This document shows, piece after piece, positions 1 through 64,000 of a stretch of 64,000 nt of DNA. How positions within the stretch are numbered: position 1 is the first letter of the stretch; the number at the start of each line of letters is the position of its first letter. The stretch comes from a bacterium. GTDB lineage: Bacteria > Cyanobacteriota > Vampirovibrionia > Gastranaerophilales > Gastranaerophilaceae. Location of the stretch: NCBI GenBank assembly GCA_017941035.1, contig JAGAXG010000015.1, forward strand, positions 1-64,000. The letters run 5' to 3'. The position numbers and the translations under genes are program-made. The notes beneath the pieces are model-generated. The model saw only the letters and a list, made by a program, of their open reading frames with translations, was not told the origin of the DNA and ran no database searches.

Positions 1-99
1 CACGAATCATCGGCTCTTTTTGTTTCGTATTTGAAAGAACAAACTCACCAAATAAAAAAAACGATATTCGGGTGGGTTATTTTGTTATACCCTAAATTA

Positions 100-137
100 C
101 CCTCTGAATTTGTTTTTAAATTTGGAGGGATTTTTTT
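100..137 (+). terminator. Rho-independent terminator
   Basis: The arms CCCTCTGAATTT (100-111) and AAATTTGGAGGG (118-129) pair over 12 positions with two G-U pairs and a 6-nt loop, followed by a run of seven T (131-137). It would end a rightward transcript entering from left of the window. No gene is recognisable in 1-168 apart from this hairpin. Confidence 0.65.
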
Positions 138-168
138 ATGTTCTTTTTTCGGGCGGTTATTCATCTGC

Positions 169-756
169 TCATACGAAGTAAAATTTATCAATACATAGCA
201 TATCAGAGAATGGCAGGAAACCAGTTAAAAAAATTTCTGCCAGTGCAAACTTACCTAAGAAGAACTCGTATATTTCACCGAATATATCAAGCTCTATATT
301 CTCCGGGATGTCCTTAAAGTTTCTCAAGAGGTTAGATAATACCAACGGATTTTCTGGAGTGTTTACGCTGTAATAAATATCTTTAGGAAGTGTGTCTTCA
401 AGCTCTTTAGTATATTTTTCAATAGCAATCATTGCATTTTTAACAGCTTCTGCAAGGTTTGAATCATCTGGCAAATTCAAGAGTTCATTATATCTGGATT
501 CTTTAGGAAGATAATATCCACATCTTTCAATAGCTATCTCATGGATAGGTCTTTCCATACGAGTTCCTTTGAGTCGGTTGAACTCGTTGTTTATCTCTGC
601 TTCATGTTGAGAATATTTAACATCAGCAAATCTAAGGAATATCAAACCTAACACAGGTTCAGCATATTCAGTAGCTTTCAAACCAGAATTAGCCCTTAGC
701 TGGTCTGCCGTTGCCCATAATTTATCTTTCAACTCTTTCAACTGCTTTATTAACAT
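169..756 (-). pseudogene. hsdM: Truncated type I restriction-modification methyltransferase subunit (HsdM N-terminal part)
   Basis: The protein opens with the N-terminal helical domain of type I methylase subunits: a start resembling LWATADQLRANSGL, then EYAEPVLGLIFLRFAD, and FGEIYEFFLGKFALAE near residues 158-174. In complete HsdM (about 500 residues) the stretch after FALAE continues into the SAM-binding domain and the NPPY catalytic motif. Here it runs instead into about 21 unrelated residues and stops at 195, so no methylase activity is expected. A good Shine-Dalgarno (AAGGAGTG) precedes the ATG. No hsdS or hsdR follows. I read it as a remnant cut by a rearrangement, probably during assembly of the mobile region. 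An assembly join cannot be excluded. Confidence 0.75.
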
Positions 757-901
757 ACTTCACTCCTTGACTTGGTTTAATATTATCACAAACATGGCTT
801 ATAAGTATCTTACAATAATACTCTGCCAGAATCGGACATACTAATCTTTTTTCTTATGACATTTACAATTGTAGAAGTAATATCTGTGGTAAAATAAAAG
901 T

Positions 902-1186
902 ATGATAAAGACTTTCAAATGTAAGGAAACTGAGAAGATATGGAATGAGGAGTTCTCAAAGAAACTTCCTCACGATATTCAGAAACGTGCTTTGCAGAAG
1001 CTCCGAATGTTGCACGTAGCATCCGTTCTTGATGACTTAAAAGTTCCACCGAGCAATCATTTGGAAGCATTATCTGGAGACAGACAAGGACAACATTCTA
1101 TTCGTATCAACGACCAGTACAGAATCTGCTTCCGTTGGTTAGATAACCATTCATTTGATGTTGAAATAGTAGATTATCATTCTTAA
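902..1186 (+). CDS. higB: HigB-type toxin of the RelE/ParE superfamily
   Basis: This 94-residue protein matches the RelE/HigB toxin fold in length and layout. The N-terminal helices (IWNEEFSKKLPHDIQKRALQKLRML) lead into the strand region LSGDRQGQHSIRINDQYRICFRW and end DVEIVDYHS, the usual HigB terminus. Known HigB proteins are ribosome-dependent mRNA endonucleases; the basic and aromatic residues of the RINDQYRICFRW strand agree with that. higA follows 96 bases downstream on the same strand, giving the toxin-first order typical of higBA. The activity is inferred from the family. In a mobile element such a pair usually aids maintenance or phage defence. Confidence 0.88.
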   Translation: MIKTFKCKETEKIWNEEFSKKLPHDIQKRALQKLRMLHVASVLDDLKVPPSNHLEALSGDRQGQHSIRINDQYRICFRWLDNHSFDVEIVDYHS

Positions 1187-1219
1187 TTTAATCTATCTTA
1201 ACAAAATCCTTTTGCGGGG

Positions 1220-1248
1220 TTGAAATTACGTGGTACGTACCGTATAAT
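1220..1248 (+). promoter_or_regulatory. higA promoter with embedded palindromic operator
   Basis: TTGAAA (1220-1225) and TATAAT (1243-1248) are separated by exactly 17 bases. The spacer holds the perfect palindrome GGTACGTACC (1232-1241). The site lies between higB and higA, so the antitoxin seems to have its own promoter, with a likely HigA-binding site between the -35 and -10 boxes. Confidence 0.6.
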
Positions 1249-1282
1249 ATAAGTAGATGATAAACAATATGGAGATACTGTA

Positions 1283-1582
1283 ATGACTGAATATATTGAA
1301 CTTACAACCGTTGGTGAAATGCTCAAAGAAGAATTCATTGAGCCATTTGGTCTTACTCAAAATGCTTTAGCCAATGCAATATTTGTACCTCCAAACAGAA
1401 TACACCAAATAATCAAAGGTCAAAGAAGAATCACTGCCGATACAGACCTCAGACTTACTACATACTTTGGTCTTTCACAAGGTTACTTCTTACGCTTTCA
1501 AGAAGACTACGAACTCAGAATCGCCAGAAGAGAAATTGCTGATGATATAAATAGAATCCAGCCAATAAAAGCATTAGGATAA
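1283..1582 (+). CDS. higA: HigA-type antitoxin, XRE-family HTH protein
   Basis: This 99-residue protein has the HigA signature: GEMLKEEFIEPFGLTQNALANAI leads into a helix-turn-helix (about residues 24-60, with VPPNRIHQIIKGQRRITADTDLRLTTYFG) and the usual tail FLRFQEDYELRIARRE. Family members bind and neutralise HigB and repress their own operon through a palindrome. Such a palindrome, GGTACGTACC, sits in the promoter directly upstream. The independent promoter would let antitoxin be made in excess of toxin. Confidence 0.9.
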   Translation: MTEYIELTTVGEMLKEEFIEPFGLTQNALANAIFVPPNRIHQIIKGQRRITADTDLRLTTYFGLSQGYFLRFQEDYELRIARREIADDINRIQPIKALG

Positions 1583-1584
1583 CA

Positions 1585-1821
1585 TCAAGTATCACTTTCA
1601 TTGGTCTTTTTCCAGTTTAATTGAACCTGTTCTATTGCATATTCACGCATTAGTTGCTCCACATTTTTCTTCTCTAAATAACGTTTAACAAGTTTGCTAC
1701 AAAAAGTTGAAGGTAGAATATTTATATATCTGCAATAGAACAAAAGTTGTTCTCTAAGTTCCTTTGAGAAATATACTGATACAGTTCTATACTTCTTATG
1801 CCGACTCTCTTTATTATCCAT
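1585..1821 (-). CDS. Ribbon-helix-helix (CopG/Arc-like) small protein
   Basis: The start is placed at the ATG at 1821 (MDNKESRHKK...), which follows a strong GGGAGGT ribosome binding site and overlaps the stop of the upstream small gene. An in-frame ATG at 1845 would lie well inside that gene. The 78-residue product has a short basic beta strand (YRTVSVYFS) followed by two helices (KELREQLLFYCR and STFCSKLVKRYLE), the layout of CopG-type DNA-binding proteins. It is translationally coupled to the 54-residue gene before it. A role in copy control or regulation of the element is an inference. The gene converges on higA with a 2-base gap. Confidence 0.6.
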   Translation of the reverse strand: MDNKESRHKKYRTVSVYFSKELREQLLFYCRYINILPSTFCSKLVKRYLEKKNVEQLMREYAIEQVQLNWKKTNESDT

Positions 1822-1978
1822 TATTCTTACCTCCCAGTCTTTCAAAATAATTGTGTAGTAAATTGTTAATAAGCCAGCTTATGCTAACCCCATGTTCCTT
1901 TCTATACTCTTTTAACTGCTTCTGCATCTGTGGAGTAACAGCAAAGGATGTAATGACTCTATTAGTTTCTGCTTTCAT
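1814..1978 (-). CDS. Small ribbon-helix-helix protein, 54 residues
   Basis: An open frame runs from the ATG at 1978 to a TAA at 1814-1816. The product begins MKAETNRVITSFAVTPQMQK and continues with helices QLKEYRKEHG and SISWLINNLLHNYFE, again a strand-helix-helix layout like Arc/CopG repressors. Its stop overlaps the start of the following RHH gene, which suggests a two-gene operon whose products may form heterodimers. The ribosome binding site is weak (TAGGT). The short length makes the call moderate, but the overlap and fold pattern support a real gene. Confidence 0.55.
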   Translation of the reverse strand: MKAETNRVITSFAVTPQMQKQLKEYRKEHGVSISWLINNLLHNYFERLGGKNNG

Positions 1979-2102
1979 ATTGTGTACCTATATTTGTTAT
2001 TAACTGAACTAAAATGTAATAACTATATGATGCGTTAATAATATTAGTGATAATTCATAGGTAGATAACAAAAGGTATATTTGACAAGATACAAATATTC
2101 AA

Positions 2103-2166
2103 GGAGAGGTGTCTGTGGCCGCCCTGACCGGGTTTTCCTTATCTGCATGGTATAACTTTACCTCTC
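2103..2166. other. GC-rich inverted-repeat region beside the rep gene; possible origin or processing site
   Basis: In otherwise AT-rich DNA, the arms GAGAGGT (2104-2110) and ACCTCTC (2160-2166) flank a loop holding the GC-rich core CGCCCTGACCGGG. The site lies just past the stop of the replication-initiator-like gene, in the 236-base gap 1979-2214. The position suits a replication or transfer origin, or a structured transcript end. Neither function can be shown from sequence alone. Confidence 0.3.
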
Positions 2167-2214
2167 AGACAAAGAAAATCTCTCAAATTTAATTCTGGAG
2201 CTGCATGCCGGGAA

Positions 2215-3177
2215 TCAGTGTGTGAATTTCCCTCTCAATTCTTCAAACTCAAGGTCGTTGTCCCTTGCGTATGCTTCTTTTGCCTTCTTAAAGTAATTAT
2301 AAGCTCTGCCCATATCATGAATGTAACATAGTAACTTATAGTTCCTTTTGGACTTAATAGCACTATCTACTGCCAGTTGTTTTAATGTCTTGCAAGATGT
2401 TTGCTTCTTCGGTTGAGCAAATACAGTCTTACTCAAAATATCATTGAAGGTTTTCTCAATAGTATCTTGAAAAGTGCCATTTTGTATGGCTTCTATCATA
2501 TCGTCTATTGTATGAAATGGTAGATAGTCCTCCCTTAATTCTATCTCACATCTTAATAGGTTCATTTTATATAATAGAAGTCCATATCTGTCTCCTCCAG
2601 TTGAATAGTCCATTGGTAGTTCTGGTGCATTAACAAGTTCTTTCAAAGGTAACACTCTGTTAGCTTTATCTCTATCAATAAGCTCTCCAGCCTTGTCATA
2701 GAACTTAATCTTTAGTTTCTGATTCCTCTTGGACTTCGGATTTCTTTTCTTTTTGGCAACATATACAGTTTTGTATGAATCTGTGGCATTTGTAGTAGCT
2801 ACATAGCCATTCAAATATTCATGGTTAAGCAAAACTTCAAGGTAATCTGCAACATCACCTTCTACTGTTATATCCATAGGAAGGTGCATCAAATACAGGT
2901 TTAAGTTCTGACCTGCGACTGACCTCACCTCTTGGAGAAATTTTAGAAACTGATGTAACGGAATCATCTGTAAGTTGTGATTAAAGCCGTCATAACCTTC
3001 TCTAAGTTGTTTTGTAGGGGTTACATCTCTCTTTAGTTTATGGAATCTATCATGATTTTTTGGTTTAACCACCACACCATAGTATCTACGGATAACCTCG
3101 TCTATTCTCTTTGTTGTCTCCGTAGTAACCAAGTCAATACCAAAACTTATTTTATCAACTTTCACTTCCCCTAACAT
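2215..3177 (-). CDS. Putative replication initiation protein (Rep_trans/phage RstA-like)
   Basis: The 320-residue protein shows two motifs seen in rolling-circle initiators of the Rep_trans/RstA type: LKIKFYDKAGE (about residues 155-165) and NLLRCEIELR (about 206-215). The spacing and family-like length support a replication protein for the integrated element, which would act by nicking its own origin after excision. It is the last gene of the leftward series int, 176-residue protein, 506-residue protein, rep, and starts one base after the preceding stop. The catalytic Tyr cannot be assigned by eye. A phage-type DNA-binding protein of another family remains possible. Confidence 0.5.
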   Translation of the reverse strand: MLGEVKVDKISFGIDLVTTETTKRIDEVIRRYYGVVVKPKNHDRFHKLKRDVTPTKQLREGYDGFNHNLQMIPLHQFLKFLQEVRSVAGQNLNLYLMHLPMDITVEGDVADYLEVLLNHEYLNGYVATTNATDSYKTVYVAKKKRNPKSKRNQKLKIKFYDKAGELIDRDKANRVLPLKELVNAPELPMDYSTGGDRYGLLLYKMNLLRCEIELREDYLPFHTIDDMIEAIQNGTFQDTIEKTFNDILSKTVFAQPKKQTSCKTLKQLAVDSAIKSKRNYKLLCYIHDMGRAYNYFKKAKEAYARDNDLEFEELRGKFTH

Positions 3178-3178
3178 A

Positions 3179-4699
3179 TCAATAATACAACTCCTTATAG
3201 AAATTATTCAAAGTATACACAGGAGGGAGCTTTAGTTTCTTCAATTTTCTGATGACTTTACAAATCTTTCCAGAGGTTTCTTTGTCTGGAGCAAGAGCTT
3301 CATCTATTACATTCTTATCTTCTTCGTAATATTCCAATATGACAGTAATGTAATCAAGAATGCTATAAGTTTGTCCCATTTTTTCCAGCTCCTGTTTTAT
3401 AAATGAAAATAACATTTCATCTTGAGAAGGAACTTCAACTTCATCAAATGCATGTTCCATTGTTTTTGCTTTGGTCAGACACTGAATCTTATCGGCATCA
3501 CTAATATCAGAAATAATCCTAAATTGGCCTGTCCTTACTTCTTCGGCAGATTCTATTCTTGCCCTTGCCTTTTGCTGTTCATGCTGTTGAGTATATGACA
3601 AAATGTCGTGCAATATACGATATGAAGCTAAGTAAACATCTTCATCATCTGCTAATCTTGAAAATATGGGTAGTATGTCATCATCTTCATCTGTTTGTAA
3701 ACTGAATATAGAATCTACCATATCTTTCCCAACAAGGGTAATATCATAAGTTAAGGTCATATCTTTGTGAAGAGTGTACAAACATTGAATGACTCTTTTT
3801 GTATAATTAGTATCAGACGGAGCTTCATCATGAACAGGAAAATTGATAGTGGAATTCAAGAACTCTTCTCTCGGTCTGAATGTGAACATAACATGGTTTT
3901 CTCCACAACTCTTTCCCAAGAATCCATACTCAGAATCCAACTGCTTAAGCTGGGTAAACCATGTATAACTGTCATCTGCCTTTATGGTAACTTTATAATC
4001 AACAATAGAAACTATTGGAACAATATAGGTAAACACTGATTTGAGTACCCAGACCACATATTTTGCTGTTGGGACTGTGTGTAGATATGAATGTTCTTTC
4101 CAATAATCATACTTATGCCTGTTCATTTGCTCATACAGGTTAAAGAGAACCAAGTAGAGCAGGTCTCTTGTGTATGTAACAGGGTCTTTTGCTGTAGACT
4201 TTGAAGGATACAACTTTACAACAAGGTTGTATTCACCACTATTATTATCCTTGCTCACGCATAACTCTAATATATCATTAAGTCTGCCACTTATAAGGTC
4301 TCTTCTAAACTCTTCTATATGAAAATGATAGAGACTGCTTAATACTATGGCTTCTGTGCCACTAAATGTATCTTCCCTATAATGGTAGTTACATATACTT
4401 ATTAACTCTTCTTTACTAAGTGTAGTTATTTCATCTACAAACTCTAAGTCAAACAATGAATGATAATTGTTACTTATCAACTGTTGTAGTTTTTCTATGT
4501 TTTCACTACTACAAATAGTCCCAACACTAATCATACATTGTATTTCACCCATATTAACACAGAAACTTTTGTCGTGAGTGTTCCTATTATATGAAAGTGA
4601 AGACAAATCTATAAAATTATTATTTGTACCAGCACTTTTGCTATCTTTTTCTAAAACATATATACCGTCAATATCTTGACTTGGCTCTTTGCTCTTCAT
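3179..4699 (-). CDS. Uncharacterised 506-residue element protein
   Basis: I do not recognise this protein. It is soluble, with no signal peptide or membrane helix, and is rich in acidic residues. Its C-terminal 100 residues are predicted to be helical with charged repeats (KQELEKMGQTYSILDYITVILEYYEED). No Walker, HEXXH, primase or nuclease motif is visible. It lies tightly upstream of the Rep-like gene (one-base gap) and about 110 bases after the 176-residue RHH protein, so it is probably co-transcribed from the phage-like leftward promoter. By position it could be a replication accessory or packaging protein; this is only context. Confidence 0.5.
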   Translation of the reverse strand: MKSKEPSQDIDGIYVLEKDSKSAGTNNNFIDLSSLSYNRNTHDKSFCVNMGEIQCMISVGTICSSENIEKLQQLISNNYHSLFDLEFVDEITTLSKEELISICNYHYREDTFSGTEAIVLSSLYHFHIEEFRRDLISGRLNDILELCVSKDNNSGEYNLVVKLYPSKSTAKDPVTYTRDLLYLVLFNLYEQMNRHKYDYWKEHSYLHTVPTAKYVVWVLKSVFTYIVPIVSIVDYKVTIKADDSYTWFTQLKQLDSEYGFLGKSCGENHVMFTFRPREEFLNSTINFPVHDEAPSDTNYTKRVIQCLYTLHKDMTLTYDITLVGKDMVDSIFSLQTDEDDDILPIFSRLADDEDVYLASYRILHDILSYTQQHEQQKARARIESAEEVRTGQFRIISDISDADKIQCLTKAKTMEHAFDEVEVPSQDEMLFSFIKQELEKMGQTYSILDYITVILEYYEEDKNVIDEALAPDKETSGKICKVIRKLKKLKLPPVYTLNNFYKELYY

Positions 4700-4809
4700 T
4701 TTTTCTCTCTTCTTTTCTGGTTTCTTCCTTTGGCTCTTCTGTTTTGAAAGGAAGAGGGAGTGCGAAGAGCCTTAATCACTCCCTTACTTTAAAATATAAC
4801 TATTCTTCG

Positions 4810-5340
4810 CTATACTTTCTTACTTTCTTCCTCAACCCAGTTTTCTATCCAGGCTTCGGCTTTGTTTTTACTCTCAGCCTTAACCCAGCTTTCCAACCAA
4901 GTTTTTGCTTTATTTGAGCTGTCCATATCATCACCTCCTTTCTGCTCATTTTGTCCATTAGCTTTTGCTAATGCTACTTCTACCATATAATCTTCCTGTG
5001 CTTGCACTTCTGCAATTAGATTAGCAAGCGAATGAGGTAACACTTTATTCACTAAATCAGATAATGATATATGTTGTCTTATTGAATATTCCATACCTAA
5101 TTCAAATGCTTGCGTTTTGGGGAACTGTATCACCAGAGGTAATGTATTCTCTGAGTATTTACAATCAACATCATCAAGTGATGAATCGTATGTAACATCT
5201 TCCCTATGGTTCACAATGGAATCAGCTACAAACTTATTTGCATCAATATCACCACTTCTATCGTATGTCTTAATTGTTTTCACCAGATATTCCGGGAGCT
5301 GTAATGTTAGTTCTATACTATTTTTCTTCATCTTCATCAT
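4810..5340 (-). CDS. RHH-like protein with duplicated Trp-rich C-terminal tail
   Basis: The N-terminus (IELTLQLPEYLVKTIKTY, then DANKFVADSIVNH) fits a ribbon-helix-helix DNA-binding domain at residues 5-48. After a middle region without known motifs, the last 33 residues are an imperfect tandem repeat: KAKTWLESWVKAES followed by KAEAWIENWVEEES. The repeats would form amphipathic helices with paired Trp. The gene overlaps the integrase end by 23 bases. In-frame ATGs at 5340, 5337 and 5331 are all possible starts; the last gives a more typical RHH N-terminus. It is probably an element regulator or segregation-type protein. Confidence 0.5.
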   Translation of the reverse strand: MMKMKKNSIELTLQLPEYLVKTIKTYDRSGDIDANKFVADSIVNHREDVTYDSSLDDVDCKYSENTLPLVIQFPKTQAFELGMEYSIRQHISLSDLVNKVLPHSLANLIAEVQAQEDYMVEVALAKANGQNEQKGGDDMDSSNKAKTWLESWVKAESKNKAEAWIENWVEEESKKV

Positions 5341-6460
5341 CTCCGAATATCTTATTATCCACTAACTCACCTGCTTCATCTGATAATTCTTTCAGAATCT
5401 GAGTGTAAGTGCGTTCTGTAACATGGGTATTACTATGCCCAACTTGACGAGAAATATATGATGTAGGAACACCACATAAATGCAGAATATCTACATATTG
5501 CCCTCTTAAGTCGTGAACACGGCAAAATTTCTCATCATACCCACATGCCTTAAGCAGTTTTGCAAACTTTCTTTCTATCCATTTAGCATACATTTGACCA
5601 CCTTTATCTGCTCTGAACATCAAATCATCATCTGCAATATTGTATCTTTCAATATGCCATTGAATAATCTCAAGAACTTTAGGTGATATATCAATAGTTC
5701 TTGTAGAAGCGTCTTCCTTTGTTCGGTTCTTTTCTTCCCCCCTTGTTATCTGCTTATCTATGAAAATCTTTTTAAGGACATTCCTTATATTACATGGTCT
5801 TAAAGCTGAATATTCTCCAAGTCTTGCTCCTGTTAAAGTCGCAAGAATAAATAAGCAGTAGTATTCTGGGAATTGTTGTTCACAAGTATTAATTACTTTT
5901 TTAAGTTCTTCCATACTAAACCTATTCCTTAACTTAGGTGGGATAGTTACAGATTTGACATCCTTGAATGGGTTTGTGCTAACCTGTTTTAGTTCAATAG
6001 CATAATTGAAAGCTGCTTTGGCAAACTTAATACAACCATTAAATATATGGTCGCTTGCTCCTTTTTTAAATAATTCTCTTCTCCATTTTTGAATAAGTGC
6101 AGGAGTGAGATTCTTAACCGGGACATATTTGAGCATCTGGAAGTGATTATTCAAATATCCTTCATAATTACAAATAGTACCCTTAGCATATTTACCTTCG
6201 TTCTTAGCGAAATCAAGGTAGTATATAGTAACATCTTCTAATGTAGCATCTTTATTGAGTTCTAATGTGCCAGCTTCAAAGTCGTTCCAGAATTTTCTTT
6301 CTGCAACTTCACCTTCACTTTTAGTAGAAAAGTATCCGACATGTTGATGTTTCTTTTTAGGTTTACCAAACCTGTCGTATTCCCCAGTCGGAATATAAAC
6401 TACTACTCGCCAATCAAATTTAGTTTTCTCTTTGTTAAGGTAATGCTTTGAAACTGACAC
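5318..6460 (-). CDS. int: Tyrosine recombinase (integrase)
   Basis: This 380-residue integrase has an N-terminal arm-binding region (1-65), a SAM-like core-binding domain (about 70-165) and a catalytic domain. Active-site residues are visible: Arg213 in TLTGARLGE, a likely Lys248, His316 and Arg319 in HDLRGQ, His342 in GHSNTH, and nucleophile Tyr352 in ERTY. Family members integrate and excise phages and ICEs, often at tRNA genes. Here the tRNA-Glu 3' end lies about 0.9 kb away, past the repressor. The gene follows xis by 9 bases and is transcribed away from the tRNA. The sequence looks intact and functional. Confidence 0.93.
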   Translation of the reverse strand: MSVSKHYLNKEKTKFDWRVVVYIPTGEYDRFGKPKKKHQHVGYFSTKSEGEVAERKFWNDFEAGTLELNKDATLEDVTIYYLDFAKNEGKYAKGTICNYEGYLNNHFQMLKYVPVKNLTPALIQKWRRELFKKGASDHIFNGCIKFAKAAFNYAIELKQVSTNPFKDVKSVTIPPKLRNRFSMEELKKVINTCEQQFPEYYCLFILATLTGARLGEYSALRPCNIRNVLKKIFIDKQITRGEEKNRTKEDASTRTIDISPKVLEIIQWHIERYNIADDDLMFRADKGGQMYAKWIERKFAKLLKACGYDEKFCRVHDLRGQYVDILHLCGVPTSYISRQVGHSNTHVTERTYTQILKELSDEAGELVDNKIFGDDEDEEK

Positions 6461-6469
6461 GATAAACTC

Positions 6470-6655
6470 CTATGCTGCAATAAGATGTCTTTCTTGAAAC
6501 GCTACAATGTCGCTTAACAGCCACATTCTTTTATTACCAAACTGGTAACAATTAAGTGTTGGGTCTGCCAATAATAACTTTCTGGTGTGGTGGTACTTGA
6601 GACCCAAGAAGTCAGCCACCTGTTGAATACATAAGTAAATTTCTTTGTCTTCCAT
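6470..6655 (-). CDS. xis: Excisionase/MerR-like HTH protein
   Basis: The start is set at the ATG at 6655, which has a GGAG ribosome binding site. An upstream in-frame ATG at 6739 would lie inside the promoter. The 61-residue product (LCIQQVADFLGLKYHHTRKLL, then FGNKRMWLLSDIVAFQE) matches the winged-helix excisionase family that binds and bends DNA at attachment sites and steers the integrase toward excision. It is first in the operon and 9 bases before int, the classic arrangement. It could also act as a transcription factor. Confidence 0.8.
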   Translation of the reverse strand: MEDKEIYLCIQQVADFLGLKYHHTRKLLLADPTLNCYQFGNKRMWLLSDIVAFQERHLIAA

Positions 6656-6682
6656 GAAAATCTCCTTTTTTATCACTACGGC

Positions 6683-6775
6683 AAGTGGACGTCCACTTCC
6701 AAATATATAATACCACATATTCTTTTTCTTGTCAAGCAAAAGTGTCCGTCCACTTTTTAAAGTAGATGTCTACTT
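6683..6775. promoter_or_regulatory. Three repressor operators in the divergent control region
   Basis: Three copies of a 16-bp palindrome lie between xis and the repressor gene: AAGTGGACGTCCACTT (6683-6698, perfect), AAGTGTCCGTCCACTT (6740-6755) and AAGTAGATGTCTACTT (6760-6775). The consensus is AAGTrGACGTCyACTT. The first sits just downstream of the leftward -10 box, over the transcript start. The second lies just upstream of the leftward -35, and the third just upstream of the rightward -35. The layout resembles a lambda-type switch, with the adjacent HTH repressor as the expected ligand. Confidence 0.75.
6707..6735 (-). promoter_or_regulatory. Leftward promoter for xis-int operon
   Basis: On the minus strand, TTGACA (6735-6730) and TATTAT (6712-6707) are 17 bases apart, close to the sigma-70 consensus. 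The expected start of transcription falls on or beside operator 1 (6683-6698), so repressor bound there should block it. Confidence 0.75.
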
Positions 6776-6778
6776 TGT

Positions 6779-6807
6779 TTGACAAGTTTATGGTTTTCGT
6801 GTATCAT
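6779..6807 (+). promoter_or_regulatory. Rightward promoter for the repressor gene
   Basis: TTGACA (6779-6784) and TATCAT (6802-6807) are 17 bases apart, followed by the AAAGGAGGT ribosome binding site of the repressor gene. Operator 3 ends four bases upstream of the -35 box, a position suited to activation or autoregulation by the repressor. Confidence 0.7.
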
Positions 6808-6826
6808 GCATACAAAAGGAGGTAAT

Positions 6827-7264
6827 ATGGATAACAATTCAACCATGTATGCTTCGGAAATATATGAGCAGTTAAAACTTGTACTCGGACAATATTTTAA
6901 TGAAGTCAGAGAAAGTAGAAACATTAGTTTAAGAGATATAGAATCTTCAACTAAAATGTCTAAATCGTTGTTATCAGCATTTGAAAAGGGTGAAAAGTTG
7001 CCACGAATGGAAAACTTAATTAACCTTATGATAACATTGGGGATTCCTTTTAATAATATATTCTCAGAAGAGGTATCTGAACGAACTGGGGCAAGCTACG
7101 ACACTGATACAATACCTCAAAGAGATGACCAAGCTATAACCAAGACTTTGATAAAAATGAATTTAGATAAAGATGATGTTGCTGATGTATTGGCATATAT
7201 AGACTTTATTAAGTTCAGAAGGCATAACATGCAGAAGAAGTCTGGCAGATATATTCCCAGATAA
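6827..7264 (+). CDS. Phage-type XRE/cI-like repressor
   Basis: The start is the ATG at 6827, which follows AAAGGAGGTAAT. The in-frame ATG at 6779 coincides with the -35 box and is rejected. The 145-residue protein has an XRE helix-turn-helix (about residues 16-75; EVRESRNISLRDIESSTKMSKSLLSAFEKGEKLP) and a C-terminal acidic and helical part (DDVADVLAYIDFIKF). There is no LexA-type Ser-Lys peptidase domain, so induction may rely on another signal or an antirepressor. It is divergent from xis-int and adjacent to three matching operators, so it is the likely master switch of the element. Confidence 0.8.
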   Translation: MDNNSTMYASEIYEQLKLVLGQYFNEVRESRNISLRDIESSTKMSKSLLSAFEKGEKLPRMENLINLMITLGIPFNNIFSEEVSERTGASYDTDTIPQRDDQAITKTLIKMNLDKDDVADVLAYIDFIKFRRHNMQKKSGRYIPR

Positions 7265-7314
7265 TGCTGTTATACAAGGGTTATAACCTACTAAATTTCT
7301 CATGCTAACTTTTC

Positions 7315-7335
7315 GTTACCAAACTCGTTACCAAA
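7315..7335. repeat. Direct repeat GTTACCAAA x2, possible integrase/excisionase arm sites
   Basis: Two copies of GTTACCAAA (7315-7323 and 7327-7335), with a preceding C in both, are spaced 12 bases apart between the repressor and the tRNA-Glu. Short direct repeats beside an attachment site often bind the N-terminal domain of an integrase or the excisionase. Function is inferred from position only. Confidence 0.4.
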
Positions 7336-7364
7336 TAGGGCATTTTAGGATAAATCAAGGCATT

Positions 7365-7389
7365 AAAAAAGAGGGCTTAAATGCCCTCT
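7365..7389 (-). terminator. Terminator downstream of tRNA-Glu
   Basis: GAGGGC (7371-7376) and GCCCTC (7383-7388) form a hairpin with a 6-nt loop. Read on the minus strand it is followed by TTTTTT (7370-7365). It lies 10 bases past the 3' end of the leftward tRNA gene and should end that transcript. If the element entered at the tRNA 3' end, this terminator may have come with it. Confidence 0.75.
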
Positions 7390-7398
7390 ATTATTATA

Positions 7399-7474
7399 TG
7401 GTACCCCCAAGCGAATTCGAATCGCTGTCTACACCGTGAAAGGGTGTTGTCCTAGGCCTCTAGACGATGGGGGC
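7399..7474 (-). tRNA. tRNA-Glu (anticodon TTC)
   Basis: The minus strand folds as a complete cloverleaf of 76 bases with encoded CCA. The acceptor strands are GCCCCCA and TGGGGGT with a terminal G-U pair. The anticodon stem ACACC/GGTGT holds loop CTTTCAC (anticodon TTC), and the T stem AGCGA/TCGCT encloses TTCGAAT. The acceptor sequence and the A53-U61 pair closing the T loop are features I associate with cyanobacterial and chloroplast tRNA-Glu, which also serves in tetrapyrrole synthesis. The integrase-bearing element lies on its 3' side, making it the likely attachment site. Confidence 0.95.
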
Positions 7475-7529
7475 TTAGATTACGCAATCCCTGCGCGTAT
7501 GCTCATATTAAACCGAACAAAATTAAATG

Positions 7530-8504
7530 TCAACAACAACTTTTTAAATTTTTTATTTGAGCTATTATTTCTGATATTTCAGGAGAAATATCATCTTTTG
7601 AATGTATATTGTGTCTTACCATTTGTGCAAATTCAGATTTTTTAAATTCATGCATTCCCCTTTTTTTAAATACTTCTTCCAAAAATTCCACTCGTGAAGT
7701 ATTTATAATATTTGAATTTTCTACAGGTATAGATATATTTTTTAATTCATATTCTAAAGTCTTTTTTATAAGAGTTTCTGGTAATAAGTCTTCAAATTCT
7801 CCGCATTCTAGTAAATGAATCTTATCTTTTAATCTTAGTTTCGCAGATATTTCAAGTGAATTTTCAAATCCGTCTTTATCCAAGAGTACAAATATCGGAA
7901 GTTTTAATGTCTCGACAAGTTTATAGTACAGTTTTACTACTTGGTTTTTACCTCCGGCTGAAATTACATAAATTCCCTCTTTATCAAAATCAAATCCGCA
8001 AATTTTCCCAAATTCAGGAAGTAAAGTTTCTTCTGTTATTCCTTCTGCAATAACTACAACTTCAATTGGGAACTGAAGAGAAAATTCATCCCTTTTTAAT
8101 TTAATATTGCTGTTTATCCCAAGTTCTTTCAACCAACGTAAATTTTTAGGTGATGTTTTATCAATGTATTTTAAACATTCTGAATAATTTATATTATTGT
8201 CAAGTAAATTCGCTGTTTCTTTCGAAATTTCAAATACTGATTTTTCATAATCCAGAAGTTTTTTATTAATATTTAAATTGTTAGTGACTCCTAATGTGTA
8301 GTTGAAAACATCTTGAGCTAAGTTTTTAAGTTTTTCATAATCCATTTTATCAAGTTCACTTTTTTTGAATTTTGGTTCGATTAAATTTTGAATAATAATA
8401 TCTTTAAAAACTCGCAAATATTTTGTTTCAGTGTTTTTAAATCTTGTTAATCTGTCAATTGAAATTATTATTTGCTCTCTTGTAAGTTTTTTAATTCTTT
8501 TCAA
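7530..8504 (-). CDS. Stand-alone TOPRIM-domain protein, OLD-nuclease-like
   Basis: The 324-residue protein has a TOPRIM domain in its C-terminal half. IAEGITEETLLPEFGK (Glu154) matches the OLD-family version of the first motif, and FVLLDKDG (Asp209, Asp211) is the metal-binding DxD motif. OLD nucleases normally carry an N-terminal ABC ATPase; here the first 140 residues are helical and lack Walker motifs. A nuclease activity is plausible from the TOPRIM residues. A defence or DNA-repair role is inferred from the OLD family and from the position beside an integration hotspot. The start has no strong Shine-Dalgarno. Confidence 0.6.
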   Translation of the reverse strand: MKRIKKLTREQIIISIDRLTRFKNTETKYLRVFKDIIIQNLIEPKFKKSELDKMDYEKLKNLAQDVFNYTLGVTNNLNINKKLLDYEKSVFEISKETANLLDNNINYSECLKYIDKTSPKNLRWLKELGINSNIKLKRDEFSLQFPIEVVVIAEGITEETLLPEFGKICGFDFDKEGIYVISAGGKNQVVKLYYKLVETLKLPIFVLLDKDGFENSLEISAKLRLKDKIHLLECGEFEDLLPETLIKKTLEYELKNISIPVENSNIINTSRVEFLEEVFKKRGMHEFKKSEFAQMVRHNIHSKDDISPEISEIIAQIKNLKSCC

Positions 8505-8594
8505 AAAATGCCTCTTTTAATATTTATTTACAAATAATATACACGTATGGCAATTTTTTCTTATATTTGTTTTTTATATTAATGTGGTGTTATT

Positions 8595-9989
8595 ATGGTA
8601 GAAAGAATTAGCCCTCGTATATTTCAAACAAATTATAGCACAATAAATAGTGTTAGTAATAATATTACAAAGACTTCTGTTACTGATAAAACAGTAAGTA
8701 GACCTTCTTTTTGTGCAAATTCGGACTCAATTGTAAATAATCCTGTTAATCAAACTACTATAAGAACACAATTAACTACAAAAGACGAAAATGAAAAATA
8801 TAAAACGGTATTGTCAAAACTTGACAGAAATAGCAAAAAAGTTGTTGAAAGCTTATTAAAGAACGGGATTTTATTAAATAATAATTCGAATGATAAAAGT
8901 TCAGTATTGGATAATTTATATAAAATATCTACTGAACCGCGAGCATATGGTCTGGATGCAACGGTAATATTAAAAGATACTATTGCCGCAATAGCTTATC
9001 CTTTTATAATTACTCAACAATTTGGAGATATTCCTGCAAATTATTTAAATGAAGTGATTAATATCAATAATGAAAGTAAATCAAATTTAATTGATGTCCA
9101 GCAAAGTGCTAAAGATGTTAATGTAGAACACTCTGGTACTTGCGTTGCTGCTAGTACTGAATTCAAATTAGCAAAGCAAATGCCTGCAGAATTTGCAAGA
9201 TTTGCGCAAGGATTGAGTTCTGAAAAAATGTCTGTGGATAAAGAAATTGTTCTTGATAATTTGGCAGATAATACACTAAATGGCGTGTGGTTATTAAATG
9301 CATTTAATATGCCGTACAAAATGGATAATTATGATAAAGCTATACTTACTTTTGCCCCTGATAAAAATGCAATAATAAGAGCTAAAATTCAAACAAAAAA
9401 TAAAGATTCTTATGAAAGAACTCCGTTGGATGTATTAATGCAGTCCACATTTATGCAGATAGGCTCACAGCAATCTTACAATACTTTAACAGATAAAAGA
9501 GGCGGTAAATTTAATCAAAATGATAAAGGTTTAATTGAATTTGAAAAAACCTTTACAGAATCTGTAGTTTTTGATAAAAATATTCTTTCTGTAACATATC
9601 AAACAGTTGACGAAAATGCACGCCTTGTAGGCTATGAAACAGATTTAGATACAATGAAAAATCAATTGTTGAGTGCTTTGGATATGGGTGAAAATGTTAT
9701 TATTGGATATACTCAAACAAATGAAAATAATATTATTGTGAACGGGCATGAAATAACAATAATCGGATATAAAAAGGATAATAACGGTAAACTGACTTTT
9801 ATTTGTAATGATACAGATGATGGCGTTTCAAGACCTTTAGAATATCCGGAAGATTATTTACTCCCAAAAATTCATCATGCTGCTCTCCCAAAAGAAATTG
9901 TCGAAAAAGATTTGGATATTGTTCCAAATTGGGTTGAAGGAGTAGAAATATATAGACAAATGAAAAATCAATCAAGAAACATTGCATAA
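8595..9989 (+). CDS. Uncharacterised protein with possible papain-like Cys/His/Asn fold
   Basis: I do not recognise the 464-residue protein as a named family. After a Ser/Asn/Thr-rich N-terminus (1-65, with RPSFCAN near 36-42) there is a helical region, then GTCVAAS with Cys183 at the start of a helix. Near the C-terminus come NGHEITIIGY (His385) and FICNDTDDG (Asn405/Asp406). The order Cys, distant His in a GHxxxxxGY strand, then Asn or Asp is that of papain-fold (clan CA) peptidases or transglutaminase-like enzymes. There is no signal peptide. The next gene encodes a 5'-nucleotidase 59 bases downstream, so the two may be co-transcribed. A peptidase call is a hypothesis. Confidence 0.45.
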   Translation: MVERISPRIFQTNYSTINSVSNNITKTSVTDKTVSRPSFCANSDSIVNNPVNQTTIRTQLTTKDENEKYKTVLSKLDRNSKKVVESLLKNGILLNNNSNDKSSVLDNLYKISTEPRAYGLDATVILKDTIAAIAYPFIITQQFGDIPANYLNEVININNESKSNLIDVQQSAKDVNVEHSGTCVAASTEFKLAKQMPAEFARFAQGLSSEKMSVDKEIVLDNLADNTLNGVWLLNAFNMPYKMDNYDKAILTFAPDKNAIIRAKIQTKNKDSYERTPLDVLMQSTFMQIGSQQSYNTLTDKRGGKFNQNDKGLIEFEKTFTESVVFDKNILSVTYQTVDENARLVGYETDLDTMKNQLLSALDMGENVIIGYTQTNENNIIVNGHEITIIGYKKDNNGKLTFICNDTDDGVSRPLEYPEDYLLPKIHHAALPKEIVEKDLDIVPNWVEGVEIYRQMKNQSRNIA

Positions 9990-10048
9990 TTTATGCAAAA
10001 AAAATTTTTAGAAGTTTTAAACAATGTGTAAAGGGTTAAAGGTTAAAA

Positions 10049-11701
10049 ATGATTAATACAACTTATGTTCATCCTAATCAAAATGTAGCTGCGCGATTAA
10101 AACCAAAAACGCAGAATACTCAACCTGAAAATTTTTTAGATGATAAACAAACTATTTATTCAAATAAAACTGCTTCCATATATAATGATAAAGATTTAAC
10201 ACATACGTCATGGTTTTATATAAATGATCTTCACGGTAAAATGACTAAGATGGAAAGGATTTATAAAATCACTCAAGATTTTGACAATTCATCTCCTTCA
10301 AAATTGTGGAAATTTTTTTCAAATTCAGATGATTCGCGAATAAGTAAATTTAAGGTTGCTCCTGGAGATATTTTCATAGGAGCAAATCCAAAAAATAACA
10401 AGGTTGCAAGCGAATTTGTTAAATGGTGTAAATTTGATGCGATATCACCGGGTAATCATGAATTTGATGTCCCTGATGCTTCTAATTTGAATCAACTTTT
10501 GGCAAATACTAAATCTAAAATTTTGACTGCAAATATTACAGTGAAAGATAATTCTCCATTAAAAAATCGATTTGAGAAATCTACGATAATAGAAAGAAAT
10601 GGTGAAAAATATGGATTAATAGGAATATCTCCTTCAGATATGATGTCAAGAGTAAAAATTAACGGTTCTCTTTCAGACATAAGTGTTTTGAATGTTGAAG
10701 ATACAATAAAAGCAGTTCAAGAAGAAATAAATAAGTTAAAATCACAAGGAATAAATAAAATAATTTTACTTTCTCACAGCGGATTATCAAATGATAAGAA
10801 AATAAGCAGAGAAACAAATGGATTAGATATTGTATTCAGTGCACATACTCATGAACTTGTTGAAGGAATTAAAGAAGATAAAAATCTTGTTTATTCAAAG
10901 TCCGGAGAACCGGTTGTCCTTACTCAAGCGGGAAAAAATGGAGATTATGTCGGGGTTTTAAATATAGATTTTGACAAAGATGGTGTAATACGCCGAGCTC
11001 AAAATAATATTATATTTACGGATAATTATTGCAGACCTTTGTATGTAAAAGATCCGGTAGAACAGATAATAGGGAAACCTGAAGTCGTGGGTAAAGTTGG
11101 AGAAGCAGTTCCTCTTCCTAAAAATATATTAATTGAAGATAATCCTCATGGAAATTTAATTGTTGATGCAATGAGAAGTGAATTAAATACTGATATAGCG
11201 ATATTAAATGCCGGAAATATTAGAGGGTGTTTTACTTCAGGTTCAAAAGTTGATTCAAGATTGTTGGCAGATATTTCTCCGTTCGAAGATAAAATGATGG
11301 TTCTAAATTTGTCTGAAAAACAAATTATAGACGCAATAAAATTTGGTTTGGAAAAATCTTTCAGCAGTAAAGGTAATAAGCCGGGAATACTTTTGGTATC
11401 AGGAATGAAATATAAGTGTACAAATAAAGGTCAGCTTTTAAGCGCAGAATTTGTAGATAAAAACGGAATATCTCACCCTATTGATATTAATAATCCAAGT
11501 GAAAATAAAAAATATACTGTAGCTGCAGATGATTTCTTTGCAACAGGCGGAGATAATTATTTGCCTGCTAATCCTAATCCTGATTTTATTTTAAAAACTT
11601 TAGATTTTGATAAGAACAAAATGGCTTGTGATTACATCAAAAAACTAGACCAGCCAATAGATATAAAATACGATGGTCGTATAGAAATAATTGATGGTTA
11701 A
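10049..11701 (+). CDS. 5'-nucleotidase/UshA-like metallophosphatase
   Basis: The 550-residue protein has the two-domain layout of 5'-nucleotidases. In the N-terminal calcineurin-like domain the metal ligands are visible: NDLHGK (Asp60, His62), GDIFIGAN, PGNHEFD (Asn136, His137), SHSG and SAHTHE (His266, His268). The C-terminal 5'-nucleotidase domain begins near residue 370 (GNLIVDAM, LNAGNIRG, SPFEDKM). Family members hydrolyse nucleoside monophosphates or UDP-sugars in the periplasm. Unusually there is no signal peptide; the first 50 residues are polar and look disordered. Either it acts in the cytoplasm or it leaves by another route. Confidence 0.8.
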   Translation: MINTTYVHPNQNVAARLKPKTQNTQPENFLDDKQTIYSNKTASIYNDKDLTHTSWFYINDLHGKMTKMERIYKITQDFDNSSPSKLWKFFSNSDDSRISKFKVAPGDIFIGANPKNNKVASEFVKWCKFDAISPGNHEFDVPDASNLNQLLANTKSKILTANITVKDNSPLKNRFEKSTIIERNGEKYGLIGISPSDMMSRVKINGSLSDISVLNVEDTIKAVQEEINKLKSQGINKIILLSHSGLSNDKKISRETNGLDIVFSAHTHELVEGIKEDKNLVYSKSGEPVVLTQAGKNGDYVGVLNIDFDKDGVIRRAQNNIIFTDNYCRPLYVKDPVEQIIGKPEVVGKVGEAVPLPKNILIEDNPHGNLIVDAMRSELNTDIAILNAGNIRGCFTSGSKVDSRLLADISPFEDKMMVLNLSEKQIIDAIKFGLEKSFSSKGNKPGILLVSGMKYKCTNKGQLLSAEFVDKNGISHPIDINNPSENKKYTVAADDFFATGGDNYLPANPNPDFILKTLDFDKNKMACDYIKKLDQPIDIKYDGRIEIIDG

Positions 11702-11709
11702 TCCCTATT

Positions 11710-12372
11710 TTAATAACCATACTGCTCGTGAGCATTAAGGTATTCACGTACAGAATTTAATGAAGCTTGAACTATACGTGTTACTCGTGAAGGTGATAAG
11801 CCTATTTGTGTAGCAATATCTTTTACTTGCATATTTCTATAAAATCTGTATTCAACGACAGTTCTTTCTTTAGGCGGAAGTTTTGATATAGCCGCTCTTA
11901 TCATTTTACCCATTTCAGAAATTTCAGCATTTTCATCAGGCATTGCGCGATTATCTTTAATAAAATCAAAAGGTGAATCGTTGTCTGACGCATCAGAAGC
12001 TAATCCGTCAATAGACAAAACAGTTTCGTAAATTGCTTCACGAACTTTAGCCTGTTTCATATCCATTCCTTCTACAGCTTCTTCCTCATCGTATTCATCC
12101 TCTGCTTTATGCTTGATTGAATACCATTTGTAACGGATTCGAAGTTCGTTTCTTATTGCCCAACGAACAGCTGTTGCAATATAAGCGGAATTATATCTTG
12201 CAAGTTGTTCAGGAGTCTTGTTTTTTATCATGACCTGAATTGCAATAATACCAATAGACAAGAGTTCTTCATATTCAACCATGTGTGCAGGTATACGTCT
12301 GTGTTCTACTCTTGCTACTTTTTGAACTATATCTATATAATCTTGTAATTTTTTTTGTTCTTCAGTGGTCAT
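11710..12372 (-). CDS. Sigma-70 family factor, FliA-like
   Basis: The 220-residue protein has region 2 (YEELLSIGIIAIQVMI, then YIATAVRWAIRNELRIRYKW) and region 4 (LPPKERTVVEYRFYRNMQVKDIATQIGLSPSRVTRIVQASL), without the N-terminal region 1 of the housekeeping sigma. It resembles the flagellar/sporulation sigma group (FliA, SigF/G-like). It follows flhB on the same strand after a 42-base gap, so a flagellar or secretion-linked role is likely. The linker between regions 2 and 4 is acidic and unusually long (about residues 85-150). Confidence 0.7.
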   Translation of the reverse strand: MTTEEQKKLQDYIDIVQKVARVEHRRIPAHMVEYEELLSIGIIAIQVMIKNKTPEQLARYNSAYIATAVRWAIRNELRIRYKWYSIKHKAEDEYDEEEAVEGMDMKQAKVREAIYETVLSIDGLASDASDNDSPFDFIKDNRAMPDENAEISEMGKMIRAAISKLPPKERTVVEYRFYRNMQVKDIATQIGLSPSRVTRIVQASLNSVREYLNAHEQYGY

Positions 12373-12414
12373 AATTTTACATATCGATATTACTATAATT
12401 TATTAAATTAGTAT

Positions 12415-13485
12415 TCATTTATTTGAAGGATATTTATTTTTCATTTTATACACGAACATTAATATTTCTGCAACTGCTTTGTATAATTCAGGGGGGATAG
12501 GATGATTGATTTCTACCATTCTAAATAGTGCTCTTGCAACAGGTGGATTTTCAATAACTGGTACACTGTTTTCTTTTGCAATATCAATAATTTTTTTTGC
12601 AATTAACTCTGTTCCTTTTGCGATAAGCATTGGGGAATCCATTTCTTCGGCTGTATATTTTAGGGCGCAAGCGACATGAGTGGGATTTGTAACTACAAAA
12701 TCAGCCGTAGGTACAGCATCCATTGCGCCTTGCTGAAGCATTTGCATACGTCTTTGACGCAATGCTGCTTTGACATTCGGATCACCTTCAGAGTTTTTAT
12801 ATTCATCTTTTATTTCTTTAAAAGACATTTTTTGATCTTTCAAAAATTTCCATTTGGTTACTCCGTAATCAGCTGCAGATATAATCAAAAATGCGATACA
12901 GGCTTTAAATATAAATTCTGTAATTAATTTCCCAAACTCTATCATTACTGCAAAGTTATTATCTACTGATGCAAGCATTAAAATAGATTCAATATGATCG
13001 CTGTATACCATCCAGCCTATATAGCCCAAAACGATTACTTTAACAATATTTTTGAATAATTCAAACAAAGTTTTTATAGACATAATATTTTTAAAATACT
13101 TAGTAGGATTAAGTTTATCGAGTTTAGGAACTAAAGGAGCTACGGCAACTAATGGACCTACTTGTATAAAATCAGCCATAACTGCAACAAACCATGCTAT
13201 TGCTAAAATAGGCCCTATAATTAGTGCAGTTCCTTTGATTGCGACTAAAAGAATATATGTATAGCCGATTTTATCAATATTAGCATTTGGGATTTGTTCA
13301 TACAAAAGTGTAAAAACCTGTACTATTTGATCCCAAATAAAGGGCGCCAGTCCAAAAATAACAGAGAACAAAACAAGTAAAGAGACCGCTGTAGAAAAAT
13401 CTTTTGATTTAACAACTTGACCTTCTTTTCTAGCCTGTTCGAGTTTTCTTGGAGTTGCATCAAATTGCTTGTCCTCATCACCCAT
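12415..13485 (-). CDS. flhB: Flagellar type III export protein FlhB
   Basis: The 356-residue protein starts with the FlhB signature TPRKLEQARKEGQV. It has four hydrophobic segments between about residues 30 and 210, and a cytoplasmic domain with the autocleavage site Asn267-Pro268-Thr269-His270 in VVTNPTHVACALKY. FlhB is the switch protein of the flagellar export gate; cleavage between Asn and Pro changes substrate class from rod/hook to filament. The domain from 216 onward (KDEYKNSEGDPNVKAALRQRR) is typical. The neighbouring sigma factor supports a flagellar assignment. A type III secretion homologue (YscU type) is less likely because no other T3SS gene is visible. Confidence 0.92.
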   Translation of the reverse strand: MGDEDKQFDATPRKLEQARKEGQVVKSKDFSTAVSLLVLFSVIFGLAPFIWDQIVQVFTLLYEQIPNANIDKIGYTYILLVAIKGTALIIGPILAIAWFVAVMADFIQVGPLVAVAPLVPKLDKLNPTKYFKNIMSIKTLFELFKNIVKVIVLGYIGWMVYSDHIESILMLASVDNNFAVMIEFGKLITEFIFKACIAFLIISAADYGVTKWKFLKDQKMSFKEIKDEYKNSEGDPNVKAALRQRRMQMLQQGAMDAVPTADFVVTNPTHVACALKYTAEEMDSPMLIAKGTELIAKKIIDIAKENSVPVIENPPVARALFRMVEINHPIPPELYKAVAEILMFVYKMKNKYPSNK

Positions 13486-13549
13486 TAGTTTTTAACCCTT
13501 TCTGATAAATACATTATAACATGATTATATTTTATTTATAATGTTACTC

Positions 13550-13578
13550 TTGCGGAAATTCAAAACATAGTTTATAAT
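13550..13578 (+). promoter_or_regulatory. Promoter of pilin-like gene copy 1
   Basis: TTGCGG (13550-13555) and TATAAT (13573-13578) are 17 bases apart, followed 33 bases later by the AAAAGGAGAT ribosome binding site. The whole segment from -35 to the start codon is repeated almost exactly upstream of the copy at 17825 and in diverged form before the copy at 38351. Confidence 0.75.
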
Positions 13579-13619
13579 AAGAATACAGAGGAATTAACGG
13601 AATAAAAGGAGATATAATT

Positions 13620-14775
13620 ATGCTAAAACGCAGTCGCAGAGCCAATTTCGGGGGGGAGGGCATTTTTAGCTAATCTCCTTAGTAAAAAGAAGAAAGCCTT
13701 TACCTTAGCTGAAACATTGATTGCTCTTGTCATAATTGGTGTCGTATCAGCGCTGACACTGCCAACTTTACTAACGAAAATAAATGATACAGTAACCAAA
13801 AACAAAATAGCAGTTTTTGAACGAAAATTATCTAAAGGAACAGATTTATTAAATATAGAATATGGCATCGGGCCATATTATAACGGAGCAAATCCGAGTT
13901 ATGAATTTGCGCAGGCTCTATCAAAACATTTAAAGATAGTGACAATTTGTGATAAAGATAATTTAAGAAATTGTGTTCCCTATGATTCAATTCATGCTGA
14001 TGAAAAAGATTTAAAAATTTCTGATATAAAATCAGGATATGATTTAGGGGTGAATAATAATGATTATACTGATGTTGCAGGAATAGTTTTAGCTGACGGA
14101 ACACCGATGATATTATCATGGAATAAAAATTGTCCTGTGAGTGATCCTGATACTGTAGAAAAAGGTCAAACAACTGCTTGTATCTCAGGGATTTATGATT
14201 TAAACGGGGCAAAAGGTCCGAATAAATTTGGTAAAGATGTTATAGGTTTGAATAGTTCCCATATCGGATGGTTGAATTTTGCTGGTTTAAAAATTACTCC
14301 TCCGTTTACGCCAATACCTATTACTGTCGATGAGTATTGCACCAAACAGGCTGATAAAACTTGGGTTTTAAATGAGAATGGTGAAAAATACGGGATTCAA
14401 TATTGTGCGTTGCGTTATTCTACACCTATAGAAAAAGATTATCTTGCCGGAGCTAAGAAAACTTGTTATGAGTTAGGAGGGCATTTGGCTAGTATTGAAG
14501 ATTTAAATGCTATAGGAAATTATATATATAATAAGACCAATTTTAATTCAAATAAAACTCAAAACAATTTGGTTCTTGATGAGTCAAAACTCGGTCCTTT
14601 GTATGGTTTAGGTTCAAGTTGGTGTGCTATTTGGCAAAGAGAAGCTTCAGAAGGTGCATATATGGGTTGGGCAAAATGTTTCAAAAAGAATCAGATGAGT
14701 TCGACATATAATACAGGCTGGTTTGGTAAAGGCAATTCTACCCCTAATGCAATATGTGTTAAAAATAGTAACTAA
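13620..14775 (+). CDS. Pilin-like surface protein copy 1, out of frame at a G-rich tract
   Basis: The ATG at 13620 follows AAAAGGAGAT. It opens MLKRSRRANF and then meets a G-rich tract (13650-13660) after which this frame stops at codon 18. The pilin frame is open from 13627 to 14775 but has no usable start codon upstream of the prepilin motif. Removing one G (or adding two) joins the frames into a protein of about 385 residues with leader MLKRSRRANFGGRAFLANLL and motif KKKKA/FTLAETLIALVIIGVV. That motif is a type IV prepilin cleavage site with Glu at +5 and a hydrophobic helix. The C-terminal 130 residues contain AxxxCxxxGGHLAxxxDL and end ICVK, C-type-lectin-like. Expression in this state needs slippage or frameshifting. 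Confidence 0.7.
13650..13660 (+). repeat. G-rich tract (G7-A-G3) in pilin-like copy 1
   Basis: Seven G, one A and three G lie eleven codons into the frame set by the strong start codon. The length leaves the downstream pilin frame shifted by one base. The interrupting A should make this tract less prone to slippage than the pure tracts in the other two copies. Confidence 0.8.
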
Positions 14776-16364
14776 TCAAATAGGGCATTGATTTTATCAA
14801 TAATATCCTGAGGTTCGATTTCGTTTGTAATTTTGTTTACATCTTGAGCAATTTGGTATAACTTTGCAGCTTCAATTTTGTCGCCTGTAATTGCAATAGA
14901 GCGTGCAAGGTTAAAATGTGCAAGAGCATAATTAGGATTGTTTTCCACTGCTTTTTTAAACATATCAATAGCTTCCTGAACCCTGCCTAAATCATCAAGA
15001 TAAATTACTCCAAGATTGTTGTATGCAATAGAATAACTCTTATCATATTCAATAGCATGATTATATTCTCTCATTGCTTCTTCTATATCACCTTTACCCC
15101 AATATAAAAATCCTAAATTACAATGAATTTTAGCATTACGCGGATCTAAATCAAGTGCATTACGATAGATAGTCAAAGCATTTTCATAATCTTCTTTATC
15201 ATAAAAAGCGCTTCCTAAATTTACGTAAATATCAATATCTTCAGGAGTCATAAGATATGCGCTTTGATATGAAGTAATTGCAGCATCTAAATTCTGTTTT
15301 GCTTCTTGAAAAACAAAACCTAAAGTTTGATTTACAACACTTGTCCATTTTTTGCTTGGATTTAGAGTAATTGCAGTTTGGAAATGTGAAATTGCACTGT
15401 CTAAATCTCCCTTAATATAAAGTATATTCGCTAAGTTTGAATGAAATTCAGGCATATTCGGAACAATTTTGATTAATTTTTGATATGTATCTATTGCGTT
15501 ATCATAATCACCTAGATCTTCGTAAGCTTTGCAAAGATGACGATAAGCAGGTATATTTAAACTGTCAAGCCAAATAGCCATTTTATATTCTGTTATAGCA
15601 TCTTCAAATTGTCCTAATGAAGAATATATATCGCCTAAAAGACAATATAAAGGAACGAACCCAGGAGCTTTTTCTATTGCATCAATGTAAACTTCAATAG
15701 CATTATCAATACCTTTTGTTTGAACTCTCATGTATCCCTTGAACAAAATCGGAATAAATTTTATATAAGTTAAAGATTCGCAAACCCTTTTTACAGCTTC
15801 TTCATCAAATGGAAGGGTTAAAAATGCCATAAAAGCTTGATAAGCTGATTTTATTTTGTTTTTAAAAATCCTAAAAGATGAAACCTGATACAAATTCTTT
15901 AGTAGATAATGTGCGCATGAACTTCTTAAAGGACTTAACTTAATTGCTTTTTGAGCATTTTCAATTGCATCTGTAAATCTTGCTTTTTTTGTATAAGTTT
16001 CTGCAAGCATGTAATAAGCTTTTGAAAATTTAGGATTTTTTTTGATTGCGGTATTGAAATAATTTACCGCTTTATCCATGTCGCCTTTGTAAAATTGCGC
16101 AACACCTATTTTGTAATAGATTTCAGGATTATCAATTGATTCAAGAGCCATTTGATATTCGGTTATGGCTTCGTCAATATACTGGCATGATGAGTAAATA
16201 TCCAAGTGCCATGCCACATATAAATCACCTAATCGCATATGTAATTCTGCATTTGTGGGATCTTTTTGAAGCCCGATTTGGCATAATTCTATTGCAGATT
16301 TTACATTCCCTGTGCGAAATTCTTTTGATATTTTTTTATTTAAAGTTTCAGTTTTATTTTTCAT
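14772..16364 (-). CDS. TPR-repeat protein, cytoplasmic
   Basis: The 530-residue protein is built of about 12 tetratricopeptide repeats from residue 15 to the end. Examples are PEIYYKIGVAQFYKGDMDKA, AKIHCNLGFLYWGKGDIEEA and SIAYNNLGVIYLDDLGRVQEA. There is no signal peptide or membrane helix, so it should act in the cytoplasm as a protein-protein scaffold. A break in repeat regularity near residues 145-215 may be a partner-binding insert. It overlaps the convergent pilin-like copy 1 by four bases at the stop codons. Specific function cannot be assigned; many TPR proteins of this length accompany secretion or pilus systems. Confidence 0.75.
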   Translation of the reverse strand: MKNKTETLNKKISKEFRTGNVKSAIELCQIGLQKDPTNAELHMRLGDLYVAWHLDIYSSCQYIDEAITEYQMALESIDNPEIYYKIGVAQFYKGDMDKAVNYFNTAIKKNPKFSKAYYMLAETYTKKARFTDAIENAQKAIKLSPLRSSCAHYLLKNLYQVSSFRIFKNKIKSAYQAFMAFLTLPFDEEAVKRVCESLTYIKFIPILFKGYMRVQTKGIDNAIEVYIDAIEKAPGFVPLYCLLGDIYSSLGQFEDAITEYKMAIWLDSLNIPAYRHLCKAYEDLGDYDNAIDTYQKLIKIVPNMPEFHSNLANILYIKGDLDSAISHFQTAITLNPSKKWTSVVNQTLGFVFQEAKQNLDAAITSYQSAYLMTPEDIDIYVNLGSAFYDKEDYENALTIYRNALDLDPRNAKIHCNLGFLYWGKGDIEEAMREYNHAIEYDKSYSIAYNNLGVIYLDDLGRVQEAIDMFKKAVENNPNYALAHFNLARSIAITGDKIEAAKLYQIAQDVNKITNEIEPQDIIDKINALFD

Positions 16365-16408
16365 ATCTGACTATATTTTAATTATATTTAATAGTAAAGG
16401 CAAATTGA

Positions 16409-17701
16409 TTAAGAAATACTGTTTTTTTGAGCATCGACTCTTTCTTTTATAGCTCCGATAGGTTCATAATACGGAGAAACTGTCATAATTTGTGCCGCAA
16501 CATCAGGATAATGATATATGAATTTCAATTCGCTTGTTGTTAAAGGTTTTTGAGTATGTACGTTTGCATAACGAACCAGTTCAAGTATGTTGCGAGCTTC
16601 ATGTTCATCTTTGAATTCAAGTTCAAGATTATTATATACGTTTCTAAACCCTTTAATTCCTCCATATTCACCGGTTGTAATCATTCGTCCTGTTTCAATA
16701 ATTTCAGGTTCTCCGCGTCCGAGTTCTTCAAAATCGTATAATTCATAATTTCTCCTGTCTTTCAAAGCTCCGTCAGCATGGATGCCTGATTCATGAGCAA
16801 AAGCATTATCTCCTACTGCAGGTTGATTTATTGGGATAGGAACTCCAAAAGCGTATGAAGTATATTTTGCCAACTGCCAAGCTCTGTTAAGTTTTATATT
16901 TTCATCAATTTGATATTTCCCTCGGAACCCTTCTGATTTTAAACATCCTAAAAGACAAGAAACCAAATCAGCATTCCCTGCTCTTTCGCCCATTCCGTTA
17001 ATTGCAGTATTTATATAAGCATCAACACCTGCATCAATTGCTGCTTTAGCTCCGGTAATTGAGCACGCAGAAGCCATCCCTAAATCATTATGAAAATGAA
17101 GTTCTACAGGTATTTGAATAGCTTTTGCTATTGTGAAAATTCTATCGTAAGTTGTAAGAGGATCTTCTGCTCCAAGAGTATCGCAGTATCTAAAACGATG
17201 AGCACCTGATTTTTTGGCTTCCAGCGCATATTTTATAAGGTAGTTTATATCACTTCGAGATGCATCTTCAGCATTTACTCCGATGATTTTTGCTCCTTTA
17301 TCAACTGCGCATTCAACAGCTTCTTTAGTCATTTTTATTATATCTTCAGGAGTTTTTTTACCCAGATATTTACCATTAATCATTTGTTCGGAAGTTGATT
17401 GAGAAAGGTTTACATACTTTAATTCAGGGACATTTTTGAAAGATAATTCAACATCAGATGCAATTCCTCTCATCCATCCTGAAAGTTTAGTAGTTCCGAT
17501 AACTCCTCGTTTTACAAGTTCTAAGTTGCCATTTAAATAATTTATTTCGTGTTTCGTAGTAGGAAAACCAAATTCAGATTGAGTTATCCCCATATCATTA
17601 AGCATTATATTTATAATAGTTTTTTGAAGTTTTGCAAGTCCCAAGCGAGAAGTCTGCACTCCGTCTCTGTTTGTTACATCTACGAAATAAATTTTACTCA
17701 T
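16409..17701 (-). CDS. Homocitrate synthase/2-isopropylmalate synthase family protein
   Basis: The 430-residue protein is an HMG-CoA-lyase-like TIM barrel. Visible motifs are FVDVTNRDGVQT (family usually DxTxRDGxQ), ELHFHNDLGMA with the metal-binding His pair, INGMGERAGN, and FAHESGIHADG. These are shared by homocitrate synthase and isopropylmalate synthase, which condense acetyl-CoA with a 2-oxo acid. There is no clear LeuA-type leucine-binding domain, so it is closer in size to the homocitrate synthase/NifV-like group. No leu or lys genes are adjacent, so the substrate is unknown. Confidence 0.75.
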   Translation of the reverse strand: MSKIYFVDVTNRDGVQTSRLGLAKLQKTIINIMLNDMGITQSEFGFPTTKHEINYLNGNLELVKRGVIGTTKLSGWMRGIASDVELSFKNVPELKYVNLSQSTSEQMINGKYLGKKTPEDIIKMTKEAVECAVDKGAKIIGVNAEDASRSDINYLIKYALEAKKSGAHRFRYCDTLGAEDPLTTYDRIFTIAKAIQIPVELHFHNDLGMASACSITGAKAAIDAGVDAYINTAINGMGERAGNADLVSCLLGCLKSEGFRGKYQIDENIKLNRAWQLAKYTSYAFGVPIPINQPAVGDNAFAHESGIHADGALKDRRNYELYDFEELGRGEPEIIETGRMITTGEYGGIKGFRNVYNNLELEFKDEHEARNILELVRYANVHTQKPLTTSELKFIYHYPDVAAQIMTVSPYYEPIGAIKERVDAQKNSIS

Positions 17702-17754
17702 TATATCAGTCCTCTTTTACCTATATTATAACATAAATAAAAAGATAAATACTC

Positions 17755-17783
17755 TTGCGAAAATTCAAAACATAGTTTATAAT
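17755..17783 (+). promoter_or_regulatory. Promoter of pilin-like gene copy 2
   Basis: TTGCGA (17755-17760) and TATAAT (17778-17783) are 17 bases apart. The following leader down to the start codon is almost identical to that of copy 1, which points to a recent duplication that kept its control region. Confidence 0.75.
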
Positions 17784-17824
17784 AAGAATACAGAGGAATT
17801 AACGGAATAAAAGGAGATAAAACT

Positions 17825-18992
17825 ATGCTAAAACGCAGACGCAGAGCCAATTTCGGGGGGGGGGGGGCTTTTAGCTAATCTCCTTGACAAAAAGAAGAAT
17901 GCCTTTACCTTAGCTGAAACATTAATCGCCTTAGGCGTAATCGGAATCATCGCAGCGTTGACGATACCATCATTATTAACGACAATCAGCGATAAAGTAA
18001 CCAAAAACAAAATAGCAGTTTTTGAACGTAAACTATCTAAAGGAACTGATTTATTAAATATAGAATACGGTATCGGACCATATTATAACGGAGCAAATCC
18101 GAGTTATGAATTTGCGCAGGCATTATCAAAACATTTAAAGATAGTGACAATTTGTGATAAAAATAACCTTACAAATTGTTTTCCTTATAGTTATATTCAA
18201 ACTGAAATGGGGAATAAAAAAGTATCTGATTTAAAAACTGGTGTCAGTCTGCAGTTAGATTCTGCAAATTATGTAGATACAGCAGGGATAGTTTTGGGTG
18301 ATGGGACTCCAATGATATTTAGTTGGAATAAGAATTGTCCTGTGAGTGATCCTGATACTGTAGAAAAAGGTCAAACAACTGCTTGTATTTCAGGGATTTA
18401 TGATTTAAACGGATCAAAGGGCCCTAACAAATTTGGGAAAGATGTTATGGCATTTGGTTCCGCGAATTTAGGATGGATAAATTTTGCGGGATTGAAAGTA
18501 GGTATTCCGTTTGTTGCTTCTGGTCTTTATGTTAGTGATTATTGCACTAAAGAAAATGGTCAATGGGTACCTAATAAAGAAGCATCAGATGCTGGTGTTA
18601 ATTGTTGCGAATATTGTAGGAACACAGGTATAGGCAAAGACCGTTGGGCAGGCGCAATGATAGAATGTAAAAAAGCGGGCGGGCATTTAGCATCCTTATC
18701 CGATTTAGCACAAATAGCGGCTTATATAACTGACAGTTCAAGTCAAATTGGAGATATGGAATCAACAAATAAACCGATAGATAGCTCTAAGTTAGGTCCT
18801 CTTTCAGGGTTAGGGAATGCCTTTACTTTATATTCAAGTGATCCTTATACAGAAGATGATGTTTATGGAAGAGGAGGTAGTTATACATATAACCGTACTT
18901 TTGTTATTGGCCCTTTTCCTTATTCACGTATTTGTATGAACTGTGGGGATAAGGCTAATACAATCAATAAGGCTCTTTGCGTGAAGGATTAA
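17825..18992 (+). CDS. Pilin-like surface protein copy 2, out of frame at a pure poly-G tract
   Basis: The ATG at 17825 follows AAAAGGAGATAAAACT. It encodes MLKRRRRANF, runs through 13 G and stops at a TAA shortly after. The pilin frame is offset by one base. With 12 G the product would read leader, GGGG, LLANLLDKKKNA/FTLAETLIALGVIGIIAAL and a mature pilin-like protein of about 360 residues. The middle region shares long near-identical stretches with copy 1. The C-terminus has RWAGAMIECKKAGGHLASLSDL and ends ALCVKD, again lectin-like with paired Cys. It is probably anchored or assembled through the type IV pilus or type II secretion pathway. No pilus assembly gene lies in the window. Confidence 0.72.
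17855..17867 (+). repeat. Poly-G tract of 13 in pilin-like copy 2
   Basis: An uninterrupted run of 13 G in very AT-rich DNA. Runs of this length are prone to slipped-strand mispairing and underlie phase variation in other bacteria. Loss of one G would restore the pilin frame. Confidence 0.9.
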
Positions 18993-19025
18993 TTTAAAAA
19001 ATAAAATATTTTATAAATCAAGCTG

Positions 19026-19055
19026 TTATAGCATAATTGTTTATTTATGCTATAA
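19026..19055. promoter_or_regulatory. Perfect inverted repeat upstream of TPR gene
   Basis: TTATAGCATAA (19026-19036) and TTATGCTATAA (19045-19055) form a perfect 11-bp inverted repeat with an 8-nt loop. The right arm contains most of a TATAAT box, and a T-rich stretch follows. It may end the pilin-like transcript, act as an operator for the TPR gene at 19063, or both. Confidence 0.5.
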
Positions 19056-19062
19056 TGTTTTT

Positions 19063-19986
19063 ATGAAAAGGATTTTATTATCTATTATTTTGGCATTGAT
19101 TTTAGTTCCTGTATCTGCAAGTGAAATTGAAGATGATTATCTTGATATCGCGGGTGATTATTGTGTTGTAGGTGACTACAATTCTGCAATGGAGTATATT
19201 AATAAAATTCTCATTATAAATCCTTCTAATCAAAAAGCGATAGATTTAAAAAAAGGATTAAATCACGTGATTGCAAATGATAAAAAATCTTTTATTGAGA
19301 ATGTAAGTCCTTCTGTAAAACAAGCTATGGAATATGCAAGAACAGGTGATGAGAACGGAGAATATCAATCACTGCTTCGTGCAACAAAAGAACAAAATTC
19401 ATACTTGGCTTATTATTACTTGGGGAATTTTTATCGTAGAAAAAATGATTTTACAAGAGCACTTGATGCTTTTAATTCATCATCTTCCGCGAGAACCGAT
19501 TTTGCTCCGGCATACCTTTCAAGTGCTATTATTTTAGAAGAAATGGGAAAATATGAATCAGCAATAAATTCAATAGATAAATATCTTACGTTTAATCCAA
19601 ATGACGATTTAGCTTATGCAATAAAGTCTCGTGCTGAATTTTCTATTGGTGAAATTATGAAATCTAAAGCTGATAATCAGCGTGCTATTAATATAAATGA
19701 CTGTACTGAATATCAATTTGACAGAGCAAAAATTCTATATATTGAAGGTGATTATCAAAATTCTAAAAATTTATTTTCAAGTTTATTGAAAGATATTCAA
19801 ACATCAAAAATATATGAATATATGGGGCTTTGTGATTATGCACTAAAAAATTACAGTAGCGCTCTTTCAAATTTCGACAAAGCAATCCTCTTATCTAATG
19901 ATGACGAATATTTAGAAAATAAGTATAATGAAATAAAACAAATACTGGAAAATAACCAAAATGACACGATACAGAGTGAAGAATAA
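19063..19986 (+). CDS. Exported TPR-repeat protein
   Basis: The 307-residue protein begins MKRILLSIILALILVPVSASE, a standard signal peptide with likely cleavage after SAS at about residue 19, so the mature protein is periplasmic or surface-bound. About six TPR units follow (YNSAMEYINKILIINPSN, YLAYYYLGNFYRRKNDFTRALDAF, IYEYMGLCDYALKNYSSALSNFDKAI). It overlaps the next gene by 26 bases, so translation of the metallophosphoesterase is likely coupled. It probably scaffolds an envelope complex. A more exact role is not visible. Confidence 0.75.
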   Translation: MKRILLSIILALILVPVSASEIEDDYLDIAGDYCVVGDYNSAMEYINKILIINPSNQKAIDLKKGLNHVIANDKKSFIENVSPSVKQAMEYARTGDENGEYQSLLRATKEQNSYLAYYYLGNFYRRKNDFTRALDAFNSSSSARTDFAPAYLSSAIILEEMGKYESAINSIDKYLTFNPNDDLAYAIKSRAEFSIGEIMKSKADNQRAININDCTEYQFDRAKILYIEGDYQNSKNLFSSLLKDIQTSKIYEYMGLCDYALKNYSSALSNFDKAILLSNDDEYLENKYNEIKQILENNQNDTIQSEE

Positions 19987-20944
19987 AAACAAAGATAAAT
20001 TTTTCTCAAAATTTTTTAATGCTTTAATAACAATCGCTTTAACTGCAGGTATGTTATTGGGATTGCAAGCTTACAGCACATCTGCAGGATTAAGATTTGT
20101 TCAATTGAGTGATATACATTTTCTTGAAAACGGATCTAATACTACATTTAAAATGATTGGTGAATCTCCAAGACTTTTAGATGATGCGGTTAATCAGATT
20201 AATGAAATTGAAAATCTTGATTTTGTTATGATTACAGGAGATTTAATAGATAAATCATTTGAAAAAGAATTAAAAGCTGTTTTACCGCATTTAGAACCTT
20301 TAACTGTTCCATGGTATTTTGCTTTTGGTAATCATGACAGGTGCGTAGGCGGGTATTTAACAACAGATGTTTATTTGAATATATTAAAACAAGCAAATCA
20401 TAATTTTAAATTTGATTTGCCATATTATTCCTTTACTCCTAAAAAAGGTTATAAGGTTATAGTTTTGGATGATATAATTACAGATGAAATAACTTCTCAG
20501 GGAAATATAAGTGAAGTTCAATTAAAATGGCTTAAAAAAGAACTTGACAAGGCGGGAAGTGATACTGTTTTAATTTTTATGCACATACCTTTAATAGAAC
20601 CATTTGCAAGTCCTAATCATAAACTGCGTAATGCTTCTCAGGTTATGGCACTTATAGAAAGTTATAAAAATCCTATAGGAGTATTTCAAGGACATTATCA
20701 TGCAACAAAAGTTACTCAACATGGAAATGTTCTTTATGTAAATACCCCGGCATTAGTTTCATATCCAAATGCTTTTAGACTTATAAATGTTACTAATTAT
20801 AAGGATAAAACCGTTTTTGAACTTGATTGGATGGAAACGAGGGAAAAAACAGTTCAAAAAATGGCAAAAATGTTGGTTTTAGTATCCTCAATTTATGCGG
20901 GTGAAGTTAAAGATCAATCAGGTATATATGAAATTCCAAGATAG
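19961..20944 (+). CDS. Membrane-anchored calcineurin-like metallophosphoesterase
   Basis: The 327-residue protein has a basic N-terminus, one hydrophobic anchor (about residues 21-40, ALITIALTAGMLLGLQAY) and a phosphoesterase domain with all metal motifs: LSDIHF, ITGDLID, FGNHDR, MHIPLIEP and GHYHATK. The catalytic domain would face the periplasm. The family includes nucleotide, lipid and phosphoprotein phosphatases; the substrate is not predictable. The start overlaps the preceding TPR gene, so the two are probably translated together and may work together at the membrane. Confidence 0.8.
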   Translation: MTRYRVKNKNKDKFFSKFFNALITIALTAGMLLGLQAYSTSAGLRFVQLSDIHFLENGSNTTFKMIGESPRLLDDAVNQINEIENLDFVMITGDLIDKSFEKELKAVLPHLEPLTVPWYFAFGNHDRCVGGYLTTDVYLNILKQANHNFKFDLPYYSFTPKKGYKVIVLDDIITDEITSQGNISEVQLKWLKKELDKAGSDTVLIFMHIPLIEPFASPNHKLRNASQVMALIESYKNPIGVFQGHYHATKVTQHGNVLYVNTPALVSYPNAFRLINVTNYKDKTVFELDWMETREKTVQKMAKMLVLVSSIYAGEVKDQSGIYEIPR

Positions 20945-20995
20945 TAAATCTTGTAAAAGAAGTATAAATCGTGTAAGCGATGAAAGGATTTATAA

Positions 20996-21907
20996 ATGAG
21001 TGATTTTAAAGTAAAATTCAGAGGCGTAAGAGGAAGTTTCCCTGTCGCAGATAAAGATTTTCTTCAGTTTGGGGGAAATACATCTTGTGTTGAAATAAAA
21101 GCCGGTGAACATTTGATTATTCTTGATGCGGGTACAGGAATTGTAAAAATTGGCGACGAATTGATGGAAAAATATATATCTTCTGCAATAAATCCTAAAG
21201 AAAGAACTCCTATTAAAGCATCTATTTTACTTTCTCATATTCATCAGGATCATTTGCTCGGTTTGACATTTTTTAAACCTATGCATATAAAATCAACTCA
21301 TATTGATATTTTTGGTGGAGAACAAAATCTTAAAAAGGATTTGTCAGAACTTGTTTTTGGAAAAACTTTTCCAATTGATTTGGATGCAATATCTTGCGAA
21401 TGCAGTATTCAAAATCTTGATGAAGAATATGTAATCATTTTTAAATCAGGTAAAAATCCGGAGAAAATCTTAGCAAAAGATGCTAACCCGAAGGAAGATG
21501 ATATTGTTATTAGTTTTTATAAATCATATGTCCATCCTCAAGATGGGGTTATGATTTATAAAATAACATATAAAGATAAATCTGTTGTTTATGCTACAGA
21601 TAAAGAATGTTATCTCGGAGGAGATAAAAAGTTTGTAAAATTTGCCAAAGATTGCGACCTTTTAATACATGATGCACAATATACATCCGAAGACTATCTC
21701 AATTCAAATTCTCCAAAACAAGGATATGGGCATTCGACATTTGACATGGCTGTTGAGGCAATGAAACAAGTGAATGCAAAAAAATTAGCATTTTTCCATT
21801 ATGATCCGTCTTATAATGATGAAAAATTAAACAGATTAAAAAGTCACTATTGCTCCGAAAATAATGATATTTACTTTGCATATGAAAGTTTGGAATTTGA
21901 CATATAA
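20996..21907 (+). CDS. MBL-fold metallohydrolase
   Basis: The 303-residue protein opens FRGVRGSFP, has GGNTSCVEI and LDAGTGI, and carries the metal motif LLSHIHQDHLLGL (HxHxDH). Later ligands are in LLIHDAQYTSED (Asp) and FFHYDPSYND (His). The layout matches the RNase Z/PhnP-like or cyclic-nucleotide phosphodiesterase group of metallo-beta-lactamase-fold enzymes, which often cleave phosphodiesters. The GRGSFP-type start is common in bacterial members annotated as MBL-fold hydrolases linked to signalling. It lies in a rightward series with the phosphoesterase before it and a TPR protein after it. Confidence 0.78.
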   Translation: MSDFKVKFRGVRGSFPVADKDFLQFGGNTSCVEIKAGEHLIILDAGTGIVKIGDELMEKYISSAINPKERTPIKASILLSHIHQDHLLGLTFFKPMHIKSTHIDIFGGEQNLKKDLSELVFGKTFPIDLDAISCECSIQNLDEEYVIIFKSGKNPEKILAKDANPKEDDIVISFYKSYVHPQDGVMIYKITYKDKSVVYATDKECYLGGDKKFVKFAKDCDLLIHDAQYTSEDYLNSNSPKQGYGHSTFDMAVEAMKQVNAKKLAFFHYDPSYNDEKLNRLKSHYCSENNDIYFAYESLEFDI

Positions 21908-21932
21908 TAGATTTTTATTAAAAAAAAATAAT

Positions 21933-22508
21933 ATGAAAAAGGTAATAGTTTTTGCACTATTGTTATTTTTAGAAATTCCGGTTTATAGCGCACCGGGAAC
22001 AATCGTAACGTATACAATCGATCCTGAAAAAAATGCCTATAATCATAACAACAAAGGCGTAGAATATTTATCCGAAAAATATTATTATGGGGCAATTCAA
22101 GAATTCAAAATTGCTATAAGTTTAAATCCGAATACTCAAGCTACCGCAGTATATTTTAATAACTTAGGGAAAACATATTTAATAATAGGTTTTCCTGAAT
22201 TGGCGCTTGACTGTTTTAAAAACGCAGTGAAACAGTACAGTATGAATTTCGAATATTATGAAAATCTTGCAAAATGTTATAAACAGCTTGCTCAAACTGA
22301 TAAACAACTTTCAAAATACAAAAATGATGTTTCTAAAAATCCATTAAACCAAGTAATGGTAGGCCTTTTGGAAGAACAATCAGGTAATAAGCGAAAAGCA
22401 ATTACTACATTTGACGATTTTGCTCAATCAGAGCCGAATTTATTAATTACTCCGGCAATAAGACAACATATAAAGGACTTGGTTAAGCAAATTCGGGATG
22501 AAGAATAA
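21933..22508 (+). CDS. Small exported TPR protein
   Basis: The start is set at the ATG at 21933, which gives the signal peptide MKKVIVFALLLFLEIPVYSA (likely cleavage after YSA). An upstream in-frame start at 21864 would bury it. The 191-residue protein has two or three TPR units (KYYYGAIQEFKIAISLNPN, FNNLGKTYLIIGFPELALDCFKNAV, EYYENLAKCYKQLAQ). It follows the MBL gene after 25 bases and is probably in the same operon. It should reside in the periplasm. Confidence 0.7.
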   Translation: MKKVIVFALLLFLEIPVYSAPGTIVTYTIDPEKNAYNHNNKGVEYLSEKYYYGAIQEFKIAISLNPNTQATAVYFNNLGKTYLIIGFPELALDCFKNAVKQYSMNFEYYENLAKCYKQLAQTDKQLSKYKNDVSKNPLNQVMVGLLEEQSGNKRKAITTFDDFAQSEPNLLITPAIRQHIKDLVKQIRDEE

Positions 22509-22535
22509 ATAATTAAGCCATCCTGACTTAACGCC

Positions 22536-23252
22536 TTATTTTCTGTATTTATCTAAAAGGTTTGTGCTTACAGGTTCTTCAACTACAACAGGCTCTTGCT
22601 CTTGAGAATTGCCTTTCATAGACACAGAAGGCTTTTCTTCTTCTTGAGCTTTATTTTTTGCGTCGTGCTCGTTCATCATTTTTTCAACTTTGCTAGCCAA
22701 AGGAGTTGCGATAAACGGAACAATAATACGTTTTGCTAGGATTGTTGCCGCAACTAAGTTAGTAATGTTTCCAATTGATTCTAAACAGAATTTTTTAAGT
22801 TCTTCATGTTTTTCAGCAATAACACCTTTTTTAGTTGGTGGAACTACATTGTCTAATTTTTGGTAAACTCGAACTTTTTCTGTTAAAGTTTTCAATGCAT
22901 GACCGGTTTTATCAAATGTTTTACCGAAGCATTTGTATAATAATCCTTCGTTTAGTTTTTTCATACCGAAGAATGCGAGAATTTGAGTAGCAATCATTAA
23001 ACCACCGTTTGTTAAGTCTAATGCTGCAACGAATTTTCTTCTTTTCTCAGGGATTTTATCGTTGTTTAAACTTTGGTATACATACATACCGCAACCTACG
23101 CCATCTTTTAAGCAAATTGATGAAATCATTAATGTTGCAACTGCGTTGGCACAATTTTTACCATCAAATTTTTTAAGACATTTTTGAATACTTTTCCAAT
23201 TTGTTGGCGCTCCTATTACACCGGATATTGCAGGACCAATTTTATTTAGCAT
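22536..23252 (-). CDS. Lineage-specific protein, distal gene of a coupled pair
   Basis: I cannot name this 238-residue protein. It has several moderately hydrophobic segments (about residues 38-60 with paired Cys, 84-100 and 160-185) and a charged, Pro/Glu-rich tail (AQEEEKPSVSMKGNSQEQEPVVVEEP). It is translationally coupled to the upstream 511-residue gene by a TAATG overlap. Both resemble the 428-residue protein at 31335 in style: hydrophobic blocks joined by Lys-rich stretches. A membrane-associated complex of the two is an inference. Confidence 0.55.
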   Translation of the reverse strand: MLNKIGPAISGVIGAPTNWKSIQKCLKKFDGKNCANAVATLMISSICLKDGVGCGMYVYQSLNNDKIPEKRRKFVAALDLTNGGLMIATQILAFFGMKKLNEGLLYKCFGKTFDKTGHALKTLTEKVRVYQKLDNVVPPTKKGVIAEKHEELKKFCLESIGNITNLVAATILAKRIIVPFIATPLASKVEKMMNEHDAKNKAQEEEKPSVSMKGNSQEQEPVVVEEPVSTNLLDKYRK

Positions 23253-24787
23253 TATTTAGTCCCTCCTTCCTGAGATTCTTTTTTAGTTCCTGCAAGTCCT
23301 GGAAAGAAAATTTCCATAAATCTTGGATATACCCAGTTTAATGCAGTACAGCTTATTGGTAACGTTACACATACACCAATTAATACTTTTAATGCTTGGC
23401 TTACACCTGTGAAACGCGCTTTAACAAGTGCTTGATAAGCATTTACAATATCTTCGTAAACTCTTTTTTCTAAATTTTTTCTAACTGTCCCAAAAACTTT
23501 TCCTTCTTCTCCAAATATTTTTTTCAATACTGGTTTTCTTCCGTCATACTGGCATACTTCAACAAGTTTTTCCATTGAAGCTTGAAGTTTTTGTGCAGTT
23601 GATTCTTTTGGATTAAGTTTTACAGACTTAAGCTCTTGGATTTTTGCATCTATAATTCTGTTTTGTTCCTTAAGAGCGTCTGAATATTTACTCATTGAGA
23701 ATGTACCGCCGCATAAATCTTTAATACAATCAATCCTTTCAAGGGTTCTTGTACAACGGCTTCTTCTTACAACAGGATCTTTTTTATCAAGAATTTCTTT
23801 TAAAATTTCTTCTACAGCACTATTACCTGTTTTAGATGCTTTAGATATCTCTTCTTTCAAATAATTTTGTAATTTTTCAATGTCTGCTTTAGAAGGATTT
23901 TTTTCTAAAGGCGGTAATTTTTCCGGATTTAGAATACGGCGAAATTCTGCTTCATTGTCAATCAAATCTTCTGCTCTTGTTAAGTAGAAATCACGACCTT
24001 TGAATTCACCTTTTGAGTGTCTGTGAATTTTTAATTTTTCAGCTTCAGAAATATACGCATCTACTTTTTTATTGAAAAGATTTGCCATTGTTTCTGGATC
24101 AATTTTTCTTTCCCCAATTCTGATAGAACCTTCGTCTTTTAGAATTTTTGCCATATCAGAAATTTGTTTTGTTTGCTTAGCTTTTACACGTTTTTTTAAT
24201 TCAGCATCGAAAGCTTTTTCTTGTTCTTTTTTCGAACCTTCAAATTTTAAATTCCCTGATTTGATTTCTTTTTTCATTTCAGCTTTGATATTATGCTCAA
24301 GGTAAGAAGCTTTGTTAATAGCACTTTGATCTAAGAATACCCACCATTTTTTAGCAGAATCAGGATCATTAGTTAAATAGTCTAAGAATCTGTTAATGAA
24401 AGGTTGAACACCTGCTTGGAAAAATACTGCAATAGCTGCAGAAATTGGTTGTCTCCATGCAGAATATTGTTTTGTTCTTTTAACTTCAGCTTTTTCTTCT
24501 TCTGTTGCTCCAGGTTTAGCTTTTACAAAAGGATTGAATGCTATTGGAAATGGTGCTACTAAACCTGTTCCGATGGCAGTAACAAAAATTCCCCCAAGTT
24601 CTCCTTGCAGACTTTCAAGCCATTTGTTCTCAAGAGCAAATTTCGCCATTTTAGGATTCCCGCAAAGTTTTTTTATGTACTCAATTTCAGACATGCCAAC
24701 AGCTCCTGTAAAAGATTGAGCAGTCTTAATACCTTTGTACGCAGGCTTTTCAATTGAGTAATGTTTTTGAATTTTACCGACTTCCAT
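23252..24787 (-). CDS. Lineage-specific 511-residue protein with N-terminal SFTG motif
   Basis: This protein matches nothing I can name. It begins with a short polar stretch ending in AQSFTGAVGM (SFTG at residues 25-28), like several other proteins here. Hydrophobic segments follow at about 62-85 and 112-135, then a long charged helical region (160-430) and a last hydrophobic segment (about 462-485). The spacing suggests a membrane protein with a large coiled cytoplasmic or luminal loop. It is first in a two-gene operon with the 238-residue protein, overlapping it by one base. Confidence 0.55.
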   Translation of the reverse strand: MEVGKIQKHYSIEKPAYKGIKTAQSFTGAVGMSEIEYIKKLCGNPKMAKFALENKWLESLQGELGGIFVTAIGTGLVAPFPIAFNPFVKAKPGATEEEKAEVKRTKQYSAWRQPISAAIAVFFQAGVQPFINRFLDYLTNDPDSAKKWWVFLDQSAINKASYLEHNIKAEMKKEIKSGNLKFEGSKKEQEKAFDAELKKRVKAKQTKQISDMAKILKDEGSIRIGERKIDPETMANLFNKKVDAYISEAEKLKIHRHSKGEFKGRDFYLTRAEDLIDNEAEFRRILNPEKLPPLEKNPSKADIEKLQNYLKEEISKASKTGNSAVEEILKEILDKKDPVVRRSRCTRTLERIDCIKDLCGGTFSMSKYSDALKEQNRIIDAKIQELKSVKLNPKESTAQKLQASMEKLVEVCQYDGRKPVLKKIFGEEGKVFGTVRKNLEKRVYEDIVNAYQALVKARFTGVSQALKVLIGVCVTLPISCTALNWVYPRFMEIFFPGLAGTKKESQEGGTK

Positions 24788-24893
24788 AACTACCTTTTTA
24801 TTTTCCTACCATATATATAGAGTTTTAAATAGAGAAAAAATTGCTAAAATTTCCTCAAATGTGAATAAATGTTAACAATTCATACCCCTTATC

Positions 24894-24925
24894 AAAAAGA
24901 AAAAGAATGCGTTATCCGCATTCTT
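24894..24925 (-). terminator. Terminator after thioredoxin-like gene
   Basis: AAGAATGCG (24903-24911) and CGCATTCTT (24917-24925) form a 9-bp stem with a 5-nt loop. On the minus strand it is followed by a T-rich run (TTTTCTTTTT). It ends transcription of the gene at 25004-25546. Confidence 0.75.
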
Positions 24926-25003
24926 CAACCTTTTGCAGAAACATATTAATTATACTCTTTACATATTAAAATGGAAGATATATGTAAAGATATATTACAT
25001 GTT

Positions 25004-25546
25004 TTATATATTATTTTTGTGAAAATCATCAAAGGTTTTTTTCATGATGTTATCATCGCTAAAGTTTCTATTTGGAACATGAATACGTCCTTCAAAATCT
25101 TTAGGATTTACTAAAAATAATGTTGGGAATCCTTGTATTTGATATTTTGAAACAACTTCTTTATAGTTTGGATCTTCAACATTAATTTTTACAAAGTTAT
25201 ATTTGTTTTTGTATTGTTTATACATTTTTTCGTAAATTGGCATAAATCCTACGCAGAAGTGACACCAATCAGCATAAAATAAAAGAGCCATAGGCTTTTT
25301 ATCCTTCAATGATTTGTTGTAATCTTCTCCGAATTTATATTCAGATGGTTTTTTAGTTGGTTGTTTAGCATCATTTCTATGTCCTCTTGCAACTTTTGGT
25401 TGTGGAGCGCCATTATTTTCTAATAACTCTCTGACTTTTACTGTTTGGTATGCGCTTACTGTAGTTGATGCGAAAGTTAATGCTAATAGCGCAACAACAC
25501 AGGCTTTCATTTTATCCATTTCTTTAAATGTTTCTCTAATTCCCAT
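25004..25546 (-). CDS. Exported thioredoxin-fold protein
   Basis: The 180-residue protein has an N-terminal signal or anchor (KACVVALLALTFASTTVSAYQ, residues 14-34) and a thioredoxin domain from about 75. The active site is FYADWCHFC (CxxC), followed by the cis-Pro motif GFPTLFLV. It should act in the periplasm as a disulfide reductase or oxidase. The CHFC centre differs from the CGPC of cytoplasmic thioredoxin. The start at 25546 is supported by GAGGAGAAAAAT upstream. Several exported proteins in this window, including the pilin-like ones, contain paired Cys and could be substrates. Confidence 0.82.
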   Translation of the reverse strand: MGIRETFKEMDKMKACVVALLALTFASTTVSAYQTVKVRELLENNGAPQPKVARGHRNDAKQPTKKPSEYKFGEDYNKSLKDKKPMALLFYADWCHFCVGFMPIYEKMYKQYKNKYNFVKINVEDPNYKEVVSKYQIQGFPTLFLVNPKDFEGRIHVPNRNFSDDNIMKKTFDDFHKNNI

Positions 25547-25747
25547 ATTTTTCTCCTCTTTTTACCTAATAATTATACTACTAAAAATCTGTTAAAAAAT
25601 CTAACTTCATATATCTTAACAAAAGGGTTTAAAAAGTATATAAAATAGTATATACTATATATATACAAATATAAATCTCGTGTTACAACCCCAAATAAAT
25701 GTGCAAGAATGCACAGAATTTTCCGCGCAAATTAGAGGAGTTTAATT

Positions 25748-26650
25748 ATGCAAAATTATGAAAAAATCGTTGAATTTAAAACAACTTATAGAGGTGAAGA
25801 GAGAAGAAGTGTTCCAAGAGATGAAAATGATGAATTTAATAAATATTTAAGGGAAGTTGCGAGTTATCCTTCTTTAACATCTGAGCAGGAGCGTGATTTG
25901 GCAAAAAAAATCGAGCAGGGTGATGTTGGTGCAAGATTAGAATTAATAAAATCTAATTTAAAGCTTGTTGTGACTATTGCCCGTAAAAATATTCACATGT
26001 CCGGATTACCTTTTGTAGATCTTATACAGGAAGGTAATATGGGTTTAATGGTTGCGGTTGACAAGTTTAATTATAAATTGGGTTTTAAATTTTCAACTTA
26101 TGCAGGTTGGTGGATAAAACAAGCAATGTTTAAGGCAATTTCTGAGCAGTCCCATTGTATGAAAATTCCGGTGTATATTCAGGAGACTCTATCAAAATAC
26201 TCAAAAATAAAATCTCAAATGGAGCAAAATACAAATACTACGGTAAAAATTGAGGATGTCGCAAAAGAAATGAATATTGCGCCTGAAAAAATTGAAACAT
26301 TTTTATCTGCTTATACAAAAACTATTTCAATTGAAAATGGTATTGAAAAAAATGATGGTAAAGAACTTAATGTTGCAGATATTTTAGCAGATGAAAAAAC
26401 TATCGTAAGTGAAAACATAGAATTTCAATCGTTAAAAAATGACATTAATAATGTTATTTCTACTTTAAAAGACAGAGAAAGAGCTGTTGTAAAAATGCGT
26501 TATGGTCTTGATGATTCTGATAGATATACTCTTGAGGAAATAGGAAATTTATATGGTGTAACTAAAGAATGTATTCGTCAAACAGAAATTCGAGCGCTGA
26601 AAAAAATGAAAGCCTCAGGAGCAGAATTATTGTCTTGTTACATATGTTAA
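25748..26650 (+). CDS. Alternative sigma-70 factor (group 2/3)
   Basis: The 300-residue protein has regions 1.2 to 4. YLREVASYPSLTSEQERDLAKKIEQGD is region 1.2, LVVTIARKNIHMSGLPFVDLIQEGNMGLM and KFSTYAGWWIKQAM form region 2, then comes region 3, and LKDRERAVVKMRYGL with YTLEEIGNLYGVTKECIRQTEIRALKKMK is region 4.2. It lacks the long N-terminal domain of the housekeeping sigma. Cyanobacterial-type group 2 sigmas look like this. It is divergent from the thioredoxin gene across a 200-base region rich in TATA-type repeats. Its target promoters cannot be predicted. Confidence 0.85.
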   Translation: MQNYEKIVEFKTTYRGEERRSVPRDENDEFNKYLREVASYPSLTSEQERDLAKKIEQGDVGARLELIKSNLKLVVTIARKNIHMSGLPFVDLIQEGNMGLMVAVDKFNYKLGFKFSTYAGWWIKQAMFKAISEQSHCMKIPVYIQETLSKYSKIKSQMEQNTNTTVKIEDVAKEMNIAPEKIETFLSAYTKTISIENGIEKNDGKELNVADILADEKTIVSENIEFQSLKNDINNVISTLKDRERAVVKMRYGLDDSDRYTLEEIGNLYGVTKECIRQTEIRALKKMKASGAELLSCYIC

Positions 26651-26714
26651 GTTTATGAAATATGATTCTTCATAATTTCTCGTGTTTAATTTTAATTTTA
26701 AATCCTTTCACATT

Positions 26715-26738
26715 CCGCCTTTTTTGTGGCGGTTTTTT
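26715..26738 (+). terminator. Terminator after sigma factor gene
   Basis: CCGCC (26715-26719) and GGCGG (26728-26732) form a short GC stem with an 8-nt loop, followed by TTTTTT. It ends the sigma factor transcript and separates it from the convergent MmcQ-like gene. Confidence 0.75.
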
Positions 26739-26755
26739 ATTTAGGAGATTAAGAA

Positions 26756-27430
26756 TTACTTTTTTTCGCTAAAGCTGTGGCTTTCTTCTAAAAGTTTCAT
26801 AATTATTTCATCATTTACACTTTCATCTAAAATTATTGAAATCCAGTATTTTTTATTCATATGATATGCTTTGTAAAAATTTTCTTTTGAAACAATGTTG
26901 ATTACGTTTTGAGGATGTAATTTTACGTTTAAAACTTCTATAATCCCGCTTTTCCCTTTTTGAATTTTACTTCTGTCAACATCCATTATTATTCCGTACC
27001 ATTTTTTAGTTTTCGGATTCCTAAAAATCCCTGTACCTTCAAATTTTTCCCACAAAAATTCCGGTTTATTGCCGTATTTTTTTATTATTAATTCAGTAAT
27101 TCTGTTAGATTGCGGGTAAATATAATATTTTTTATTAAAACATTCTTCTCTTATTTTAATTAATATATTTTGATATGCAAAACGAACTTTATTTACAAAT
27201 GTTCCTTGCTTATTTTCAATTCTCAAAGGAATATATTCCTCGTTATTTTCTTCATCTAAAACTTTTCCTGTCAAATGTCCGTTTTTATCAATTGATATAA
27301 CTGCTCTGAATTGATTTTCATAGAATAGTTCATTATACGTAAAAGTTTTATCATTTTTTATAAATCCAAAATCTTCTAATTTTAAAAAATCAGGAATATA
27401 TTTTTTAAAAATATTATCTTCAATAGTCAT
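26756..27430 (-). CDS. MmcQ/YjbR family protein
   Basis: The C-terminal half of this 224-residue protein (about residues 100-220) matches the MmcQ/YjbR double-wing fold. Signatures are PEFLWEKFEGTGIFRNPKTKKWYGIIMDV, a middle strand ending VLNVKLHP, and AYHMNKKYWISIILDES. The family binds DNA or nucleic acid in some members; the function is not established. The N-terminal 90 residues resemble the extension seen in longer family members. It converges on the sigma factor terminator. Confidence 0.72.
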   Translation of the reverse strand: MTIEDNIFKKYIPDFLKLEDFGFIKNDKTFTYNELFYENQFRAVISIDKNGHLTGKVLDEENNEEYIPLRIENKQGTFVNKVRFAYQNILIKIREECFNKKYYIYPQSNRITELIIKKYGNKPEFLWEKFEGTGIFRNPKTKKWYGIIMDVDRSKIQKGKSGIIEVLNVKLHPQNVINIVSKENFYKAYHMNKKYWISIILDESVNDEIIMKLLEESHSFSEKK

Positions 27431-27535
27431 AAGAAAATTATATATTATAAATATTTTTTTTGTTTTAATTTAGTAAGCAAAAATTTTTTTTACGAGTTTT
27501 AATATGCTTGTATACAAAAATAAAAAGGATTATTT

Positions 27536-28057
27536 ATGAATATTACACCTATTAATTCATCAGCCCTAAAAAGTAGAGAAAACACAACTTTTGGTGCAAA
27601 AATAAACGGAATAAGCATGCCATTAAAAACTGCAGAAAAAATTAACAAATTAAAAGATGCTGTTAAAGATGTCGTCGGGAACGAAGTGCATTTGCGAAAA
27701 GTTAAAATTGGTGAAAAAGAAGCTGTTTATACAAAATGGATGCGAATATTTGAATCCAAAATAGATGAAAATTCTCGTTTGTCTGTTTTTACTGACAAAA
27801 ATAAGGTAAAAGAAATTAATTTAAATTATAAATTTACAGATAAGCAAGGAAAGGAAAAAGTTCACTCTTTTAATTTTTGTGAAGGGAACGAATCTGTTGG
27901 AAGCAAAACATCAATATCTTTTTTTGATTGTGATATAGAAACATTAAAATTGGATAATTATACATATCATGATGGTGAAAAAATGTCTAAAAATATAGGT
28001 AAATCTATAGAAAGATTATTAGATATAATAATAAATAAATTAGGTATCAGTAAGTAA
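27536..28057 (+). CDS. Uncharacterised small protein with N-terminal TFGAK motif
   Basis: The 173-residue protein is not recognisable. Its first 20 residues are polar and lead to NTTFGAKING (Phe19), similar to the N-terminal motif seen on several neighbours. The rest alternates charged helices and short strands (VHLRKVKIGEKEAVYTKWMRIFES, SRLSVFTDKNKVKEINLNYKFTDKQ). There is no signal peptide. Its stop overlaps the start of the phosphoesterase gene (TAATG), so they are co-translated and likely act together. Confidence 0.55.
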   Translation: MNITPINSSALKSRENTTFGAKINGISMPLKTAEKINKLKDAVKDVVGNEVHLRKVKIGEKEAVYTKWMRIFESKIDENSRLSVFTDKNKVKEINLNYKFTDKQGKEKVHSFNFCEGNESVGSKTSISFFDCDIETLKLDNYTYHDGEKMSKNIGKSIERLLDIIINKLGISK

Positions 28058-29769
28058 TGAATTTAACAATTCAGAAATACAATAATAAAATAAGTTTTAA
28101 ATCGTCACAAGTGAATATTATTTCAACTGCAGATAATCATGGTGATTTGCTTGCTATGCCTCAAATGATTAAATCTATTCAATTGAACAAAAAAGATTTG
28201 TTTGAAAAATCTTCAGAAAAAAGTACTGCGAATATATTTGCGATTGCCGGTGATTTTTTCATGAATCCTAATAAAAAAGGATTTTTGACTCATCCTGAAA
28301 TGACTAATGGAGATATGCAGTATCGTTTTTTGGAACAAATAATTAATACAATAAAATCATTAGCAAATAATGAAAATTTTACAACTGTATATACTCCTGG
28401 AAATCATTGTTATGACGGCGGAGATGAGTGGCTTTATAAAAAAATTGAAAAGGCTCCAATGAAAACTATTTTATCTAACGTTGATAAAAGTGAGTCTCCG
28501 TTAGCGAATAAATTAATAAAGGAAAATGAAAATTTTGTAACAGAAGAAATTATTACTATTCCGGATAGTAAAAGACGATATATAAATAATAAAGTTTTAG
28601 TGTTAGGAATTACAATCCCAAGTATGGATTATTATAATCCGGGGTTATTAAAAGGTACTAAATTTTATGATAATTCAAATAAAAATGATGCCTATTTACA
28701 AAAAAAAGATTTAACAAAAACAATAAATAAGTTAAAAAGATCGGTATCAAAGTTCAAAGAGCAGTATCCGAATGGTGCAGTTGTATTAATGTCGCATACT
28801 GGTAATAAAATATCAGAAATTTTTGCTGATAAAGTTCCTGATATAAACTTAATTTTGAACGGTCATGATCACAAAGATTTTGAGATTTTAAAAGGTAATA
28901 CCCTGATTCTTTCACAAGGCCAAGGTAGTAAATTCATCCGTGGAATAAAAATAAAATTTAATGATAGAGGTATTTTAGAAGAAATTCGTACTAATAAAAT
29001 TGAAACTGATAAGTATGATTCTCTAGCAAGAGATGATAAAAATATTCAAGAATTTTTATCGGATAATATAAAAGAAGATTTAGTGCCGATAGTAAAATTT
29101 AAAAATTCCAGTGGTGCTCCTGAAGAAATGGTATTGAATGATTCAATAAGATACTCAAACAGTATATTGGCAAATTATATAACAAGTGCTGTTAAACGTC
29201 CTTTGCGTGCAATGTATCCTGAAATTGATGCTGTCGGAATACCTGCTTCAATTTTCAGAAGTGGTTTAAAAAGTAATGAAAGACGCCATACCCTTAATAA
29301 TTTAGATTTAATGAAAATGTTTGACGGAGTAAGTGAAAACTTATCTCAAGTTAAAATAGGAGAACTTACAGGTCAAGAACTTAGTGATTTAATAATTGAA
29401 AATGTATTGAATAATTTAAAATCCAAAACTCGAAATGTAATAATTCAATGGTCTGATATACAAGTAAACAGAACTTTAATAAGACAGATTTATGAAGGGA
29501 AATCAGACTTAAGCTTGATTGATGCTATAAAATTTAGAAATCCGCAAACTAAAAAATTTGAAAAAATACAACCGGATAAAATATATACAATAGCTTTACC
29601 TGATAAATATCTAGAAAAAGTCTCAAATTCAATATATATGCCATCTATTTTAAAAGATAAATTTCAATCGACAGGAGAAACATTTGATTCTCTCTTTAGA
29701 AAGTATTTACAGATGATAGATTATAATGTGAAAATTACAGAAAAAACCAGAGAAAAAAGAATAATTTAG
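28057..29769 (+). CDS. Metallophosphoesterase/5'-nucleotidase-like protein with N-terminal SFKS motif
   Basis: After the short lead KISFKSSQV (Phe14), the 570-residue protein has a calcineurin-like domain: STADNHGD (Asp26, His28), AIAGDFF, TPGNHCYDGGDEW, LMSHTGNK and LNGHDHKDF. A 5'-nucleotidase-like C-terminal domain begins near 365 (YSNSILANYITSAVK, IPASIFRSGLKSN). It is a diverged relative of the 550-residue nucleotidase at 10049. There is no signal peptide. It is coupled to the gene before it, and the ROK-like gene follows after 10 bases with an AGGAG site, so the three form an operon. Confidence 0.72.
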   Translation: MNLTIQKYNNKISFKSSQVNIISTADNHGDLLAMPQMIKSIQLNKKDLFEKSSEKSTANIFAIAGDFFMNPNKKGFLTHPEMTNGDMQYRFLEQIINTIKSLANNENFTTVYTPGNHCYDGGDEWLYKKIEKAPMKTILSNVDKSESPLANKLIKENENFVTEEIITIPDSKRRYINNKVLVLGITIPSMDYYNPGLLKGTKFYDNSNKNDAYLQKKDLTKTINKLKRSVSKFKEQYPNGAVVLMSHTGNKISEIFADKVPDINLILNGHDHKDFEILKGNTLILSQGQGSKFIRGIKIKFNDRGILEEIRTNKIETDKYDSLARDDKNIQEFLSDNIKEDLVPIVKFKNSSGAPEEMVLNDSIRYSNSILANYITSAVKRPLRAMYPEIDAVGIPASIFRSGLKSNERRHTLNNLDLMKMFDGVSENLSQVKIGELTGQELSDLIIENVLNNLKSKTRNVIIQWSDIQVNRTLIRQIYEGKSDLSLIDAIKFRNPQTKKFEKIQPDKIYTIALPDKYLEKVSNSIYMPSILKDKFQSTGETFDSLFRKYLQMIDYNVKITEKTREKRII

Positions 29770-29779
29770 GAGAAAAAAA

Positions 29780-31066
29780 ATGCAGGTTAATTTAAACAAC
29801 AGACTTTACTCGCCAACTTCATTTAAAAGTAATATCACCTTTGATATCGGCGGTTCTCAAAGAGAAGGTTCATGTAAAATATATTATGCTACTTCTTCGG
29901 ATGATACACCTCTGCATAAAGAAAATACAACAGTTAATGATTTAGGGAAAACTAAATTTGAAGATAGTTATGATTTTATAAATCAAATAGTAAAAAAAAT
30001 CGGCAGAGTTCAAAAAAGCGGAAGAAAAGCTGTGAAAGAAATGGGTTATGATAAAGACGAAAATGCTATTAAAAACGTAACAATTTTCTTGCCGAGTTAT
30101 ACATCTAATAATTATGCGTTTTATTTGCCAAATCATAAAAATATAAAAGATAAACCGTTAAAAGATATAGATTTTAGAGATTTTAAACAACGCATGATAG
30201 AAAGCGGAATAGATGTAGCACCAGATGTAAAAATTAAAATAGTTCAAGATGCAATGGGAACAGGTCTTGCGATGACAAAACGTCTGTATGATCTAGGAAT
30301 GCTTAATGAAGGTAAATATTATACAGCATGTATTACAGGCGGAGGATGTGGAATTTCTAATATAGAAATGGTAGATAATGAAAAAGTGATTATAAAATCA
30401 ACCGGAAGCGGTTATTTAAGCCAAAGTTTAAATCTTCAAAAAGTTTCAAGAGCTGGAGCTTCTGCGCCTGCTGTAATTGAAAATTTTTGCCGGGCAATGG
30501 GTATGAATGATGAATTAATCGATGAAATCAAATCATGTCATAAGGCAGAATTTACAACTTCAGAATCAACTACTTATGAAAAAGATGTTAAAACAGAAAA
30601 ACTCAAAGAACTTTTATTGGAATCTCATAAATTTGAAATAAAAAAAGAAGATGAAAATTCTTTCACTATAAGAGTAAAAGATGCTTATAAAGGTAAATTT
30701 AATGCTGCGCGAAGAAATGCAATTGACAAATATTGTCTTGCTCTTGCCAGACTTGCCATTATTAAGAAAAATGAAGGCAGTAACGGAATGATTATAACAG
30801 GTAAACTAGCGCATGCTTTAGACGATACAGCAAAAAGAGTATATAAACAAGGTATAGCTGATTGGACGATGCAGCATTTATCTCAATCATTTAACTCTTA
30901 TGAATTAGATAAAATGCAGAGTGCATACCACTTCGAAGTTATGTGTGATGATAGATTTTTTATTGATAATAATACGGAGTGTGGCGAATTGGCGCATTTA
31001 TCTGAATTTGTAAATCCTGTTCGTGGCAATTGGTTGAAATTGGATATAAAACATTTGAAAAAATAA
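29780..31066 (+). CDS. Diverged ROK/ASKHA-fold kinase-like protein
   Basis: The 428-residue protein starts with a short extension (SPTSFKSNIT, Phe15) followed by TFDIGG, the phosphate-1 strand of the actin/hexokinase fold. Further ASKHA-like features are IVQDAMGTGLAMTKR (resembling the sugar-site NDAN loop), CITGGGCGISNIEM (resembling the ROK GTGIGGG loop) and GMIITGKLAHAL (adenosine motif). The catalytic Asp is probably in VQDAMG. Canonical ROK zinc Cys motifs are not evident. It may be a sugar or nucleoside kinase working with the upstream phosphoesterase; the substrate is unknown. Confidence 0.6.
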   Translation: MQVNLNNRLYSPTSFKSNITFDIGGSQREGSCKIYYATSSDDTPLHKENTTVNDLGKTKFEDSYDFINQIVKKIGRVQKSGRKAVKEMGYDKDENAIKNVTIFLPSYTSNNYAFYLPNHKNIKDKPLKDIDFRDFKQRMIESGIDVAPDVKIKIVQDAMGTGLAMTKRLYDLGMLNEGKYYTACITGGGCGISNIEMVDNEKVIIKSTGSGYLSQSLNLQKVSRAGASAPAVIENFCRAMGMNDELIDEIKSCHKAEFTTSESTTYEKDVKTEKLKELLLESHKFEIKKEDENSFTIRVKDAYKGKFNAARRNAIDKYCLALARLAIIKKNEGSNGMIITGKLAHALDDTAKRVYKQGIADWTMQHLSQSFNSYELDKMQSAYHFEVMCDDRFFIDNNTECGELAHLSEFVNPVRGNWLKLDIKHLKK

Positions 31067-31124
31067 CACTTGATTTCTTAAATATTTCGTGTTATTTTTA
31101 CACTTGTAAAAGGAAAGATTTTTT

Positions 31125-31181
31125 ATGAACAGACAATGGCGACGTAATTATCATTATTTTGTGAGGCTTGTTTTAAATTAA
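31125..31181 (+). CDS. Possible 18-residue leader peptide
   Basis: A short frame MNRQWRRNYHYFVRLVLN starts after AAAGGAAAG and stops at 31179-31181. About 40 bases later comes a strong terminator hairpin. Between them TTGTTTT and AAAACAA arms at the end of the frame could form a competing hairpin. The arrangement resembles a transcription attenuator. The peptide is enriched in Arg, Tyr, His, Phe and Trp but has no long run of one amino acid, so the regulating signal is unclear. Confidence 0.35.
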   Translation: MNRQWRRNYHYFVRLVLN

Positions 31182-31219
31182 AAACAAACGTTATGTCGTA
31201 TTGAAAATAAATTTAAAAC

Positions 31220-31254
31220 CGAGCCTTTAGTAATAATTAAGGGCTCGTTTTTTT
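31220..31254 (+). terminator. Terminator or attenuator hairpin
   Basis: CGAGCC (31220-31225) and GGCTCG (31242-31247) form a stem followed by TTTTTTT (31248-31254). It lies 81 bases before the 428-residue membrane-type gene and just after a possible leader peptide, so it may either end the upstream operon or attenuate the downstream gene. Confidence 0.7.
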
Positions 31255-31334
31255 GTCATTATTGTTACAAAAAGTAAAAATGCAGTATAAATTAATCAAT
31301 TTGAATTTTTACGCAAGTTAAAGAAAAAAGAGAA

Positions 31335-32621
31335 ATGATACCAAAAATTAGTTCAAGTACAATATACTCAACATTAGGAAATAACAGTTCCCTTGTTCCA
31401 TTAGCAATAAAAGATATTGCCAATAGTTGTGGATTAACTACTGCATCTTATTTGGCAGGAGATAAAGTAGAAGGCAAAGATAGATTTATTGATGAATTTG
31501 GGACTCAGGCGATTTGGTTATGGGGAATTCCGACATATAAAGCTATTCTTGACAAAACTTTATTTAAAGCTTCAAATTTAGATCCTGAGGTTGATGCTAG
31601 AATACTAAAAGACAAGAATATTGCTGAGCTTGCTAAAAATTTTGCACCTACTGAAGAAATTAAAAATTCTATTGAAAATGTATTAGCTAAACAAGGTAAA
31701 TTTAAAGCTTTAACGGTGACAAAATTTATAGCATCTACCGCATTGACAGCTTTAACATATTTTGGATTGACAAAATTCAGACATCATTATACTGAAAATC
31801 GTATTAAAAAAGATTATTTTAAAAAGCAAAAAGCTCAAGAAGAATATAAAAACGAGAATATACCGTTTTCTTCAGCTTTTTCAAATGTACACAATAGCAA
31901 AAATATTTCTTTTACTGGAGGAATACAGGATTTTATGTTTGATCCTGTAAAGAATCTTATGCTTGTAGATGCTACTATTACCGGAGAAAGACTTACTCAC
32001 TCAAGAAATCCGCAAGATTTTATGGGCTATGTAATAAAAGAGGGAAGTTTTTGGGCTTTTATGTATTTTGCCGGTCCAATGATTGCAAAGGCTCTTGAAA
32101 AGCATTCAGAAAAAGTATTCAAAAAATCTATTGATTTAGATGCCAGAGTAATCGAAAGTGAAGAATTTAAAAATGCATTCAAAAACGGGACACTAAAAGA
32201 ATGTATTGAAGCATTCAAACTTGCGGATAAATCTGATTCTGAAATATATAAATTCGCGGTAGACTCTGGAAATAAAAATCTTGTTATAGATATGGCGAAA
32301 AAATCGGATATTATTTCTATTATGCGTGATTCAGGGAAAGTTGATACAAGAAAATATATAAATTTGGATGATTTAAGAGGGTTTTCAAAGAAGATGGAAA
32401 AACTTCTCAGCCAATATGAAAATTCCGGTGAAGATTTGGATACATTCTTTAAATCTCTAAGAAAATTAAAACGCGGTGCTGTAATCAAGAATATAGGTTC
32501 TTGTATAGGTGCATTGGGAATACTTGCACCTGCTATAATGCTATTTATGAGAAAATTTAATAATAATTCTGATTATCAAGTAAAAAAAGATATCGAAGCA
32601 GAGCTTGCAAAAATTAAATAA
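31335..32621 (+). CDS. Lineage-specific membrane-associated protein with internal SFTGG motif
   Basis: I do not recognise this 428-residue protein. It has moderately hydrophobic segments (about residues 20-40, 133-150, 225-255 and a C-terminal one near 395-415, IGSCIGALGILAPAIMLFM), with a charged helical stretch between (265-385). The motif KNISFTGGIQDF near residue 193 repeats the Phe-centred motif found at the N-terminus of neighbours. It resembles the pair at 22536-24787 in style. The ATG at 31335 follows AAGAGAA. Confidence 0.5.
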   Translation: MIPKISSSTIYSTLGNNSSLVPLAIKDIANSCGLTTASYLAGDKVEGKDRFIDEFGTQAIWLWGIPTYKAILDKTLFKASNLDPEVDARILKDKNIAELAKNFAPTEEIKNSIENVLAKQGKFKALTVTKFIASTALTALTYFGLTKFRHHYTENRIKKDYFKKQKAQEEYKNENIPFSSAFSNVHNSKNISFTGGIQDFMFDPVKNLMLVDATITGERLTHSRNPQDFMGYVIKEGSFWAFMYFAGPMIAKALEKHSEKVFKKSIDLDARVIESEEFKNAFKNGTLKECIEAFKLADKSDSEIYKFAVDSGNKNLVIDMAKKSDIISIMRDSGKVDTRKYINLDDLRGFSKKMEKLLSQYENSGEDLDTFFKSLRKLKRGAVIKNIGSCIGALGILAPAIMLFMRKFNNNSDYQVKKDIEAELAKIK

Positions 32622-32697
32622 TTTATGGTAGGATATTTATCTAAAAGTAGGTCGGCATTGTTATGGCGATATATGTTAAAAGAAAGGGAAATGAACT

Positions 32698-32835
32698 ATG
32701 GAAAAATGGATTTGCAGTGTATGCGGTTATGTTTATGATCCGGCAGAAAATGGTAATGTAGCTTTTGAGGATTTGCCTGATGATTGGGTTTGTCCTCTTT
32801 GCGGAGTTGGTAAAGATCAATTTGAACAAGCATAA
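32698..32835 (+). CDS. Rubredoxin, short 45-residue type
   Basis: The small frame encodes [20 protein letters not shown], then a shortened loop and [18 protein letters not shown]. The two CxxCG knuckles (Cys6, Cys9, Cys32, Cys35) bind one iron and are diagnostic. At 45 residues it lacks the loop insert of 52-54-residue rubredoxins, as in the short rubredoxin known from Desulfovibrio desulfuricans. Rubredoxins pass electrons to oxidoreductases that remove superoxide, peroxide or oxygen. No partner gene lies next to it. It fits an anaerobic lifestyle. Confidence 0.93.
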
Positions 32836-32851
32836 GTATAATATTGACAAG

Positions 32852-32880
32852 GAGGCGGATTGCTTAGCAATCCGCCTCTT
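32852..32880 (+). terminator. Terminator after rubredoxin
   Basis: GAGGCGGATTGC (32852-32863) and GCAATCCGCCTC (32867-32878) form a perfect 12-bp GC-rich stem with a 3-nt loop, followed by TTATTTAT. It is strong enough to end the rubredoxin transcript, though the T run is short. Confidence 0.7.
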
Positions 32881-32899
32881 ATTTATGTATAATGTTAAT

Positions 32900-33709
32900 A
32901 TGGATGCAAAAGATTTAATTAAATATTTCAAAAGTATTGGGCTTGAGGTTAATACTTCAACGAAAGCACGCGGGCATCAAGGTTTTTATATACGCTCGCG
33001 TATTGATATTTCTAAAAATATTTCCCCCGAACGTATTGTTCCGACTCTTTTGCATGAATTTGCACATTACATTCATTCAAAAATTGAACCATTTATGGAA
33101 CGGACAGGAGGGAGTTTAGAAGTTATTTTTGATGATGATAATTCAAATTTTTATGAAAATGAATTGATTGAAATTACAAAGCTAGTTGATAAAAATTCTA
33201 AGTGTGAAAAACTTGAACTTCATAAAAAACTTATAAAAGAAAAAATTAAAGAATATGAATTTGTTATAAAGGAGAAATACCCAAAATTTCAGCGATCTAA
33301 AAAGTTTAAAGAATTCGATAAATATATAAAAAATTCCAATGCTAAATATCTGTTAAAATATGATAGAGTAAAGCTTGTTACAAAAGGTATTTCAAGAAAA
33401 ACAGAACTTTTTTCAATTGATAATATAGAAAATGATTTTTGTGATATGCCTAAAGAATTTTGCGCGTATATTAGATTACATTCAATGCAAAAACGTCAGT
33501 CGAGAGTTAGTTCAAAAATTAATCGTCTAAAAAAATATTATTTAAAACCAACAGAATTGTTTGCAAGATTTATTGAAGGTTTATATCTTTATCCTGAAGA
33601 TGTCAAAGCCATTGCTCCAAACTGCTTTAAAAGATTTTATGAGCTTATGGATGCGGGTTATTATTGCGAACTTGGAACAATTTTTCATACATATAACCTA
33701 AAAATCTGA
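32900..33709 (+). CDS. HEXXH metallopeptidase-like protein
   Basis: The start is placed at the ATG at 32900 (MDAKDLIKYF); an in-frame ATG at 32885 is also possible, and neither has a clear ribosome binding site. The 269-residue protein has the zinc motif LLHEFAHYIHSK (His52, Glu53, His56) preceded by YIRSRIDISKNISPERIVPTL. A Glu further on (ELFARFIEGLYLYPED) could be the third ligand. The N-terminal placement resembles ImmA/IrrE-type peptidases rather than exported M48 enzymes, and no signal peptide is seen. The substrate is unknown. Confidence 0.65.
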   Translation: MDAKDLIKYFKSIGLEVNTSTKARGHQGFYIRSRIDISKNISPERIVPTLLHEFAHYIHSKIEPFMERTGGSLEVIFDDDNSNFYENELIEITKLVDKNSKCEKLELHKKLIKEKIKEYEFVIKEKYPKFQRSKKFKEFDKYIKNSNAKYLLKYDRVKLVTKGISRKTELFSIDNIENDFCDMPKEFCAYIRLHSMQKRQSRVSSKINRLKKYYLKPTELFARFIEGLYLYPEDVKAIAPNCFKRFYELMDAGYYCELGTIFHTYNLKI

Positions 33710-33759
33710 AATATATTTGAATTATCTATAAAATATAGTACAATAATTTAAGAGGTATT

Positions 33760-35454
33760 ATGACGGTACAAAATCCGAAATTAAATAAAGCTCAAATACT
33801 TACCGCAAAAGGAATAGATTTAATATTAAAAAAAGATTATAAAAATGCGCGGGAAGAAGTTTTAAATGCGTATAATTTATATAAAGAGGATAATAATAAA
33901 GAAGGAATATCTATTTGTTTAAGTTTAATTGCCTTTCTTGATTATTCTCAATTTGAATCAGATTCAGATTTGTCAATACTTGAAGATGGAAGTTTTATGG
34001 CTTCTACAGTAACATCACATCTTATTTCTGAGCTTGTAAAGGGTAATATAAATTTTTCTCAAGGAAATAAGGAAGTTGCATTGATTCATTATAATAATGC
34101 ATTAAAACTATCTTCGCAAGAAGATAAATATAATTTATCAAATGACATAAATACTCGTATTAAACAGCTTCAGAACGGAATGGACTATTCGCTTCCGACT
34201 CAAAGTGATCCTTTAGTTTCTCTGGTGAAAATAAGCCGTTCTATTACTGCATTGACTGATATAGATGAATTATTAAGAGTTATAGCTGAAGAAACAAAAA
34301 ATGCTATGCATGCAGATCGTTGTACAGTTTTTTTGTGGGATAAGGATTCAAACGAATTATGGTCAAAAGTAGCTTTAGGTGTCGATGAAAATAAAGAGAT
34401 AAGATTTCCGGCAGATAAAGGATTGGCTGGTTATGTTGTTCAAACCGGTGAAACACTTAATATTACAGATGCATACTCTGATTCAAGATTTAATCCGGAA
34501 GTCGATACAAAAACAGGATATAGAACAAAAACAATTTTATGTATGCCTATTTTAAACAATAATGGTGAAATTATTGGTGCTTTTCAGGTTTTAAATAAAA
34601 TTGATGGAATTTTCACAAAAAATGATGAAGATCTACTTATCGCAATTGGCGGGAGCGCAAGTATTGCTTTAGAAAATGCTCAATTGTTTGACAGGCAATT
34701 GCAGATGTATCATGAACAAAAATTATTATTTGAAAGTTTTATTGACACATTAGCTACTTCTATTGATGCGAGGGATAGAATTACAGCAGGTCATTCTTTG
34801 AGAGTGCGCATGTACTCAGGGCTAATTGCTGAGGAATTGGGTATGAATTCTAAGGATAAAGCCCTTCTTGAAAAAGCTGCAACATTACATGATATAGGCA
34901 AAATCGGAATAAGAGATTCTGTTTTGCAAAAAGAGGGTAAATTAACAGAAGAAGAATATAAGCATATTCAAGAACATGTTCGAATTACGCATAATATTTT
35001 AAACAAGATTTATATGTCTCCTGATTTTAGGATTATTACCGAGATGGCTTCATCGCATCATGAAAAATGGGACGGTTCGGGTTATTACAGACATTTGAAG
35101 GGTTCAGAAATTACTTTAGGCGGAAGGATTTTAGCTGTTGCAGATGTTTTTGATGCTATTACTTCAAAACGTCATTATCGTGATAAAATGCCTATAAAAA
35201 ATGTATTAAATATAATAACTGAAGGTGCAGGTTCTCATTTTGACCCTGAACTTGTTGAAGTATTTATGTCTATACCGGTAAATAAAATTGTTAAAGTATT
35301 TTTGGCAGAGTTCCATCGTCAAATTAAACCGGAAGACGAAGAAGTTTTGAAAAATTATAATTTGAAAGACATACATAAATTTGTATTATCTGAACAGCAA
35401 AATGATATCGCAGATTTGTTTAATAAATATTATTTGGAGGATATACAGGCATGA
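33760..35454 (+). CDS. GAF/HD-GYP-domain protein, probable cyclic-di-GMP phosphodiesterase
   Basis: The 564-residue protein has TPR-like helices (1-140), a GAF sensor domain (about 155-312, ending ASIALENAQLF) and an HD-GYP domain (about 335-500). HD-GYP motifs seen are AGHSLRVRMYSG, LHDIGKIGI (His377, Asp378), HIQEH, HHEKWDGSGYY (His433, His434) and DVFDAITSKRHYR. The hallmark GYP is changed to GYY (Tyr443), which may alter substrate use. The family cleaves c-di-GMP (or cGAMP) and controls motility and surface attachment. The stop overlaps the next gene (ATGA), so it forms an operon with a TPR protein and a response regulator. Confidence 0.87.
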   Translation: MTVQNPKLNKAQILTAKGIDLILKKDYKNAREEVLNAYNLYKEDNNKEGISICLSLIAFLDYSQFESDSDLSILEDGSFMASTVTSHLISELVKGNINFSQGNKEVALIHYNNALKLSSQEDKYNLSNDINTRIKQLQNGMDYSLPTQSDPLVSLVKISRSITALTDIDELLRVIAEETKNAMHADRCTVFLWDKDSNELWSKVALGVDENKEIRFPADKGLAGYVVQTGETLNITDAYSDSRFNPEVDTKTGYRTKTILCMPILNNNGEIIGAFQVLNKIDGIFTKNDEDLLIAIGGSASIALENAQLFDRQLQMYHEQKLLFESFIDTLATSIDARDRITAGHSLRVRMYSGLIAEELGMNSKDKALLEKAATLHDIGKIGIRDSVLQKEGKLTEEEYKHIQEHVRITHNILNKIYMSPDFRIITEMASSHHEKWDGSGYYRHLKGSEITLGGRILAVADVFDAITSKRHYRDKMPIKNVLNIITEGAGSHFDPELVEVFMSIPVNKIVKVFLAEFHRQIKPEDEEVLKNYNLKDIHKFVLSEQQNDIADLFNKYYLEDIQA

Positions 35455-36992
35455 AAAAATTTATAGCATTTTTATTGGCATTATCTTTTCCTTGCATGGC
35501 ATATTCTTTAGATTTTGGGAGTATTTCTCCGGTTGATCCATTGAATAATGATAATGTAAATTTTTATAGGCAGGAAATTAAATTGCCTTCATATAATATG
35601 AAGCGTGCATTGTTGAGTAAAAATGAGTTAAAAAATCAATATACAATTGCTATGGATAAATTTATTCAAAGTAACGTTCGTTCATCATATAGAGATTTTA
35701 GAGTTTTAATAGACAGTGTTTCTCCTAATGATTATGTGTATATGCGATTGTCTGACGAGATGGCTTCAATAGGTTTTTTCAATCTTTCTGAACTGGCGAT
35801 GTCGAAAATTCAAGATAGTGAAGTTTCATCATTATTGGAAGAAGATGTTAAAAATTTCTACTATCCTTCTGCTCATTTAACACAAAAAGATCAGTTTTAT
35901 CTCGCAGAAATGTATTCAAATATAATGTATAATGACCAGAGCAAAGAAGCGACATCTGAACTTTTAAAAAATTCTACTTTGCTTATGGAATCTGATTATG
36001 CTAACTATCTTGTTGCTTTAGGAAGTATGAAAAGCGGTAATATTGAGCAGGCAAAAGAGTATATAAATAAAGCTATTTCTAAGAATCAAAAAAATATAAA
36101 TTATAAGCGTATGAAGGCTGAAATTTTAGCATCCTCTGATAATCCTAAAGAAGCAATGAGTTGTTTTGATGAATTGAATACCAATGAAGTTAATACGGTT
36201 GTTTTTGATAAAGAACTACGTTCTTCTCAAGAATATATTCTTTATAAATCTTCTAAAAATGAATATTTAAAAAAATATCATTTAGCAAATTATTATTATA
36301 ATAAAGGGGAACTGAATAAATCTATGGGAGTTTTGCAAACTTCTATATCAGGGAAGAAAAATATCAATAAAGATGTATATGCTTTGACTGCTCAGGTATA
36401 TTATGACATGCAAGAATTCGAAAAAGCTCAGGATTATGCTTTAAAATCTCTTAATATAGATAAATCAAATTTTAGGGCGTTAATTATTATGGGGGATATC
36501 GCTTCAAGAAATAAGGATTATACTTGCGCACAAAATTATTATAAAAAAGCTTATTCTCACGATGAAAACTATGTTGCGTCAGTAAAACTTGCGAAAACTT
36601 ATCAAAAGTTAAATGAAATTCAAAAGGCAAAAGATATTTATTCAAAAATATTGAAAGTTTCTTCAAAAGTATATGAAGCTTATTATCAAATGGCTTTATA
36701 TGAAAAAGATAGAGAAATTTCTTATTTAAAAAAGGCGGTTGCGATAAATCCTAATTTTACAGACGGTTGGATAGATTTAGCCAGAGTGAAAATTTCATCT
36801 GAAGATTTTGAAAATGCGTCATTATTATTGAATATTGCGAAATATATTGACCCAAATAATTATAGATATTATTATTATTTTGGAAAAGTTCTGCAAAATA
36901 AAGGGTTGGTAGCTGAAGCTAATAAAAATTTTGAGCATAGTTTGGAGTTAAATCCTGATTTTAATTTAGCAAAAGAGGAATTAAGTATATGA
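35451..36992 (+). CDS. Exported TPR-repeat protein of the HD-GYP operon
   Basis: The 513-residue protein starts MKKFIAFLLALSFPCMAYSL, a signal peptide with likely cleavage near residue 20. The mature part contains about ten TPR units, clearest after residue 190 (MKSGNIEQAKEYINKAISKNQ, VYALTAQVYYDMQEFEKAQDYALKSLNID, YYYYFGKVLQNKGLVAEANKNFEHSLELNPD). Both ends overlap neighbouring genes by four bases (ATGA), so it is co-translated with the HD-GYP protein and the regulator. It is periplasmic while its partners are cytoplasmic, so it may belong to the process they control. Confidence 0.8.
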   Translation: MKKFIAFLLALSFPCMAYSLDFGSISPVDPLNNDNVNFYRQEIKLPSYNMKRALLSKNELKNQYTIAMDKFIQSNVRSSYRDFRVLIDSVSPNDYVYMRLSDEMASIGFFNLSELAMSKIQDSEVSSLLEEDVKNFYYPSAHLTQKDQFYLAEMYSNIMYNDQSKEATSELLKNSTLLMESDYANYLVALGSMKSGNIEQAKEYINKAISKNQKNINYKRMKAEILASSDNPKEAMSCFDELNTNEVNTVVFDKELRSSQEYILYKSSKNEYLKKYHLANYYYNKGELNKSMGVLQTSISGKKNINKDVYALTAQVYYDMQEFEKAQDYALKSLNIDKSNFRALIIMGDIASRNKDYTCAQNYYKKAYSHDENYVASVKLAKTYQKLNEIQKAKDIYSKILKVSSKVYEAYYQMALYEKDREISYLKKAVAINPNFTDGWIDLARVKISSEDFENASLLLNIAKYIDPNNYRYYYYFGKVLQNKGLVAEANKNFEHSLELNPDFNLAKEELSI

Positions 36993-37636
36993 AAAAAAAT
37001 CTATTAATTGTTGAAGATCATGAATTAACCAGATTTGGTTTAAAAACGGCTTTTGAAGATGTTGAATATATAGATAAAATTTTTGAAGCATCCTCAGGCG
37101 AGGATGCTATAGAGGTTTTTAAAAACAATGAAATAGGTTTGGTTATTATGGATTTGGGTCTGCCGAATATGAATGGTATTCAGGCCGCTGAAACAATTCA
37201 TTCTTTGAATAAAGATGCAAAAATTATTATGCTTACATCCCATAATGATGAAAAAGAAGTTTTAAACAGCTTGAGAGCAGGAGCTAGTGCTTATTGTTCA
37301 AAAGAAATAAATCTTCAGCGCCTTGTTCAAGTTGTTCAATCTGTATCAGAAGGTGCGGCATGGTTTGATCCGAGCATTGCAGATATAGTTTTAAATGCTA
37401 CTTTAAATACTACAGTTTCAGATAAAGATACAAATTACAAAAATTATGAATTAACTGCTCGTGAAGCACAGATATTAAAATTGATGACAGAAGGTTTTAG
37501 TAATATGGAAATTGCTCAACACCTTGTTATTAGTGTTAATACAACAAAAGCTCATGTAGCAAGCATTTTACAAAAATTAGAAGTTGATGATAGGCTTCAA
37601 GCTGCGTTGAAAGCTTTAAAATATCATATTGTGTGA
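36989..37636 (+). CDS. NarL/FixJ-type response regulator
   Basis: The 215-residue protein has a receiver domain (1-120) with phospho-acceptor Asp55 in VIMDLGLPNMNG, acidic pocket VEDHE, Thr in MLTSHND and Lys in YCSKEI. A LuxR-type helix-turn-helix follows (about 150-212): LTAREAQILKLMTEGFSNMEIAQHLVISVNTTKAHV. It should bind DNA after phosphorylation. No histidine kinase is adjacent; the only sensor-like neighbour is the GAF/HD-GYP protein two genes upstream. The start overlaps the TPR gene. Confidence 0.92.
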   Translation: MKKNLLIVEDHELTRFGLKTAFEDVEYIDKIFEASSGEDAIEVFKNNEIGLVIMDLGLPNMNGIQAAETIHSLNKDAKIIMLTSHNDEKEVLNSLRAGASAYCSKEINLQRLVQVVQSVSEGAAWFDPSIADIVLNATLNTTVSDKDTNYKNYELTAREAQILKLMTEGFSNMEIAQHLVISVNTTKAHVASILQKLEVDDRLQAALKALKYHIV

Positions 37637-37709
37637 TTTGCGACTTGACTATATTATTTAAAGATGTTTTTATAGATAATGCATATAATGTTATTTTAAG
37701 GAGAAACAG

Positions 37710-38249
37710 ATGTTAGATTATACAAAAGATGAATTATTGTCTTTAATAGAAAAGAATCCTGAAAAATTTAATGAATGGAAACAGGATAAAGAAGAAATTG
37801 ATTTAAGTGAAGTGGATTTTTCTAATATGGTATTGCGTGAAGTAGATTTTTCCGGGGCTGATTTAAATTCAAGTTCTTTTGCTGATAGTGAATTGTCTTT
37901 GATTAATTTTTCAGATACAGATTTAACTTCTGCGGATTTTACAAGGGCTAATATTGTGGAATGTGATTTTACGGATGCGCTTTTAACCGGTGCAGATTGC
38001 AGTTATGCTCAAATTACATACAGCAATTTTGCCGGAGCCGATATGGCAGGTTGCGTTCTTTCAGAAACAAATCTTGCAAATTCAGATTTAACTTCTGTAG
38101 AAAATTTGTCATCATCACGATTTGATGCTGATACTCAATGGCCGGATACGGATTTAATGCCTAATGATTTTGATTCGGAATGTGCAGATGATTTGTCTGC
38201 ATTAAAAGATGATGACGAAGCTCCTATTAGAAGTGATGGAGAGTATTAG
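37710..38249 (+). CDS. Pentapeptide-repeat protein
   Basis: The 179-residue protein has about 16 pentapeptide units of the A(D/N)LxX type between residues 28 and 130 (DLSEVDFSNMVLREVDFSGADLNSSSFADS, shown only in part as VDFSGADLNSSSFAD; later FTDALLTGADCS and FAGADMAGCVLS). Such repeats form a right-handed beta-helix. Some members protect gyrase, but many cyanobacterial-type ones have unknown roles. The last 45 residues are acidic and look disordered. AAGGAGAAACAG precedes the ATG. Confidence 0.85.
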   Translation: MLDYTKDELLSLIEKNPEKFNEWKQDKEEIDLSEVDFSNMVLREVDFSGADLNSSSFADSELSLINFSDTDLTSADFTRANIVECDFTDALLTGADCSYAQITYSNFAGADMAGCVLSETNLANSDLTSVENLSSSRFDADTQWPDTDLMPNDFDSECADDLSALKDDDEAPIRSDGEY

Positions 38250-38274
38250 ATTTTTTATAATATAACTCTGCATC

Positions 38275-38302
38275 TTGCGAAAAATAAAAACTAGTTTATA
38301 AT
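38275..38302 (+). promoter_or_regulatory. Promoter of pilin-like gene copy 3
   Basis: TTGCGA (38275-38280) and TATAAT (38297-38302) are 16 bases apart. The segment CTAGTTTATAATAAGAATA matches the copy 1 and copy 2 promoters, after which the leader diverges until the AAAGGAGACA ribosome binding site. Confidence 0.7.
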
Positions 38303-38350
38303 AAGAATATAAATATGCATAAGTAATTCAAATTGAAAGGAGACAGAATT

Positions 38351-39516
38351 ATGCTAAAAAGCAGGCACAGAGCCAATTTCGGGGGGGGGGGGCATTTTTA
38401 GCTAATCTCCTTGACAAAAAGAAGAATGCATTTACCTTAGCTGAAACTTTAATATCTTTGGCAATAATTGGTATAATTGCCGCAATTACCTTACCTTCTT
38501 TGATGACTACAATTTCTGATACTGTACGCAAAAATAAAGTGGCTGTATTTGAGCGAAAACTATCAAAAGGAACTGATTTATTGAATATTGATAACGGAAT
38601 TGGTCCTTATTATAATGATACGGAATCATTTGTAAAGAGATTATCTGAACATTTAAAGATAGTGACAATTTGTGGAAAAGATAATTTAGAAGATTGTTTG
38701 CCTTACGAAACAATACAACAAAATGATGCAGAACCTATTAAAGTCAAAAAAATAACAACAGCAAGTTTTTCCGGTATAGATACTGATTCATATTTGGATG
38801 TGGCAGGTTTTGTTTTGGCAGATGGAACTCCTATGATACTTGCATTTAAAAAGGATTGTCCTGTTTCTGATCCTGATTCTGTTGAATATGATGTGGTTGA
38901 AAAGAAGGCTAAATCAGAAAAAACGAATTGTATTGCCGGATTTTATGATTTAAATGGTTCTAAAGGGCCAAATAAATTTGGCAAAGATATAATTGGATTT
39001 AATTGAGTTAGTGGTTTAGGCGATTGGATGTCTTTTGCAGGTCTGAAGATAGGTACTCCTTTTATGCCTTCTAAAGGCTGGGATAAAGTAGATTATTGCA
39101 ATGGTGGGTCAAATTATGCATTAGGTAAAGCAGCAAAAGATGCAGGGATACAATATTGTTATTTATCAGCAGGGTATGCCGGTAATTTGGATTATTGGGC
39201 TGAAGCTATGTTTCAATGTAAAAAAGCCGGAGGACACCTTGCAACATTGGAAGATATAGGAAAAATTGCGTCATATTTATATGGTGCTAATATTGGTGCT
39301 ACTACTCGTTATCGTGGAAGTTTAAAGCAAGCGCGATTAAAAGATTCTCCATTTGTGGGCTTAGGTTCAGATTATTATGTGATATGGTCTAGCAGCGGGC
39401 AATCACAAAATAGTGTTGCCGGACGTACTTTTGGTTCACAGGTCGATAAAACAGACTCACATACTCTTACTCAGTATAACCGCAACATTAAATATATGGG
39501 CTTTTGTGTAAAATAA
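38351..39516 (+). pseudogene. Pilin-like surface protein copy 3, disrupted by poly-G frame and an in-frame TGA
   Basis: The ATG at 38351 (MLKSRHRANF) is followed by 12 G, which leaves the pilin frame offset; 13 G or 10 G would join them. The pilin frame then reads ANLLDKKKNA/FTLAETLISLAIIGIIAAIT and continues to a TGA at 39004-39006 (GFN, stop, VSGLGDWMSFAGLK). The matching place in copies 1 and 2 is read through (GLNSSHIGWLNFAGLK, FGSANLGWINFAGLK), so the TGA is a nonsense change. Downstream, the same frame continues with YWAEAMFQCKKAGGHLATLEDI and ends GFCVK at 39516. TGA is a normal stop elsewhere here. I read it as a decaying paralogue or sequence reservoir. Confidence 0.7.
38381..38392 (+). 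repeat. Poly-G tract of 12 in pilin-like copy 3
   Basis: An uninterrupted run of 12 G at the same place in the leader as the tracts of copies 1 and 2, but in a different frame relation to the pilin. One more G would restore the frame up to the later TGA. Confidence 0.9.
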
Positions 39517-39600
39517 TAAAAAATATATTTGTATAATTGAGCTTGACTTTTAACTGCCTTAGTTTCAGAATTTGTATAGATACAGAATTGTGAGGTTATA

Positions 39601-40353
39601 ATGATAAAAGTTGCGGTTTGCGGTGCAAATGGGAAAATGGGCAAAGAGGTTTGTAATGCGGTTTTAAATGACGGAAACACAAAGCTTGTTGCAAAGATAG
39701 ATTTATTAGGAAACGATACTTTTAGAACTATTGAAGATGCTAAAAATGCTTGTGATATAGATGTTTTAATTGATTTTACTCAGCCAAAATCCATTTTTGA
39801 AAATGCAAAATATTGTTTAAATAACGGAATTAAAATTGTAATAGGTACAACAGGACTTAGTGATGAACAAATAGAAGAATTAAAAAATTTATCATTTAAT
39901 AATAGTACAGGATGCTTGATAGCTCCTAATTTTTCGACAGGTGCTGTTTTGTTAATGATGTTTGCATCTCAAGCTTCTAAGTATTTTGACAATGCTGAAA
40001 TAATTGAACTTCACCACAATCAAAAGAAAGATGCTCCGTCAGGTACTGCAATAAAAACAGCATTAATGATGTCTAAAGCTAAAGAAAATTTTAAAAATGG
40101 TAACTGCCCTGAAACAGAAACCATAAAAGGATCAAGAGGAGGTACTTCATATTCTGATATTCAAATTCATTCTGTAAGATTACCGGGTTATATTGCATCT
40201 CAAGAAGTCCTTTTTGGTTCAGCAGGACAAGTGTTCAAGATCAGACATGATACGACTGATAGGAAATGTTATATGGATGGTGTTATGCTGGCTGTAAAAC
40301 ATGTTTTTGATAAAAATGATTTTGTATATGGGCTTGAAAATATAATGATTTAA
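39601..40353 (+). CDS. dapB: 4-hydroxy-tetrahydrodipicolinate reductase
   Basis: The 250-residue protein has the NAD(P)-binding motif VAVCGANGKMG at its N-terminus, IGTTGLS near 84-90, APNFSTGA, and the substrate-binding signature ELHHNQKKDAPSGTA. Length and motifs match DapB, which reduces the cyclic product of DapA in lysine and meso-diaminopimelate synthesis. DAP would serve the peptidoglycan handled by the PBP and the M14 peptidase later in the window. The start has GAGGTT upstream. No other dap gene is adjacent. Confidence 0.96.
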   Translation: MIKVAVCGANGKMGKEVCNAVLNDGNTKLVAKIDLLGNDTFRTIEDAKNACDIDVLIDFTQPKSIFENAKYCLNNGIKIVIGTTGLSDEQIEELKNLSFNNSTGCLIAPNFSTGAVLLMMFASQASKYFDNAEIIELHHNQKKDAPSGTAIKTALMMSKAKENFKNGNCPETETIKGSRGGTSYSDIQIHSVRLPGYIASQEVLFGSAGQVFKIRHDTTDRKCYMDGVMLAVKHVFDKNDFVYGLENIMI

Positions 40354-40373
40354 ATAATACAAAGCAAAAAAAA

Positions 40374-40475
40374 GACCTCTTTTATCGAGGTCAGGTTGGT
40401 TATTTTTGGTTATGTTATAGTATTATGTCAGTTTGCTGACAGTAGTGTTTACTGCTCAGCTTTGTATATAGGTTT
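40374..40475. other. Structured intergenic region, possible small RNA
   Basis: The 220-base gap between dapB and the next gene holds several hairpins. GACCTC (40374-40379) pairs with GAGGTC (40387-40392) and, on the minus strand, is followed by a run of eight T, so it looks like a leftward terminator although both flanking genes run rightward. Further right, GTCAG...CTGAC and GCTGACAGTA...TACTGCTCAGC overlap and could form alternative structures. A leftward small RNA ending at 40366 is a possibility. Confidence 0.35.
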
Positions 40476-40573
40476 CACTTCACGCCTTTATTAATTACTC
40501 TAAAGATTTGCTTTTGCCTGTTTTATCGAATTTATTTACAAAAATTAATATATTCCTGTATTATTATGTTGTA

Positions 40574-41002
40574 ATGTTTGATAAATTTAAAAGATTTATT
40601 CTATATAATATTTTTCATAAAAATTATATCCGTACAGGCAAGTGCAAAGGTTGTGGTCAGTGTTGTTCTCATATTTATGTCAAACATTTTAAACATGTTT
40701 TAAAGGATGAAAAAGAGTTTGAAAAATTGCAATTACTTTTTCGTTTTTATTCTGATCTAGAAATTATAGACAAAGATGAATTGGGTTTAATTTTTCGTTG
40801 TAAAAATCTTGATGAAGATACTAAACGTTGTAAAATTCACTTTTGGCGTCCACCGATTTGTAGAAGATATCCCCAAGAAGAACTTTTTTTGATGGGAGGA
40901 ACATTGTCGGATGATTGTGGATATAAAATGGAACCAATAGTTCCGTTTAAAGATGTATTAAATAAATTGGTGAAGAAAAATTCAAGAAAAATAATACGTT
41001 AA
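40574..41002 (+). CDS. YkgJ-family Cys-cluster protein
   Basis: The start is set at the ATG at 40574 (MFDKFKRFIL). The 142-residue protein has the zinc/iron-chelating cluster of the YkgJ family: TGKCKGCGQCCSHI (three closely spaced Cys plus one), then FRCKNLDEDTKRCKIHFWRPPICRRYPQEE and a later DDCGY. The conserved Cys count and the order C-x2-C-x2-CC, C, C-x(6-8)-C, C fit the family. These proteins bind metal but their function is not established. The N-terminal basic segment has no signal peptide. Confidence 0.78.
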   Translation: MFDKFKRFILYNIFHKNYIRTGKCKGCGQCCSHIYVKHFKHVLKDEKEFEKLQLLFRFYSDLEIIDKDELGLIFRCKNLDEDTKRCKIHFWRPPICRRYPQEELFLMGGTLSDDCGYKMEPIVPFKDVLNKLVKKNSRKIIR

Positions 41003-41057
41003 TACAATGAAAATGTAAAAAAATTTTTTCATAATTACAAAATATGGAGGTGTGATT

Positions 41058-41342
41058 ATGAAAAAAATATTATTATTTAGTGTATTAGCACTTATTACAA
41101 TAGGATTGCAAGCACATGGTGCATGTTTGATTGAAAATCTTAAACTAAAAAAAGATGCCGTATGCGGAGGTGCGGCGCCGGTAAAAAAGTCACAACAAAT
41201 TCTAAATCCTAATCAAACAGATAGTAAACAAGATTTAAGAGAAATGTATCAAATCCCTACAATGTCAACACCTGTAACGACAAAAGATGGTTTCCCAATG
41301 TTAAACCAGAATTGTATGTTTGGGGCTTGTTTCCCTAAGTAA
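41058..41342 (+). CDS. Small exported Cys-containing protein
   Basis: The start is the ATG at 41058 with GGAGG seven bases upstream; a GTG at 41052 is too close to it. The 94-residue product begins MKKILLFSVLALITIGLQAHGA, a signal peptide likely cleaved after AHGA. The mature part (about 72 residues) has four Cys (ACLIEN, AVCGG, QNCMFGACF), so one or two disulfides are likely. I do not recognise the family. It could be a substrate for the exported thioredoxin-like protein. Confidence 0.65.
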   Translation: MKKILLFSVLALITIGLQAHGACLIENLKLKKDAVCGGAAPVKKSQQILNPNQTDSKQDLREMYQIPTMSTPVTTKDGFPMLNQNCMFGACFPK

Positions 41343-41345
41343 AAA

Positions 41346-42722
41346 TTATCCTCTGTCAGCAATAGTTCTTGCTACATAAACGCCGGAAGCTGAAGCTTGT
41401 AAAAGACCTCTTGTTACACCTGCACCGTCGCCAATTGTAAAGAGGTTTTTTACTCCTTCTGTTTCCAGTTCGTTAGTTAATTTTACTCTTGCGGAGTAGA
41501 ATTTAACTTCTATACCGTAAAGTAATGTGTAGCGTGATGCTGTTCCTGGACAAAGTTTGTCTAAAGCTTTAAGCATTTCAATAATGCTTGTCATTTGTCT
41601 GTAAGGAATAACAAGGCTTAAATCCCCAGGAGTTGCACAGGTTAATGTCGGATTAATTACGCTGTTTTTAATTCTTTCAGGGGTTGAACGTCTTCCATCC
41701 AATAAGTCGCCAAATCTCTGAACTAAAATTCCGCCAGCTAACATATTAGCAAGTCTTGCTATGTGCTGACCATATTGAATCGGTTCTTTAAATGGTTCTG
41801 TGAATTTTTCACTAACCAAAAGCGCAAAGTTTGTATTTGGAGTTTTATAATTTGCATAACTGTGACCGTTTACAGTTGCAATCCCTGAATAATTTTCCTG
41901 AACAACTTCACCGTTTGGATTCATGCAGAATGTACGTACTTCATCCCCAAATGTAGGAGAATGATAAATTAATTTTGATTCATATAATTTTGAAGTTAAT
42001 GGTTCAAAAACAGGCGCAGGAAGCTCCACACGTACACCAACGTCAACTGCGTTATTGACCATTCCTATTTTGTGTTTCGCAAATTCCTGAGTTAACCAAT
42101 CAGCTCCTTCTCTGCCGGGAGCAATAATTGTGTATTCTGCGGAAATTACATCTCCATTATCAAGTTCAATACCTTTAACCTGCTCGCATTCAACTATCAG
42201 TGATTTAGCGGTTACGTTATTAAGTATTGTAATTCTTTCATCTAAATAATCCTGCATGTTTTTTAATACATCAAGGCTTCTTTCTGTGCCTAAATGTCTG
42301 ACAGGTGAGTGAACAAGTTTTAATTCTGCCAAAACTGCCTGATGCTCAAGTTCTTCAAACACTTTTCTGTCAGTACCAAAAACTTCTTCTGTAGCTCCGT
42401 ATTTTAAATATAAATCATCTGCATAACCGATTAAATCTTCCGCTTGTTTTCTAGTCATGTATTCAGCCAAATGTCCGCCAACATCGGGAGTTAAAGTTAA
42501 TTTACCGTCGGAAAAAGCACCTGCCCCGCCCCATCCGCAAAGAAGTCCGCACCTTTTACAGTTTACACATTTTGGTGAACCCTGACGTAAAGGGCATTTT
42601 CGAGTTTCAATACGCTGTCCTTTTTCTATCAAAACAACTTTCCACTCAGGTTTTAACTTCATAATTTCAAGAGCAGCAAAAATTCCTGCTGGTCCTGCAC
42701 CGATTATCGCAACATTATACAT
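41346..42722 (-). CDS. FAD-dependent dehydrogenase (COG2509-like)
   Basis: The 458-residue flavoprotein has the Rossmann motif VAIIGAGPAGIFAALE at the N-terminus, followed by VVLIEKG. A Cys-rich loop comes next (RKCPLRQGSPKCVNCKRCGLLCGWGGAGAFSDGKLTL), then IIAPGREGADWL, and near the end FTIGDGAGVTRGLLQASASGV, the second FAD-contact motif. These features match uncharacterised FAD-dependent dehydrogenases that resemble geranylgeranyl-reductase-like and aminoacetone-oxidase-like enzymes. The four Cys in the loop could bind an iron-sulfur cluster. The substrate is unknown. It is monocistronic and converges on the small exported protein. Confidence 0.8.
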   Translation of the reverse strand: MYNVAIIGAGPAGIFAALEIMKLKPEWKVVLIEKGQRIETRKCPLRQGSPKCVNCKRCGLLCGWGGAGAFSDGKLTLTPDVGGHLAEYMTRKQAEDLIGYADDLYLKYGATEEVFGTDRKVFEELEHQAVLAELKLVHSPVRHLGTERSLDVLKNMQDYLDERITILNNVTAKSLIVECEQVKGIELDNGDVISAEYTIIAPGREGADWLTQEFAKHKIGMVNNAVDVGVRVELPAPVFEPLTSKLYESKLIYHSPTFGDEVRTFCMNPNGEVVQENYSGIATVNGHSYANYKTPNTNFALLVSEKFTEPFKEPIQYGQHIARLANMLAGGILVQRFGDLLDGRRSTPERIKNSVINPTLTCATPGDLSLVIPYRQMTSIIEMLKALDKLCPGTASRYTLLYGIEVKFYSARVKLTNELETEGVKNLFTIGDGAGVTRGLLQASASGVYVARTIADRG

Positions 42723-42963
42723 CTTTTTCTTTCTCCCTTTATATTTGTGCCGGCGTCACAATGCTAATTCTGCTATTGTCCAAAGCCAACTAAGCTTAAC
42801 TTAAACAAGGTAAAATTTCAATAAGAGGTATACATAATTTAATATTATAAAATATTAAGAAATATTGCACTGCCTTTGAAAATCATGCAATTTTTCAATT
42901 AAAAATGTTTTTTAAATTACATAAGCAATTGTGTGCTTAAGTAAGAGAAACATGAGGTGATTT

Positions 42964-44286
42964 ATGAAAATTGATGGAAACGATTATCAAATTCAAAAGT
43001 CTGCGTCTCAACTTTCAAAAAGTGAATTAGGAGCAGACAAAAACAAAAAGTTTGAAAAGATCTTCAATATTTTTGACAAATCTGGAGAAAAAGCTGACGG
43101 AACATTGTCGAAGGCAGAAATTGATAACGCTTTAAAAACTGTTGAAAAATGGGAACAAAGCAAAAAAGCTGACGGAGAATTGAGTGATAAAGAAATTGCT
43201 CAGATTATTAAAGATAATCCGGAATTGAAAGGGTTAAGCAAAAAAGAAGTAAAAGAATTTATTAAAACATTCCTGGATTTGAATTCTAAGAAAGTTGAGC
43301 AGGAAGAGGCACAAGAAGCTAAAAAAGCTGAGGAAGCTAAGAAGGCTCAGGAAGCTAAGAAGGCTCAGGAAGCAGAAGAAGCTTCAAAACCTACGGAAGT
43401 AAAAGGCAAAGAAGCGCCTGAAAAATCTCAAGAATCCGGTAAACTGCAAGATGGGAAAAAACCTGAAGAACCGAAAACAAAAACTTACGATTATGTTGTT
43501 CCGGAAGGTTCGACATTTAAAGATTTGATGAAAAAAGTTCTTTTAGCTCAAGGCAAAAAAGAAGATGAATTAACTGATAATGATTATGCAAATGCAGAGG
43601 CGCAGTTCAAAGCAGATAACCCGAATGTAAAAATCAGGGGTGATAAAACAAAATACTTGCTTGCTGGAGAAAAAGTAAAAGTAAGTACAAATTTTGAAGA
43701 AGAATTGCTTGATTCCAAAACTGAAGAAGCAAAATGGTTAGCGCGTGCCGGAAAATCTAAAGGGTCAAGTAAAACTAATAAAACTGATACCTCTAAAAAA
43801 ACCGATAAAGCAGATAAGACTGCTAAAACAGATAAGACTGATAAAAGCAAAAAAAATTATGAAGTAGTTAAACGTAATGCAGACGGTTCTGAAGTCCGTA
43901 AATATAGTGATAGCCCTAGACGTGCGGTATATCACAAACAAGGATACCCTACAGCATTATATGCAGAAAATGATAAGGGCGGAAGGTACTTAATTTGTGA
44001 AAATGCTGCGCGTGATTTAGGGTTGAGAAAAACTTACGGCTCAAGAGTTTTTGGTGGTATTTATTATGACCCTAAAACAAAGAAACATTACCAATGGGAT
44101 AAAAAAACACAACAGTTTGATGCTTATCCTGCAAAATATAAATACTGTTCTCCGGATGGAACAATGCGAACAGATACTCCGCAAAAAATTATTACTGATA
44201 AAAAGACCGGAGAAATAACAGAAATTTATGAAGGAGGCATAAAGATAACATATGATAAAGATGGAAATCAAACATCTGTTTCGTAA
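42964..44286 (+). CDS. EF-hand-like, Lys/Glu-rich protein with LysM-like segment
   Basis: The 440-residue protein starts with an EF-hand-like calcium loop (FDKSGEKADGTLSKAEID, about 37-54) and a weaker one (KADGELSDKEI). A low-complexity Glu/Ala/Lys stretch follows (115-170, repeats of KKAQEA). Then comes YDYVVPEGSTFKDLMKK...YLLAGEKVKV (about 178-240), which resembles a LysM-type unit, a Lys/Thr/Asp linker (250-300), and a C-terminal region rich in Tyr and Gly (YPTALYAENDKGGRYL, YYDPKTKKHYQWDKKTQQ). There is no signal peptide. It may bind cell wall or calcium; I do not recognise the family as a whole. Confidence 0.5.
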   Translation: MKIDGNDYQIQKSASQLSKSELGADKNKKFEKIFNIFDKSGEKADGTLSKAEIDNALKTVEKWEQSKKADGELSDKEIAQIIKDNPELKGLSKKEVKEFIKTFLDLNSKKVEQEEAQEAKKAEEAKKAQEAKKAQEAEEASKPTEVKGKEAPEKSQESGKLQDGKKPEEPKTKTYDYVVPEGSTFKDLMKKVLLAQGKKEDELTDNDYANAEAQFKADNPNVKIRGDKTKYLLAGEKVKVSTNFEEELLDSKTEEAKWLARAGKSKGSSKTNKTDTSKKTDKADKTAKTDKTDKSKKNYEVVKRNADGSEVRKYSDSPRRAVYHKQGYPTALYAENDKGGRYLICENAARDLGLRKTYGSRVFGGIYYDPKTKKHYQWDKKTQQFDAYPAKYKYCSPDGTMRTDTPQKIITDKKTGEITEIYEGGIKITYDKDGNQTSVS

Positions 44287-44300
44287 TTAAAGTATAAAAA

Positions 44301-44325
44301 AGAGGTGCAATAAGCACCTCTTTTT
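44301..44325. terminator. Bidirectional terminator
   Basis: AGAGGTGC (44301-44308) and GCACCTCT (44314-44321) form an 8-bp stem with a 5-nt loop. A T run follows on the right and an A run precedes it on the left, so it can end both the EF-hand-like gene and the convergent glycosyltransferase gene. Confidence 0.85.
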
Positions 44326-45244
44326 ATTTATAAAATAATATTTCCGGTTTGCCGTTGTCTAGGTCCATATATGCATTTGGAAAATCTATTTTTTGTAATA
44401 TTTCCTGCATTTTATTTACAACAACTTCTCTTTGATTAGGAAGTTTGATCATATATACCCTGACTGCAAGCATTATCAAAAGAGCTTCTCTATATTCATG
44501 AAAAAAACCTTTTTCTTTAATAAAATTGAATATATTCATGTAAACGTTGAATAAATCCTCTAAATGCCCGTAACCTTTAACACCTTCAGTTACAATAGAA
44601 CCTTTACGAAATCGGTGATTGTATAATGGTTTTGAAATGTAATAAAAATCAGGTCGTTGAGTAAAATATTTTACACAAAATTCAGCATCTTCAAAAATCA
44701 TTCCGTCAGGGTATCTTATATTTAATTCATTGATTATAGAAGTCTTATAAGCTTTATTCCAAATATAATCGTTAAATTGGCAAATATTATCCGCTGTAAC
44801 TTTGTAATATCCGTCTGATTTAAGATTTAAATCATTTTCATTTATAAGCATAAATTTTGTTTTTTCAATTTCGTTAAAATTGATAGCATTATACCAAACA
44901 CTGTCTGCATTAATATTACTTTGAAATGCATTGTAAATGCATTCTAATGCATCGTTTTCTATCCAATCATCAGGATCAACACAAACAATATATTCTCCTT
45001 TTGCAATATCAAGTGCGGTGTTTCTCGCAGTTGCTACACCTTTATTTGTTTCGTGTTTTATAACTTTAATTCGATTATCTTTTTTTTCGTATTCTTTAAG
45101 GATTTCAAATGTATTGTCAGTTGAACAGTCTTCAACACATAGAACTTCAAAATCTTTAAAAGTTTGATTTAGTATACTGTCAAGACTCTGCTTTATAAAT
45201 TCTTCAACATTGTATGCCGGTATAATTATTGATATTGCTGTCAT
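44324..45244 (-). CDS. Family 2 glycosyltransferase
   Basis: The 306-residue protein has the GT-A fold of family 2: SIIIPAYNVEEFIKQSLDSI, VLCVEDCSTDNT, TNKGVATARNTAL and the metal-binding VDPDDW (DxD-type). The acceptor region has DAEFCVKYF and ends with a helical tail. It should transfer a sugar from a nucleotide donor to a surface polysaccharide or protein; donor and acceptor are unknown. It overlaps the upstream 197-residue gene by four bases and is probably translated together with it. Confidence 0.9.
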   Translation of the reverse strand: MTAISIIIPAYNVEEFIKQSLDSILNQTFKDFEVLCVEDCSTDNTFEILKEYEKKDNRIKVIKHETNKGVATARNTALDIAKGEYIVCVDPDDWIENDALECIYNAFQSNINADSVWYNAINFNEIEKTKFMLINENDLNLKSDGYYKVTADNICQFNDYIWNKAYKTSIINELNIRYPDGMIFEDAEFCVKYFTQRPDFYYISKPLYNHRFRKGSIVTEGVKGYGHLEDLFNVYMNIFNFIKEKGFFHEYREALLIMLAVRVYMIKLPNQREVVVNKMQEILQKIDFPNAYMDLDNGKPEILFYK

Positions 45245-45834
45245 TGAGCATTCCTTTTTAATTCTTCTGCTTCTGCTTCTATTGCTTTTTTTATATATAA
45301 CATTTGTTTAAAATAATTCCCAAAATATTTGTATAATTCTGAAAATCCATATAGAAATCTTAAATTGTTTTCCATATATGGCTCAATTTCTTTATAAATT
45401 TCGTAACTTTTCCTTTGGTTATTAAGTTTTAAGTAATATATATTTGCAATTTCAAGTTTGTAATTGTAATTATGCGTAAATTTAAACATTTGTTCATATA
45501 TATTTATTGCATAAGCATAATCTTGTCTAGATAAAAGTTCATTAAGATACTTTTGATAGTGTCCTAAAAGGTTTTGTATAAGCGGAATCAATCTCGCAAG
45601 TGGTTTATATTTTTCTTCTAAAAGAGAGAAATCTGCAGATTGATTATTTAATATTTTTAAGGTGTTATCATTGCATAAAGAAGGGTTTTGCTTTAAATAA
45701 TTTCTTATATCATTCCCTTTATTTATAAGCTTTAAATACGAAGTTTCAAGATCTGCAAAAGTCGCAAATTCTTTTGAAATTATATTTTCTGCTCCATACT
45801 CAAGTTCTCTTAAATTTCTTTCTATATCAAACAT
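45241..45834 (-). CDS. Uncharacterised helical protein coupled to the glycosyltransferase
   Basis: The start is set at the ATG at 45834 (MFDIERNLRE), after GGGAGAAAGAC. An in-frame ATG at 45858 overlaps a likely promoter. The 197-residue product is helical and TPR-like (YAINIYEQMFKFTHNYNYKLEIANIYYLK, FLYGFSELYKYFGNYFKQMLYIKKAI). There is no signal peptide. The stop overlaps the start of the GT2 gene, so it probably partners that enzyme. No named family is apparent. Confidence 0.6.
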   Translation of the reverse strand: MFDIERNLRELEYGAENIISKEFATFADLETSYLKLINKGNDIRNYLKQNPSLCNDNTLKILNNQSADFSLLEEKYKPLARLIPLIQNLLGHYQKYLNELLSRQDYAYAINIYEQMFKFTHNYNYKLEIANIYYLKLNNQRKSYEIYKEIEPYMENNLRFLYGFSELYKYFGNYFKQMLYIKKAIEAEAEELKRNAQ

Positions 45835-45857
45835 AAAATTTGTCTTTCTCCCGTACA

Positions 45858-45908
45858 ATTATAACAAAAATATTGATTTTGAACAATATTTTTGTTATGT
45901 GGTATAAT
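45858..45908. promoter_or_regulatory. Overlapping divergent promoters around a perfect 15-bp inverted repeat
   Basis: ATAACAAAAATATTG (45861-45875) and CAATATTTTTGTTAT (45884-45898) are exact inverse copies with an 8-nt spacer. A rightward promoter, TTGAAC (45879-45884) and TATAAT (45903-45908) with 18 bases between, serves the PBP gene. A leftward one, TTGTTC (45886-45881) and TATAAT (45863-45858) with 17 bases between, serves the 197-residue gene. The -35 boxes overlap in the centre of the repeat, so a bound regulator would affect both. Confidence 0.65.
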
Positions 45909-45934
45909 ATAAAAATCAAAGGGAGATTGTGTAA

Positions 45935-48064
45935 ATGTCAAGTTCTTATGACAGATATAAAAAACAAAGAGCTCAGCAAGATTATTCAAAAATTCGCCGG
46001 CAGGAGATAAGACCGCAAAGTTCTTTTTTTACTAAATTAAAAATGTGTATATTGGTGTTCAGTGCTCTTGTATTATCAGGAATTGTAGCATTGAATTTAT
46101 ATTTATCTTCACTTCCTCAAATCGATCATTTAGAAGATTTTAAACCAAATATTGTGACAAAATTCTATTCTGAAGATGGAGAAATAATAAAAACTTTTAC
46201 AGCATATACTTATGACAAGATTGATTTAAAAGATATTCCGGAAGCCTTGAAAAAAGCTATAATTGCGACTGAAGATAAAAATTTCTATAAGCATAAAGGT
46301 TACGATTTATTTGGTATTATCAGATCTTCAATAATGAATGTTGTCGCAATGCATACTGTCCAAGGCGCCAGTACTATAACTCAACAGTTGGCAAGAATTT
46401 TATTCTTATCTAACGAAAGAACTTTTACAAGAAAAATTAAAGAGCTTGAGGTTGCTACAAGAATTGAAAAAACCATTTCAAAAGATAGAATTTTAGAAAT
46501 GTATTTGAATAATGTTTATCTTGGAGCAGGTGCTTATGGTGTTGCTGCAGCTTCTAAAATTTATTTTAATAAAAAAATCGGTCAATTAACATTACCAGAA
46601 TTAGCTCTACTGGCAGGTCTCCCTCAAGCCCCGTCAGTTTATAATCCTTATAATAACAAAGATTTAGCAAAACAAAGACGAAACCAAGTTTTAAAAAGAA
46701 TGCTTACAATGAAATATATTACTCAGGATGAGTATGAAAAAGCTATTAATGCGGATATAAAATTGAGTACGATTCCTCAATTGTATACGACAAATAAAGC
46801 TCCTTATTTTAGCGATTTTGTTTTAAAAGAAATGGAAAAGCTGGGATTTGAAGAAACGGATGTTATTCATGGCGGATATAGAGTTATTACTACTTTGGAT
46901 TCAAAGGCTCAGGCAAAAGCTAATGAAGCTATATTAGCAAATATGAAAAACTATGGGCTTAATGCAAAATCTCAACAGGCTGCTGTATTTTCTTTTAATC
47001 CTTTAGATGGAAGAATTTTGGTTTATGCAGGCGGGAAAAATTATGGAGAAAGTCAATACGACCGTGTTACCCAAGCAATAAGGCCTCCGGGATCTGCATT
47101 TAAACCTTTTGTGTATGCTTCAGCTTTAGAAAAAGGGTATTCTCCAAATGATATTATTGAAGATACTCCGGTAACTATTTCCAAATGGTCACCTCACAAC
47201 TATGGAAATAAATACAGAGGTAAAATTCCTATGTATAAAGCTTTGATGATTTCTTCAAATGTATGTGCAGCAAGAGTAATTCAGCAAGTTGGAGTTCATT
47301 CTGTCATACAAATAGCAAGAGTTCTCGGTATAACAACTTCTTTGGAAAAGGACTATACTATTTCTTTAGGCTCAAATGGTGTTAAATTATTTGAATTTGT
47401 AAGAGCATATGGAGCTTTTGCAAACGGAGGATATGTTGTTGAACCATATGCAATAGAAAGAATAGAAGATTCTCGAGGACGAGTTTTATATAGAGCATCT
47501 AAAACAAAATCTTCTCACCAATTGAGTTTAAAAACTGCGGCACAAATGACTGCAATGCTTAAAACAGTTATAAAATCGGGGACAGGACGTGGAGCTGATA
47601 TAGGTAAACCTGCGGCAGGAAAGACCGGTACGACAGATGATTACAGAGATGCTTATTTCGTTGGTTATACTCCAGATATAGTTACAGGTGTTTGGGTTGG
47701 GGATGATAATAACAAACAAATGAGAGGTCTTACGGGCGGTACTATTCCGGCTAGAATTTGGCATGATATTATGACTGTTGCGACTCAGCCTTACGGAAAT
47801 CATGACTTCGATTATCCTGAAATAATTTTAAACGGATACAACGGTAAAATTAATGACGGAAAAGAAATCGAAGAAGAGGAAGTCTTAGATACAACTTCTT
47901 CACAAGAAAAAGAAGAAAATCAAATTGAGCAGAATGAAAGTGTAAATAAATCAATGACACCAGCAGATATTGTTAAAAATTTTAATATGAAACAAGAACA
48001 AACTTCTTCCCCTGCTCCGAAAACTGCTCCAATACCTATGGCTGTGCCTGAAAGTTTGAGGTAA
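45935..48064 (+). CDS. Class A penicillin-binding protein (PBP1A type)
   Basis: The 709-residue protein has a basic cytoplasmic tail, a transmembrane anchor (about residues 31-54) and a GT51 glycosyltransferase domain (IATEDKNFYKHKGYD, QGASTITQQLARILFL, TRKIKELEVATRIE). The transpeptidase domain has PGSAFKPFVYA (SxxK), SSNVCAA (SxN) and AGKTGTTDDYRDAYFVGYTP (KTG). The Glu of EDKNF is the GT catalytic base. The C-terminal 85 residues are acidic, Pro-rich and probably disordered. It polymerises and cross-links peptidoglycan at the inner membrane. The riboflavin genes follow after 5 bases. Confidence 0.95.
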   Translation: MSSSYDRYKKQRAQQDYSKIRRQEIRPQSSFFTKLKMCILVFSALVLSGIVALNLYLSSLPQIDHLEDFKPNIVTKFYSEDGEIIKTFTAYTYDKIDLKDIPEALKKAIIATEDKNFYKHKGYDLFGIIRSSIMNVVAMHTVQGASTITQQLARILFLSNERTFTRKIKELEVATRIEKTISKDRILEMYLNNVYLGAGAYGVAAASKIYFNKKIGQLTLPELALLAGLPQAPSVYNPYNNKDLAKQRRNQVLKRMLTMKYITQDEYEKAINADIKLSTIPQLYTTNKAPYFSDFVLKEMEKLGFEETDVIHGGYRVITTLDSKAQAKANEAILANMKNYGLNAKSQQAAVFSFNPLDGRILVYAGGKNYGESQYDRVTQAIRPPGSAFKPFVYASALEKGYSPNDIIEDTPVTISKWSPHNYGNKYRGKIPMYKALMISSNVCAARVIQQVGVHSVIQIARVLGITTSLEKDYTISLGSNGVKLFEFVRAYGAFANGGYVVEPYAIERIEDSRGRVLYRASKTKSSHQLSLKTAAQMTAMLKTVIKSGTGRGADIGKPAAGKTGTTDDYRDAYFVGYTPDIVTGVWVGDDNNKQMRGLTGGTIPARIWHDIMTVATQPYGNHDFDYPEIILNGYNGKINDGKEIEEEEVLDTTSSQEKEENQIEQNESVNKSMTPADIVKNFNMKQEQTSSPAPKTAPIPMAVPESLR

Positions 48065-48069
48065 TAGTT

Positions 48070-48699
48070 ATGTTTACCGGAATTGCTGAAGAAGTCGGAT
48101 ATGTTAAATATGTGGATAATTCTGCTTTAACAGTTGAATGTAAAAAAGTTTTGGAAGATGCAAAAATAGGCGATAGTATTGCAATTAACGGTGTTTGTGA
48201 AACTTTAACTGATATTTACCAACATGAATTCAAGGTCAGGATAAGCGAAGAAACTTTTTCTATTACCAATTTCTCAAAATTAAAAGTAGGGGATAAATTG
48301 AATCTTGAACGTGCTTTAACTCTGAATCCCAGATTAGGTGGGCATATTGTATCAGGGCATATTGATTGTTTAGGTAAATGTGTTAAAATTAATAATCTAA
48401 ATGAATTTTATAATTTATTTTTTGAAATTCCTAAATCTCAAATGAAATATATTGTATATAAAGGCTCAATTACAATAAACGGAGTAAGTCTTACTGTTGC
48501 TGAAATAGATAATAATATTGTTAAAATCGCTGTTATCCCTCATACTTTTAATAATACAAATTTTTCGGAGCTTAAAATCGGTGATTTTGTAAATGTTGAA
48601 ACAGATATTATTGGTCGGTATGTTGAAAAATTGCTATTAGTAAATAATAATAAAAGTGGTATAAGTATGGAATTATTGGAAGAAAACGGGTTTGTTTAA
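48070..48699 (+). CDS. ribE: Riboflavin synthase, alpha subunit
   Basis: The 209-residue protein starts with the family hallmark MFTGIAEEVGYV and consists of two lumazine-binding repeats, each with a (G)SIAINGVCETLT or GSITINGVSLTV motif. Between them is LGGHIVSGHIDCLG. It converts two 6,7-dimethyl-8-ribityllumazine into riboflavin and a pyrimidine. It lies between the PBP gene (5-base gap) and ribBA (one-base gap), so the latter two riboflavin genes are translated together. ribD and ribH are not in the window. Confidence 0.95.
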   Translation: MFTGIAEEVGYVKYVDNSALTVECKKVLEDAKIGDSIAINGVCETLTDIYQHEFKVRISEETFSITNFSKLKVGDKLNLERALTLNPRLGGHIVSGHIDCLGKCVKINNLNEFYNLFFEIPKSQMKYIVYKGSITINGVSLTVAEIDNNIVKIAVIPHTFNNTNFSELKIGDFVNVETDIIGRYVEKLLLVNNNKSGISMELLEENGFV

Positions 48700-48700
48700 A

Positions 48701-49912
48701 ATGAAAGAAAATTTTAGATTTGATAGCGTAGAAGAAGCCATAAAGGATTTTAAAGAAGGAAAGCCCATCATTGTTGCAGATAATGAGGATAGGGAAAACG
48801 AAGGGGATATAATTGTATCGGCAGAAAAAATTACCCCTGATAAAATAAATTTTCTTGCCAGTGAGGCGAAGGGTCTAATATGTCTTGCGATATCTCCTGA
48901 AATTGCTGATAAATTAGAACTTCCTCAAATGGTTGAACAAAATAATGAAGGGATGAAAACAGCTTTTACAGTTAGTATTGACGGGGCAGAAAAATTCGGG
49001 ATTACCACTGGGATTTCAGCTTTTGATAGGGCAAAAACAGTAGAAGTAGCTATTGCATATGATGCTCATCCTGCTGATTTGAGACGTCCCGGTCATTTAT
49101 TCCCATGTGTAGCCAAACAAGGAGGAGTGTTAGAAAGAACAGGACATACTGAAGCTGTTGTTGATTTGGCTAAAATATGCGGACACAGACCTGCTGGAGT
49201 TATGTGTGAAGTTATGGCACCTGACGGAAAAATGGCAAGACGTGATTATTTAAGAAATTTTGCGGATAAACATGGATTAAAATTTATTACTGTTGCTGAT
49301 TTGATTGCGTACAGACTTCGTTTCGAAAAACTTGTTAAACGTGAAGCAGAAGTTATACTTCCGACAAAATATGGCACTTTTAATCTAATTGGATATAGAA
49401 ACAAAATCAATGGTCATGAACATGTTGCGCTTGTTAAAGATGACGGTTCCGATAAAATTCCTGCTGTAAGAGTTCACAGTATGTGTTTAACTGGAGATAT
49501 ATTTCACAGCTTAAGGTGTGATTGCAATTCCCAGCTTCATAATGCCTTAAGGTATATTGAAGAATATGGCAAAGGCGCGGTTGTTTATTTGACAGACCAC
49601 GAAGGCAGAGGGATAGGACTTTGTAATAAAATTAAAGCTTATAAACTTCAAGATGAAGGACAAGATACTATTGAAGCAAATATATCTTTGGGTTTTAAGT
49701 CTGATTTAAGAGATTACGGGACAGGCGCACAGATTCTTGTTGATTTAGGCTACAAAAACTTTAATCTGATTACAAATAATCCTAAAAAAATTATAGGGCT
49801 TGAAGGTTACGGTTTGAATGTAAATGATATTATAAAAGTTACATCTGAGGTTACGCCGTTTAATAAAAGATATTTGGATACTAAAAAAGAGAGAATGCAC
49901 CACTTTTTATAA
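48701..49912 (+). CDS. ribBA: Bifunctional DHBP synthase/GTP cyclohydrolase II
   Basis: The start is the ATG at 48701, one base after the ribE stop. The N-terminal DHBP synthase domain (1-205) shows NEDRENEGDIIV, TTGISAFDRAKT, RPGHLFPC and HTEAVVDLAKI. The C-terminal GTP cyclohydrolase II domain (about 210-400) shows HSMCLTGDIFHSLRCDC, with the three zinc Cys, and YLTDHEGRGIGL. At 403 residues it is a full-length RibBA, which supplies both precursors of the lumazine ring. The gene has no separate ribosome binding site, in line with coupling to ribE. Confidence 0.96.
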   Translation: MKENFRFDSVEEAIKDFKEGKPIIVADNEDRENEGDIIVSAEKITPDKINFLASEAKGLICLAISPEIADKLELPQMVEQNNEGMKTAFTVSIDGAEKFGITTGISAFDRAKTVEVAIAYDAHPADLRRPGHLFPCVAKQGGVLERTGHTEAVVDLAKICGHRPAGVMCEVMAPDGKMARRDYLRNFADKHGLKFITVADLIAYRLRFEKLVKREAEVILPTKYGTFNLIGYRNKINGHEHVALVKDDGSDKIPAVRVHSMCLTGDIFHSLRCDCNSQLHNALRYIEEYGKGAVVYLTDHEGRGIGLCNKIKAYKLQDEGQDTIEANISLGFKSDLRDYGTGAQILVDLGYKNFNLITNNPKKIIGLEGYGLNVNDIIKVTSEVTPFNKRYLDTKKERMHHFL

Positions 49913-49922
49913 GGAGACATTG

Positions 49923-50882
49923 ATGTATAATACAAAACTTTTAACAGTTGAAGATTACGATTTTTTTCGTGAGTTGTACGAAGATTTTTGTAATGTCGCA
50001 AAAACAGAGTATAATTTTGAATTGGAACCGCTGGACTACGAAGGTTTTTTAGATGCTATTGCAAAAAAGCTTATAGATTGTATTGTTTTGTATGACAATC
50101 ATGAGCCTGCAGGATTTTTGGTTTATACTACAGCAATTTCGGAAGCTGTAGAATTAAATATTATTCACTGCCAAAAAGGAGATCATTATACAGATTATGC
50201 CAAGGAATTGTTGCTAAAGTTTTTGCACTTAACAAAGGATATAAGAAAATCGAAAATAGTATGTTATCCTATGTTGGGTTTGCAAGATAAACTGGTTAAT
50301 ATTGTCGTAAAAATGGGGTTCCGATTTATCGGAACAGAGGTTTTGCGCTTTAAAATGCACGGTACTCCGTCAAAAGATATGTTTAAAAGAGCCAGAGTTG
50401 TTTCATTACCAAAAGGGTATCAGGTTGTAAAATGGACACCTATGTATTTTGAGGATGGAGTAAAAATAATACAAGAAGCTTTTAAAAATAGTTCGGATGC
50501 TCTTTTTGATCCAAGATTTAAAACTGAGAGTGGATGTCGTGATATATTAAATAAAGTTGTTAAAAATGTTTATGCGGAATTTTTACCTGATGCGACAAGT
50601 GTTTTGCTTTATGAAAGCAGACCTGTTGGATTTTCTTTTATGAATATTACTGATGGTAAAATCGTAAATATACCATTAGTGGGAATAAATGATGAACATC
50701 AAGGTAAGGGGCTTTCTACGATTATGCTGAAACGTTCTATGGAAGTTATATTACGTATGAATGGTGTTACAGAAATTAATACGACAACAGAAACTAATAA
50801 TCTTCAAGCGTTGGGATTGTATAAAAATTTAGGGTTTATAGAGGATTATAGTTATCCTCAGGCATATTTGCCAATAATTTAA
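49923..50882 (+). CDS. GNAT-type acetyltransferase-like protein (double domain)
   Basis: The start is the ATG at 49923 with AAGGAGACATTG upstream. The 319-residue protein has a degenerate N-terminal GNAT-like half and a clearer C-terminal one (about 170-315). In that half GINDEHQGKGLSTIMLKRSMEVILRMNGVTEINTTTETNNLQALGLYKNLGFIEDY contains the acetyl-CoA loop QGKGLS and the typical NNLQALGLYKNLGF end. It should acetylate an amine; the substrate is unknown. It follows ribBA by 10 bases and may be in the same transcript. Confidence 0.8.
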   Translation: MYNTKLLTVEDYDFFRELYEDFCNVAKTEYNFELEPLDYEGFLDAIAKKLIDCIVLYDNHEPAGFLVYTTAISEAVELNIIHCQKGDHYTDYAKELLLKFLHLTKDIRKSKIVCYPMLGLQDKLVNIVVKMGFRFIGTEVLRFKMHGTPSKDMFKRARVVSLPKGYQVVKWTPMYFEDGVKIIQEAFKNSSDALFDPRFKTESGCRDILNKVVKNVYAEFLPDATSVLLYESRPVGFSFMNITDGKIVNIPLVGINDEHQGKGLSTIMLKRSMEVILRMNGVTEINTTTETNNLQALGLYKNLGFIEDYSYPQAYLPII

Positions 50883-50901
50883 AAATAATTAAAAAAGATA
50901 T

Positions 50902-52023
50902 ATGGCAGGAATAGATATAAGGCGTTTTTTTAATAATTTTAATCCAAACCGGCAAATTTTGGCGGCGCAGAAAAATATTGTAAATTCTCAGCCTCAGTCT
51001 CAACCTCAATCTTCTCTTCAACCAAAAATGCCTGCTACTGAGATTATACAATCGCAAACTTCTCAAAATCTTCAGATGAACACTCTAAAAAGTATAGACA
51101 GATCAATTTATGCAAAAGATTTAATGGGTGTTCCTAAAAATATAAACGAGTTTATTTATATGATTCAGCGTGGTATGACTCAACAGCAGTTTAATCAAAT
51201 GTTTTCATCCCAGCTTGCCTTGCAGAAAAATTCTTTATCTCAATTGCAGGCTCAAATATTAGCTCAGCTTCAAGGGTTTGATTTGTCAGGAATGAAAGAC
51301 ATCGTTAATAAACAATTGACGGCTCAGTTACAATCTTCATTGAAAAATCTTGAAATACTTTCAAATGGAATGATTAATCTTAATCAAATATCTGAACTTA
51401 TTCAAGCAAATGGTAAAAATGCTTTAACAAAGATTATTATGTCTATGACTGAAGCTTCAAAAATGGGCATAACTGATTTAACTCAAATGAAAGATATGGC
51501 AAAATTTATAAATGCGAGTATAGCAATTGCTTCAGAAAAGGAACCTGCTCAAACTTTAAAACTCCTTTTGTTGCTTTATTTACCTTGGCTTCCATTAAAA
51601 GACGGCGTGGATTTTGAGTTGGAAATTAATACAAATGAAAATAGTCAAGAAGAAAGTGACAGTATTTTAACTGTGACTATTACGACAATAAATTACGGAA
51701 CAGTTGTTGCTACGTTGTTTTTAGAAACTTCAAATTCTGTTCAAGTGGTTATTCAATGCGGAGAAACTTTTCCTAAAGACGAACTTGAATTAAGGCTCGA
51801 AGGGGATAAGAAACATTATTCTATGGATACTGTTGCAAGTTTTGAAATTAGGAAAGATTTAAAATCCAAAGATTCTCAAAAGGCAAAGGCGGATATAAAT
51901 ATGTCTCAAACAACTGAGATTAACCCATATTTATTATTAACTGCGCATTCTTTAATTAAACATGTTATTGATATTGATAACAATGCATCAATAGGAATTA
52001 TTTCTCATACCGACATGGGCTAG
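50902..52023 (+). CDS. FliK-like (flagellar hook-length control type) protein, tentative
   Basis: The 373-residue protein has a Gln/Ser/Pro-rich start (25-60), Gln-rich helices (90-140, LSQLQAQILAQLQGFD) and a C-terminal domain (about 215-315). In that domain LLYLPWLPLKDGVDFELEI and ILTVTITTINYGTVVATLFLETSNSVQVVIQC resemble the beta-rich FliK C-terminal fold. FliK is secreted and contacts FlhB to switch substrate class, and flhB is present at 12415. The likeness is by eye and could be misleading. There is no signal peptide. It follows the GNAT gene by 19 bases. Confidence 0.4.
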   Translation: MAGIDIRRFFNNFNPNRQILAAQKNIVNSQPQSQPQSSLQPKMPATEIIQSQTSQNLQMNTLKSIDRSIYAKDLMGVPKNINEFIYMIQRGMTQQQFNQMFSSQLALQKNSLSQLQAQILAQLQGFDLSGMKDIVNKQLTAQLQSSLKNLEILSNGMINLNQISELIQANGKNALTKIIMSMTEASKMGITDLTQMKDMAKFINASIAIASEKEPAQTLKLLLLLYLPWLPLKDGVDFELEINTNENSQEESDSILTVTITTINYGTVVATLFLETSNSVQVVIQCGETFPKDELELRLEGDKKHYSMDTVASFEIRKDLKSKDSQKAKADINMSQTTEINPYLLLTAHSLIKHVIDIDNNASIGIISHTDMG

Positions 52024-52114
52024 CAAAAAAAAATTTTTCTGGGTTTATATTATTTACAAATCCATGAAAAATTGGTAAAATGTGTACAAGGTTAATGAAA
52101 AAGGAGCATAAATA

Positions 52115-52816
52115 ATGGTTGTAACAGCAGTAAATGGTGTAAGGTTTGGAACACAAAATGTAGTTTTTTCAGGTAAAAAAGATGAACGTAAAGATATTCA
52201 ATCAATTCCGGCTGAATCAAGTATTAGCAGAAAATTAGCAAAAGTTCCTGTAATTGTTTTAATGGCAATGACTCCGTCTTTTGTAAATTCTGCTGAACCT
52301 AAAACTATGGAAATGAATAATGATATGGTTGAAGTAATGGGTGTTACGTCGGAATTTGACCAGTATAATAATTCCTCGGGAAATAATGCTATAGACAAAT
52401 ATCTTTATAGAAATAGTAGTAGACTCATTGATTATGATACCTTTACAGTAAATGGTAAAAAGTACCTTTTGGCTTATGAACGTGATATTATTTCAAAAGG
52501 TGATAATGTGGGTCGCATTGCTTTTGTCCCTGAGGATTATAAACACCCTCTAATGCTGTATCCGTCAGTAAGGACTTTGGTGCTTCATTCGGGTGAAGGC
52601 GGATTAAAGTTTATAGGTGTTATTGTGAGAAATCACGAGGAAATTGGCGATAAACAATATTATAAAGAAGTCGAATACAAAATCCCTACAGATATTGGGA
52701 AAAAGTTATATCAATTCCTAAATTCTAATAAAAATAAAACAAGTATTGACGGAAAGATGACAATGAATCAGGATTTAATGCCTGCTAAATATATAGAAGC
52801 AAAACCTTTATTCTAA
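52115..52816 (+). CDS. Uncharacterised protein with N-terminal FSGK motif
   Basis: The 233-residue protein has no named family. A polar N-terminus reaches NVVFSGKKDERK (Phe18), then KVPVIVLMAMTPSFVNSAE (about 44-62), a hydrophobic segment that resembles an internal signal peptide. After this comes a beta-rich domain (about 80-215, with YLLAYERDIISKGDNVGRIAFVPED and LRTLVLHSGEGGLKFIGVIVRN-type strands). It is preceded by AAAAAGGAGCA. The protein might be exported with a longer than usual N-region. Confidence 0.5.
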   Translation: MVVTAVNGVRFGTQNVVFSGKKDERKDIQSIPAESSISRKLAKVPVIVLMAMTPSFVNSAEPKTMEMNNDMVEVMGVTSEFDQYNNSSGNNAIDKYLYRNSSRLIDYDTFTVNGKKYLLAYERDIISKGDNVGRIAFVPEDYKHPLMLYPSVRTLVLHSGEGGLKFIGVIVRNHEEIGDKQYYKEVEYKIPTDIGKKLYQFLNSNKNKTSIDGKMTMNQDLMPAKYIEAKPLF

Positions 52817-52907
52817 ACTTTTGTAACAAAATTTTATACTTTTGAAATATGAACTTTTAAATATTTTTCATGTACTTAGAAGTAAAATACACGAAAGAAC
52901 GTATTAT

Positions 52908-55900
52908 ATGGCAAATCCCGAAATTAATAATATAAGAGTTGAAACTGTTACCGCAGCCGGCGCAAAATCCGCTTCTGCGGTTTCGACTGCTAAATCTGCG
53001 GAAACTATAAGTTTTAAATTCGACGATGATTTAAATAAAAAAATATTAGAAGTCATCAATTCTGATGCTTATAAAAATGCTTCTGCTGCAGAACAGAAAA
53101 ATATGTTATCTGTTTTGTTTCCTCAAAATACACCGGATGAATATATTAGAAACTATTTATCCACAGTTTCACAAATGAATGCGGTTACGGGAGGCGCAAA
53201 TAAAGAGAAAGTTGAAGAACAGCCTTTAGAACAAACAGAAAAAAATCCAAAGGTTGAAAAACAGGAGCTGGAAGAAACTTCTGCAAATTCTGCTAATGCC
53301 CAAGAATCTAAAAAATCCAATGTAGAGCTTGTATCAAAGGAAGTTTTACAATCCTCAGAGTGGAAAAATAAATCTTTCGATGAGAAGCTAAATATCTATA
53401 TGGATGCTTATTTATCTGAAAATGACACAGAATACAAAAATTTATCCGATAAAGACAAAGAGTTGTATTTAAAATCTAAAAAAGATCTTTTTGTAAAGAA
53501 AACTTTCCCTAATTTGGATAAACTTTCTAAAGTTCAACAGAATAGTAAATTTGCAGCTCTTGCAAAAATGCTTGCTGTTTTGAATTCTCAGGATATTTCA
53601 ATTGATGATTATGTTTTAATGGATGGGCGTGCAATAACCAAATCTATAAAAAAATATGATGAGCAGATTGAAGAATCTAAACTTCACAAGTTTCAAGATA
53701 GTTTAGTATCCAAAGAGTACCGTCAATCTGATGAATGGAAAAACCTTTCTCCTGAAGAAAAGCTTAGTAAATATATTGATGCATATTTGACGAAGAAAAA
53801 TCCTGATTATGAAAAAATGTCAGTTGAAGAAAAACAGGCATATGCTCAAACACAGTTAAAAGAAATTTCTAAAAATTTCGGCATAAAGCTTGATTTTGAA
53901 AAAATGTCAAATGCCGAAAAGAATGAAAAATTTACTCAAGCTGCTGAATTTCTTGATATGCTTGAATCTACAGGTGTAGATCTGGCTCAATATCGTAAAA
54001 TGTCTCCGACTGAAAGAGCTGTACTGATGAGTAAATACAAGGACAGTAAAGATATTCCACTCAACAAAACAGATAAGGCAGAGATAAAACTTATTGAAGA
54101 ATGGAAAAGTATCAATGATAATAAAGAGCCTACTGTTGCGGATTTGAGAAATTTAATTAAAAGTAAAGGAAAGGTTTCAAAAGAATACCAGGATTTGTTG
54201 GAACAATATAATTTTGAATTAAAAATGAATGAGCAAGCAAATTCTCGTGTAGTAAAAAATCTTTCTATTGATGATGTGCAGGAAGCTTTAGGCTATTCAC
54301 GCGGAGTTAAAGGTACTAAGGAATATTTGGAAAATAATATTACAAAAGACAGTTCTGATAAAGATATTATTCATACAGTTCGCTTGATAAGAAACCCTAA
54401 AGCTTTAGAAGTTTTCAGAGAACATTTAAAAGCTTTAGGCAAATCTGATGCTGAAATAAACAAATTTATTAAATCACAAGTTTGTGCTAATACTGCCAAC
54501 TCAGCAATTAACGCAGATGCAGATAATTACAATATTTCAATCAATACATTGATGGATATTAAAGCACCTGACAGTGCTAAAGTTGCAAGTGAATATACAC
54601 CAAAATATTTCCATGGAGAGGATTTTACTAAGGTTGCATTAAATACTGTTCAATACGAGGAATTAATCCCGTCTTTGAGAACAGGAATGTCAAATCGTGA
54701 TTGGATGAGTAAAGAAGAAGATTTGGCACAATCTAAATTAATTTTAAATTCATCTGTTATTCCTGATCAAAATAAGACAATTTATACAAAAGAAACAATT
54801 TTATCTGTTCAGCCGGCTGAACAGTTGGAGTTTGGCCGAGAATTTGCTAAACTTGATAATTTCGCTGTTACAAAAGGTTTAGCGGCAGCAGAAAAATATG
54901 TTGACAGTTCCGTAAAATCTCAGTATAGTGCAGAAGTTACTTCTTCTGTTAATAGAATGCAAAGCTCAGGTAAATGTACTCAAGCTGAGGCAGACTCTAT
55001 AAATCAAACTCGCCAAACAGGTTATACGGAAGCTGAAACTCAAAAAATTACTCAAACTCAAAATACTATTTCAAATTCCTCATCTTTAAATCAGGTAAGA
55101 TTAGAAGCTGAAAGACAAAATGAATATCAAGCGCTTGTTGCGAAAAAACAGGCGGTGTTGGATTATGCTGTTAAAGTAATTGTTCAAACTTTAACTCCTG
55201 TTGTTAAAAAATCTGATAACCATGAGCTAGAAGAAGAAATAGTAAAACTTCAAAACGCTAAAACTCCTCAAGAAATAAAAACAGTAACAGATAATATTAA
55301 AGGTATTGTAGAAAAATATCAGATAGAAATAATCGCAAATCAAAAAGCTGAAGCTCTTGAAACAGAAATTACCGAACAAGAAGCTGTAGATGCATTTGTT
55401 GCTGAACTTGAAGATGTTAATCAAGAATCCGAAAAGAAATATAATCTTTCCGCAGAAACCATTATAGAAATTAAATCAGCATATTCTAAAGGTGGTTTAA
55501 TAGGTCTTTTTGATAAGATTGTTGAATTGTCCGGAGTACTGGGATCGGATGCTCAGCAAAAGTTATTAAATTATATCGCTCATACAGACAGCAGTACACT
55601 TCATAGCTTCGCTTCAGCACATTCGGGTGATAAAGCAATACTTTTGGCTCTTTATAATAATACTAGGGATCCGGAAATATTAAGACTTTTATTAAGGCTT
55701 GGAGTGGGTAAAAGTTTAATAGGTCATAACGGAATTACAATAAAAGATTTTCTTGCTCATGCCGATAAAGATTTGGTTGCAAATTGGATAGCTGATCTTG
55801 CGAAAACAGGGTCTACAACTACTTTAAATTCTGCGTTGGAAATGTTGAATGATGCTCAAATAGCTAACGTTAAAGCTAAAACAAAAATTATTACAAAAGA

Positions 55901-56045
55901 TACTAAAGGCGGAGATGATTGGATTCTTGCAAATAATAAGCAAGCAGATTATGATGATGGAATTGCAATAAGTTCAAATAAAGTGCCGATGCGTGGTGAT
56001 TATGACAGAATGAAGACAAAAGGTCCATTTTATTATTCAGCTTGA
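52908..56045 (+). CDS. Large uncharacterised coiled protein with a duplicated block
   Basis: The start is placed at the ATG at 52908 (MANPEINNIRVE); a frame start at 52842 has no support. The 1045-residue protein is not recognisable. It is Lys/Glu/Ala-rich and mostly helical. A block of about 125 residues occurs twice: SKEVLQSSEWKNKSFDEKL...YMDAYL from about residue 143 and SKEYRQSDEWKNLSPEEKL...YIDAYL from about 268. The middle (about 560-800) is rich in Thr/Gln, and the C-terminal 200 residues hold leucine-rich helices. There is no signal peptide. It may be a structural, secreted or cell-surface protein. Confidence 0.55.
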   Translation: MANPEINNIRVETVTAAGAKSASAVSTAKSAETISFKFDDDLNKKILEVINSDAYKNASAAEQKNMLSVLFPQNTPDEYIRNYLSTVSQMNAVTGGANKEKVEEQPLEQTEKNPKVEKQELEETSANSANAQESKKSNVELVSKEVLQSSEWKNKSFDEKLNIYMDAYLSENDTEYKNLSDKDKELYLKSKKDLFVKKTFPNLDKLSKVQQNSKFAALAKMLAVLNSQDISIDDYVLMDGRAITKSIKKYDEQIEESKLHKFQDSLVSKEYRQSDEWKNLSPEEKLSKYIDAYLTKKNPDYEKMSVEEKQAYAQTQLKEISKNFGIKLDFEKMSNAEKNEKFTQAAEFLDMLESTGVDLAQYRKMSPTERAVLMSKYKDSKDIPLNKTDKAEIKLIEEWKSINDNKEPTVADLRNLIKSKGKVSKEYQDLLEQYNFELKMNEQANSRVVKNLSIDDVQEALGYSRGVKGTKEYLENNITKDSSDKDIIHTVRLIRNPKALEVFREHLKALGKSDAEINKFIKSQVCANTANSAINADADNYNISINTLMDIKAPDSAKVASEYTPKYFHGEDFTKVALNTVQYEELIPSLRTGMSNRDWMSKEEDLAQSKLILNSSVIPDQNKTIYTKETILSVQPAEQLEFGREFAKLDNFAVTKGLAAAEKYVDSSVKSQYSAEVTSSVNRMQSSGKCTQAEADSINQTRQTGYTEAETQKITQTQNTISNSSSLNQVRLEAERQNEYQALVAKKQAVLDYAVKVIVQTLTPVVKKSDNHELEEEIVKLQNAKTPQEIKTVTDNIKGIVEKYQIEIIANQKAEALETEITEQEAVDAFVAELEDVNQESEKKYNLSAETIIEIKSAYSKGGLIGLFDKIVELSGVLGSDAQQKLLNYIAHTDSSTLHSFASAHSGDKAILLALYNNTRDPEILRLLLRLGVGKSLIGHNGITIKDFLAHADKDLVANWIADLAKTGSTTTLNSALEMLNDAQIANVKAKTKIITKDTKGGDDWILANNKQADYDDGIAISSNKVPMRGDYDRMKTKGPFYYSA

Positions 56046-56126
56046 TTTCTAAATTCTTTTATGTTGTAATCTTTTTACAGGGTGTAATTATTTACCCCGA
56101 GTCCACTTGAAAGAAGACAATTTTAG

Positions 56127-56996
56127 TTGCCTAAAAATATTACATTAGCCAAATATGCAGGATTTTGCTACGGAGTTAAAAGAGCTGTAGAAACTGTGAA
56201 AAAGCTTAAAACACAAACAACAAATGTCTGTGTTTTGGGCGAGCTTATACACAATTCTCAAGTAATTAAAGAACTTGAAGATTTGGGTGTTAGAACTTTG
56301 GACAGACTCCCGGAAAACGGTGAAGGGATTTGTGTTGTAAGAAGCCATGGTGAAAGTCCTCAGACTTTTAAAAATATTGAAAACGCAGGTTTTGAAATAT
56401 ATGATTTGACTTGTCCAGATGTAAAAAAAGTTCAGCAAAAAGCGGTTGAACTTGTTAAAAATGGTTATTATCTGGTTATTGTAGGCAAGGAAGAACACCC
56501 TGAAGTTAGTGCAATAAAAGCTAATGCGGAACAATTTGGGAAAGAAATTCTTGTTGTTACCGATAAAAATCAATTAGAAATTTATGAAGAAAAATTAAAA
56601 GAACATAAAAAAATAGGTGTAGTTGTTCAAACTACTCAGATGCTTTCTACATTGAATCCGATAGTTGAATATTTGACAGGGATTTCTAAAGAGTTATTAA
56701 TTGCAAATACTATTTGTCCAAGTACTTCTCGCAGACAGAACGAAGCAAAAGAACTTGCAAAAGTAAATGATTTGATGATTATTGTAGGTTCAAAAAACAG
56801 TGCTAATACAACTCATTTGGCGGATATTTGTAAAAATTTTACTCCAACAATCCATATAGAAACTTCCGGAGAATTGGAAAATTATAAAGATTTGATTAAA
56901 AAATCAGAAAAAATTGGAGTTAGCGCAGGAGCTTCAACTCCTCAAATTGTAATAGATGAAGTCATTAATGAAATAAAAAGAAAAGGAGAAAAATAA
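56127..56996 (+). CDS. ispH: 4-hydroxy-3-methylbut-2-enyl diphosphate reductase
   Basis: The 289-residue protein reads NITLAKYAGFCYGVKRAVE from a TTG start at 56127, where family members begin, and no ATG is available. The three Cys that hold the iron-sulfur cluster are in GFCYGV (near residue 13), DLTCPDVKKVQ and NTICPSTSRRQ. Substrate-binding His residues are in GELIHNSQ and RSHGESP. IspH makes IPP and DMAPP in the last step of the MEP pathway. rpsA begins two bases after its stop, an ispH-rpsA arrangement seen as a fused or adjacent pair in other bacteria. Confidence 0.96.
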   Translation: MPKNITLAKYAGFCYGVKRAVETVKKLKTQTTNVCVLGELIHNSQVIKELEDLGVRTLDRLPENGEGICVVRSHGESPQTFKNIENAGFEIYDLTCPDVKKVQQKAVELVKNGYYLVIVGKEEHPEVSAIKANAEQFGKEILVVTDKNQLEIYEEKLKEHKKIGVVVQTTQMLSTLNPIVEYLTGISKELLIANTICPSTSRRQNEAKELAKVNDLMIIVGSKNSANTTHLADICKNFTPTIHIETSGELENYKDLIKKSEKIGVSAGASTPQIVIDEVINEIKRKGEK

Positions 56997-56997
56997 A

Positions 56998-58062
56998 ATG
57001 ACACAAGCAACATTAGACGATTTTGAAAAATTATTAGAAGAAAGTTTTTCTAAATCACACACAGTAGCAGATATTGTAGAAGGTACAATTTTGCGTAAAG
57101 ATAAGGACGGTTATTTAGTTAGTGTTCATGGAACAAAAACTGAAGCTTTCTTACCTGAAAAAGAAATTTCATCATCAGAAGAAACAAGCCCTCTTGAAAT
57201 TGGTGACGTTAAAGAGTTTTATGTTTTAAAAGAAGAAAATGATGAAGAAGGAATGCTTTTATCATTGAAAAGACTTGCATTTGCTCAAGCTTGGGCTCAA
57301 CTTAATGATGCAAAAGTTCAGGGTGATACAATCCTTGCAAAAGTTGTTAACGTTGTTAAAGGTGGTGTTCTAGTTGACGTAGCTGATTTGAAAGGTTTTA
57401 TTCCTTCTTCTCAACTTAGAACAGGTACTCCGTTTGACGGTCTTATGGATCAAAAAATTGAAGTTAAAGTTTTGGAAGCTGATCCTAAGAAAAATAAACT
57501 TATCTTGTCTCAAAGACAGGCTATTGCTGAACAAAGAGATCAAGTTGTTGATAATATTCTATCTACATTGAAAGAAGATCAAATTGTTAAAGGTGAAGTC
57601 GTAAGAATTGCTGATTTTGGTGCATTTGTTGATATCAATGGTATTGACGGATTGCTTCCTATATCTGAAATTTCTTGGTCAAGAATTAAACATCCTTCAG
57701 ATGTAATTTCTTTGGGTGAAACTATTGAAGTTAAAATTATCAAAATTGACAGTGAATTAAAAAGAATATCATTGTCTTTAAAGAGAATGGGCGAAGATCC
57801 ATGGACTCAAATTGAAGGTCAATTCTCTGAAGGGCAAGTAATTGCAGGTACTGTAAATAAAGTAACTGGTTTTGGAGCATTTATTAACATTTTCCCTGGA
57901 GTTGAAGCTTTGCTTCCTGTTTCAGAAATGGCAGAAGAAAATGTTAATCCTTTCAATTTATTCAAAGTTGGTGATAGTGTTGAAGTTCTTATTAAGAAAT
58001 TTACACCTCAAGAACACAGAATTGCATTGAGTATTAAAGATATTAACAAAGAAGAAGCTTAA
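56998..58062 (+). CDS. rpsA: Ribosomal protein S1
   Basis: The 354-residue protein consists of four S1 (OB-fold) domains at about residues 20-90, 103-172, 190-265 and 275-350. Signatures are VEGTILRKDKDGYLVSVHG, AKVVNVVKGGVLVDVADLKGFIPSSQL, GEVVRIADFGAFVDINGIDGLLPISEIS and GTVNKVTGFGAFINIFPGVEALLP. It helps the 30S subunit bind mRNA. The four-domain form is shorter than the six-domain proteobacterial S1. It is translated directly after ispH and ends at a strong terminator. Confidence 0.95.
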   Translation: MTQATLDDFEKLLEESFSKSHTVADIVEGTILRKDKDGYLVSVHGTKTEAFLPEKEISSSEETSPLEIGDVKEFYVLKEENDEEGMLLSLKRLAFAQAWAQLNDAKVQGDTILAKVVNVVKGGVLVDVADLKGFIPSSQLRTGTPFDGLMDQKIEVKVLEADPKKNKLILSQRQAIAEQRDQVVDNILSTLKEDQIVKGEVVRIADFGAFVDINGIDGLLPISEISWSRIKHPSDVISLGETIEVKIIKIDSELKRISLSLKRMGEDPWTQIEGQFSEGQVIAGTVNKVTGFGAFINIFPGVEALLPVSEMAEENVNPFNLFKVGDSVEVLIKKFTPQEHRIALSIKDINKEEA

Positions 58063-58080
58063 TAATTCTGAGAATATTAT

Positions 58081-58111
58081 AAAGACCGCTTTTTTTTAAA
58101 GCGGTCTTTTT
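58081..58111 (+). terminator. Terminator after rpsA
   Basis: AAAGACCGCTTT (58081-58092) and AAAGCGGTCTTT (58098-58109) form a perfect 12-bp stem with a 5-nt T loop, followed by further T. It ends the ispH-rpsA transcript. Confidence 0.9.
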
Positions 58112-58171
58112 GCATGTAAAAATTTTTGTGATAATATTATCTAAAGTTACTAGATTATAAGAGGAAAAGTT

Positions 58172-58825
58172 ATGCAAGCGCGCAGAGCATCAAGAGAATT
58201 AGCATTTATATTATTTTCGCAGTCAGAAAAATTAGATTTTTCAAAAGAAAATTTGAACGATATTATTGTAAAATCTATAAGGATACTTTTAAGCAGTGCA
58301 ACAGATGATTTAAAAGTATCACTTGGGGGTTTAATTGATATGAAAAATAGAATAGACGATTACGAAGCAGAACATGAAATAAATTTAAATCGTCCTATGG
58401 GTGCTCAAAATATTCCTGTGCCTATGGCTTTAACATCTGATATTTCAGGAAGAATAGATGAAATGATTGATGTTGCCGAAAAAGCAATGCTTGCTCTTGA
58501 GATAGCAGAATTTAGTGCCCTTGATTCTGAAGAAAGTGTTAAGGAATATACTTCAAAAATTGTTAATGCATATCAGAAAAATCAAAAAGAAATTGATGAA
58601 TTAATTGCTAAATATGCAAAAGGATGGGATTTTGACCGAATGGTAAAAATGGATAAAGATATTTTAAGAATTGCAATATCCGAGCTTTTGTATGTTAAAG
58701 AGACTCCTATGAAGGTTGTTACTGATGAAGCCGTTGAACTTGCTAAAAAATATTCAACAGATGATAGTTCAAATTTTGTAAATGGAGTTTTGGCAAAAAT
58801 TATAGTTGATAAAAATTTGAAATAA
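58172..58825 (+). CDS. nusB: Transcription antitermination factor NusB
   Basis: The 217-residue protein begins with the NusB-type ARRASRELAFILFSQSEK. Its C-terminal domain (about 125-215) has YAKGWDFDRMVKMDKDILRIAISELLY and ETPMKVVTDEAVELAKKYSTDDSSNFVNGVLAKI, the usual NusB signature. It is longer than the typical 130-160 residues because of an insert between helices (about 30-110, including LNRPMGAQNIPVPMAL). Such longer NusB forms occur in cyanobacteria. NusB binds boxA RNA and S10 and prevents early termination in rRNA operons. ftsY follows 65 bases downstream. Confidence 0.9.
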   Translation: MQARRASRELAFILFSQSEKLDFSKENLNDIIVKSIRILLSSATDDLKVSLGGLIDMKNRIDDYEAEHEINLNRPMGAQNIPVPMALTSDISGRIDEMIDVAEKAMLALEIAEFSALDSEESVKEYTSKIVNAYQKNQKEIDELIAKYAKGWDFDRMVKMDKDILRIAISELLYVKETPMKVVTDEAVELAKKYSTDDSSNFVNGVLAKIIVDKNLK

Positions 58826-58890
58826 TTATTTCTTTTTTTTGAACAACCGTGTGTCGAAAGGATATATAAATTACAATTGGGGAGTAGCAT

Positions 58891-59808
58891 TTGTTCGGTT
58901 TTTTTAAAGATAAAATAGAGAATTTAAAGCAAACAGTTTCAAATACTGCAAAAAATCTTGTGGAGAATGTGATTTCTCAAGTAGAAAATGAAGAACAGTA
59001 TTCTGAATTTGCCCTTGATGATATTGAAGATACTTTAATAAGCGCGGATTTAGGAGTAAGTTATGCTTCTGAACTTGTGGATAATTTGCGGGGTGAAAAA
59101 AATGCTAAACCTTCAGAATTGAAAAATTATTTACGTGCAGAATTTAAGAAAACTCTGGAAGATGCTGGTTCTACGGAATTAAATTATAAGGATGGTGAAA
59201 TAAACATTTATTTTATTACCGGAGTTAATGGAGCAGGGAAAACGACTCTTATTGCAAAAATGGCATATAGGTTTAAGCAAGAAGGGAAAAAGGTTTTAAT
59301 CGCAGCAGGCGATACATTTCGTGCCGCGGCTGAAGAGCAATTAAATATTTGGTCTGTAAGAGCAGGTGCAGATATTGTCAGACGCGATAAGGCAGATCCG
59401 GCTTCTGTTGTATATGAAGCTATTCAAAAAGCAAGAAATGAAAATTATGATGTGATTTTGGTTGATACTGCAGGTAGATTGCAGAACAAATTTAATTTAA
59501 TGGAAGAATTAAAGAAAATTAAAACAGTAATTGATAAAAATGCTCCTGAAGTTTTGCGTGAAAGTATTCTTGTAGTTGATGCAAATACAGGTCAAAATGG
59601 TTTAGTCCAAGCAAAAGTTTTTGGAGAATGTGTGAATTTAACATCTGTTGCCGTAACAAAACTCGACGGAAGTGCAAAAGGAGCAATAATCTTAGCTATA
59701 GCAAAGGATATGAAGTTACCTGTAAAATTGGTGGGAGTTGGTGAGAAAATGGATGATTTAAAGGCTTTTAATCCTGATGATTTCATTGATGCACTTTTTG
59801 AGAATTAA
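58891..59808 (+). CDS. ftsY: Signal recognition particle receptor FtsY
   Basis: The 305-residue protein starts at a TTG (58891; MFGFFKDKIENL) after TTGGGGAGTAGCA. The NG domain has TGVNGAGKTTLIAKMAY (P loop), GDTFRAAAEEQL, VDTAGRLQNK and TKLDGSAKG, the SRP GTPase motifs G1 to G4. It docks SRP-ribosome complexes at the membrane for co-translational insertion. The acidic A domain of many FtsY proteins is absent, and the N-terminal helices are short. The M14 peptidase gene starts at the next base after its stop. Confidence 0.96.
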   Translation: MFGFFKDKIENLKQTVSNTAKNLVENVISQVENEEQYSEFALDDIEDTLISADLGVSYASELVDNLRGEKNAKPSELKNYLRAEFKKTLEDAGSTELNYKDGEINIYFITGVNGAGKTTLIAKMAYRFKQEGKKVLIAAGDTFRAAAEEQLNIWSVRAGADIVRRDKADPASVVYEAIQKARNENYDVILVDTAGRLQNKFNLMEELKKIKTVIDKNAPEVLRESILVVDANTGQNGLVQAKVFGECVNLTSVAVTKLDGSAKGAIILAIAKDMKLPVKLVGVGEKMDDLKAFNPDDFIDALFEN

Positions 59809-60483
59809 ATGAATATATTACAGTCTGTAGTTACAAAACTTGATAATAAAATAGAGCTTATTGGGGAGTTTTCTGATAGGAATATTTTAATAATTGGAGT
59901 TTTTCACGGGGATGAACCTCAGGGTAAATATTTGATAGAAAAGTATTTAACTCAAAAAAAATATTATATATCAAAGGGTGTGGGGTCTGTTTTATTCATA
60001 CCATGCTTAAATCCAGACGGCTTAAAGAATAATACCCGTACAAATGCTAATGGAGTTGATTTAAATCGTAATTTCCCGACAAAAAATTGGGGTGAAGATG
60101 GTAGTTCCGCAGGAGAAAATTCCTCAGATTATTTTGGTGGAGAATCTGCAGGAAGCGAAATCGAAACACAGTTTGTAATTGATGTTATTGAAAAATATAA
60201 ACCAAAGCTTATTTTAACTCTGCATGCTCCTTATAAAATAGTTAATTATGATGGTCCTGCAATAGAAGTTGCAAAAAAAATTTCAGCTATTGTCGACTAT
60301 CCTGTTGAAGAAAATATCGGTTATCCGACACCGGGAAGTTTTGGAACTTATTGCGGAATAGAGCGTAATATTCCGATAATAACTTTGGAATTAGACGAAG
60401 AAATACCGGTCGAACAACTTGAACAACCGGTATTTGAAATATTTGATATGCTTAAAACCATGTTAATGGATTGTACCATTTAA
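59809..60483 (+). CDS. M14-family zinc carboxypeptidase-like protein (MpaA-like amidase)
   Basis: The 224-residue protein has the M14 layout: GVFHGDEPQ (zinc ligands His33 and Glu36), LNPDGLK, NGVDLNRNFP (Arg87 with substrate-binding Asn), LTLHAPY (His139) and TLELDEE (catalytic Glu194). The size and motifs resemble MpaA, which cleaves gamma-D-Glu-DAP bonds of peptidoglycan fragments. The insert YFGGESAGSEIETQ is typical of the group. There is no signal peptide, which suits cytoplasmic recycling of murein peptides. The end overlaps the convergent gene by 32 bases. Confidence 0.85.
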   Translation: MNILQSVVTKLDNKIELIGEFSDRNILIIGVFHGDEPQGKYLIEKYLTQKKYYISKGVGSVLFIPCLNPDGLKNNTRTNANGVDLNRNFPTKNWGEDGSSAGENSSDYFGGESAGSEIETQFVIDVIEKYKPKLILTLHAPYKIVNYDGPAIEVAKKISAIVDYPVEENIGYPTPGSFGTYCGIERNIPIITLELDEEIPVEQLEQPVFEIFDMLKTMLMDCTI

Positions 60484-60982
60484 ACTCGGTTTCTTGCTTT
60501 GGTGGTGGAGGATCTTTGATAAACGTTATTTCCAAATGCCCTTTTTCACCTTTTTTATTTTCAACATCAGCGTAAAACATTCCATGCGCATGTGCTTCCG
60601 TAACTTTGTATTCTGATTTACCTTCAGCCAAACTTTTTCTTACGGTTTCTGTAAATTTAGAACCGTTAAAATCATAATCATTTAATCTTTTTTTGCTTGA
60701 TATTTCTCCTGCTTCTGCGGCGGCTTTAATTATTTGTGCTTGGTATCTTGTTACTTCAATAGTATTGTTTTTAAGTTCTTTACCTTGTGCATCATAAATT
60801 TTACCATCTTTAACTGTCCATTTTGCTTTATTACCTTTAATTTCTGCATTTACCATTTGAATGGTAAATATATTACCGCTGTCTTTATCTTTAACTTTTA
60901 CAGGAGTGTATTTATAATTGTTAGCTTCAAAATTGTATCCTGTTTTACTTTTGTAATCATCCGGATATGATATTCCTGACAT
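60452..60982 (-). CDS. Uncharacterised 176-residue protein
   Basis: This protein is not recognisable. It is soluble, has no signal peptide, and is rich in Lys, Asp and Tyr. The middle reads TVKDGKIYDAQGKELKNNTIEVTRYQAQIIKAAAEAGEIS. The C-terminus (KVTEAHAHGMFYADVENKKGEKGHLEITFI) has two His and a beta pattern and ends in PPPPKQETEFKWYNPLTWF. GAAAGGAGACAG precedes the ATG. The last ten codons overlap the M14 gene on the opposite strand, which is rare but possible; the gene still looks real. Confidence 0.55.
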   Translation of the reverse strand: MSGISYPDDYKSKTGYNFEANNYKYTPVKVKDKDSGNIFTIQMVNAEIKGNKAKWTVKDGKIYDAQGKELKNNTIEVTRYQAQIIKAAAEAGEISSKKRLNDYDFNGSKFTETVRKSLAEGKSEYKVTEAHAHGMFYADVENKKGEKGHLEITFIKDPPPPKQETEFKWYNPLTWF

Positions 60983-61109
60983 AACTGTCTCCTTTCGTGT
61001 TTATATTTTTATAAAGTTTTTTAATTATATATAATTGATATAATCTTCTTGATATGTTCACAATATTTAACATTTGTGTTAGGATTATTTATGAAAAGAG
61101 GGATTTATT

Positions 61110-62483
61110 ATGCAATTATTCAACACATACTCAGGTCAATTGGAAGAATTTAAACCAATAGAAGAAAACAAAGTAAAAATGTATGTTTGCGGTCCAACAG
61201 TTTATGATTACGCTCACTTAGGACATGCGAGATGTTACATTACTTGGGATGTTCTTTATAGGTATTTTAAGTTTAGAGGGTATGATGTTACTTATTGCAG
61301 AAATGTTACAGATGTAGATGATAAAATTCTTAAAAAGGCTGAAAAAGAAGGGAAAACACCTCAAGAAGTTTCTCAATACTGGTATAAGCAGTTTACAAAT
61401 TCAATGCAAAAATTAAATAATTTATCTCCTGATATAGAACCTTTTGCAACTAAAACATTAGGGGAAATGATTTCAATGGTAAAAGATTTAATAGATAAAG
61501 GTTATGCTTATGAATCAAATGGCGATGTATATTTTAGAGTTAAAAAATTTGGACGTTACGGAAGTCTTTCAGGACAACCGATTGATCAATTGGAAAGCGG
61601 AGCAAGAATTGCAGTTGGGGAACTAAAAGAAGATCCATTAGATTTTGCACTATGGAAAAAAGATGAGAAATTCGGGTATAATTCTCCTTGGGGTGTTGGT
61701 AGACCAGGGTGGCATATTGAATGCTCGGCTATGAGCAGAAAATATTTAGGTAAAACTATTGATATTCATGCTGGCGGAGCTGATTTAATATTCCCTCATC
61801 ACGAAAACGAAATTGCTCAAAGTGAATGTGCCAATGGGTGTAAATTCGTAAATTATTGGCTTCATAATGGCTTTGTTACTATAAATAAAGAAAAAATGTC
61901 TAAATCTTTAGGGAATTTCTTAACTATTGATGATATGCTGAAAAATTATGATGCTAATACTCTCAGATTATTTATTTTAACAAATCATTATAGAATGCCT
62001 GTTGAATTTTCCGATGAAGCATTAAGTTCTGCTCAAGCTGGTGCAAAACGCTTAACTAATGCTAAGCAGACTCCTGTTAATGAGAATATTGATATCACAA
62101 AAACTCCGGAGTATAAAGAATTTTGTACAGCTATGGATGAAGATTTGAATACTTCAAAAGCGCTGGCAGTTCTTTTTGATTTAACGACAAGAGCAAATAA
62201 AGGTGAAAAGGATGCTTATACAATTTTATACAAATTGGGCACAGTTTTAGGTTTTACTTTTGAAAAATCAAAATTAAGTGAAGAAGATTTAATTAATGCT
62301 GTAAATAAAGTTTCAAAAGAACTCGGACAGGATTTTCAATCCATGGATGAAATAATTGAACTTCGTAAAAAAGCCAGATCAGAAAAGAACTGGGAAATCG
62401 CCGATAAAATAAGAATTTCTTTGGATGAAATAGGAATTATACTCAAAGATACTCCTGATGGCACAAAAATAGATATTAAATAG
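61110..62483 (+). CDS. cysS: Cysteinyl-tRNA synthetase
   Basis: The 457-residue protein has class I signatures: VCGPTVYDYAHLGHAR (zinc Cys and HxGH), DVDDKILKKAEKEG, GRPGWHIECSAMS (zinc-site Cys), FPHHENEIAQSE with the His-His-Glu site, and KMSKSLGN. The C-terminal DALR-type domain is present. Full length matches the family. It charges tRNA-Cys. It begins after AAAGAGGGATTTATT and is followed 9 bases later by the SpoIID-like gene. Confidence 0.97.
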   Translation: MQLFNTYSGQLEEFKPIEENKVKMYVCGPTVYDYAHLGHARCYITWDVLYRYFKFRGYDVTYCRNVTDVDDKILKKAEKEGKTPQEVSQYWYKQFTNSMQKLNNLSPDIEPFATKTLGEMISMVKDLIDKGYAYESNGDVYFRVKKFGRYGSLSGQPIDQLESGARIAVGELKEDPLDFALWKKDEKFGYNSPWGVGRPGWHIECSAMSRKYLGKTIDIHAGGADLIFPHHENEIAQSECANGCKFVNYWLHNGFVTINKEKMSKSLGNFLTIDDMLKNYDANTLRLFILTNHYRMPVEFSDEALSSAQAGAKRLTNAKQTPVNENIDITKTPEYKEFCTAMDEDLNTSKALAVLFDLTTRANKGEKDAYTILYKLGTVLGFTFEKSKLSEEDLINAVNKVSKELGQDFQSMDEIIELRKKARSEKNWEIADKIRISLDEIGIILKDTPDGTKIDIK

Positions 62484-62492
62484 GATATAATA

Positions 62493-64000
62493 ATGAAAAA
62501 AATAGTTTATATTTTATTTTTATTATTTTTAGGCGGGTGTGCTTTTGCTGTAAATTTTAATATTCCGCAGACAACTTTTCAAATAGTACATGAAGCTTTC
62601 GGATTGAATTATGCTCCGAATTCGAAGATTGTCAGAGTGGGAATAGGAACGCAAAATTTTTCATCTTATGAGTGGGAAACAACTTCCATATACGGAACAG
62701 GCGAGTTTCAGTTATATAATAATAAAACTTATATTGACACTTACGATGCTTCAAATCAAATTAATATCCGCATGGTAGGTAAGATTTTTGTATTAACTGA
62801 TTCCGAAGATAATGTTATAAATAAAGTTTCAGGTCCTATAATTTTCAAAACTGATTTTGGATTTTTAGGAATTAAAGATTTAAAACGGGCAGGTAAAGAT
62901 GCAATTTATAGAGGCGAAATTCATCTTGTGTCATCATCGCATAATGGTAAATTTTATATAGTAAACTCTTTGCCTTTAGAAGATTATTTGAAAGGAGTTG
63001 TTCCAAATGAGATGCCTGTGCATTTTGGTTTGGAAGCATTGAAAGCACAAGCTGTTGCTGCTAGGAATTATGTTCTTTCTCCTCGCGTAAAAGCAAATCC
63101 AAATTATGATGTTGTAGATTCTGTTGCGAGTCAGGTATATTTTGGCGCTAATACTGAAAAAGAATTGTCCAGCAAAGCAGTGGAAGAAACAAGAGGAATT
63201 GTTGCTTTGTATAATTGGGATTTAATTCTGGCACTATACTCCTCGACTGCAGGAGGTTATACTGAGAGCTATGAAAATGCTTTTTCAGATCCGCTGACTA
63301 AAAAGTTTCCGGCAGAATCAAAACCCTATTTAATAGCTAAGCCGGATAATCCTGATTTTGGAGATTTGCGAGAAGAAGATAAGGCTTATGAATTTTATAC
63401 TTCTAAACCAAAATCTTTTGATATAAATTCTTCTTATTATCGTTGGACACGTGAATGGACACAAGATGAACTTCAGCAGGAGGTCCAAAATCATATAGCA
63501 GGACAAAGTTCTGCAGGGTTTGTTCATCCTCAGGTTGTAAAGGGAGAAGTTATAGGAAAAATTCTTCGTTTAACAGTTTTAGAACGTGGAGCATCAGGTA
63601 AAATTATGAAGCTTCAAATTGAGACTGATTGCGGGAATTATATTGTCGAAAAAGAGCTTGTAATAAGGCGTCTTTTTACGGAAAAAGGAAAAGCTCTTCC
63701 AAGTGCAAATTTTGTACTAAAACAAGAATTTGATGAATATGGAAATTTAATAAGAGTAAAAGCATATGGCGGTGGTTTTGGACATGGAGTAGGATTAAGC
63801 CAATTTGGAGCAGGATATATGGCGTCTAAACTTCATAAGTCATTTGAAGAAATTCTTAAACATTACTATTCAGGAATTTCTTTGGGAACAGAGCCATTTA
63901 TTTTATCTTCAAATCCTTCTCAAAGACAAATCAATCAAACATTTTACACAAAAAACGGAAAGGCAAAACTTGTTATTGATAATAAATATAAAGTGAGTTA
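62493..64000 (+). CDS. SpoIID/LytB-domain exported protein (runs past the window end)
   Basis: An open frame from the ATG at 62493 stays open to the last base (502 codons plus two bases). The start MKKIVYILFLLFLGGCAFA is a signal peptide, with LGGC as a possible lipobox at residues 13-16 and AFA as an alternative signal peptidase I site. The SpoIID motif appears as PLEDYLKGVVPNEMP, EALKAQAVAARNYVL and SSTAGGYTESYENAF. The last seen parts include GHGVGLSQFGAGYMASK and ILKHYYSG. SpoIID-type proteins are peptidoglycan lytic transglycosylases or amidase activators. This organism does not sporulate by any evidence here, so a cell-wall role is likelier. The end is not in the window. Confidence 0.88.
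   Translation, partial: MKKIVYILFLLFLGGCAFAVNFNIPQTTFQIVHEAFGLNYAPNSKIVRVGIGTQNFSSYEWETTSIYGTGEFQLYNNKTYIDTYDASNQINIRMVGKIFVLTDSEDNVINKVSGPIIFKTDFGFLGIKDLKRAGKDAIYRGEIHLVSSSHNGKFYIVNSLPLEDYLKGVVPNEMPVHFGLEALKAQAVAARNYVLSPRVKANPNYDVVDSVASQVYFGANTEKELSSKAVEETRGIVALYNWDLILALYSSTAGGYTESYENAFSDPLTKKFPAESKPYLIAKPDNPDFGDLREEDKAYEFYTSKPKSFDINSSYYRWTREWTQDELQQEVQNHIAGQSSAGFVHPQVVKGEVIGKILRLTVLERGASGKIMKLQIETDCGNYIVEKELVIRRLFTEKGKALPSANFVLKQEFDEYGNLIRVKAYGGGFGHGVGLSQFGAGYMASKLHKSFEEILKHYYSGISLGTEPFILSSNPSQRQINQTFYTKNGKAKLVIDNKYKVS

Follow-up and report, generated by a model that had tools for sequence, protein, structure and literature searches.

Genes and features at the locus

The window, which is the whole stretch of DNA analysed here, covers positions 1 to 64,000 of contig C6, one of 48 contigs of a 1.8-Mb genome assembly that is 98.44% complete. 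Near its left end, a repressor gene of the XRE type lies divergent from a small gene that precedes an integrase gene. Between the two lie two predicted promoters, P_L (leftward) and P_R (rightward), and three putative operators, O1, O2 and O3 (Table 1).

Table 1. Features at the left end of the window; positions are those of the whole stretch.
Feature	Position	Strand	Description
HsdM N-terminal fragment	169-756	-	Type I R-M cargo, near contig end
HigBA-like pair	902-1582	+	Island cargo; HigA TIGR02607 3e-25 (strong); Txe/YoeB 0.0034 (below cut-off)
Backbone ORF, 320 aa	2215-3177	-	PHROG "replication protein", weak, E 0.0021
Backbone ORF, 506 aa	3179-4699	-	No clear family
ORF, 176 aa	4810-5340	-	Overlaps the end of int; no clear family
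Tyrosine integrase (int), 380 aa	5318-6460	-	GTG start; PF00589, 3.7e-13
Excisionase-like small protein (xis), 61 aa	6470-6655	-	HTH_17, E 0.0037, below cut-off
O1, putative operator	6683-6698		AAGTGGACGTCCACTT; 16-bp palindrome, perfect
P_L, predicted xis-int promoter	6707-6735	-	TTGACA-17-TATTAT, TG before -10; -35 at 6735-6730, -10 at 6712-6707; predicted start about 6700
O2, putative operator	6740-6755		AAGTGTCCGTCCACTT; two mismatches to consensus
O3, putative operator	6760-6775		AAGTAGATGTCTACTT; one mismatch
P_R, predicted repressor promoter	6779-6807	+	TTGACA-17-TATCAT; -35 at 6779-6784, -10 at 6802-6807
XRE-type repressor, 145 aa	6827-7264	+	HTH-type families (Pfam, NCBIfam)
Two GTTACCAA direct repeats	7315-7334		Beside att copy; candidate integrase arm sites
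att copy, 49-bp core	7395-7443		Overlaps 3' half of tRNA-Glu
tRNA-Glu (ttc)	7399-7474	-	Integration target

In both Pfam and NCBIfam, the repressor matches HTH-type families only, with no S24 or other cleavage domain, just as the original prediction had said of a LexA-type domain. HTH_19 matches residues 21-78; in the predicted model (mean pLDDT 78, pTM 0.50), a low-confidence linker (88-97) and two C-terminal helices (101-110 and 115-138) follow. The folds that the model resembles are generic ones of the XRE/SinR type, with no match at E <= 0.001. The PDB matches of the repressor profile (A5) include SinR and the ICEBs1 regulator; these are, of course, not independent, since that profile already contains repressors paired with ImmA. 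A tblastn search returned 2 phage and 8 plasmid records, all below 60% identity, and a scan with the single sequence confirmed no close relative in genome_contigs or viral_contigs.

The 61-aa gene is read as xis from its position before int, its HTH_17 match being sub-threshold.

Promoters and operator sites

Two divergent, near-consensus promoters had been predicted, and both are found, each matching 11 of 12 consensus positions. The region from 5200 to 7500 holds 11 other promoter-like matches, each with a score of 9. In number, the 13 promoter-like matches do not exceed what shuffled sequence gives (mean 9.5, sd 3.1), so that only the scores of P_L and P_R stand out. Their predicted starts are about 114 bp apart.

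The three sites were originally described as 16-bp palindromes of identical type. They are indeed related, and O1 is perfect; O3 carries one mismatch, and O2 joins a perfect right half to a weak left half, AAGTGTCC, that matches 6 of 8 positions. None of the three overlaps a promoter hexamer; the sites flank these instead. O1 had been thought to cover the leftward start site. It begins, rather, about 2 bp downstream of the predicted start and, in the transcript predicted for xis-int, occupies roughly positions +2 to +17. Upstream of the leftward -35 box, a gap of 4 bp separates it from O2 (centre about -47.5); O3 (centre about -46.5) lies 3 bp upstream of the rightward box. Thus, each promoter has an upstream site, and P_L alone has a downstream site as well.

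Could such repeats arise by chance in an AT-rich intergenic region? A single perfect 16-bp palindrome is, by estimate, not rare in 64 kb, and 12-mer repeats of the intergenic region are not significant, the pair score being reached by 12 of 200 shuffles and the triplet score by 55 of 200. Against this, a scan of the 64-kb window with AAGTRGACGTCYACTT finds O1 with 0 mismatches, O3 with 1 and O2 with 2, and no further match at up to 3 mismatches, where 0.42 would be expected; none of 100 shuffles of the window reached three such matches. As a 14-mer triplet, O1-O3 are the best of the intergenic region, equalled by 2 of 200 dinucleotide shuffles. Across all 48 contigs of the genome, no place besides O1-O3 lies within one mismatch. 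The wider pattern AAGTRGAYGTCYACTT, at up to 2 mismatches, gives O1-O3 and two lone places with 2 mismatches each (on C36 and C45); these are taken as background, since the backward control of the pattern gives 13 and 15 matches in the same genome. The geometry of the sites, moreover, recurs in part of the relatives (below). Chance is therefore hardly credible as an explanation.

A second alternative accepts the sites but assigns them elsewhere, either to binding by Xis or Int or, for O1, to a hairpin that stabilises the mRNA. O1 would indeed fold as a 5' hairpin of the xis message, with -10.1 kcal/mol for 62 nt, but this energy is ordinary (z -0.68), and neither of the predicted transcripts includes O2 or O3. 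As for Xis or Int, the candidate arm repeats of the integrase differ in sequence from O1-O3, adjoin both att copies, and lie more than 500 bp away. This alternative is very unlikely.

The analysis of the DNA confirms the three sites and the divergent promoters as real features, functional-looking and ordinary in kind.

The island and its cargo

The 49-bp att core of the window is identical to a second copy at positions 4063-4111 of contig C48, beside which two more GTTACCAA repeats are found (4227 and 4238). No intact tRNA was found on C48 beside this copy; past it lie further genes, including a C-terminal fragment of hsdR. An integrase together with an att core duplicated at the 3' half of a tRNA identifies a tRNA-integrated island of the tyrosine-recombinase type. 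The island is read as C48 from 4063 onwards, an assembly gap within the type I R-M genes, and C6 from 1 to 7443, a reading in which we infer that the two contigs join. Both contigs break near fragments of the island hsd genes, C6 at the hsdM N-terminal fragment (window 1-756) and C48 at the hsdR C-terminal fragment (7841-10020, locus L059). The sequence at these contig ends seems to leave the hsd genes, possibly through an insertion or an assembly effect.

The backbone ORFs are less easily placed. The 506-aa ORF aligns with its counterparts in genomes G041, G044 and in L064 at 20, 18 and 11% identity. The 320-aa ORF has counterparts in 3 of 97 other genomes (G041, G044 and G057); its fold, predicted without an alignment, is poor (mean pLDDT 45), and it has no plasmid match. 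Searches of viral_contigs with the integrase, with the tandem O2-O3 pattern and with the alignment of the 320-aa ORF gave no close relative.

Islands in G041 (L049), G044 (L055) and G057 (L054) have two backbone ORFs in common. The restriction cargo differs among islands with common backbone ORFs, being type I in the window, type III in G041 and type IIG in G044; by eye, the G057 cargo is similar.

Two other loci touch the same target. In G028 (contig C100, 3562-4059; L052), a tRNA-Glu is accompanied by the two arm-type repeats and by the final 22 codons of a repressor gene 91% identical to that of the window, beyond which the DNA has no match to the window; this locus is likely, from what it retains, to be the remnant of a related island. 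In G037 (L048, 8779-11826), an integrase 60% identical to that of the window, with one internal stop, lies near the same tRNA-Glu but belongs to a different element, which has an ORF that resembles, by eye, a phage-type primase/helicase.

Related switches

A search of genome_contigs with a four-sequence repressor profile found ten loci. Seven switches like that of the window lie in L060-L065, namely RUG13727, RUG11132, L062, L063 (which is RUG10694), L064a, L064b and RGIG4827; G041 is the eighth. L062 and L064 are labelled Candidatus Gastranaerophilales. The counts given here set aside L010-L012 and L014-L025 (weaker XRE matches, not taken for homologous switches), the G044 switch (found by eye), the G057 repressor, and L067-L069. 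In all eight switches compared, a small HTH-like gene and an integrase gene run divergently from the repressor gene; the integrase is cut by the contig end in RGIG4827 and is a fragment with masked bases in L064b. On L064 (5556-7779), two repressor modules stand in tandem; they have one operator type in common, and the masked-base integrase fragment lies between them.

The small proteins are diverse. Among the eight scanned, three (RGIG4827, L064a and G044) score above the HTH_17 cut-off and one (RUG11132) below it; for G041 and G037, no HTH family was matched. For the counterparts in RUG13727 and L062, the best match is the HTH of Phage_CI_repr, just below the cut-off in the first and above it in the second, which also passes MerR_1. 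Given these two matches, the 61-aa protein may have a cro-like role.

A search for the same operator next to xis-int in other genomes had been proposed. Allowing up to one mismatch, a setting that would miss sites like O2 with its 2 mismatches, one isolated copy was found in 97 other genomes (in G095, a relative of the same class), and none had two. What recurs, in part of the relatives, appears to be the operator layout, with changed operator sequences. Triplets of the CGWACRYGTWCG type are found in RGIG4827, L064a and L064b, the three whose repressors have the reading-helix stretch VSLAVINDLEKARSMPRVETLIRLGLAL in common; G041 has ATCGAATA repeats, and L062 has GCGTGCGTTC pairs. Taken each alone, the loci RUG11132, RUG13727, L062 and L063 gave no significant result in a three-copy motif test.

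The layout was examined using intervals set from the window, which, counted from the predicted leftward start, place the centre of O1 at +9.5 +/-5 and that of O2 at -47.5 +/-3. A consensus served to call the promoters, an automatic ranking ordered the repeated 12-mer pairs, and the top three pairs per switch were counted. The sites in RUG13727, RUG11132, L062 and G041 had first been picked by eye, but the test used the automatic pair finder only; the promoter starts came from an earlier exploratory comparison of the loci. Four of the eight switches fit (O1 near +10, O2 near -47), compared with 1.5-3.3% of shuffles (p 1.7e-5), and three of six fit if only one of the three CGWACRYGTWCG switches is kept (p 2.5e-4); both p values are optimistic, because the exploratory look at the same loci came first. 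Widening O1 to +/-10 gives 6/8 (null up to 6.3%), and counting the top five pairs gives 5/8. The figure to quote is, of course, that of the strict setting (O1 +/-5, top three pairs). RUG13727 and L063 fit at none of the three settings, and RGIG4827 and G041 only at the looser ones.

One element of the proposed layout did not survive. O2 and O3 are, as predicted, 20 bp apart from centre to centre, a distance that had been held suited to cooperative binding. The corresponding distances in RGIG4827, L064a and L064b are 35, 34 and 34 bp. Because the distance varies in this way, a fixed cooperative spacing is argued against, and the fixed 20-bp spacing is rejected.

How the switch may work

The locus is very probably, from its gene order and its sites, a switch that maintains an integrative island at tRNA-Glu, in which the XRE repressor, acting at O1-O3, controls xis-int and its own promoter. 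What can be seen in the sequence are the sites, the promoter matches, the gene order, the two att copies, and a geometry that recurs in part of the relatives. Binding, repression and autoregulation by the repressor we infer from these.

Here, the 145-aa repressor would bind O1-O3. Bound at O1 and O2, it would sit on both sides of P_L and keep xis and int silent, and probably also the backbone genes that run in their direction. With xis-int silent, the island would stay integrated. Should the active repressor fall, or should the island enter a cell free of repressor, P_L would fire. That a downstream site is present at P_L only suggests repression of P_L and tolerance or activation of P_R.

Activation would be the task of O3. 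Repressor bound there could touch RNA polymerase at P_R without covering the hexamers, and the position of O3 relative to these hexamers means that the repressor may maintain or even raise its own production. In phage lambda, OR2 lies at about -42 from PRM; the centre of O3, at -46.5, lies a few bp beyond that. Such positive autoregulation is, of course, suggested by position.

A simpler arrangement is a serious contender, if somewhat short of an even prospect. Here, the operators are real, but the repressor merely represses both promoters (simple negative autoregulation, in which O3 does not serve for activation), and the island is induced spontaneously. RUG11132 and L062 each have one site between the -35 boxes, at a similar distance from both promoters, as plain steric control allows. 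The 3-bp gap that keeps the O3-type site of the window clear of the -35 hexamer speaks against it, as do the gaps of 1-2 bp beside the O3-type 12-mers of RGIG4827, L064a and L064b, where longer true sites could nevertheless overlap the hexamer.

Induction

If the locus is a maintenance switch, something must release it. Profile searches of this genome with PF06114 (M78, ImmA-type) and PF00717 (S24, LexA-type) gave no match, while the controls matched in 8/14 and 11/14, respectively; the absence refers to profile searches of a 98.44%-complete assembly in which the island has a gap. With no ImmA-type and no LexA/S24-type protein detected, both textbook routes of release seem to be missing from this genome. 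Four more distant relatives (L066, a Tetragenococcus contig, and L070-L072, from IMG/VR) have a similar C-terminal tail and an adjoining M78 gene, all above the Pfam cut-off.

An S24 match is present in 48 of 98 genomes, comprising 10 of the 46 in the genus of the window and 38 of the 52 others. Put the other way, 36/46 genus members have no match of the LexA/UmuD type, against 14/52 outside the genus. A loss of LexA in the genus is possible. On Vampirovibrionia and LexA, the open-access PMC literature found concerned phosphorothioation.

The lack of a cleavage domain in the repressor, together with the lack of a detected ImmA- or S24-type protein, makes a non-proteolytic trigger (an antirepressor, a helper phage, dilution or noise) the likeliest means of induction.

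The helper phage raises a further alternative, that the island is a phage satellite of the PICI kind whose repressor is released by a protein of a helper phage, as the Stl repressor of SaPI is. A tRNA-borne island with an integrase, a repressor, a possible replication protein (the match is weak) and R-M cargo would suit such an element, and so would a genome in which no S24 or M78 protein is detected. The ORFs of the island that were scanned (10 on C6 and 7 on C48), however, contain no capsid, terminase or packaging family, and neither the 506-aa nor the 320-aa ORF matches any of 50,697 phage records. A satellite is unlikely.

Comparison with known systems

The original prediction called the switch lambda-like. 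This holds insofar as a repressor-type switch with two divergent promoters lies beside xis-int, and the OR region of lambda likewise combines three operators, two promoters and one repressor (CI). It does not hold for the repressor, which lacks a cleavage domain, or for the operators, which leave the hexamers free, and it may not hold for the gene opposite, which is excisionase-like by a weak match. Where lambda has cro stands a 61-aa protein that gives HTH_17 only, below threshold, with two counterparts nearest to the HTH of Phage_CI_repr.

SaPI and other PICI elements are islands bounded by att sites, with the Stl repressor at their head. The island of the window has a repressor in this place as well; it differs in that the ORFs scanned include no packaging family.

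In phage P2, with its C and Cox proteins, the opposing regulator is likewise an excisionase, although P2 and phage 186 differ from the island of the window in the position of int and in the type of repressor. In phage 186, Apl is described as both opposing regulator and excisionase (PMC7498355). The likeness to both phages would lie in the opposing gene of the window, which is excisionase-like by a weak match. Three sites are also described for TP901-1, where CI acts at three operator sites (PMC7250872), and for phage 13, where the CI sites are three palindromes (PMC8516035). There, the opposing gene is mor; here, it is excisionase-like, again by the weak match.

The closest working likeness, on our best reading of these comparisons, would be the ImmR-Pxis switch of ICEBs1, minus ImmA. 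In ICEBs1, six regions with ImmR sites are described, three near each of two promoters about 130 bp apart; ImmR is reported to repress P_xis and to activate its own promoter, repressing it at high levels (PMC4207663, PMC9956884). In both systems, an XRE repressor is divergent from xis (assigned here by a weak match and its place before int), several sites lie between the promoters (six there, three here), and the distances are similar, given that the 114 bp here separates predicted starts. The island of the window differs in that no ImmA-type gene adjoins the repressor or is detected in its genome, in that int lies downstream of xis, and in that no conjugation family is found among the island ORFs scanned.

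What the switch may mean for the lineage

A broader reading, which must be called doubtful, makes the switch one case of an island immunity found throughout Gastranaerophilales. In this, operators would diversify together with the reading helix, giving immunity groups, while their positions are kept, relative to the xis promoter at about 0 to +14 and at about -44 to -48, and relative to the repressor promoter at about -42 to -50. Upstream sites would lie at each -35 box, the one at the repressor promoter activating, with a downstream block at the xis promoter only. Induction would have moved to a non-cleavage trigger, as suggested by the 36 of 46 genus genomes that have no S24 match. Nothing found in the open-access PMC literature, judged by titles and the start of abstracts, treats such islands.

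In itself, the switch looks like the ordinary on/off control of a mobile element, of a known kind. Its interest lies in the recurring geometry with a changing operator sequence, and in the route of induction. With a repressor that has no cleavage domain, in a genome with no detectable protein of the LexA or ImmA type, the mechanism of release becomes a sharp question. The locus offers a concrete control region for a mobile island of a Gastranaerophilales-type, probably gut, bacterium, one of several islands with common backbone genes that appear to carry different restriction systems (type I, III and IIG).
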